A DNA stretch of 26,465 bases, taken from the IMG/VR virus record IMGVR_UViG_3300030060_003404, positions 1 to 26,465 of that record, one strand, 5' to 3'. Shown here piece after piece: positions 1 to 26,465 of this stretch. A program made the translations under genes and the position numbers. The stretch is from a virus. Numbering within the stretch: position 1 is the first letter of the stretch; each line of letters starts with the position of its first letter. The notes beneath the pieces are model-generated. The model was given only the letters and a program-made list of their open reading frames with translations, ran no database searches and had not been told where the DNA came from.

Positions 1-963
1 TTAGATGTGGATATTTATATAAATAATTTAGAAACGCCAGAGATCGCTGTGTTTGACGTAGGTTTACAAATGCCTGAAATGAAAGTTGTTGAATTTCTTA
101 CAGGTTTATCTAAAATGTTTAATCTAGTATTTTATTTAAATGACAATAATGAGGTTGAGGTTAGAACATTAGATGATGGAACTTCAGATAGTTATTATAA
201 CTTAAGTGATATACAAACATGGGATATATCTAAATATGTTGACACTAAAACAAGTCAAGTTGATGTTGCTCTTCCATTTAGATCTGTTACAATGACTTAT
301 AAAGATTTAAAAACATTTTTAGCGTTAAAACACGGTCAATTATTTAATCAACAATGGGGAGAGGAAAGCTGGAACGAAGACACTCAAACAAAAAGAATAG
401 ATGGTTCTGATTATAAAATAATCCCTCCTTTTGAACACATGAAATTTGAAAGATTATTAAATTTAGATAATAGTAACGATACTACAATACAAGTAGGTTG
501 GTCAGTAAATGAAAGTCAAAGCGCTTATAAAGGTAGTCCTTTACTTTTTTATCCTAAACATCAGCAAGGTGGGGGAATAACTCCTATTCAATGGGTAGTT
601 AGAAGTGTAGCGGGAACATTATTAACTGGTGAAGAGGTTGATAATTATATAATTCCTAGTAATAGCGAAAATTTAACATCATTAACTAATACTAAAAATA
701 TAAACTTTGGGCCTATGGTAAACGAGTATGCTAGGGAAATTTTTGTAGACACTCTTTTTAATAGATTTTATTATAATTATGTAACTAATATTTTTAGAGA
801 AAATGCAAGATTAATAAAAGTAACAGCTTATCTACCTTTACGAATTACATTGAATTATAATTTAAATGATTATATAATGATCAACAAAAAAAGTTATAGA
901 ATAAACAGTATTAAAATAAATTTATTAAATAATAAATCGGAATTAGAACTTATAACAGTATGA
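1..963 (+). CDS. Tail hub / baseplate-like protein, 5' end cut off
   Basis: The frame is open from base 1. The first possible start inside the window is GTG at 7, but the gene most likely begins upstream, so about 320 C-terminal residues are seen. The protein is rich in aromatic and Asn residues and has no membrane segment. Its last 60 residues (TAYLPLRITLNYNLNDYIMI, then an Ile/Asn-rich strand pattern) resemble the beta-rich ending common in hub or distal-tail proteins of Bacteroidota phages. Position directly before the tape measure gene supports a tail-tip or hub role. Its stop overlaps the next start (ATGA at 960-963). The virion-tail call rests on context and overall style, not on a catalytic motif. 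Confidence 0.55.
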   Translation, partial: LDVDIYINNLETPEIAVFDVGLQMPEMKVVEFLTGLSKMFNLVFYLNDNNEVEVRTLDDGTSDSYYNLSDIQTWDISKYVDTKTSQVDVALPFRSVTMTYKDLKTFLALKHGQLFNQQWGEESWNEDTQTKRIDGSDYKIIPPFEHMKFERLLNLDNSNDTTIQVGWSVNESQSAYKGSPLLFYPKHQQGGGITPIQWVVRSVAGTLLTGEEVDNYIIPSNSENLTSLTNTKNINFGPMVNEYAREIFVDTLFNRFYYNYVTNIFRENARLIKVTAYLPLRITLNYNLNDYIMINKKSYRINSIKINLLNNKSELELITV

Positions 964-1115
964 TAATTTTTAAACTACTAAATATAGATGAATTCTATGG
1001 GTTAAGTAAAAACATAGAAATAGCTAAAGGCAAATACAAATTGCCTGAAACTTTAAAACAAGGTATAAATCAACTTAAACGTGAAATATTATGGCGAACG
1101 AAACGAGCACAATAA
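960..1115 (+). CDS. 51-aa protein between tail hub and tape measure
   Basis: This short gene starts at an ATG sharing ATGA with the stop of the previous gene and ends 25 bases inside the tape measure gene. It encodes MIIFKLLNIDEFYGLSKNIE followed by a Lys-rich, probably helical remainder ending KREILWRTKRAQ. I do not recognise the family. Its tight coupling on both sides argues that it is translated. Tailed phages often carry a small chaperone-type gene just before the tape measure, sometimes expressed by frameshift. Here no frameshift is needed because there is an own start. A tail-assembly role is inferred from position only. Confidence 0.55.
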   Translation: MIIFKLLNIDEFYGLSKNIEIAKGKYKLPETLKQGINQLKREILWRTKRAQ

Positions 1116-3007
1116 ATGTTAATGTAAAATTAAAAGATGCAATTAAAGATTTTGAAATTTTTGATCAAAGAGTTACGGAATCAAAAGACGCTGTTGTAAA
1201 ATTAGAAGCACAACTAGTAAAATTAGAAAAAATACAAAAAACATTAGATCCTAAAGATTTAAATAGAATTAAGGACTATAACGAGGCTATAGAAAAAACT
1301 AAAAATAGAATTAGAGAGGAAAAAAATGATTTAAAACAATTAAATTTAGAAAGAGGTAAAGCTAAGAAAAAAGTAGATGAGTTAAAAAAATCAAAAAATG
1401 ATCTTGAAGGTGCAACTAGCATGTTGGATAGAGCCACTGGTGGACTAATTAGTGGATTTAAAAATCTAAAATCATCAGTAGGTGGAGCAGTAAAGTCTCT
1501 AGGTTTTATGAAAACAGCGTTAATAGCTACAGGGATTGGATTGTTTATTGTTTTACTCGGTTCACTATATGCTGCGTTTACAAGATCTGAAGAAGGTCAA
1601 AACAAGTTTACTAAACTAATGATGCAAATAGGTAACGTTGTAAATAACGTTTTAGATATTATTGCTGATCTTGGTTCTAGTATTATAAATTTAGGAAAAG
1701 GATTATTTAAGTTAGCTACAGGTGATCTTAAAGGAGCCGGTAAAGCGTTTACAGATATGGCTGGTGACGTGGTTAATGCAACAGTCGCTGTTAAAAACTT
1801 TGGTAAAACAGTAAAAGAAGAGTCTAAAATTATAAATGAAATTGCTGACGCAAGGGCTAAAGCTGATAAAATAGAAAGACAGTTAATGATAGATAGAGCT
1901 AAAGCTACTAGAGATGTTAACGAGTTAAGAGAAAAAGCAGCAAGGCGTGAAGAATTTTCTACCGAAGAAAGAATTGCTTTTTTAAGAAAAGCAGGTGAAA
2001 TAGAAAGAGGCATTACTGATAAACAAATTGAGGCTACTCAATTAAGATTAGACGCTAAAAGAAAAGAGTTAGAATTAGGTAAAAACAGTAAAGAAGCTTT
2101 AGATGAAATAGCTAAACTAGAAGCTGATATGATCAATTTAGAAGCTAAGAGTTTAAGAAGACAGAAAGCTATAAGTGCGGAGATTACCACAAATATTAGA
2201 GAACAAAATGCTGAAATAGAAAAAAGATTAGCAGATTACGTTTTTATCCCTGGTGTAGGTTATATTTCAAAAGAAGCATTTCAAAAAATACAAGAAAATC
2301 AACAAGGAATAAAAGCTATTCAAGATGAATATAAAAGAAGGGCAGAGGAAGAAGCCGCTGAAACAGAAATACAAAGAATAGAATTAGAAAGACAAAGAGC
2401 ATTAGAAGAACTCGATAGACTTAATGCTACTGAAGAACAAAAATTCTTGATCAAGAAATTTTATGCTGATAAAATATTAGAAGCTGAAACTGATAACAAA
2501 AAGAAAGAAGAAAATTTAGACAAACAAGTAGCTGCTGCTAAAATAGCTCAAGCGGGTCAAGCATTTGCTTTAGTCGGACAGTTAGCTACTAAAGGAAGTA
2601 AAATAGGTAAGATAGCTGCGATAGGTCAAACCGTAATTGGAGGAATACAAGCTGTTCAAAACGCTTATTCTACCGCTCAAAAATCACCTATAACAGCAGT
2701 GAACCCAGGTTATCCTGTTCAACAAGCGATTATTGCCGGTGCATTTAGCGCTGCTCAATTAGCTAAATTAATTGCAACTAACCCAGAGTCACCTTCCGTT
2801 GGTGGGTTACAATCCGTTAACGCTAATAGTGGTCAACCAGCTGTACCTGAATTTAATATTGTAGGTCAAGGCGGTACTAGTCAATTAGCTGGAGCTATTG
2901 CAGACCAAGAACAACAACCAGTACAGGCTTACGTTGTTTCACAAGATGTTACAACTGCACAAAGTTTAGAAAATAATATAATTTCAGGAGCTACTTTAGG
3001 TGGATAA
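1091..3007 (+). CDS. Tail tape measure protein
   Basis: The 638-residue protein sets tail length and probably aids DNA entry. Residues 20-105 are Lys/Glu-rich heptads typical of coiled coil. Residues 141-163 form one strongly hydrophobic segment (ALIATGIGLFIVLLGSLYAA). Residues 240-480 are a second long coiled coil. The C-terminal 150 residues are Ala/Gln/Gly-rich, with a region at 490-565 typical of tape measures (QAFALVGQLATKGSKIGKIA). At about 0.15 nm per residue, a rule of thumb for tape measures, the tail would be near 95 nm. The start is ATG at 1091 inside the preceding gene. The stop overlaps the SET gene by 8 bases. Length, membrane segment and coiled coils fit the family well. Confidence 0.85.
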   Translation: MANETSTINVNVKLKDAIKDFEIFDQRVTESKDAVVKLEAQLVKLEKIQKTLDPKDLNRIKDYNEAIEKTKNRIREEKNDLKQLNLERGKAKKKVDELKKSKNDLEGATSMLDRATGGLISGFKNLKSSVGGAVKSLGFMKTALIATGIGLFIVLLGSLYAAFTRSEEGQNKFTKLMMQIGNVVNNVLDIIADLGSSIINLGKGLFKLATGDLKGAGKAFTDMAGDVVNATVAVKNFGKTVKEESKIINEIADARAKADKIERQLMIDRAKATRDVNELREKAARREEFSTEERIAFLRKAGEIERGITDKQIEATQLRLDAKRKELELGKNSKEALDEIAKLEADMINLEAKSLRRQKAISAEITTNIREQNAEIEKRLADYVFIPGVGYISKEAFQKIQENQQGIKAIQDEYKRRAEEEAAETEIQRIELERQRALEELDRLNATEEQKFLIKKFYADKILEAETDNKKKEENLDKQVAAAKIAQAGQAFALVGQLATKGSKIGKIAAIGQTVIGGIQAVQNAYSTAQKSPITAVNPGYPVQQAIIAGAFSAAQLAKLIATNPESPSVGGLQSVNANSGQPAVPEFNIVGQGGTSQLAGAIADQEQQPVQAYVVSQDVTTAQSLENNIISGATLGG

Positions 3008-3422
3008 TAATTACGACATAACGTGGATGGATAATTATAAGGTTTATATAGGTAAATCTGATATTCATGGTGTAGGCCTAAGAGCCATTAAAGATATTAA
3101 AAGACATGAGACTGTTTTTTATCATAGAAGCAAGAATACTTATAAATTAAATAAATTACAATTAATTCAAAACGGTGTTCATAAGGATGTAATTAAAACG
3201 TTAAGCAGACTTTATTATTGTGATCATGATTTTTTATTTTTAAAGGCAAATCCAGAGCTTAATTTTGTAAATTATTTAAATCATTGCGAAAATCCTAACA
3301 TGTATTTTAGGCAAGGATACTACATTGCTAAACAAGATATACAACAAGATCAAGAAGTCACTTTGAATTTCCTAGAAAATAACTACCATCCTCAACTTAG
3401 TTTTACTCCAACGAAAATATAA
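3000..3422 (+). CDS. SET-domain protein (putative lysine methyltransferase)
   Basis: This 140-residue protein carries the SET core: the SAM-site strand IHGVGLRAIKDI (residues 22-33), the NH...PN box (N94, H95, P99, N100) and the final AKQDIQQDQEVTLNF block (residues 110-124). Known SET enzymes methylate protein lysines with S-adenosylmethionine. The usual ELTxDY ending, whose last Tyr is catalytic, reads EVTLNF here, so that Tyr appears to be Phe124. There are no pre-SET or post-SET zinc cysteines; the length resembles minimal viral SET proteins such as PBCV-1 vSET. The start is GTG at 3000, preceded by AGGAG nine bases upstream. ATG at 3027 is an alternative. The position between tape measure and head genes suggests a virion or host protein target, but this is inference. 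Confidence 0.75.
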   Translation: MDNNYDITWMDNYKVYIGKSDIHGVGLRAIKDIKRHETVFYHRSKNTYKLNKLQLIQNGVHKDVIKTLSRLYYCDHDFLFLKANPELNFVNYLNHCENPNMYFRQGYYIAKQDIQQDQEVTLNFLENNYHPQLSFTPTKI

Positions 3423-3470
3423 CAATCATATTTAATTATTGTTTTTAAAAAAATACTTAAATAATTAGAT
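3421..3470 (+). promoter_or_regulatory. Intergenic hairpin plus AT-rich leader upstream of 3471
   Basis: AACAAT (3421-3426) can pair with ATTGTT (3438-3443) around an 11-base loop, followed by a short T run. The block ATTGTTTTTAAAAAAATA (3438-3455) recurs at 5531-5548, again 30-40 bases before a start codon. TTG followed after 20 bases by TAATTAG loosely matches the Bacteroidota -33/-7 promoter pattern. This could be a weak terminator joined to a promoter. Neither role is certain. Confidence 0.35.
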
Positions 3471-3737
3471 ATGGCACCAGAAGAAGCACCACCAGCGCAT
3501 GAAGAATTTGAAGTAGCGGAAGATGCGAACCAACTTCAAAAAAGACACGGACTTAGAGAATACTCAAGTGAGAATGGTCCTTTAATTCATAGAACAGTAG
3601 AAGGTAGGTATCAAAGACATTTTGATTTACAGACTACAAATTATAAAGACATAAAGACTCCATCAACACAAGCCGCTATAGATTCAGGTATGAAAGATGA
3701 GGGTAATGATGAATTTCCACATGGTCAAGAATCATAA
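3471..3737 (+). CDS. Small acidic/polar protein in the virion module
   Basis: The 88-residue protein begins MAPEEAPPAHEEFEVAEDAN and is very polar, with acidic N- and C-termini and a central basic stretch (LQKRHGLREYSS, EGRYQRHFDLQT). It has no signal peptide, membrane segment or motif I recognise. The first 13 coding bases (ATGGCACCAGAAG) are identical to those of the next gene, and both lie behind AT-rich leaders without a Shine-Dalgarno. The gap of 48 bases before it is long for this module and may hold its own promoter. Placement between tape measure and protease suggests a structural or assembly role, but function is unknown. Confidence 0.6.
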   Translation: MAPEEAPPAHEEFEVAEDANQLQKRHGLREYSSENGPLIHRTVEGRYQRHFDLQTTNYKDIKTPSTQAAIDSGMKDEGNDEFPHGQES

Positions 3738-3773
3738 TAAACAATAAATAATAACTTTTTAAAATAAATTAAT

Positions 3774-4022
3774 ATGGCACCAGAAGCAAACGCGTTTCAA
3801 GCGGGTTACTCCAACCCAACAGCAAAATACGGAGAAAGAACTTACGTAACAGTTCAAGGATTAAACATAGTTAGAAAAGCAAAAGAAGGACCTATCGGAA
3901 CTGCACAAGTAGGTAGTTTTTGGAGCTTCGGAAACTTAACAGAAATCAACTTACCATTACCAGGTTCAGCTGATGGAGATGCTATGAGCGAACAAGAAGC
4001 AATGATGGAAGGAGCAGCATAA
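3774..4022 (+). CDS. Small structural-type protein, family unknown
   Basis: The 82-residue protein starts MAPEANAFQAGYSNPTAKYG and has a central beta-like segment (RTYVTVQGLNIVRKAKEG) and a Met/Glu/Ala-rich acidic tail. It has no membrane segment or enzymatic motif. Codon usage is C-richer than most of its neighbours (AAC, ATC, TTC, TCC), often a mark of high expression, so a minor virion component is plausible. It shares its first codons with the preceding gene and is 21 bases upstream of the next one, so the three probably form one transcription unit. No specific function can be assigned. Confidence 0.6.
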   Translation: MAPEANAFQAGYSNPTAKYGERTYVTVQGLNIVRKAKEGPIGTAQVGSFWSFGNLTEINLPLPGSADGDAMSEQEAMMEGAA

Positions 4023-4043
4023 TAACTATTAAATAATAATATA

Positions 4044-4763
4044 ATGAAAGAAAGAAGATTTAACGAAGATGGCTCTTTACAGATTACCAGTAAACGTGGT
4101 TTTCCAGCAGGTAAAGAATATTTATCATCAGTATTAAAATATACAACTTTAGGAGCTCCTATGGGAGTAGGTGGTAGAAATTTGGTTTTTGTAAAAGATG
4201 AAATTTTCCAAGGTCAAGGGGTTTCACAACCTGTGTTAGACGCGCAAAACATTGCAAGTGGTGAGTTAACACTTACTTGGGATAACTTAGATTCTTATTT
4301 ACCTTTATTTAGTATTTACAATCTGGGATTTTCGTTTGGTAGTATGAATTATGGTACTCCATTTACTTTCCATTTTTTAAATTCGGCTCTTTACGCTGGC
4401 TCATCTGCTAAAAGAACAGATGGACAATTTTCACCTTGGTATTTTTATCAATCTTCAGTTAGTGGAGGAGATGGACTACCAGGACAAGGTGGAGGAGAAA
4501 TAGCAATGGATGGACCTCCAGGTTCAGGTGGTACACAACCTATAACTGGTCAATGGATTTTTGCAATGACAGGAGCTCAAGATACTACTATGGATTTTCC
4601 AGGTATTGGTAACAATTCTGAAATTGAGATTAGAATGCATATAGATAGAGCTGAACAAATAGCTAAAAATTATTACGATGCACAATTAGAGGCTTTAAAT
4701 CCACAACCAGGCGGAGGTATAATAGATCCAGGAGGACCAGGTGATTTTGAAGAGTTAGGCTAA
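4044..4763 (+). CDS. Putative virion protein with Gly/Pro-rich segments
   Basis: The 239-residue protein has an N-terminal beta-rich, aromatic region (SGELTLTWDNLDSYLPLFSI, residues 91-110), a Gly/Pro/Gln-rich low-complexity stretch near residues 138-167 (GGDGLPGQGGGEIAMDGPPG), a short folded part (GQWIFAMTGAQDTTMDFPGI) and a second Gly/Pro-rich acidic tail. Such flexible Gly/Pro linkers are common in phage structural and decoration proteins. No family is recognised. It lies between two small structural-type genes and the XkdF-like protease, which favours a head or tail component. There is no signal peptide or membrane helix. Confidence 0.6.
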   Translation: MKERRFNEDGSLQITSKRGFPAGKEYLSSVLKYTTLGAPMGVGGRNLVFVKDEIFQGQGVSQPVLDAQNIASGELTLTWDNLDSYLPLFSIYNLGFSFGSMNYGTPFTFHFLNSALYAGSSAKRTDGQFSPWYFYQSSVSGGDGLPGQGGGEIAMDGPPGSGGTQPITGQWIFAMTGAQDTTMDFPGIGNNSEIEIRMHIDRAEQIAKNYYDAQLEALNPQPGGGIIDPGGPGDFEELG

Positions 4764-4774
4764 TAAATAATTAT

Positions 4775-5371
4775 ATGAATATAATAGAACTAGTAATAAA
4801 TGATGATGAAGAATTAGCAGGAGTAGATGCTATTTCAGTGGTTGAAGAACCAGCTATTGAATTAGATTTCGTGGCACTCAAAAATCAAGAATTTAAGTTA
4901 GCAGAAGTATCTTCTGAGAAAAGAATATTGATGGGTGCCGCTCTAGTTCCTGACAAACCAATTTATAGATCTAACGGTGAGGATGAATTTTATATTTATT
5001 TTTCTAAAAAAACAGTAGTTAAAGCTAGTGAAATGTTTCTTAGAAAAGGTAATCAAAATAAAGCAACATTGGAACATGCTGAAGCAATAGGAGGCATGAC
5101 TGTTGTTGAATCTTGGTTAGTAGAAGATGATGTACATGATAAGTCTAGAAAATACGGTATGAATGTACCGATAGGAACTTGGATGGTATCAATGAAAGTT
5201 TATAACGATGAGGTTTGGAACGAATATGTTAAAACAGGTAGAGTTAAGGGCTTCTCAATTGAAGGTTACTTTGCGGATAAATTAGAAAGACCGCAGGATA
5301 AACAGAAGGATTCTTTATCGGAAGACGAAAAAATAATTAAACAATTAATAGATGCCTTGGAACAAAGCTGA
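4775..5371 (+). CDS. XkdF-like prohead maturation protease
   Basis: The 198-residue protein matches the XkdF-like putative serine protease family: a start of type ELVINDDEELAGVDAISVVE, then ALVPDKPIYR (56-65), FYIYFSKKTV (72-81), the His in ATLEHAEA (H101), VVESWLVEDD (110-119), PIGTWMVSMKV (132-142) and the Ser in VKGFSIEGYF (S161). In this family a His and a Ser in these blocks are thought to be catalytic. The enzyme would trim scaffold or capsid N-termini during head maturation. It sits just before the scaffold-like and capsid genes, the classical order. The last 20 bases overlap the Cys-rich mini-protein gene. Confidence 0.85.
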   Translation: MNIIELVINDDEELAGVDAISVVEEPAIELDFVALKNQEFKLAEVSSEKRILMGAALVPDKPIYRSNGEDEFYIYFSKKTVVKASEMFLRKGNQNKATLEHAEAIGGMTVVESWLVEDDVHDKSRKYGMNVPIGTWMVSMKVYNDEVWNEYVKTGRVKGFSIEGYFADKLERPQDKQKDSLSEDEKIIKQLIDALEQS

Positions 5372-5507
5372 AGCAACACCTAGTAAATCATCACCAGTAG
5401 GTGGTAATAGAGGTTGTTTGTGTAAAGATGGAACATATAATTCTAAATGCTGTGACGGAACATTACAAGCACAAGGAATAGGTCCGACAACAGGACAAAA
5501 CGCATGA
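5352..5507 (+). CDS. Cys-rich mini-protein (CLCKDG...CCDG motif)
   Basis: This 51-residue gene begins inside the 3' end of the protease gene. Its core is GCLCKDGTYNSKCCDGTLQA followed by QGIG, with four cysteines in C-x-C and CC pairs (residues 22, 24, 33, 34). From memory, closely similar CLCKDG/CCDG segments recur in Bacteroidota phages, either as tiny proteins or fused to larger structural proteins; no search was run. The cysteine pattern could bind a metal or form disulfides. The role is unknown. Its place between protease and scaffold suggests head assembly. The TGA at 5505 is followed by a small hairpin. Confidence 0.7.
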   Translation: MPWNKAEATPSKSSPVGGNRGCLCKDGTYNSKCCDGTLQAQGIGPTTGQNA

Positions 5508-5520
5508 ATTTATAACAATG

Positions 5521-5569
5521 AACAATTTAGATTGTTTTTAAAAAAATAATACCTAATTAATATATTAAA
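5521..5569 (+). promoter_or_regulatory. Hairpin and AT-rich leader before the scaffold gene
   Basis: AACAAT (5521-5526) and ATTGTT (5531-5536) form a perfect 6-bp stem with a TTAG loop, then three T. The block ATTGTTTTTAAAAAAATA (5531-5548) is identical to that at 3438-3455. TTG at 5532-5534 is followed after 19 bases by TAATTAA, similar to a Bacteroidota -33/-7 spacing. A combined weak terminator and promoter for the scaffold/capsid genes is possible. Confidence 0.35.
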
Positions 5570-6148
5570 ATGGACGCAAATGTAACTTTAAATAAAGTAA
5601 GAACTATCCTAGGTTTAGAAGTAATCTTAGAAGAAAAATTACTTGAAAACGGAACTAAGTTTGTCGCTGAAAAATTTGAAGGCGGTAATGAGGTTTTCAT
5701 CCAAGCAGAGGATGATCAAAAAATTCCTGTACCAGCAGGTGAGTATGAAATGGAAGACGGTCAAACTCTAGTAGTAAAAGAAGACGGCTTAATTGACGAA
5801 ATTAGAGACGCTGAAGAAACCGAAGAAGAAGATGAAGAAATGGGATATGATGATAAAGAAGAAATGAGAGATGACGGTGAAGAGGCTGCTGTAGATGATT
5901 GGGAAGGTATGGAAAAGAGAATCAAAAATTTAGAAGATGCAATTGCTGATCTAAAAGAAAAAGTCGGCGGTGAGCAAAAAGAAATAGAAGAAGATTTATC
6001 TGCAGATGTAAAAGAAGAAGTAGAATTATCTGCTGAACCTAAAGAGATAAAACATAATCCTGAAGCTAAAAACCAAGTTGAATTAACTAAAATAGGTAAA
6101 GTTTCAAATTTAAGACAAAGAGTATTTAACAAAATTTTTGATCAATAA
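5570..6148 (+). CDS. Acidic scaffold-like head assembly protein
   Basis: The 192-residue protein sits directly before the capsid gene. Residues 1-75 form a compact region that includes KVRTILGLEVILEEKLLENG and a beta-rich part ending EDGQTLVVKEDGLI. Residues 80-115 are extremely acidic (EETEEEDEEMG and similar). Residues 115-140 are a likely coiled coil (MEKRIKNLEDAIADLKEKVG). The tail ends basic (RQRVFNKIFDQ). Acidic, coiled-coil proteins with a basic C-terminal capsid-binding end are typical of phage scaffolds, and the preceding protease could remove it. The scaffold role is inferred from composition and place, as no catalytic motif exists. Confidence 0.6.
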   Translation: MDANVTLNKVRTILGLEVILEEKLLENGTKFVAEKFEGGNEVFIQAEDDQKIPVPAGEYEMEDGQTLVVKEDGLIDEIRDAEETEEEDEEMGYDDKEEMRDDGEEAAVDDWEGMEKRIKNLEDAIADLKEKVGGEQKEIEEDLSADVKEEVELSAEPKEIKHNPEAKNQVELTKIGKVSNLRQRVFNKIFDQ

Positions 6149-6159
6149 TAATCAAAAAT
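6134..6159 (+). terminator. AU-rich hairpin between scaffold-like and capsid genes
   Basis: ATTTTTGAT (6134-6142) pairs with ATCAAAAAT (6151-6159) around an 8-base loop. The stem covers the stop codon of the scaffold-like gene. It is AU-only apart from one G-C pair and has no real T tract, so it is more likely an RNA stability or processing element than an efficient terminator. Confidence 0.3.
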
Positions 6160-6186
6160 AATTTTAACTAATAATTAATATAAACA

Positions 6187-7116
6187 ATGGCAACAACAGT
6201 AAACATTACAACTACTTACGCAGGAGAGTTTTCTCAGAAATATATCTCTGCAGCGTTATTATCATCGTCTACAATTGCAGATGGTGGAGTTGAGGTTATG
6301 CCTAACGTGAAGTATAGAGAAGTAATCCAGAGAGTTGAAACTGGTTCTCTGATTGCTGACGGTAGCTGTGACTTCGATGCTAGTTCATCAGTTACTTTAA
6401 CAGAAGTTTCTCTTGAACCAGAAGAATTTCAAGTAAACTTACAACTATGTAAGAAAGATTTTATTAACACATGGGATGCGATTCAGATGGGATATTCTGC
6501 ATTTGATCAACTTCCTACTTCATTCGCTGATTATTTAATCGCTCACGTAGCGGCTAAAGTAGCAGCTCAAAATGAAACTAACATCTGGCAAGGTGTAACA
6601 GGTAACGCTGGTGAATATGACGGATTTGAAACATTAGCGGCAGCTCCTGGTTCTAACGTGATCACGGTAGCAGGTGCAGGTGGTTTAACCTCAGCTAATA
6701 TCTTAGCAGAAATGCAAAAGGTAGTAGATGCTATCCCTAACACTTTATACGGTAAAGAAGAATTGAAATTATACATTTCTCCTAAAGCAGCTAAATTATA
6801 TGTCCAAGTTCTTGGAGGTTTTGTAGCAACAATTGGAGCAAATGGTGTAGATAATAAAGGGACAACTTGGTACAACAATGGTTCTTTATCTTACAATGGA
6901 GTTCCAATTTTCGTAGCAAGAGGATTATCTGCAGACACAATGTTCGCAGCTGAATCTACTAACCTTTTCTTTGGAACTGGTTTAATGAATGATTGGAATG
7001 TCGTAAAGACAATTGACATGGCTGACATTGATGGCTCACAAAACGTTAGAGTAGTAATGAGATTTACTGCTGGATTAGCGATTGGGATTCCTCAAGATGT
7101 TGTGTATTATAACTAA
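6187..7116 (+). CDS. Major capsid protein (probable)
   Basis: The 309-residue protein starts MATTVNITTTYAGEFSQKYI. It has the composition of a major structural protein: Ala/Thr/Val-rich, few Lys, and favoured C-ending codons (AAC, GAC, ATC) compared with neighbours, suggesting high expression. Segments such as PEEFQVNLQLCKKDFINTWD and SFADYLIAHVAAKVAAQNET resemble the helix and spine region of HK97-fold capsid proteins of Bacteroidota phages. The KLYISPKAAKLYVQ region (about 195-208) fits the A-domain style. Protease and scaffold genes before it and a hairpin after it fit the capsid slot. An HK97 fold cannot be proven from sequence alone. Confidence 0.8.
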   Translation: MATTVNITTTYAGEFSQKYISAALLSSSTIADGGVEVMPNVKYREVIQRVETGSLIADGSCDFDASSSVTLTEVSLEPEEFQVNLQLCKKDFINTWDAIQMGYSAFDQLPTSFADYLIAHVAAKVAAQNETNIWQGVTGNAGEYDGFETLAAAPGSNVITVAGAGGLTSANILAEMQKVVDAIPNTLYGKEELKLYISPKAAKLYVQVLGGFVATIGANGVDNKGTTWYNNGSLSYNGVPIFVARGLSADTMFAAESTNLFFGTGLMNDWNVVKTIDMADIDGSQNVRVVMRFTAGLAIGIPQDVVYYN

Positions 7117-7126
7117 TAATTAACCT

Positions 7127-7158
7127 TATATAGGGGAGGTTTCGACCTCCTCCATATA
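7127..7158 (+). terminator. Strong hairpin after the capsid gene
   Basis: GGGGAGGT (7133-7140) pairs with ACCTCCTC (7145-7152) around a TTCG tetraloop, with one G-T wobble. After one mismatch the stem continues TATAT/ATATA (7127-7131 with 7154-7158), giving 13 paired positions. No long T run follows, so it may act as a partial terminator or protect the 3' end of capsid mRNA. Confidence 0.65.
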
Positions 7159-7174
7159 CTAATACCTTTAAAAA

Positions 7175-7723
7175 ATGGCATGTGATATAAACTTAGGAAG
7201 ATTAGAACCTTGTAAGGATTCCGTCGGTGGATTGAGAGCAATCTATTTTATAAACTACACAAGTGGTTTATTAGATTCTGCTACTTTTGATGCTGATGAA
7301 ATCATAGATGGTTTTGCATCTCCTTTAACATTATATAAATATGATTTAAAAGGTGCTAACTCATTTGATGAAACTAATGAGAATTCTAGAGATAATGGGA
7401 CATCTTTCTTTACTCAAACAGGTACTATTGTACTTAAAAAGCAAGATCCTGTAACTAGAAAGCAAATGAAACTTTTATCTTGGGGTCGTCCACAGATAGT
7501 AGTTGAATTTTACAATTATGGGCCTAACAACGAAACTAGATATGTTTTGGCAGGTATCGAAAATGGCTGCGAAGTTGCCCCTAGCACCGCTAGTGGAGCT
7601 GCAATGGGTGATTTAAATGGATATAATATAACATTTACAGGAACTGAAAAAGCACCAGCTAACTTCATTGATCCTTCTATTATTGATGATACGACAAACA
7701 CAGTTGTAGTAACTGGAACATAA
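7175..7723 (+). CDS. Tail tube / major tail-like protein (probable)
   Basis: The 182-residue protein starts MACDINLGRLEPCKDSVGGL, an N-terminal pattern I know from structural proteins next to the capsid gene in Bacteroidota phages. It continues with beta-rich segments (LRAIYFINYTSG; TGTIVLKKQDPVTRKQMKLL; QIVVEFYNYGPNNETRYVLA) and ends in a conserved-looking YNITFTGTEKAPANFID stretch, like the end of tail-tube beta-barrel domains. It lies between two strong hairpins, so it could be separately expressed at high level. A tail tube is the best guess. A head decoration or stopper protein is the main alternative. Confidence 0.6.
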   Translation: MACDINLGRLEPCKDSVGGLRAIYFINYTSGLLDSATFDADEIIDGFASPLTLYKYDLKGANSFDETNENSRDNGTSFFTQTGTIVLKKQDPVTRKQMKLLSWGRPQIVVEFYNYGPNNETRYVLAGIENGCEVAPSTASGAAMGDLNGYNITFTGTEKAPANFIDPSIIDDTTNTVVVTGT

Positions 7724-7747
7724 TCCTTAAAATTTCATATTTTAAAT

Positions 7748-7776
7748 AGCCTCTATCTTTATAGGGGCTTTTTTTT
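7748..7776 (+). terminator. Rho-independent terminator
   Basis: AGCCTCTAT (7748-7756) pairs with ATAGGGGCT (7761-7769) around a CTTT loop with one T-G wobble, and eight consecutive T follow from 7769 to 7776. This is a textbook intrinsic terminator on the + strand that closes the capsid/tail-tube unit before the portal genes. Confidence 0.9.
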
Positions 7777-7815
7777 AACGATAAACTTAAATTGTTGTTT
7801 TATAAAAAAGATATA

Positions 7816-8157
7816 ATGATAGTTTTAACAACATCCGCAGGTCAAACTTTAAAATTTATACCACGAGATTACCCAAATGAAGTAGTTTTAGAATTCACTG
7901 ATGAAGATACAAATACGACTAACATTTATTCTTTATTAACAACCAGGGATAGATATTATTTAGAAGTATTAATGTTATTTAGTCCTGTTTTAAAAGAAGG
8001 TACATTTTATAATTTAAAAGTTACAGGTGTTGGAAAAGGAAATGTGATTTACAGGGATAGAATATTTTGCACTGATCAAACGCCTCCTTCTAGTTATACA
8101 ATTAACAAAGGTGAATATGTAGAACATGCAACCACAAACGAATACATTGTATTATGA
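7816..8157 (+). CDS. Conserved-looking small virion-module protein
   Basis: The 113-residue protein begins MIVLTTSAGQTLKFIPRDYP when ATG 7816 is used. An in-frame TTG at 7792 would add eight residues directly behind the terminator and is less likely. Alternating hydrophobic residues suggest an all-beta fold (VVLEFTDEDTNTTNIYSLLT; TFYNLKVTGVGKGNVIYRDR). The end, YTINKGEYVEHATTNEYIVL, is one I associate with a small protein near the portal gene in Bacteroidota phages. The stop overlaps the portal start (ATGA). It is probably a head or neck component, but no function is known to me. Confidence 0.65.
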   Translation: MIVLTTSAGQTLKFIPRDYPNEVVLEFTDEDTNTTNIYSLLTTRDRYYLEVLMLFSPVLKEGTFYNLKVTGVGKGNVIYRDRIFCTDQTPPSSYTINKGEYVEHATTNEYIVL

Positions 8158-9995
8158 CAAATGACTTATTTATAACTAATTTAGCAGCTTATACCGCTCC
8201 TAAAGTAGTAGAAATTAAAGGTAAAGATTGGATTTATTACGGAGATGATAATAACTACTTCAACTACCTTATTGATCTATATTTAAACTCAACTACTAAC
8301 CACTCGATAATTAACGGGATTTCAAATCAAGTTTACGGTAGAGGAATAGCGGCTTTAGACGCTGATAGAAAACCTGAGCAATATGCTCAAATGATGATTA
8401 TTTTTGACAAAGATTGTCTTAGAAAATATATTAAAGATTTTAAGATTTTCGGAATGGCTGCTTTACAAATTCTTTATAAAGATGGTAAAATAGTTAAAGC
8501 TAAACATTTTCCAATGGAAACATTAAGAGCTGAAAAATGTAATGAAGAAGGTGATATAGAAGCTTGGTATTACTCAAATGATTGGGAAGAAGTTAAAACA
8601 AGGAGATTAGAACCTACAAGAATACCAGCGTTTGGTTATGGTGGAAAAAATCAAAATGAAATGTTTGTGTTAGCACCTTATGTACCTGGACACTATTACT
8701 ATTCTCCTTGTGATTACACAGGTGGATTACCTTACGCAAAATTAGAAGACGAGATTGGCGATTATTTGATTAATGATACAATAAATAATTTTTCAGGAAC
8801 TAAAGTAGTTAACTTTAACAACGGAGTCCCTACACCAGAAAAAATGCAACAAATAAAGTCTGATGTAATGCAGAAGCTCACAGGCGCTCGTGGTGAGAAG
8901 GTAATTGTTGCTTTCAATAATAACAGTGAATCTAAGACAACAGTTGATGATATACCGCTTAACGATGCTCCAGCGCATTACCAGTATTTAAGCGAAGAGT
9001 GTTTTAGAAAACTTATTGTCGCACATAGAGTAACTTCTCCAATGTTATTAGGGATTAGAGAAGGAAATAATGGTTTAGGTAATAACGCTGATGAGATTGA
9101 AACCGCAACACTTTTAATGGATAATATTGTGATCAAGACTTACCAAGATCAAATTATAGATTCAATGAATACTCTTCTAGCGGTAAACGAAATTGCATTA
9201 GATCTTTATTTTAAAACGTTAAAACCATTAGCTTTTAATGATATTGATCAATTAGAAGGAGTAGATGAAGAAGTAGCCGAAGAAGAAACAGGAGTTGAAA
9301 TGAGTAAAGTACCTCATTTAGATGATGAATTAGGTAAGCAAATATTAGCTAATTTACAAGGTGAAGAAATGAGTGATGAATGGGTTGTAACAGATGTTAG
9401 AGAAGTTGACGATGAAAATTCAAAACATGATGAATGGGTAGCTGCTTCTATAATAGACAAACCAGAGACTACATTAGATAAAGTAAAAAAAGTTTTATTT
9501 AATAATCCAAGTCCAATTGCTTACAGTGAAAACAAATGGTCTGTTTTAGATTCAGATAACTACAAAATACGTTATGTTTATTTCCAGAAATCTAAAGCAA
9601 AATCTATTCAAAAAGATAAAGAAGGTAAAAGAAAAGACACTTACAAAACTAGACCATTTTGTGAAAACATGATGAGTTTAGCAAAGCAGGGTGTCGTGTA
9701 CAGAATTGAAGATATTGACGAAGCTAGTGAGAAAGGTATCAATGGAGGTTTTGCGCCTGAAGGTGAAGACACCTATGATTTATTTAAGTATAAAGGCGGT
9801 TGTTATTGCAGACATGCCTGGAAAGAAGTTTTATATAGAAGAAAAAAAGGCGCTTCAGTTTCGCCTGATCTTAAAAATTATAGAAGAACTGGTTCTATTC
9901 CAAAACAATACCAAAGAAACCCTTGGGGAAGTAAAGATGCTAAGCAAGCCACGTTTAATCTACCAAATCACGGATCACTAAAATACACATACTAA
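8154..9995 (+). CDS. Portal protein with Mu gpF-like C-terminal extension
   Basis: The 613-residue protein has portal-type sequence over its first 370 residues: WIYYGDDNNYFNYLIDLYLN, a KDFKIFGMAALQILYKDGKI segment, and RVTSPMLLGIREGNNGLGNN followed by a helical NADEIETATLLMDN region, as in clip/stem and wing domains. A linker of acidic residues follows (EEVAEEETGVEMS). The C-terminal 110 residues carry C503 in PFCENMMSLA and then YKGGCYCRHAWKEVLYRR with C550, C552, R553 and H554. These resemble the Mu gpF head-morphogenesis domain ending (a Cys/His-rich metal-like knuckle). This suggests a natural fusion of portal and head-morphogenesis functions. The protein would form the DNA-entry ring of the head. 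Confidence 0.8.
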   Translation: MTNDLFITNLAAYTAPKVVEIKGKDWIYYGDDNNYFNYLIDLYLNSTTNHSIINGISNQVYGRGIAALDADRKPEQYAQMMIIFDKDCLRKYIKDFKIFGMAALQILYKDGKIVKAKHFPMETLRAEKCNEEGDIEAWYYSNDWEEVKTRRLEPTRIPAFGYGGKNQNEMFVLAPYVPGHYYYSPCDYTGGLPYAKLEDEIGDYLINDTINNFSGTKVVNFNNGVPTPEKMQQIKSDVMQKLTGARGEKVIVAFNNNSESKTTVDDIPLNDAPAHYQYLSEECFRKLIVAHRVTSPMLLGIREGNNGLGNNADEIETATLLMDNIVIKTYQDQIIDSMNTLLAVNEIALDLYFKTLKPLAFNDIDQLEGVDEEVAEEETGVEMSKVPHLDDELGKQILANLQGEEMSDEWVVTDVREVDDENSKHDEWVAASIIDKPETTLDKVKKVLFNNPSPIAYSENKWSVLDSDNYKIRYVYFQKSKAKSIQKDKEGKRKDTYKTRPFCENMMSLAKQGVVYRIEDIDEASEKGINGGFAPEGEDTYDLFKYKGGCYCRHAWKEVLYRRKKGASVSPDLKNYRRTGSIPKQYQRNPWGSKDAKQATFNLPNHGSLKYTY

Positions 9996-10507
9996 TGGCA
10001 ACAGCACTATTTATAACAACTCAAGACATAAAGCGATACTCTGTTCTATCCGGGAATGTAGATCCCGATAAATTTATTTACATGGTTGAAATCGCTATGG
10101 ACACGCAAATACAAAATTATACAGGAACTGTTTTATATGAAAAAATCCAAGATCTAATTATTTCAGGGGATATAAATTTACCTGCAAATGATAAATATAA
10201 AACACTTTTAGAAACATATTTAAAACCAATGACTATATATTGGTCTTTAACTACTTACATGCCTTTTGCCGCTTATACTATAGCCAACGGAGGAGTGTAT
10301 AAACATACTGCTGAATCAGCCGTGACAGTAGAAAAAAATGAAGTAGATTATTTACAAGAAAAATATAGAGACATTGCGCAGTTTTACACTAATAATTTTA
10401 TAGACTTTATGTGTTACAATCAAAGTACATATCCTGAATATAATCAAAACAAGGAGGATGACTTTTACCCTGACACTACGTCTGATTTTGGAGGTTGGGT
10501 TTTATGA
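9995..10507 (+). CDS. Head-tail connector-like protein (DUF6712-type)
   Basis: The 170-residue protein overlaps the portal stop by one base (TAATG). It begins MATALFITTQDIKRYSVLSG and includes FIYMVEIAMDTQIQNYTGTV and the helical ETYLKPMTIYWSLTTYMPFA stretch. The small, all-helical layout and position directly after the portal fit head-completion or adaptor proteins. In Bacteroidota phages such proteins are often filed under DUF6712. The C-terminal 35 residues are acidic and probably flexible. The assignment comes from sequence style and synteny. Confidence 0.65.
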   Translation: MATALFITTQDIKRYSVLSGNVDPDKFIYMVEIAMDTQIQNYTGTVLYEKIQDLIISGDINLPANDKYKTLLETYLKPMTIYWSLTTYMPFAAYTIANGGVYKHTAESAVTVEKNEVDYLQEKYRDIAQFYTNNFIDFMCYNQSTYPEYNQNKEDDFYPDTTSDFGGWVL

Positions 10508-10623
10508 GTTATAAGATAAAAGAAAAAAATATCGTTCGGTTAGAGCAGTTTTTAAAAAGAAAAATTAATGGATTGGTATACAACAACGACAGAAAAGATA
10601 GAAATAATTTACAAAAAAAATAA
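10504..10623 (+). CDS. Possible 39-aa basic protein
   Basis: An ATG shares ATGA with the stop of the connector gene and opens a 39-residue frame: MSYKIKEKNIVRLEQFLKRK then INGLVYNNDRKDRNNLQKK. It is strongly basic and has no motif. Stop/start coupling is typical of real genes here. A second short frame (10568-10627, MDWYTTTTEKIEIIYKKNK) competes for the same bases, so which one is translated, if either, is open. Confidence 0.4.
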   Translation: MSYKIKEKNIVRLEQFLKRKINGLVYNNDRKDRNNLQKK

Positions 10624-10634
10624 ATAATGTTTTC

Positions 10635-11987
10635 ATGATTTCACCAAGTTTAGCATGGGTAGTAGGAGCATTTAAAAGTCAAAGAGCTTTTAAACAAGTA
10701 CCTTCTTACCCTCAAAATTTAGGAGCTCCACAAATACAAAGGTCAGATGGAAGTTATAGATTAAACCCTGATGGGCTTATTGAAGAAATTGGCAACAATA
10801 TACCTAGACAAGATTGGGATGTAAATAAAGGTAAAATAAGTGACTACCCTTGTATATCAATAAGACAACAACAAGATAATTGGATTAAATACACTCAGGA
10901 ATTCAACAATGGTTTATGGCAAAAAAACGGTGGTTTTGTTAGCACTGATAGAGTTACTGGTCCTGATGGTTTACAATCAGCTGAAAGATTCCAAGCATCT
11001 GGAGTTATACCTGGTTTAAAATATATGCATCAAAATTTAGATGTAAAGGTTAATGAATCTAAAGTATATTTTTCAGTGTGGGTTAGAGATGGTGGAGGTG
11101 AAGGTGGGAATCCTGGAACTGGTTATTTTACACTATCTATTTATGATAATAATAATTCAGTTGATTATTGTTACGCAACATTTGATATTATTAATGGATT
11201 AGTTGTTGATAGTGGTGGAACAGGTTACGCACCTACAAACACAACAATAAAAGAATACCCTGACAAATGGTTTAGAGTAGGATTTATGTGTGCTGTGGGT
11301 TCAGGTTCTAGTGGGGCTTTTCAAATGAGATTATACGCTGCTGTAAATAGTCCTGAAACAGGTAATTTTCCAAATTATTTAGAGCCAGGTGCTGCTGTAA
11401 ATCAACAAATTCAATTTTGGGGTGCTAATGCTACTAAAACAGCGTACCCTTTACCTTATATTTTTGCAATGGGAAGTTTTGAAAAGTCAGAGGAAGATAA
11501 TTTTTTCTGTTCAGGTTTAACTGATCAGATTAATTCACCAGAGGGTCTTTGGTTTATACATGTAAAAATGGCTACTTCACAAAATTATTTATCAAATTCA
11601 TCAGCTGTTATTTCCTTAAATGATGGTGGAACAAGTGATGGGATAAACTTTAATTTTAAAAAGAGCAACCCTAATTTTTCAATGAATATTAATGTTGGTA
11701 GTAGTTCTGAATCCTTTTATCAAGGTAATTTAGATTTTGATCATGAAATAAAATTAGCTGTATATTATAAAACAGACTATGTAGAATTATTTTATAATGG
11801 AAATTCAATTTATATAGATAATACTTTTAGAACATTTGACACTAGAGTTCTACAAAAAATCGTTAATAACAACGGAGGTGGATTTAACAAGTTCGAGGAA
11901 GGTGATATTTACCAATACAGATTTTACGATGTTAGAACTTTAACAAGCTCACAAATTAAACAATTACAAACACAATTAACTCAATAA
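10635..11987 (+). CDS. Tail fibre / receptor-binding protein with lectin-like domain
   Basis: The 450-residue protein has an N-terminal part with SYRLNPDGLIEEIGNNIPRQ and GKISDYPCISIRQQQDNWIK, a pattern I know from phage structural proteins of this host group. A carbohydrate-binding-module-like jelly-roll region follows (about residues 90-270; FNNGLWQKNGGFVSTDRVTG, KVYFSVWVRDGGG). Residues 290-440 look like a concanavalin-A/LamG-type sandwich (IKLAVYYKTDYVELFYNGNS; GDIYQYRFYDVRTLTSSQIK). Such domains bind glycans, so host surface recognition is likely. It lies between connector genes and the lysis module. There is no signal peptide. Confidence 0.7.
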   Translation: MISPSLAWVVGAFKSQRAFKQVPSYPQNLGAPQIQRSDGSYRLNPDGLIEEIGNNIPRQDWDVNKGKISDYPCISIRQQQDNWIKYTQEFNNGLWQKNGGFVSTDRVTGPDGLQSAERFQASGVIPGLKYMHQNLDVKVNESKVYFSVWVRDGGGEGGNPGTGYFTLSIYDNNNSVDYCYATFDIINGLVVDSGGTGYAPTNTTIKEYPDKWFRVGFMCAVGSGSSGAFQMRLYAAVNSPETGNFPNYLEPGAAVNQQIQFWGANATKTAYPLPYIFAMGSFEKSEEDNFFCSGLTDQINSPEGLWFIHVKMATSQNYLSNSSAVISLNDGGTSDGINFNFKKSNPNFSMNINVGSSSESFYQGNLDFDHEIKLAVYYKTDYVELFYNGNSIYIDNTFRTFDTRVLQKIVNNNGGGFNKFEEGDIYQYRFYDVRTLTSSQIKQLQTQLTQ

Positions 11988-11988
11988 T

Positions 11989-12126
11989 ATGCCTTTACCA
12001 ACACCTAAACAAGGAGAAAAACAAACTGATTTTATGGCTAGATGCGTAAATTCAGCAGTTATAAAAAAAGAATTTAAAAATAAACAACAACAAATAGCTG
12101 TATGCTATAAACAATATAATAAATAA
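11989..12126 (+). CDS. 45-aa DFMxRC...AVCY protein
   Basis: A start two bases after the previous stop encodes MPLPTPKQGEKQTDFMARCV and continues to KEFKNKQQQIAVCYKQYNK. The pattern PxPxxGExxxDFxxRC...KxEF....QxxAVC is one I recognise from many tailed phages. It often occurs as the N- or C-terminal part of larger head proteins or as a tiny stand-alone protein like this one. The two conserved cysteines (residues 19 and 39) may matter. Biological role is unknown. A virion-associated part is the usual context. Confidence 0.7.
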   Translation: MPLPTPKQGEKQTDFMARCVNSAVIKKEFKNKQQQIAVCYKQYNK

Positions 12127-12128
12127 AA

Positions 12129-12443
12129 ATGTCAGAGATAAATCCAGAAAGTAAGTTTAGCTTATCGTTAAAAGAAGTAGTGGGAGCAGTTGTAGGATTA
12201 TCGAGTTTGTTTGGTATTTACTTCACCTTACAAGCAGCAGTTAAAACTAACACTGACAATATAGACTCTTTAAAAAACAACAATGTAAATCCAGTCGAGT
12301 TTAAATACAAAGACGAATTGGTTAGGTCGACAATAAAAAGAGTAGAAGAAAAAACAGACGTTCTCAGCGAAGACGTTAATGAGGTCAAAGAACAATTAAA
12401 CAAGATTGATCAAAGATTATATGAACTAAGTAAAAATAAATGA
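12129..12443 (+). CDS. Membrane-anchored coiled-coil protein (holin-module type)
   Basis: The 104-residue protein has a short polar start (MSEINPESKFSLSLKE), one membrane helix at about residues 15-37 (VVGAVVGLSSLFGIYFTLQA) and then a charged coiled coil (residues 60-104, VEEKTDVLSEDVNEVKEQLN). This layout, one N-terminal helix and a periplasmic or cytoplasmic coil, is common in accessory holins and spanin-like or haemolysin XhlA-type proteins. It is followed by a 4-base overlap with the next gene and opens the run of membrane and exported proteins. A lysis accessory role is likely but unproven. Confidence 0.6.
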   Translation: MSEINPESKFSLSLKEVVGAVVGLSSLFGIYFTLQAAVKTNTDNIDSLKNNNVNPVEFKYKDELVRSTIKRVEEKTDVLSEDVNEVKEQLNKIDQRLYELSKNK

Positions 12444-12772
12444 AATGGGTTGTAACGGTAATTGTCCTTTTTGTAACGGTTGCGATTAATTCGCAAAACA
12501 AAGACGGAATAAGTGTAATACAGTACACTGCTTCTTTTGCGGAGCAGGTTGATCTTAAAATTTTTAATGATCACAATGTGCAAACTTTTTTTATCTCTAA
12601 GTCAAAAGATATTTTTGACAAAGAGGATATTAAATATTTGCCTACTATAATTTTATATAGTGACGGAGAGGAAATAATAAAAATTGAAAGCGGAATAAGT
12701 TTAAAACTACCTGACGATTGGAGAAAGCAATTAAACGAACATATAGACTTTTTGTTGGAGCAACGCTTCTAA
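12440..12772 (+). CDS. Exported thioredoxin-fold protein lacking CxxC
   Basis: The 110-residue protein has a cleavable-looking signal peptide (MKWVVTVIVLFVTVAINSQN). The mature part follows thioredoxin order: strand ISVIQYTASFAEQ (residues 24-36), where thioredoxins have the WCxxC site, then FFISKSKD, then YLPTIILYSDGEEIIKIESG (66-85), with the cis-proline at P68 and the typical hydrophobic strand pair. The active-site cysteines are absent, so it should not be a disulfide oxidoreductase. It may bind a partner in the periplasm. It overlaps both neighbours, the second by 55 bases. Confidence 0.6.
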   Translation: MKWVVTVIVLFVTVAINSQNKDGISVIQYTASFAEQVDLKIFNDHNVQTFFISKSKDIFDKEDIKYLPTIILYSDGEEIIKIESGISLKLPDDWRKQLNEHIDFLLEQRF

Positions 12773-13095
12773 CTAGTATATGCTTTTCTCAAATACAAAA
12801 GGATAAGGTTTACCACTTTGGGGCTGGTGTAATATCAGAAGAAATAGGATCACGATTTGACATTAAAATACCTGTAGCAAGTTCTTTTGTTATAGGCTTT
12901 GGCAAAGAAGTGTACGACTATATAGATTACGGTAGGTTTGACACTAAAGACTTAGCAGCTACAGTTTTAGGTGGAGTTGCTTATACTATAACAATAAAAC
13001 TAGTAAATAAAGATAAAAATGAAAAAATTAATAAGCGTGTTATTCGCTCTTATCGTAAGCATAAGCGCAAGCAGTCAAGAAAAAAAAGAAAGTAA
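12718..13095 (+). CDS. Exported membrane-associated protein, DUF2279/YfiM-like
   Basis: The 125-residue frame starts at TTG 12718, inside the preceding gene. No later start would keep the complete signal-peptide-like N-terminus (MEKAIKRTYRLFVGATLLTS ICFSQ). The core has the spaced pattern HFGAGVISEEIG (33-44), FVIGFGKEVYDY (57-68) and DTKDLAATVLGG (75-86), similar to small membrane proteins of the DUF2279/YfiM type with conserved His, KE.D and D..DL positions. Its very basic end (SYRKHKRKQSRKKRK) is read through the start of the next gene. The function of these families is unknown. The lysis-module setting suggests an envelope role. Confidence 0.6.
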   Translation: MEKAIKRTYRLFVGATLLTSICFSQIQKDKVYHFGAGVISEEIGSRFDIKIPVASSFVIGFGKEVYDYIDYGRFDTKDLAATVLGGVAYTITIKLVNKDKNEKINKRVIRSYRKHKRKQSRKKRK

Positions 13096-14110
13096 ATTTA
13101 AAAAGCTGTTTAAATATTCTACTTTCTACGCGGCATTTTCTGAAACAAATTCAATTCAGGGTGATCAAACATTTGCTGTAACACAGTGGAATGAATTATT
13201 AGAAACCACTGTAAAAAATCCTGCCGATTTTAAATGGAGTGTTGGTTGGAGAAAACTAGCTAACTTCCAATATGAAGATCGTAACAAGTTTTACGATGGA
13301 AATGAAAATAATGTAGGAACTAGATCTAATATAGGTAATACAACTGGATTAGAATATCTAGTAGAGTTTTCTAAAGGTAGACAACAAGGTAATGAGTTTG
13401 AAAATAAAGAAGCTTTTGTCAGATATTTAGGTAAATGGTGGTTAGTAAAAGGGGAGTATCAATTAAATGAGTTAATAGATCTAGATTATACATCTGCTGA
13501 AGCAAGATTGAGATTACCTATAGGAAAAAAATTAAGTATATCTGCAGGTGCAATATATAGAAAAGCTCAAAAGGCATACGGGCATAATCCAATACAGTTA
13601 TATTTAGAAGATAATCCATGGTGGGTTTTAGCTTATGATTTTGCAAACCACACTGATCAGGTTTATGAGATGATAAATCCTGTGACAGGCGAAAGTATGG
13701 GTTACGATTATTTATGGTACAATCAAGCTGGAAATCTAATTGCAGCAAGTGATGCGGACTATAGAAACGGGGTATTTCAGAATGTGGTAAATAGATATAA
13801 CGAAACTAAATTAGCTGAAATAGATCCTCATGAATATGGTAGCCTTATTGCAGGTGTGGATTTTTATCATTACAGACGTAACTTTTGGCTACATGCCTAC
13901 GGAAATGTTTTACCTAAACATAAATTAATTAGTGGTGATCAAAGATATTGGTATGGTAATAAAAACGGTGATGATTGGATTGATTATAGCGTAGGAGCTA
14001 TTGTTGGTTTAAAACTTGGAAAATTTGGTATTTTCACGGAGTTTGCTCAACAAAGATATTGGGACAGAAATTTAAGAGAAATTAAAGTTGGATTAAATTA
14101 TAAATTATGA
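13019..14110 (+). CDS. Predicted outer-membrane beta-barrel protein
   Basis: The 363-residue protein opens with a clear signal peptide (MKKLISVLFALIVSISASSQ). The mature part is made of amphipathic strand-like stretches with many aromatics: FKWSVGWRKLANFQYEDRNK, KWWLVKGEYQLNELIDLDYT, SAEARLRLPIGKKLSISAGA, DYSVGAIVGLKLGKFGIFTE, and it ends LREIKVGLNYKL, close to a barrel C-terminal strand. No known barrel family was identified. Phage-encoded outer-membrane proteins are unusual; possible roles are superinfection exclusion, receptor masking or envelope disruption at lysis. Start codon is ATG 13019, inside the previous gene by 77 bases. Its stop overlaps the endolysin start. Confidence 0.65.
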   Translation: MKKLISVLFALIVSISASSQEKKESKFKKLFKYSTFYAAFSETNSIQGDQTFAVTQWNELLETTVKNPADFKWSVGWRKLANFQYEDRNKFYDGNENNVGTRSNIGNTTGLEYLVEFSKGRQQGNEFENKEAFVRYLGKWWLVKGEYQLNELIDLDYTSAEARLRLPIGKKLSISAGAIYRKAQKAYGHNPIQLYLEDNPWWVLAYDFANHTDQVYEMINPVTGESMGYDYLWYNQAGNLIAASDADYRNGVFQNVVNRYNETKLAEIDPHEYGSLIAGVDFYHYRRNFWLHAYGNVLPKHKLISGDQRYWYGNKNGDDWIDYSVGAIVGLKLGKFGIFTEFAQQRYWDRNLREIKVGLNYKL

Positions 14111-14478
14111 CAAAAAATTTTAGCAAACAAGAGTTTGATTCCAAGTGTGGTGCAGAGATGCCAGACGAGGTTTATCACAATATAGTAAAGGTAGCAAATC
14201 AATTACAGTATTTAAGAGAATATTTAGGTAAACCAATAAAAATAAATAGTGGTTATAGAAGTCCTGAGCATAATGCTAAAATAGGTGGTGTAAAAGGATC
14301 GCAACATACTTTAGGTAAAGCAGCTGATATAGTTGTAAAAGGAATAAAACCAGAATTTATTTATCATTATATTGATGACGCTATAAGCAATGGTGACATG
14401 TTGCAAGGCGGTCTAGGTTTATATGAGACATTTGTTCATTACGATATAAGAGGAACTAAAGCAAGATGGAATGGATAA
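14107..14478 (+). CDS. Endolysin, M15-family zinc peptidase
   Basis: The 123-residue protein matches the peptidase M15 (D-Ala-D-Ala carboxypeptidase-like) family. Seen are INSGYRSPEHNAKIGG (46-61), the zinc ligands in SQHTLGKAADI (H67 and D74) and the final FVHYDIRG (H111). These enzymes cut peptide bonds in peptidoglycan stems. Length is standard for the single-domain form. There is no signal peptide, so release needs a holin, which is the next gene. Start ATG 14107 overlaps the preceding stop and the C-terminus overlaps the holin gene by 8 bases. Confidence 0.88.
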   Translation: MTKNFSKQEFDSKCGAEMPDEVYHNIVKVANQLQYLREYLGKPIKINSGYRSPEHNAKIGGVKGSQHTLGKAADIVVKGIKPEFIYHYIDDAISNGDMLQGGLGLYETFVHYDIRGTKARWNG

Positions 14479-14923
14479 TAAAAAAAAATTTAAAGACACT
14501 AAGGTTGGCCAATTCTTACTTGGCAAATCTGGTATTGTAGACAAAATTGGAGACGTATTACCTAATCAAGGCGTTTTAGGACTCGTTAAGGGACTTATTT
14601 CTAAAGATGATAGTTTACCACTAGAAGATAAAGAAACTGCCTTAAAACTAATTGAAATTGACTCTGCGGAACTGAAAGAGGTTTCTAAAAGGTGGGAGTC
14701 TGATATGAAGTCAGATTCTTGGTTGTCTAAAAACACAAGGCCAATGAGTTTAATATTTTTAACTTTATCAATGGTTTTGTTAATTATTTTAGATAGTTTT
14801 GAATGGGGGTTTAATGTTTCGGAAGGCTGGGTTAATCTCTTGCAAACCTTATTAGTTACCGTTTACGTAGCTTATTTTGGATCACGCGGAGCTGAAAAAT
14901 TTAAAAAAATATCAAATGGCTAG
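14471..14923 (+). CDS. Holin (GTA-type 3TM-like family)
   Basis: The 150-residue protein has a polar helical N-terminus, the motif EVSKRWESDMKSDSWLSKNT (70-89) followed by RP and two hydrophobic segments, residues 91-109 and 119-137, then a short basic end. The RWxxDxxSDSWLSKxxRP signature is typical of holin-like proteins linked to endolysins, including those of gene transfer agents. It would form pores in the inner membrane to let the M15 enzyme out. Two membrane segments are clear. A weaker third could be at residues 25-42. Confidence 0.75.
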   Translation: MDNKKKFKDTKVGQFLLGKSGIVDKIGDVLPNQGVLGLVKGLISKDDSLPLEDKETALKLIEIDSAELKEVSKRWESDMKSDSWLSKNTRPMSLIFLTLSMVLLIILDSFEWGFNVSEGWVNLLQTLLVTVYVAYFGSRGAEKFKKISNG

Positions 14924-15044
14924 AAAAGCTAATGTTTCAGTTTATAGAAAACCTAAAAAGAAAAGCCATCCTCATAATAAAAATCAATCTAGATTAAAAA
15001 GTTCAAAAGGTTACAAGAAGTCCTACAGAGGACAGGGAAGATAA
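14916..15044 (+). CDS. 42-aa highly basic protein
   Basis: A start overlapping the holin 3' end by eight bases encodes MARKANVSVYRKPKKKSHPH and continues to LKSSKGYKKSYRGQGR. About 40% of residues are Lys, Arg or His. The ending SKxYKKxYRGQGR is one I recognise from tiny proteins of Bacteroidota phages. It probably binds nucleic acid or another polyanion. It is the last gene of the late block before the AT-rich gap. Function is unknown. Confidence 0.7.
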   Translation: MARKANVSVYRKPKKKSHPHNKNQSRLKSSKGYKKSYRGQGR

Positions 15045-15198
15045 ATATAGAATTATTTATATATATATTAATGTTATTTTTAATAAATATATTTATATAT
15101 CTTATATATATATTAACGGGCACGTGATAATTTATTAATAAATGTCTATAAGTTTTTTAATGTAAGATTTAAATTTTTTATAATTTTAGTAGATAAAC
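15045..15198. promoter_or_regulatory. AT-rich noncoding strip between late and replication genes
   Basis: This 154-base gap is the largest in the window and almost entirely A/T. It holds two 15-base direct repeats, a CACGTG palindrome (15121-15126) and the perfect 14-base palindrome ATTTATTAATAAAT (15130-15143). No ORF or tRNA is apparent. It divides the lysis genes from the replication genes. A promoter region, operator or replication origin are the sensible options. Confidence 0.55.
15057..15116. repeat. Pair of 15-base AT direct repeats
   Basis: TTATATATATATTAA occurs at 15057-15071 and again at 15102-15116, exactly 45 bases apart, close to four helical turns. Both are separated by further TA/AT runs. 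Such phased AT repeats could bind a replication or repressor protein, or simply ease strand opening. Confidence 0.6.
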
Positions 15199-15585
15199 AT
15201 GAGAAAAATTAGCCGGAAGTCTTTGATCAAAAAATTAGACACAATTTTTAGTCAATACATAAGGTTAAGAAACTCAAAAAGAGGAATAGCTAAATGCGTT
15301 ACTTGTGGAAAAGAAGATAATTATAAAAAGCTGCAAGCAGGCCATTTCATAAGTAGAAAAAATTATGCTACTCGCTGGGATCCTGACAATGTGCAAGTGC
15401 AGTGCGTGGCTTGCAATGTCTACAAATACGGAGAACAATATAAGTTTGGTATTTGGTTAGATCATAATATAGGAGAAGGTACTGCGGATAAGTTGTATTT
15501 AAAGTCACAGCAAATCCGCAAATTCTCTGATAACGAAATTAAAGAAAAAATTGACTATTATAAGCAATTAGTCGATTTGTTATAA
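15199..15585 (+). CDS. ninG: NinG/Rap-like recombination nuclease
   Basis: The 128-residue protein belongs to the NinG (lambda Rap) family, which acts on Holliday junctions and branched DNA. Seen are KKLDTIFSQYIRLRNSKRGI (11-30), the zinc cysteines CVTC (C33, C36), GHFISRKNYATRWDPDNVQV (48-67, H49) and QCVACN (C69, C72), then an ending typical of the family with LDHNIGEGTADKLYLKSQQI. The form is short and phage-typical. It starts at ATG 15199 without a Shine-Dalgarno. It opens the replication and recombination half and is closed by its own terminator. Confidence 0.85.
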   Translation: MRKISRKSLIKKLDTIFSQYIRLRNSKRGIAKCVTCGKEDNYKKLQAGHFISRKNYATRWDPDNVQVQCVACNVYKYGEQYKFGIWLDHNIGEGTADKLYLKSQQIRKFSDNEIKEKIDYYKQLVDLL

Positions 15586-15615
15586 TTCTTGTTTTTTTTG
15601 TTTTATGTGTAAGAA

Positions 15616-15642
15616 GAGGAGGTTTAATAGCCTCCTTTTTTT
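15616..15642 (+). terminator. Rho-independent terminator after ninG
   Basis: AGGAGG (15617-15622) pairs with CCTCCT (15631-15636), extended by wobble pairs on both sides, around a short loop. Seven T follow from 15636 to 15642. This clear intrinsic terminator isolates ninG from the next promoter-like block. Confidence 0.85.
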
Positions 15643-15653
15643 GTTAATGAAAT

Positions 15654-15687
15654 GTTAAATATTTTTTTTATTGAAACTTTATTTGTA
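15654..15687 (+). promoter_or_regulatory. Promoter-like block A (GTTAAATA...TTTGTA)
   Basis: GTTAAATA (15654-15661) is followed by a T run and then TTTGTA at 15682-15687. The same two elements with the same 28-base offset occur at 20531-20564. The box TTTATTTG differs by one base from the Bacteroidota -7 consensus TAnnTTTG. It lies right after a terminator and 18 bases before the ATG at 15703, which is where a promoter would be expected. Confidence 0.6.
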
Positions 15688-15702
15688 ATTTTAAAAGAAA
15701 AC

Positions 15703-15858
15703 ATGATAGCAAAACAAGAATATATATTGTACAAAGGAGGTAAAATTTATGCTAGGATTCAAGATCCTTTACAAGCACAAATTGTAGCTCACAATCAAAA
15801 AGCATCCGTGTATTTTACATATAATAATCACGAAACATTTATAAGCACTTATGAGTAG
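15703..15858 (+). CDS. Small hypothetical protein, first gene after block A
   Basis: The 51-residue protein is MIAKQEYILYKGGKIYARIQ, then a region ending SVYFTYNNHETFISTYE. An upstream in-frame ATG at 15652 would put the promoter-like block inside the gene, so ATG 15703 is preferred. An alternating hydrophobic pattern suggests a small beta fold. I know no family. Its stop overlaps the next start by 8 bases, so it starts a polycistron of early-type genes. Confidence 0.6.
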   Translation: MIAKQEYILYKGGKIYARIQDPLQAQIVAHNQKASVYFTYNNHETFISTYE

Positions 15859-16072
15859 AGAGGAACCGACGGCTAGAAGAACAATGTTTGAGTTTCAAGA
15901 ACATCAAATAGATAGTCTTAGAAAACAGAACAAAGAATTCTATGATTTAATACTAGATCTTAAGCTAAATAATAGTGAGCTTAAAAAAATAGTAATAGAT
16001 CTTTTAGATAAAAAATGTAAAAAAAGTTTCAAGGAAGCTGCTAGAAAATTTGTATTAGATAATGTTGACTAA
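15851..16072 (+). CDS. Small coiled-coil protein
   Basis: The 73-residue protein begins MSREEPTARRTMFEFQEHQI and is helical throughout, with a coiled-coil heptad pattern (IDSLRKQNKEFYDLILDLKL; LNNSELKKIVIDLLDKK) and a basic end. There is no recognisable domain. It overlaps its neighbours on both sides by 8 and 11 bases, so it is translated in a run of three short early genes. Function is unknown. Confidence 0.6.
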   Translation: MSREEPTARRTMFEFQEHQIDSLRKQNKEFYDLILDLKLNNSELKKIVIDLLDKKCKKSFKEAARKFVLDNVD

Positions 16073-16325
16073 AGAGGAGGTTCTACAGCAAATATATTTT
16101 AATAATTGTTTTGAGCAATTGTCTAAAAGTATGATGAGCCTGATGAAAGCAAATCCTAACAACAGGAAATTAAAAGAATTATCTTCTAAGCTCAGAGAAA
16201 TGTTTTTTCATTTTAACTCTGTGCATGTAAATAATAAATTATTAAAATCAGAACTAAATAGAACAAGTTTAGAATTAAAAAAAACACAATTAAAACTTAG
16301 AGAATATGAACAAAGAAAAACTTAA
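16062..16325 (+). CDS. Small coiled-coil protein
   Basis: The 87-residue protein begins MLTKEEVLQQIYFNNCFEQL. It is predicted all-helical, with a central KANPNNRKLKELSSKLREMF part and a C-terminal leucine-repeat coil (LLKSELNRTSLELKKTQLKL) ending in REYEQRKT. The start lies in the last codons of the previous gene and its 3' end covers the start of the annealing-protein candidate by 20 bases. No function is known to me. Confidence 0.6.
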   Translation: MLTKEEVLQQIYFNNCFEQLSKSMMSLMKANPNNRKLKELSSKLREMFFHFNSVHVNNKLLKSELNRTSLELKKTQLKLREYEQRKT

Positions 16326-16785
16326 AGAACTATATTTGCAATATGGTTTAACTAAAGAAGATGTTTTTAAGCATCAACATTACGTGATCATAACAAGATC
16401 AGGAATAGAAAAAATACAAGGCCAAGCCGATATTAATGTAGAATTTGAAGCTAAAGTATTAGAAAGAGATTACGCCGTTATTAAAGCAACAGCTTACATA
16501 GATGCTAAAAAAGTTGTACAAACTTTTGGCTCAGCTATGATTCAGGTATATAAGCAGGAACTGATAAAAAAGAAAGACAATGATGGAAATCTTGTTGACG
16601 ATATAAAGCAAACAAGAGTAGGTAACTGTAACACTTGGTATGTTGCGGAAATGGCAGAAAAAAGAGCCTTGTCAAGAGCGGTTTTAAAAGTTACTGGATT
16701 TTACGAGTTAGGGGTATTTGGAGAAGATGAATCCGATGATTTTAAAAAACCTAAAATAGAACCAAAACAATTAATAAATAAATAA
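16306..16785 (+). CDS. Possible ssDNA-annealing / recombination protein
   Basis: The 159-residue protein has HYVIITRSGIEKIQGQADIN (25-44), a beta-rich middle (YAVIKATAYIDAKKVVQTFG) and a conserved-looking helix WYVAEMAEKRALSRAVLKVT (111-130) followed by GFYELGVFGEDESDD. The pattern MAExRALSRAVL.. G is the kind seen in phage annealing proteins of the ERF/Sak type, where a similar A-x-T-x-A-x-x-R-A-L-R helix ends the core. Location next to the SSB and a RecA-fold ATPase agrees. I hold it as a likely recombination protein, not a proven one. Confidence 0.5.
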   Translation: MNKEKLKELYLQYGLTKEDVFKHQHYVIITRSGIEKIQGQADINVEFEAKVLERDYAVIKATAYIDAKKVVQTFGSAMIQVYKQELIKKKDNDGNLVDDIKQTRVGNCNTWYVAEMAEKRALSRAVLKVTGFYELGVFGEDESDDFKKPKIEPKQLINK

Positions 16786-16786
16786 T

Positions 16787-17089
16787 ATGGGACACATGAT
16801 GAATTTGCGGTTGAACGTTGCCGCGCTACCTAAAGACAAAATGGTCAAAGGAGCTAAAGGCGTTTACATAGATCTAACTGTAAAGATAGATGATAAAGAA
16901 AACGAGTATAATCAATCAGTTTCAAGTTGGGTTTCACAAGCGGAAGAAGAGTGGAAAGAAAATAAACCTAAAGTCTGGACAGGAAACGGTAGAGTTTTTT
17001 GGACAACAGGAGATCCACTACCCTGTATAAAGAAAAAAGAAGAACAAGAAGAAACAAAAGAAGATATAGATTTACCGTTTGATTTATAA
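16787..17089 (+). CDS. Single-stranded DNA-binding protein (OB-fold type)
   Basis: The 100-residue protein has a beta-rich body (NLRLNVAALPKDKMVKGAKG; VYIDLTVKIDDKENEYNQSV; WTGNGRVFWTTG) and an acidic flexible end finishing EDIDLPFDL. That end imitates the bacterial SSB tip (DDDIPF), which recruits partner proteins. Size and order fit a short phage OB-fold SSB. Starts at ATG 16787, 16796 or 16799 are possible. Its place between the annealing candidate and the RecA-fold ATPase suits a replication/recombination unit. Confidence 0.7.
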   Translation: MGHMMNLRLNVAALPKDKMVKGAKGVYIDLTVKIDDKENEYNQSVSSWVSQAEEEWKENKPKVWTGNGRVFWTTGDPLPCIKKKEEQEETKEDIDLPFDL

Positions 17090-17092
17090 TAA

Positions 17093-17935
17093 ATGTTTAA
17101 ACTAACTGATGCGCAATTAAAATCCATCGAAGATCAATGCTTCGTAGATACTAATAATGAGGAAAAATACCCTCCTTTAGCGTTATCTTTTGGTAAGAAT
17201 ATAATAAAAACAAAAACGGGTAAAGTTGAGTTGCCGGTTCCTATTGGGACTTATGGCAACTTTTCTTTTGTACAAGCTCCACCTAAAACACTAAAGACTT
17301 ATTTTATTAGTTTATTAGCCAGCGTTTATTTGTCTGGAAAAAATAAATATGGAGGAGATATTAGAGGGTACAGGGATAAAAAATGTTTAATTCATTTTGA
17401 TACTGAACAAGGTAAGTTTCATGCTCATAGAACTTTTAGAAGAGTAATTGACATGAATAACGGTAACGACATTGATTGTTACCATACTTTTGGATTAAGA
17501 ACAATTTCTTATAAACATAGAATTGAATTTATAGAACATTATTTAAAAAACAAAATTCCTAAAAATAAAGTTGGACTAGTTATTATAGACGGAATAGCAG
17601 ATCTATGTAATGATGTAAATAATATTGAACAATCAAACGATGTAGTTCAGAAAATTATGGAATGGTCTCAGCTTTTTAACTGCCATATTATCACGATTAT
17701 TCACACTAATCACGGTAATTCTGAAAAACCAACAGGACATCTAGGTAGTTTTTTAGAAAAAAAAACAGAAACACAAATACAATTAAGCAAAAATACAACT
17801 CATAAGGGTTGGATTTCTGTCACATGCAAAAGATCAAGAGGATATAGCTTTGAACAATTTAGCTTTAAAATAGACGATTTCGGATTACCAGTTGTGATCA
17901 CGGATTTGTATAACCCTCTAAAAGATTTTGAATGA
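17093..17935 (+). CDS. RecA-fold ATPase (RepA-helicase / AAA_25-like)
   Basis: The 280-residue protein shows the core of RepA-type helicases and related RecA-like ATPases: a P-loop-like QAPPKTLKT (61-69, where the GxxxxGKT glycines are replaced, as happens in this family's GKPKSxKT form), LIHFDTEQGKFHAHRTFRRV (99-118), Walker B with VGLVIIDGIADL (160-171) and a sensor strand HIITIIHTNHG (198-208). It probably moves on or remodels DNA in replication or recombination. The end (VTCKRSRGYSFEQFSFKI) fits the C-terminal strands. It overlaps the sigma-like gene by 4 bases. Confidence 0.75.
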   Translation: MFKLTDAQLKSIEDQCFVDTNNEEKYPPLALSFGKNIIKTKTGKVELPVPIGTYGNFSFVQAPPKTLKTYFISLLASVYLSGKNKYGGDIRGYRDKKCLIHFDTEQGKFHAHRTFRRVIDMNNGNDIDCYHTFGLRTISYKHRIEFIEHYLKNKIPKNKVGLVIIDGIADLCNDVNNIEQSNDVVQKIMEWSQLFNCHIITIIHTNHGNSEKPTGHLGSFLEKKTETQIQLSKNTTHKGWISVTCKRSRGYSFEQFSFKIDDFGLPVVITDLYNPLKDFE

Positions 17936-18501
17936 AATGGCTTGAATTAATTGCTAAACAACATGACGAGTGGGTTACTATGGCTAAAAAAATGGGTGCT
18001 AAAAGCTACTCAGAAGACATCGTGCAAGAAGCATATATAAAATTGCATTTGTATACTAATCCAAATAAAATAATAAAAAATGGAAAAGTTTCAAAAGGTT
18101 ACATGTTTTTTGTAATCAGATCTATTTTTTTAGATTACGTTATTAATAAGAATAAAATAAAAAAAATAAACATAGATGACTTTTACAGGGATGATGGCTT
18201 TAAAGAAATTAAGCATGAGCATTTAAATAAATTTACTTCCAATGATAATTTAGAAGAAGAAAAAGCTTTCGGCAAATTAATAGAAAAAATGGATAAAGAG
18301 CTTGATAATTGGAATTGGTATAATAAAAGAATTTTTGAAATATATAGAGACACTCCATTAAGCATTAGAGGAATGGCTAAAGAAACAGGTATTAGTTTTG
18401 TTAATATATTTCACACTTTAAAAAAAGGAAAACAAATAATGAGAGAAAAATTTAGTGAGGATTATGACGATTATATAAACGGAGATTTTAACCAAATTTA
18501 A
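17932..18501 (+). CDS. Sigma-70/ECF-like transcription factor
   Basis: The 189-residue protein resembles a divergent sigma factor. Residues 8-40 (KQHDEWVTMAKKMGAKSYSE, then DIVQEAYIKLHLY) are region 2-like with the DIVQEAY core-binding helix. FVIRSIFLDYVINKNK (about 60-75) continues region 2. Residues 125-170 (NKRIFEIYRDTPLSIRGMAK, then ETGISFVNIFHTLKKGK) have a helix-turn-helix form like region 4. It likely directs host RNA polymerase to phage promoters. The repeated blocks at 15654 and 20531 are candidate targets. The call is from pattern, with no anti-sigma or other cue nearby. Confidence 0.65.
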   Translation: MKWLELIAKQHDEWVTMAKKMGAKSYSEDIVQEAYIKLHLYTNPNKIIKNGKVSKGYMFFVIRSIFLDYVINKNKIKKINIDDFYRDDGFKEIKHEHLNKFTSNDNLEEEKAFGKLIEKMDKELDNWNWYNKRIFEIYRDTPLSIRGMAKETGISFVNIFHTLKKGKQIMREKFSEDYDDYINGDFNQI

Positions 18502-18505
18502 TATT

Positions 18506-18919
18506 ATGAAAAAACCAAAAGATAAACGTACTAAGGAGTACAAAGAATGGAAAAAAAAGTTTGATCAAGCTAGCGACGGGCTAGGCGACACGATTGAAAA
18601 AGTAACAAAAGCAACGGGTGTAAAAAAACTTGTTGAATGGATTGCGGGTGAAGATTGTGGTTGTGATCAAAGAAAAGAAACTTTAAACAAATTATTTAGA
18701 TACAACAAACCATTATGTTTAGAAGAAAATGAATTTAATTATTTAAAAAATTTTTTTAGTACTCACAGAGGTGTTATTAGCTCACCTACTCAAGGGGAAT
18801 TACTTAAGATTTATAATAGAATTTTTCAAACAAATAAGGAAAAAACAGGTTGCAGTAGTTGTGTAAAATCAATGATCGGCGAGCTTCAAAAAGTATATAA
18901 AACTTATGGAACCTTATAG
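18506..18919 (+). CDS. Cysteine-motif protein of unknown function
   Basis: The 137-residue protein has a basic start (MKKPKDKRTKEYKEWKKKFD), a VTKATGVKKLVEWIAGEDCG stretch, the motif DCGCDQRKETLNKLF (52-66) and, near the end, TGCSSCVKSMIGELQKVYKT. The C-x-C plus CxxC spacing suggests metal binding. I recall CGCxxRKxxLNxxF proteins from Bacteroidota phages, next to replication or sigma-like genes, with no assigned job. It overlaps the metallophosphoesterase start by 14 bases. Confidence 0.65.
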   Translation: MKKPKDKRTKEYKEWKKKFDQASDGLGDTIEKVTKATGVKKLVEWIAGEDCGCDQRKETLNKLFRYNKPLCLEENEFNYLKNFFSTHRGVISSPTQGELLKIYNRIFQTNKEKTGCSSCVKSMIGELQKVYKTYGTL

Positions 18920-19619
18920 ACCAAGACTTACAGGTAATAAAAAATATGCTTATAAATATTTAACTGAAAAGGTTAACAGAGTTTTAGTTATCGGTGATTT
19001 ACACGAACCTTTTTGTTTAGATGAATATTTAGATCACTGCATAAGTGTATATAAAAAGCATAATTGCAACAAAGTAGTTTTCATAGGTGATGTAATTGAT
19101 AATCACTACAGCAGTTATCACGAAACAGATACTGAAGCTTTAGGTGGTTCAGACGAGTTAGAGTTAGCTATTCAAAGAATTTCTAGGTGGTATAAAGAGT
19201 TTCCTAAAGCGATTGTTTGTATTGGAAATCATGACAGGATAATAATGAGAAAAGCGCAAACTTCAGCTGTTCCTAGGAAATGGATTAAGGCTTATAAAGA
19301 TGTTTTAGAAGTACCTGGTTGGAAGTTCGTAGATAGGTTTGTTTTAGATAATGTTCAATATATACACGGGGAAGCAGGCACCGCTAGAGTTAAATGTAAA
19401 GCTGACATGCAATCAACTGTTCAAGGACATTTACACACTCAATGTTACACTGAGTTTTTTGTAGGTCAGAACTTTAAAGTTTTTGGAATGCAAGTCGGAT
19501 GCGGAATAGATTTTGACACGTACGCGATGGCTTATGCTAAACGAGGAAAGAAGCCAGCAATTGGATGTGGTGTTGTGATCAATGGTAAGATTGCTATTAA
19601 CGAACTCATGAATCTATAA
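18906..19619 (+). CDS. Calcineurin-like metallophosphoesterase
   Basis: The 237-residue protein has all metal-site blocks of the family: VLVIGDLHEP (D31, H33), VVFIGDVIDNH (D62), IVCIGNHDR (N108, H109, D110), YIHGE (H154) and VQGHLHTQ (H175, H177). Members hydrolyse phosphodiesters in DNA, RNA or cyclic nucleotides. In phages they often act as nucleases or defence countermeasures. The substrate cannot be read here. The position between sigma-like and modification genes is compatible with a nucleic-acid or nucleotide substrate. Its stop overlaps the next start by one base. Confidence 0.85.
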   Translation: MEPYRPRLTGNKKYAYKYLTEKVNRVLVIGDLHEPFCLDEYLDHCISVYKKHNCNKVVFIGDVIDNHYSSYHETDTEALGGSDELELAIQRISRWYKEFPKAIVCIGNHDRIIMRKAQTSAVPRKWIKAYKDVLEVPGWKFVDRFVLDNVQYIHGEAGTARVKCKADMQSTVQGHLHTQCYTEFFVGQNFKVFGMQVGCGIDFDTYAMAYAKRGKKPAIGCGVVINGKIAINELMNL

Positions 19620-20524
19620 TGAAGAAACTAGTTTTTTCTGATAAGATTAAACATCGGCTCAATGATTATTTAATTTTTTTAAAAGAATTTGATAGTAGAT
19701 CTAATCCTATTGTGAAAGATAATCCTAATTTTTTTTCTCATAGATTACATTGGGATGAACATCCTTTTTGTTTAGTAATGAGAAATAAATTTGATATTCA
19801 TACTTTAGATGGTTTACAAAAAGCTTTATCATCTTGTTTAGTATTTAGTTTTTCAAATGAACATTGGGGTTTAATAAATGATTATTGGGAAATAGGATAT
19901 GACGCTTTTTATAATAGACCACCTAATAGTTTAATGAGAAGAGATTTATTTCAAATATATCTTAAAAAAGATTGTACTGTATCAAACTCTTTATACTTAG
20001 CTGATAAAACAGGTAGACAACTATGCAAGAGAATGTTTAAGAGATATAAAACACGGAGATATACTATAATGGAATTGACTAGAATTCTTAATGAGTTTTA
20101 TTGGAAAAAAGGTTTTAAGAAAGTTAAGTATGCTTTAAAAAATGCAGCGAGATATTTAGCCATGTGTTTCCCTGAATTAGTAGATCCTAACTCGCCAGTA
20201 ACTGGTGGACCTGGACACTTTAGTGGGATTAGTTATATTTTTGACGATGATAACATGGTAGCCCCTGTAGATTCTTTTTACTCTAGATTAGAGACAGGTT
20301 CATTTATTCCTAAGAATGATTGGAGAGCTACAACATGGGTAAATTATATGGGTATCTTAAATGGATTAACTATCAATATTTTTGATCGTCAACACTGGTT
20401 AAACAATGAAGATAAAGTTTGTTTTTATTACAAGCTTCAGCAGTTTAAAAATAACGAAAGAAAGCCAAGATCTAATTATAATATGAATCATATAATTCCA
20501 GAATGGTTTAAATTAAAATGTTAA
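19619..20524 (+). CDS. Paralogue of the 23187 gene: putative DNA base-modification protein
   Basis: The 301-residue protein carries no motif by itself, but residues 150-208 align without gaps to residues 178-236 of the protein at 23187-24098. By hand 21 of 59 positions are identical, including EL, NE, KKG, FP, NS and the closing IF. The two are therefore probable paralogues, and this one shares whatever base-modification role the other has. Other blocks are WDEHPFCLVMRNKFDI (45-60) and GGPGHFSGISYIFDDDN. It lies 2.7 kb from the main cluster, after the metallophosphoesterase. The amino-acid:DNA transferase / thymine pyrophosphorylase family is my best guess. Confidence 0.5.
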   Translation: MKKLVFSDKIKHRLNDYLIFLKEFDSRSNPIVKDNPNFFSHRLHWDEHPFCLVMRNKFDIHTLDGLQKALSSCLVFSFSNEHWGLINDYWEIGYDAFYNRPPNSLMRRDLFQIYLKKDCTVSNSLYLADKTGRQLCKRMFKRYKTRRYTIMELTRILNEFYWKKGFKKVKYALKNAARYLAMCFPELVDPNSPVTGGPGHFSGISYIFDDDNMVAPVDSFYSRLETGSFIPKNDWRATTWVNYMGILNGLTINIFDRQHWLNNEDKVCFYYKLQQFKNNERKPRSNYNMNHIIPEWFKLKC

Positions 20525-20530
20525 AGTTTT

Positions 20531-20564
20531 GTTAAATATTTTTTTTTATTAACAAATGTTTGTA
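20531..20564 (+). promoter_or_regulatory. Promoter-like block B (GTTAAATA...TTTGTA)
   Basis: GTTAAATA (20531-20538), a long T run and TTTGTA (20559-20564) match block A at 15654-15687 in sequence and in their 28-base offset. The box AATGTTTG is one base from TAnnTTTG. It begins seven bases after the previous stop and ends 10 bases before ATG 20575, which suggests a short leader. Confidence 0.6.
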
Positions 20565-20574
20565 TATTACCAGT

Positions 20575-20760
20575 ATGATAACTGTAAATTACGACGCAGA
20601 CATTTTTACTGCCAAGGAAGATGAGGACAACGGAAACACGGTTCTAACTCTTAAGCCAAAGGTTATGAAAGCCTTAGGAATGGAGTACCCGTTCGGATCT
20701 GTTGTTGAGGTCAGCCAAGGCAATCACTTAGACAGCGGAATCGCTGCTGAGAAAATGTAG
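20575..20760 (+). CDS. 61-aa protein with atypical high G+C
   Basis: With ATG 20575, just after promoter-like block B, the protein is MITVNYDADIFTAKEDEDNG followed by TVLTLKPKVMKALGMEYPFG, then SVVEVSQGNHLDSGIAAEKM. It is acidic and soluble and has no motif. A hand count gives 81 G+C in bases 20581-20760 (45%), against about 25% in 20401-20460 just before. C-rich codons (GCC, GAC, CCG, TTC) are used. It could be very highly expressed, or recently acquired. A TTG at 20560 is an inferior start because it lies in the promoter box. A hairpin follows its stop. Confidence 0.65.
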   Translation: MITVNYDADIFTAKEDEDNGNTVLTLKPKVMKALGMEYPFGSVVEVSQGNHLDSGIAAEKM

Positions 20761-20761
20761 G

Positions 20762-20795
20762 TTAATAGGCGGTGAATAATAGTAGCCGCCATTAA
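20762..20795 (+). terminator. Hairpin after the 61-aa gene
   Basis: TTAAT, a bulged A and GGCGG (20762-20772) pair with CCGCC and ATTAA (20786-20795) around a 13-base loop, followed by TTTT. The long loop makes it a moderate rather than strong terminator. It would limit transcription of the short unit that starts at block B. Confidence 0.55.
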
Positions 20796-20827
20796 TTTTC
20801 AGTCGTGATCTACCTAAAATTTAAAAG

Positions 20828-21196
20828 ATGTATTTAACACAAGAACAATTAGAATTAAAGTATTTCAGTGAAACAGAAACTGATCTAGCAACTAGAAGGT
20901 ACATAAGAAATTTTTATGTAATATTTACCAGGCTAAGAAAGACCGACGGTACATGTTCATGGTACTTATATAAGTCTAGTGATGAGGAAGGATCTAGATG
21001 CTATGCTCATGGTAAAATTAATTTATGGAGAAACGATATAGAATTAGATGACAACTTTGAATGTCAAAATTTATGTGACTACATGAACCACATTAAACCA
21101 GCGTATAACGCAGACCGTGATCACTTAATTGATTACGTAGAAAACACACTAGCAAACGTGATCATGGAAAGAAGAATAACATTAGAATATAGATGA
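20828..21196 (+). CDS. Hypothetical protein
   Basis: The 122-residue protein begins MYLTQEQLELKYFSETETDL and is rich in aromatic and charged residues, with strand-like FYVIFTRLRKTDGTCSWYLY and a helical end (RDHLIDYVENTLANVIMERR). I see no known motif, signal peptide or membrane segment. Its end overlaps the next gene by 4 bases (ATGA), and the leader has no Shine-Dalgarno. It belongs to the run that leads to the exonuclease gene. Function is unknown. Confidence 0.6.
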   Translation: MYLTQEQLELKYFSETETDLATRRYIRNFYVIFTRLRKTDGTCSWYLYKSSDEEGSRCYAHGKINLWRNDIELDDNFECQNLCDYMNHIKPAYNADRDHLIDYVENTLANVIMERRITLEYR

Positions 21197-21351
21197 AGAA
21201 ACCAAAAAAATATACTCATCAACAAAGGATGTCACGCATGGAAAAAGTCTTAACAACTTATTACGTGATCATTCAAAGTTTACAACAAAGAATTAAAATA
21301 ATAGAAGATAAGTTAGGGATTAAAAACGACAAAGATGATACTACTGTTTGA
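21193..21351 (+). CDS. 52-aa basic coiled-coil protein
   Basis: The start shares ATGA with the previous stop, and the 3' end overlaps the exonuclease gene by 17 bases. It encodes MKKPKKYTHQQRMSRMEKVL and a helical TTYYVIIQSLQQRIKIIEDK region with coiled-coil spacing. There is no recognised domain. Dense overlap on both sides favours real translation. It may be a partner of a neighbouring protein, but that is speculation. Confidence 0.55.
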   Translation: MKKPKKYTHQQRMSRMEKVLTTYYVIIQSLQQRIKIIEDKLGIKNDKDDTTV

Positions 21352-22012
21352 TGCGGATAGCTTAATTTATTCTTCATGTATAAACGTTGAAGATCTAGAA
21401 GACGCTTGCGCTAAGTTTGATGAGGTGCTAATGTCAATAGTTAATAGACTAGATGAAGAGCATGATATAAAAGAGTTAATTGTTTTTAATAGTGCTAAGG
21501 GTAACTTTAGAAAGATTATATTAAATAGTTACAAAGCTAATAGAACAGCTAAAAAACCACCTTTGTTAAACCAACTAACTGAGCATGTGATCAAGGAGTA
21601 CAATAGTAGAATTGCATACGGCATGGAGACCGATGATCTAGTTGCTACTTATTGGAATAAGTTACAAAAAGAATTTGGCAGAGATAATGTTATAATAGTT
21701 GCCTTAGATAAAGACTATAAACAACTTCCATGTTTACTTTATAACTACCACATAAAACACCAAACAATGTGGAATATTTCAGAGAAACAAGCGTTGTATA
21801 ATTTTTACACTCAAATGATTGTTGGAGATTCAGCAGATAATGTAAACTTCTGTAAAGGTTACGGTATCAAATATGCTGAAAATTTATTTAAAAATTGTCA
21901 GACTAAATATCAATTTATGAGAAAAACATTTGAATTGTTTAAAAAGATATTTAGATCTAAAGCTAGAGAGAAATTTATAACTTGTTACACAGTATTAAAA
22001 CTAAGAATATGA
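21335..22012 (+). CDS. 5'-3' exonuclease (FEN/PIN-like, T7 gp6-type)
   Basis: The 225-residue protein shows the acidic metal sites of flap-type 5' nucleases: ILLFDADSLIY (D6, D8), NSYKANRTAKKPP (64-76, the YKANR block), YGMETDDLVATYW (E98, D100, D101), VALDKDYKQL (D125, D127), GDSADN (164-169; D165, D168), and the following GYGIKYAENLF helix-hairpin-helix-like part. It should degrade 5' ends or RNA primers during replication. Two-metal catalysis is known for the family. Its stop overlaps the next start by four bases. Confidence 0.85.
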   Translation: MILLFDADSLIYSSCINVEDLEDACAKFDEVLMSIVNRLDEEHDIKELIVFNSAKGNFRKIILNSYKANRTAKKPPLLNQLTEHVIKEYNSRIAYGMETDDLVATYWNKLQKEFGRDNVIIVALDKDYKQLPCLLYNYHIKHQTMWNISEKQALYNFYTQMIVGDSADNVNFCKGYGIKYAENLFKNCQTKYQFMRKTFELFKKIFRSKAREKFITCYTVLKLRI

Positions 22013-22278
22013 GTAATATATTAAAAGAAGCAGATAAAATAATTAACGAAAGATCAGAAGAAAAAGAAAGGAATTACGGGCCGTTCTCAGAAGGTATGAG
22101 AAGAGCCGCGCTAATAGCTTCAGGGGCAACCGGTAAAGATATTACCGCTGAAGACATGTATATGTGCATGGTAGCATTAAAGCTGTCCAGAGAATCATAT
22201 AATCACAAGAAAGATAATTTACTAGATGCAGTTGCTTATCTAGGTGCACTTAATAATTTACACAATGAGCAAGGATAA
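22009..22278 (+). CDS. DUF6378-like small phage protein
   Basis: Using ATG 22009, which overlaps the previous stop as ATGA, the protein has 89 residues: MSNILKEADKIINERSEEKE, then RNYGPFSEGMRRAALIASGA and ITAEDMYMCMVALKLSRESY, ending DNLLDAVAYLGALNN. The YG...A.....G..IT..D....MVALKLSR....DN..DAVAYLG pattern fits the family filed as DUF6378, common in phages near nucleotide or replication genes, which is probably helical and may be related to MazG-type folds. Its activity is not established. The last 14 bases lie under the next start. Confidence 0.65.
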   Translation: MSNILKEADKIINERSEEKERNYGPFSEGMRRAALIASGATGKDITAEDMYMCMVALKLSRESYNHKKDNLLDAVAYLGALNNLHNEQG

Positions 22279-23215
22279 TATTTGCATGATCAATTTAATG
22301 GGCAAGGTTCCTACTAAATTGAATTCACATAATGCCGGTTGGACTTATTGTCTAGCTAGTATTATTAACGAGAGAGTCGATTACGATGTTGAGTTTGTAA
22401 ACGACCCTAAACAAATCCACATGTATAAAACTGTGGTGATTAATAACGGAATTAACTATAAAGAAAATGTTTGGAATTTCTTTGGAGGTGTTCAACAAAT
22501 CACATTAGATTACTTACACGAGTTAAGTAAATACAAAGGTGATCTATATTGTTTTAACGAACCAATTAATTTTAAATCTTTATTAAAAAGAAAAGAGATA
22601 ACAACTATTCCAAATAAACCAGTAATAACTGGCACAACCGTTAGTAAGAAATTAATACTAGGTGACTCACATGCTTTGTCAATTTATAAACCAGGTTGGG
22701 GTATAAATAGATTGGATGGTAAAACCTTACATGGATTTTTAAAAGACCCTTACAAGTATTTCGATAAAGACGAAACCACTGATCTAACTTTGTACTTCGG
22801 CAACATAGATGTTAGATTCCATTTAATGCGTCAACCTAATCCATCTTTAGCAGTGTATGAGTTGTTTGCTAAGCTATGTATGTTCATAGAAGAAATAACA
22901 CCTGACATAAATGTTACGGTGCAAGAATGGTTACCTGTAGAAGATGAATCTAGAAAAATACCTGGCTCAGGTAAATACAAAGGCGAGTCTTATTTTGGTA
23001 GCAAAGAGGCGAGACAAAACTTAGTTAACTTATTTAACGGTTTATTAAATACAGCATGCACTAAAAGATACCCTTACAAGGTACAAAAATCTTGGTTAAA
23101 ATACCCGTTAGACTTTGATCACATGGAGGCTAGGCAATCAGTTCATGTTCGACCTAGTAGTTATTTACACAAAAATACTTTTATAAATGATACGAGAGTT
23201 CCAACTTTATTATAA
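22265..23215 (+). CDS. SGNH-like hydrolase or transferase
   Basis: With ATG 22265 the protein has 316 residues. The N-terminal 125 residues (KVPTKLNSHNAGWTYCLASI; YKTVVINNGINYKENVWNFF) are an unidentified alpha/beta part. Residues 129-190 look like an SGNH core: LILGDSHALS (Ser135 in block I), FGNIDVRFHL (178-187, block III G-N-x-D) and a C-terminal FDHMEARQSVHVRPSSY (H286 or H294 as the catalytic His). SGNH enzymes are esterases, acyltransferases or related. It overlaps the 23187 gene by 29 bases, which ties it to that cluster. Role in DNA hypermodification is possible but unproven. Confidence 0.6.
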   Translation: MSKDNICMINLMGKVPTKLNSHNAGWTYCLASIINERVDYDVEFVNDPKQIHMYKTVVINNGINYKENVWNFFGGVQQITLDYLHELSKYKGDLYCFNEPINFKSLLKRKEITTIPNKPVITGTTVSKKLILGDSHALSIYKPGWGINRLDGKTLHGFLKDPYKYFDKDETTDLTLYFGNIDVRFHLMRQPNPSLAVYELFAKLCMFIEEITPDINVTVQEWLPVEDESRKIPGSGKYKGESYFGSKEARQNLVNLFNGLLNTACTKRYPYKVQKSWLKYPLDFDHMEARQSVHVRPSSYLHKNTFINDTRVPTLL

Positions 23216-24098
23216 CAAAGCTAAACTTAATCAGCAAAGACTTTACCAAGGTTACGATTGGACTGAACAAGATATTGATGATGATCTAATCTGGAATGTT
23301 CCAATATACGACGTTGTCAATAGGAGATACGCTGCGTTTAGTAGTTTTTTAGAAGCTATAATCCACGGTGAAAACGATCCTAAAGGTAATGGTGATTACT
23401 TTAAACACGCTGCGCTTAGCGATTATGATTTCATGCTTTTATGTTATTTATTCAGGTTATGCGGAAGCGGTATTAATTACTATCCTAAGACTAATCACCC
23501 GTATGGAACTCATGGGTTTGGAAATTTTTGGATAGTAGATAGTTTGCTTAATGAAAGATTAACTTTTGATAAATGGCTTGAGGATTTACCTGATAAAAAG
23601 TTCAGCGACAATAAAGGTTATTTGTTGCCGATGATTCCTAAAGGGTTAAGAAATTTTATTCTGGAAGATAGTCAAGAGCTAGTAACATATATTTTAGATA
23701 ATATGTGGGGATTAGAAATCTACGAACTTGTAGATCTAGGCAATGAATGGTTATTAAAAAAAGGTTATAAACGTCAGAACTTTGTTTTATGTGCGTTTGC
23801 CATGGACTTAGCAGAGTATTTTCCAAAAATAATAACTAGAAACAGTAAGGTTTATATAGGTTCAAATGCTAGAAAATGTTTAAAATTAATCTTTCCAGAA
23901 AGAAAAGGTCTAGGTAGTAATTTAGAAGCAACAAATGATGCTTTAGAGCACTTGTGTAATTTAACAGGTAACTTTAGCCACAAGTATGACATGGAAGATG
24001 TGGCTTGTGATTTCATAAGGTATAAAAATAATTTTCAAAGCAAGCATCATATTGAATATAACAAAGGGATAAAATATTATAATAATGTTTTTAAATAA
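23187..24098 (+). CDS. Putative amino-acid:DNA transferase / thymine pyrophosphorylase-like
   Basis: The 303-residue protein contains LLCYLFRLCGSGINYYPKTN (84-103), HPYGTHGFGNFWIVDSLL (104-121) and YLLPMIPKGLRNFILEDSQE. The combination F-R-L-x-GSG-x-N then H-G-F-x-N-x-W-x-V is how I remember the helical amino-acid:DNA transferase and aGPT-Pplase families that act on 5-hydroxymethyl-uracil pyrophosphate in DNA. Residues 178-236 also match the protein at 19619 (21/59 identical). It overlaps a PLP-enzyme gene downstream and is 0.9 kb from a thymidylate-synthase homologue, the expected partners. Family membership needs a profile search. Confidence 0.55.
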   Translation: MIREFQLYYNKAKLNQQRLYQGYDWTEQDIDDDLIWNVPIYDVVNRRYAAFSSFLEAIIHGENDPKGNGDYFKHAALSDYDFMLLCYLFRLCGSGINYYPKTNHPYGTHGFGNFWIVDSLLNERLTFDKWLEDLPDKKFSDNKGYLLPMIPKGLRNFILEDSQELVTYILDNMWGLEIYELVDLGNEWLLKKGYKRQNFVLCAFAMDLAEYFPKIITRNSKVYIGSNARKCLKLIFPERKGLGSNLEATNDALEHLCNLTGNFSHKYDMEDVACDFIRYKNNFQSKHHIEYNKGIKYYNNVFK

Positions 24099-24978
24099 AC
24101 AAAAATATATAGATAATAAAGATTTAAATTTATTTGGTCTTGATCAATACTTAATGCTTACCGAAGGTTTCAAATCATCCTTCGATCCTTTTGCTGTAAA
24201 AGACATAAATGGATTTAAAGTTATAGATGAATCTGAAGCATGTGAAGTTGGTTACAAGGCTAGATCAGGTGAGTTTTTTATGCAGCATTTAAAAGATATA
24301 AACGTTAATCACGTTGTTTATGTTCAACCTAGAAGAGGTTTTGCTGGTATCTCATTAGCTTGGCTTTGTAAAAAGTATGACATGAAACTTACATTAGTTA
24401 TGCCTTCTTCTAAAGAAGTTAGTGATCATCAAGCTTTATGTATTGAGTTAGGTGCTAAAGCTAAATTTGCTAGAATAGCCGCTATGCCTAATGCTAATAA
24501 GATTGCTAAAGAATATGCTGATAAAATAAATGCTTTTTTTATTCCACTAGGATTAAATCATCCTTTAGTAATTGCTGGAGGTGTTAAAGTAATTCACGAT
24601 TATTTTAAAGACAAAGAAAAACCTAAAACAATGTGGAGTGTTATTAGCACAGGAGTATTACAAAGATCATTACAAATTGCATTGCCAAATACAGAATTTA
24701 AAGCAGTTGCAGTTGCTAGGAATATACAACAAGGCGAATTGGGCCGCGCTGAGTTTTATAGTTATCATAAGCCCTTTAACAGTCTATCAGATTTAATACC
24801 GGATAAATTTGATTGTGAGAATAGTTATGACTCAAAAGGCTGGCACTACATGTGCAAATATGGAAATAAAGGAGATTGGTTTTTTAGTGTAGCCGGTAAC
24901 GCTAAGAAGCCAACAATAAATAAGAGTCAAATTAAATCTTATAGAGATTGGAACGACTTAAAAGATTTTAAAATATGA
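24085..24978 (+). CDS. Fold-type II PLP-dependent enzyme
   Basis: The 297-residue protein has the layout of tryptophan-synthase-beta-like PLP enzymes: a candidate Schiff-base lysine in CEVGYKARSGEF (K58), HVVYVQPRRGFAGISLAWLC followed by KKYDMKLTLVMPSSKEVSDH and ELGAKAKF, then a phosphate-loop-like WSVISTGVLQRSLQ. In phages with thymidine hypermodification a PLP enzyme decarboxylates or otherwise trims the amino acid attached to DNA. That is its likely role here beside the 23187 gene and the synthase homologue. A role in free amino-acid metabolism is the alternative. Neighbouring starts overlap by 14 and 4 bases. Confidence 0.7.
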   Translation: MFLNKQKYIDNKDLNLFGLDQYLMLTEGFKSSFDPFAVKDINGFKVIDESEACEVGYKARSGEFFMQHLKDINVNHVVYVQPRRGFAGISLAWLCKKYDMKLTLVMPSSKEVSDHQALCIELGAKAKFARIAAMPNANKIAKEYADKINAFFIPLGLNHPLVIAGGVKVIHDYFKDKEKPKTMWSVISTGVLQRSLQIALPNTEFKAVAVARNIQQGELGRAEFYSYHKPFNSLSDLIPDKFDCENSYDSKGWHYMCKYGNKGDWFFSVAGNAKKPTINKSQIKSYRDWNDLKDFKI

Positions 24979-25616
24979 TTTATAAAGATGTAACAAAAGC
25001 ATTTGAATCCTTATATAATAAGATCGATAAACAACCTGCTGGTCCTAATGGAACTAAAGCTATTTACAATGAATGCTTTACGATAAAAGATACTAGTAAG
25101 TTAGTTGTTAAAACACCTTGGAGAAACTTTAAAGATAGTTATGCGGAAAAGGAATGGAAATGGTATCTTTCAGGAAATAGAAATGCAGAGGATATAGCTA
25201 AGTGCGCCAAGATTTGGTATGATCACATGGATGAGAATGGAAATGTCAATTCTAATTATGGTTGGCAATGGTGGAGAAACGATCAATACAGATATGTTGT
25301 TGAACAATTAAAATATAATAGATTCTCTAGAAGAGCCGTAATAACTATTTATGACGGTAAAGAATGGGAAGAATATGAAAAAGATACTCCTTGCACTTTA
25401 GCAATTAAGTTTTATTGTAAAGCTGATCCAAGAGTAATCCACATGTCTGTTGTTATGAGAAGTAACGATTTGTGGTTTGGTTTTTGCAACGATGCTTATT
25501 GTTTTATGAAATTGCACGAGTCTATATGCGCGGACTTAAATGCAATTCAAGGAGAATATACACATTATGCGCAAAATTTACATTTATACCCAAGACATTA
25601 TGGAAAAAACATTTGA
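24975..25616 (+). CDS. Thymidylate synthase homologue (candidate dUMP hydroxymethylase)
   Basis: The 213-residue protein matches the synthase fold: EWKWYLSGNRNAEDIAKCAK (60-79), WYDHMDENGNVNSNYGWQWW, the nucleophile in DTPCTLAIKF (C140), MRSNDLWFGFCNDAYCF (R162, S163, D165, N172) and YTHYAQNLHLYPRHY (H203, Y205). Family members transfer a one-carbon unit from methylene-tetrahydrofolate to dUMP or dCMP. N172 sits where Asn selects dUMP and Asp selects dCMP, so dUMP is expected. Given the neighbouring modification genes, making hydroxymethyl-dUMP rather than dTMP is the better guess. It is shorter than the usual 260-residue form. Confidence 0.75.
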   Translation: MIYKDVTKAFESLYNKIDKQPAGPNGTKAIYNECFTIKDTSKLVVKTPWRNFKDSYAEKEWKWYLSGNRNAEDIAKCAKIWYDHMDENGNVNSNYGWQWWRNDQYRYVVEQLKYNRFSRRAVITIYDGKEWEEYEKDTPCTLAIKFYCKADPRVIHMSVVMRSNDLWFGFCNDAYCFMKLHESICADLNAIQGEYTHYAQNLHLYPRHYGKNI

Positions 25617-25929
25617 ATTAATTAGACAATGGGCTAAAGAACGAAGCCTAGACGTAAAAGGAAACCCACATACTCAATATGTAAAGTTTCAAGAAGAAGC
25701 TGGTGAGTTAGCAAAAGCATTACTTACGGATAATAGAGAAGAAATAATAGATGCAATAGGGGATATTGTTGTTGTTTTAACGAACTTAGCACACATGAAG
25801 GGGTTAAGTATTGAGGATTGTATTGTCACAGCTTATTTGGAAATAAAAAACAGAAAAGGAGTTATGATCAACGGGACATTTGTTAAACAAACAAAAGATA
25901 CAGATCACATAATTTCAGGAACAGAATGA
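25600..25929 (+). CDS. MazG-like nucleotide pyrophosphohydrolase
   Basis: The 109-residue protein (ATG 25600; a longer frame from 25540 is unlikely because it lies in the synthase gene) shows the MazG pattern: YVKFQEEAGELAKALL (27-42, E32, E33, E36), then NREEIIDAIGDIVVVLTNLA (45-64, E48, D51, D55). These all-helical enzymes hydrolyse NTPs or dNTPs to the monophosphate. In a base-modifying phage it could remove dTTP or dUTP so that the modified nucleotide is used instead. It overlaps the preceding gene by 17 and the following by 4 bases. Confidence 0.8.
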   Translation: MEKTFELIRQWAKERSLDVKGNPHTQYVKFQEEAGELAKALLTDNREEIIDAIGDIVVVLTNLAHMKGLSIEDCIVTAYLEIKNRKGVMINGTFVKQTKDTDHIISGTE

Positions 25930-26348
25930 GAAGATATATTGCAAAAATAAGAATACCCGATAATCTTGATCACCAATCAGTAGGTTATGTTGGAGAACAA
26001 ATATTTAAGTTGTGGTTTAAAAGAATATATAATGACGAACAACTATTTAAACAAAAAGCTGATAGGGAATACCAACAAATAGATTTTTCTGATGAAAAAG
26101 GTTTTACTTATCAAGTTAAAACAACTAGCAAAAAAAGTTATACATTTAACTGTAATTTAAATAATTTAAAAAAACATCTTAATGCTGATTTTTATGTGTT
26201 TATACAATTACAAAACAACTATGCTTACATAGAGCCAATAAAGAACAAGGTCGACATTTTAAATAACATAAAGAAATCCTTTATAAATGATACATGTTAC
26301 GTTAAAGCGAGAGACCTCCAGCAAAGAGAAATCGACATTAGTAAATAA
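25926..26348 (+). CDS. PD-(D/E)XK nuclease-like protein
   Basis: The 140-residue protein has the core of the restriction-endonuclease-like fold: SVGYVGEQIFKLWFKRI (18-34, E24), YQQIDFSDEKGFTYQVKTTS (49-68) with D53 and Q63-V-K65 as the D...(E/Q)xK site, and strand FYVFIQLQNNYAYIEPI. Its position just after MazG and synthase genes suggests action on DNA, such as attack on host DNA lacking the modification, a resolvase, or repair. Q replaces the more usual E of ExK, which is known in active members. The family is not further identified. Confidence 0.6.
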   Translation: MRRYIAKIRIPDNLDHQSVGYVGEQIFKLWFKRIYNDEQLFKQKADREYQQIDFSDEKGFTYQVKTTSKKSYTFNCNLNNLKKHLNADFYVFIQLQNNYAYIEPIKNKVDILNNIKKSFINDTCYVKARDLQQREIDISK

Positions 26349-26465
26349 TATAATTAATGAATATTTTTTATTAGTTATTTATGAAGTAGAAAATGGAGAA
26401 TCATTAGAAGCAATTAATAAAATGCTAAAAGAATACGAACAAAAAGAAAAGTATATTGAGTGCGC
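26287..26465 (+). CDS. Start of a gene cut by the window end
   Basis: An ATG at 26287, inside the previous gene by 62 bases, opens a frame that has no stop up to the window end (59 codons). It encodes MIHVTLKRETSSKEKSTLVN and then NIINEYFLLVIYEVENGESL, then EAINKMLKEYEQKEKYIEC. The second half looks like a real mixed alpha/beta protein. The first 20 residues may be spurious if a non-ATG start nearer 26340 is used. No family can be named from this part. Confidence 0.45.
   Translation, partial: MIHVTLKRETSSKEKSTLVNNIINEYFLLVIYEVENGESLEAINKMLKEYEQKEKYIEC

Follow-up and report, generated by a model that had tools for sequence, protein, structure and literature searches.

A conserved phage gene cassette that probably encodes a kinase-free pathway for hypermodification of 5-hydroxymethylcytosine

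The stretch of viral DNA analysed here (the window) comprises 26,465 nucleotides, positions 1 to 26,465 of the IMG/VR record IMGVR_UViG_3300030060_003404, and it carries a group of genes for DNA- and nucleotide-related enzymes (Table 1). An earlier note, based on the letters alone, had proposed for them a thymidine hypermodification pathway in a Bacteroidota-type phage. All the genes that it named exist and are transcribed in the same direction, and the phage type was also borne out, Nonlabens phages being the only isolate relatives of its portal. The genes had been described as mostly overlapping: this was found for 21982-26348, where each gene overlaps the next by 4-29 bases, but not for the gene of P19619, which is separated from an exonuclease gene by a gap of 810 bases.

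Table 1. Genes of the cassette and associated genes in the window
Feature	Coordinates	Strand	Basis or remark
P19619, remote P23187 paralogue	19619..20524	+	hhalign; accessory gene in this phage
DUF6378 protein	21982..22278	+	first gene of conserved cassette; Pfam DUF6378 2.9e-13
SGNH-fold enzyme	22265..23215	+	predicted structure and Foldseek
P23187, all-helical, AADT/HMUDK_hel/aGPT-Pplase fold superfamily	23187..24098	+	predicted structure, BFVD matches
PLP fold-type II enzyme, M6 gp52 homologue	24085..24978	+	Pfam PALP, hhalign
dCMP hydroxymethylase, thymidylate-synthase superfamily	24975..25616	+	residue signature, structure match
MazG/PRA-PH-type nucleotide pyrophosphohydrolase	25600..25929 (open frame from 25540)	+	Pfam
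Small protein after MazG, possible nuclease	25926..26348	+	pathway membership uncertain

Conservation of the cassette goes beyond chance. The genes for the DUF6378 protein, the SGNH enzyme, P23187, the PLP enzyme and the hydroxymethylase are kept together in all 37 viral loci whose flanks are long enough, and 32 of these 37 keep the MazG gene as well. A single scan yielded 176 matching stretches, from uncultivated phages, and the cassette is also present in an unrelated phage backbone (G006). No prophage copies were confirmed in bacterial genomes. A reading of the genes as a defence system was considered and dropped, PADLOC giving no match. The small protein that follows MazG was found in approximately 30 of 80 loci and showed no family match.

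The enzyme encoded from position 24975 had been recognized as a thymidylate-synthase homologue, and this was confirmed (4.3e-22); its best match among solved structures was the T4 dCMP hydroxymethylase (7e-17). The earlier note had also assigned to it the Asn of dUMP-type enzymes. Alignment with T4 gp42, SPO1 gp29, one M6-like phage and one ViI-like phage revealed, however, that Asp173 occupies the base-specificity position (T4 Asp179), and all 57 family members have Asp there; Asn172, just before it, was probably mistaken for the key residue. Hydroxymethylases are characterized by Asp179, an Asp three residues before the Cys, a Ser-x-Tyr motif and no C-terminal tail (PMC6400193), and every one of these features is found in the enzyme, which has 213 aa, lacks the tail and contains Asp137 three residues before Cys140 and Ser93-x-Tyr95. 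Asp was also present at the specificity position in the divergent cassettes L090, L093-L098, L100 and L101, and in the hydroxymethylases of Aeromonas phages 31 and 25; the ThyA copies of the same two phages have Asn there and provided an internal control. In a tree, the L093-L101 hydroxymethylases grouped with T4 gp42, and the kinship of the window's clade to T4 gp42 was not resolved. Synthesis of 5-hydroxymethyl-dCMP by this enzyme is well supported by the residue signature, and the target base of the cassette is most likely cytosine, not thymine.

The fold-type II PLP enzyme had likewise been correctly identified, since it matched Pfam PALP (3.4e-9) and PHROG 7093 (5e-21); its putative Schiff-base lysine is Lys58, which at least 95% of the family retains. 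Comparison by hhalign with the phage M6 gp52 family gave prob 96.5 and E 9e-10, which shows homology between the two proteins, and plain BLAST against M6 gp52 was not significant. Phage M6 gp52 is said to trim the amino acid attached to a DNA base. The same PLP family was found embedded in a DNA methyltransferase of an Erythrobacter phage, and therefore it travels with DNA-acting enzymes.

P23187, the GSGxN/HGFxN protein of the earlier note, was confirmed and modelled with AlphaFold2 (pLDDT 90.3). The BFVD structures that it matched (E 1e-10 to 5e-3, prob 1.00) bear the names AADT domain, HMUDK_hel and Pplase1, and according to this model P23187 shares the all-helical fold of the amino acid:DNA transferase/HMUDK_hel/aGPT-Pplase superfamily. 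Foldseek against PDB gave no significant match, and the solved transferase 8z2m was not returned. P23187 was linked to base-modification families by predicted fold only, and sequence comparisons were negative: as a plain member of PF18724 (amino acid:DNA transferase) it was rejected, there being no Pfam profile match and no significant hhalign score to the M6 family. The alignment of the P23187 family comprised 45 sequences. P19619 proved to be a remote paralogue, as had been proposed (BLAST pair E 2e-6; hhalign profile-profile 84%, E 7.6e-6). Its homologues adjoin those of the SGNH enzyme, PLP enzyme, P23187 and synthase in L090-L098, L100 and L101, and it is a core cassette gene in divergent phages and an accessory one in this phage. 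Neither P23187 nor P19619 had a direct relative among isolates.

A Foldseek search with the AlphaFold2 model of the SGNH protein (pLDDT 89.8) matched GDSL/PAF-AH/sialate esterases (E 5e-5, prob 1.00), and the protein's predicted structure is that of a true SGNH fold, in agreement with the earlier suggestion. The protein carries an extra N-terminal alpha/beta region and GDSH, GNID and C-terminal His motifs. The SGNH blocks GDS135, GN180 and H294 were recognized; three residues ahead of the His stands Gln, where the superfamily has Asp, and Asn180 is replaced by Ser in L093. The SGNH and P23187 genes are fused in two loci (L052 and L057), and this fusion, together with their adjacency, supports a partnership of the two proteins. 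Relatives of the SGNH protein occur in the Aeromonas T4-like phages 44RR, 31 and 25 (27-29% identity, E 1e-21 to 3e-26), and in a scan of viral contigs for relatives of this Aeromonas type, phage 44RR was the only match. A region resembling HMUDK_hel is attached to SGNH in Aeromonas phages 31 and UP87 (Pfam E 9e-4 and 6e-4, respectively, below the cut-off); sequence similarity between P23187 and the C-terminal region of the phage 31 protein was not significant. We know of no SGNH enzyme in the described thymidine hypermodification pathways, which upholds the view of this protein as an unfamiliar part.

The earlier note had suggested looking for a 5-hmdU DNA kinase gene outside the window. Searches of relatives, one of them complete, with PF18723 (HMUDK_hel, 5-hmdU DNA kinase) and a P-loop motif revealed none: PF18723 had no match in the window or relatives, and in the complete relative (G001) the terminase was the only enzyme-like P-loop motif match. 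Kinase-like families were absent near the cassette among the loci, and no phage polymerase or kinase was recognized in the complete relative. Since no DNA kinase is recognizable in that genome, activation must differ from that of the known thymidine pathways. The MazG-like enzyme that had been noticed was confirmed (Pfam PRA-PH 1e-6, MazG 1.1e-5).

These genes probably encode a kinase-free pathway of 5-hydroxymethylcytosine hypermodification, for which we infer the product chemistry and the reactions of SGNH and P23187; the combination of enzymes, which probably adds an amino-acid-derived group to 5-hydroxymethylcytosine, is not known to have been described before. The MazG-like protein, perhaps with the DUF6378 protein as a possible MazG-like nucleotide pyrophosphohydrolase helper, would convert dCTP to dCMP, as T4 gp56 does, and the hydroxymethylase would use dCMP and methylene-tetrahydrofolate to form 5-hydroxymethyl-dCMP, which host kinases and polymerase would incorporate into DNA. 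P23187, as the base-handling protein, and SGNH would then act on the 5-hydroxymethyl group of DNA, SGNH activating or acylating it and P23187 adding an amino-acid-derived group, and the PLP enzyme would trim the attached amino acid as gp52 is said to do in M6. As an outcome, phage DNA may be shielded from host nucleases. More specifically, and only tentatively, SGNH could replace the DNA kinase by acylating the hydroxyl of 5-hydroxymethylcytosine in DNA and so creating a leaving group, which the AADT-fold partner, in some loci fused to SGNH, would exchange for the amino acid before PLP trimming; to our knowledge, this would be the first case of hydroxymethylcytosine being hypermodified with an amino acid without a phosphate step.

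It is also conceivable, and in our view unlikely, that SGNH acylates the hydroxymethyl of 5-hydroxymethylcytosine to an ester, with the helical proteins only flipping or recognizing the base and the PLP enzyme preparing the donor. The resemblance of the SGNH fold to acyl hydrolases and its fusion to a helical protein agree with this, as does Aeromonas phage 25, where the SGNH gene lies near a UDP-galactopyranose mutase gene and SGNH is therefore not bound to amino acids alone. However, the PLP family is otherwise tied to DNA-acting enzymes (M6 and the Erythrobacter fusion), and two AADT-superfamily-like paralogues co-occur in divergent cassettes. We consider very doubtful the thymidine hypermodification of the earlier note, in which the synthase would form 5-hydroxymethyl-dUMP and 5-hydroxymethyluracil would be decorated as in ViI and M6. 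It would accommodate the homology to M6 gp52 and the AADT/HMUDK-type fold of P23187, and some divergent cassettes encode a dCMP deaminase that in principle could convert hydroxymethyl-dCMP to hydroxymethyl-dUMP; no deaminase was recognized, though, in the window or in G001, nor was the 5-hmdU DNA kinase found, and the thymidine target was rejected because the specificity position is Asp, not Asn, in every cassette member and in divergent cassettes. The broader proposal of a DNA-base hypermodification cassette akin to the ViI and M6 routes was supported. Finally, it is highly improbable that the synthase only methylates dCMP (5-methylcytosine) or that the genes serve nucleotide metabolism without DNA tailoring: dCMP methylases belong to the same superfamily (PMC5175136), but all hydroxymethylation-specific residues are present with the C-terminal tail missing, and such a reading would not explain why an AADT-fold protein and a PLP enzyme of the M6 type are so strictly kept in one cassette.

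If hypermodification of 5-hydroxymethylcytosine is the true function, the amino-acid type, so far associated with thymine, extends to hydroxymethylcytosine in a large group of uncultivated phages, and a new enzyme role is predicted for SGNH proteins. It would also be a candidate answer to a question posed by PMC2993671, namely whether and by what hydroxymethylcytosine is modified in T4-like phages, among them 44RR, 31 and 25, for which gene 42 and no glucosyltransferase were reported there. Since these Aeromonas phages are isolates, they allow a direct test of part of the idea.

The cassette shares with the thymidine pathways of M6, ViI and phiW-14 a pyrimidine hydroxymethylase, an AADT/HMUDK-fold protein and a PLP enzyme of the M6 gp52 type. 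It differs from them in that its hydroxymethylase is dCMP-type whereas theirs is dUMP-type, in the additional SGNH enzyme and in the 5-hmdU DNA kinase not being found; the radical SAM step of M6 was not recognized among the cassette genes. With T4 (gp42/gp56) it has in common a dCMP hydroxymethylase of identical active-site signature and a nucleotide pyrophosphohydrolase alongside, but no glucosyltransferase was recognized in the cassette, where tailoring would fall to the SGNH, AADT-like and PLP proteins. Aeromonas phages 44RR, 31 and 25 have the homologous SGNH protein (PHROG 13881 / 17781), which in 31 and 44RR carries a long fused C-terminal part that weakly matches HMUDK_hel, and a dCMP hydroxymethylase is present in 31 and 25; unlike in the cassette, tblastn found no P23187 or PLP homologue in the records of these three phages. 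The 5-carboxymethylcytosine-glycine system (CmoX/CmoY, PMC12783734) is similar in placing an amino acid on cytosine as a phage DNA hypermodification, and it relies on a carboxymethyl handle and an ATP-dependent amide ligase, whereas the handle of the cassette would be hydroxymethyl.

The window is an entire viral record of 26,465 bases. Seven of its genes, all codirectional, form a cluster in which every neighbouring pair overlaps, by 4 to 29 bases (see table). Viral contigs were scanned with the product of the third gene, P23187; 80 of the 176 related stretches that this yielded were retained, and conservation was counted only in the 37 loci with sufficient flank on either side. The genes for the DUF6378 protein, the SGNH-like protein, P23187, the PLP enzyme and the thymidylate-synthase homologue were each present in 37/37 loci and MazG in 32, counts that describe the neighbourhood of P23187, through which the loci were chosen, rather than how common the other genes are. 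Gene order was almost invariant, and the cassette core was also found on the unrelated phage backbone G006. Some 1.5 kb upstream of the cluster is the gene for P19619, a protein that had been proposed as a paralogue of P23187; this was borne out, the two being remote paralogues. P19619 accompanies a rearranged core in loci L090-L098, L100 and L101. The two ends of a 37,025-base contig (L007 and L092) are differing versions of one region, with P19619 in one only; the contig is therefore probably a mixture of strains, and P19619 appears to be a gene subject to gain and loss. In L080, the PLP enzyme is matched by two neighbouring open frames, reflecting a duplication or a broken frame.

Features of the window and of relative loci
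Location	Feature	Remarks
3000-3422	SET-domain protein	Pfam SET, 4.8e-8; amid structural genes
19619-20524 (+)	P19619	
21982-26348	Seven-gene cluster	order: DUF6378, SGNH-like, P23187, PLP fold-type II, thymidylate-synthase homologue, MazG-like, small protein
23187-24098 (+)	P23187	
24975-25616	Thymidylate-synthase homologue (hydroxymethylase)	
25926-26348	Small conserved protein	by eye like a PD-(D/E)xK nuclease (QIDF...YQVKTT); no match in family search
L002:8804-11233	Erythrobacter phage R6L gp1	single 810-residue protein
L086:3776-7047	Aeromonas phage 25 genes	UDP-galactopyranose mutase, 358-residue protein of no assigned function, SGNH relative
L100:12590-13792	C-5 cytosine methyltransferase	E 1.4e-11; after SGNH gene
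L101:13044-14246	Counterpart of the L100 methyltransferase	

The earlier note had proposed a candidate thymidine hypermodification pathway for the cluster, reading a dUMP-type Asn in the synthase homologue. Alignment with T4 gp42, SPO1 gp29 and the dUMP hydroxymethylases of M6-like and ViI-like phages placed Asp173 at the specificity position instead; the Asn taken was probably residue 172, which precedes it and is also present in the T4 enzyme. Asp173 is kept in 57/57 cassette members, and divergent cassettes also carry Asp there. Aeromonas phages 31 and 25 offered a check on this reading of the column: in both, an ordinary ThyA has Asn there and a hydroxymethylase has Asp. Among solved structures the nearest is that of T4 dCMP hydroxymethylase (E 7e-17), for which structural work identified Asp179 as the dCMP determinant, defined a hydroxymethylation signature (Ser-x-Tyr together with an Asp three positions ahead of the catalytic Cys) and stressed the absent C-terminal tail (PMC6400193). 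The window enzyme carries this signature (D137/C140, S93/Y95) and stops at residue 213. Since the tree leaves its clade unresolved against T4 gp42, the dCMP-hydroxymethylase claim rests on the active site and not on descent. Its closest isolate homologue belongs to a Bacteroides phage (49.5% identity) and the only isolate relatives given by the portal are phages of Nonlabens (Flavobacteriia), findings that together support the proposed Bacteroidota-type phage. A dCMP deaminase gene adjoins the hydroxymethylase gene in the divergent cassettes L093-L101; none was seen in the window. In the proposed 5-hydroxymethylcytosine pathway MazG would act as a dCTPase, host enzymes would incorporate the modified nucleotide, and the modification may serve protection; the sequence of the tailoring steps, their reactions and the group attached are likewise inferred.

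The P23187 model (pLDDT 90.3, high confidence) matched viral models annotated as amino acid:DNA transferase domain (E 1e-10 and 2e-4) and others annotated as 5-hmdU kinase helical domain or as Pplase clade 1 (E 2e-3 to 5e-3, probability 1.00). By sequence, neither PF18724 nor the M6 transferase family was significantly matched, and a structure search of the PDB did not bring up the solved transferase 8z2m. P23187 is therefore assigned, on its model, to the fold superfamily rather than to the AADT family itself. Profile comparison shows the PLP enzyme to be a homologue of phage M6 gp52 (E 9e-10). Erythrobacter phage R6L gp1 holds a domain of the same PLP family inside a DNA methyltransferase: it stands between the methyltransferase segments, after a start that is ParB-like by eye.

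The SGNH protein was modelled with an SGNH hydrolase fold (pLDDT 89.8), matching GDSL and acetylhydrolase structures (E 5e-5). Isolate records that carry a relative include those of Aeromonas phages 44RR, 31 and 25, which are reported to have gene 42, for the hydroxymethylase, but no glucosyltransferase (PMC2993671); in phage 25 its position after the genes for a UDP-galactopyranose mutase and the 358-residue protein is a hint that hydroxymethylcytosine there receives a sugar-type modification. SGNH and P23187 form one 639-residue open frame in L052 and L057. The SGNH proteins of Aeromonas phages 31 and UP87 are fusions too, with a long C-terminal extension that HMUDK_hel matches weakly and below threshold (E 9e-4 and 6e-4). 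The 5-hmdU DNA kinase sought outside the window was not found: in the complete relative G001, which has a 30-base repeat common to both ends and a gene order that closes into a circle, a PF18723 search returned no recognisable kinase and a P-loop motif search only the terminase as an enzyme-like match. The other ATPase of the window is a replication-type AAA_25 protein. In known thymidine pathways the HMUDK_hel domain comes attached to a kinase; the fusions of SGNH with the helical protein, together with the failure to find a kinase, prompt the proposal that SGNH might here take over activation of the hydroxymethyl group in its place.
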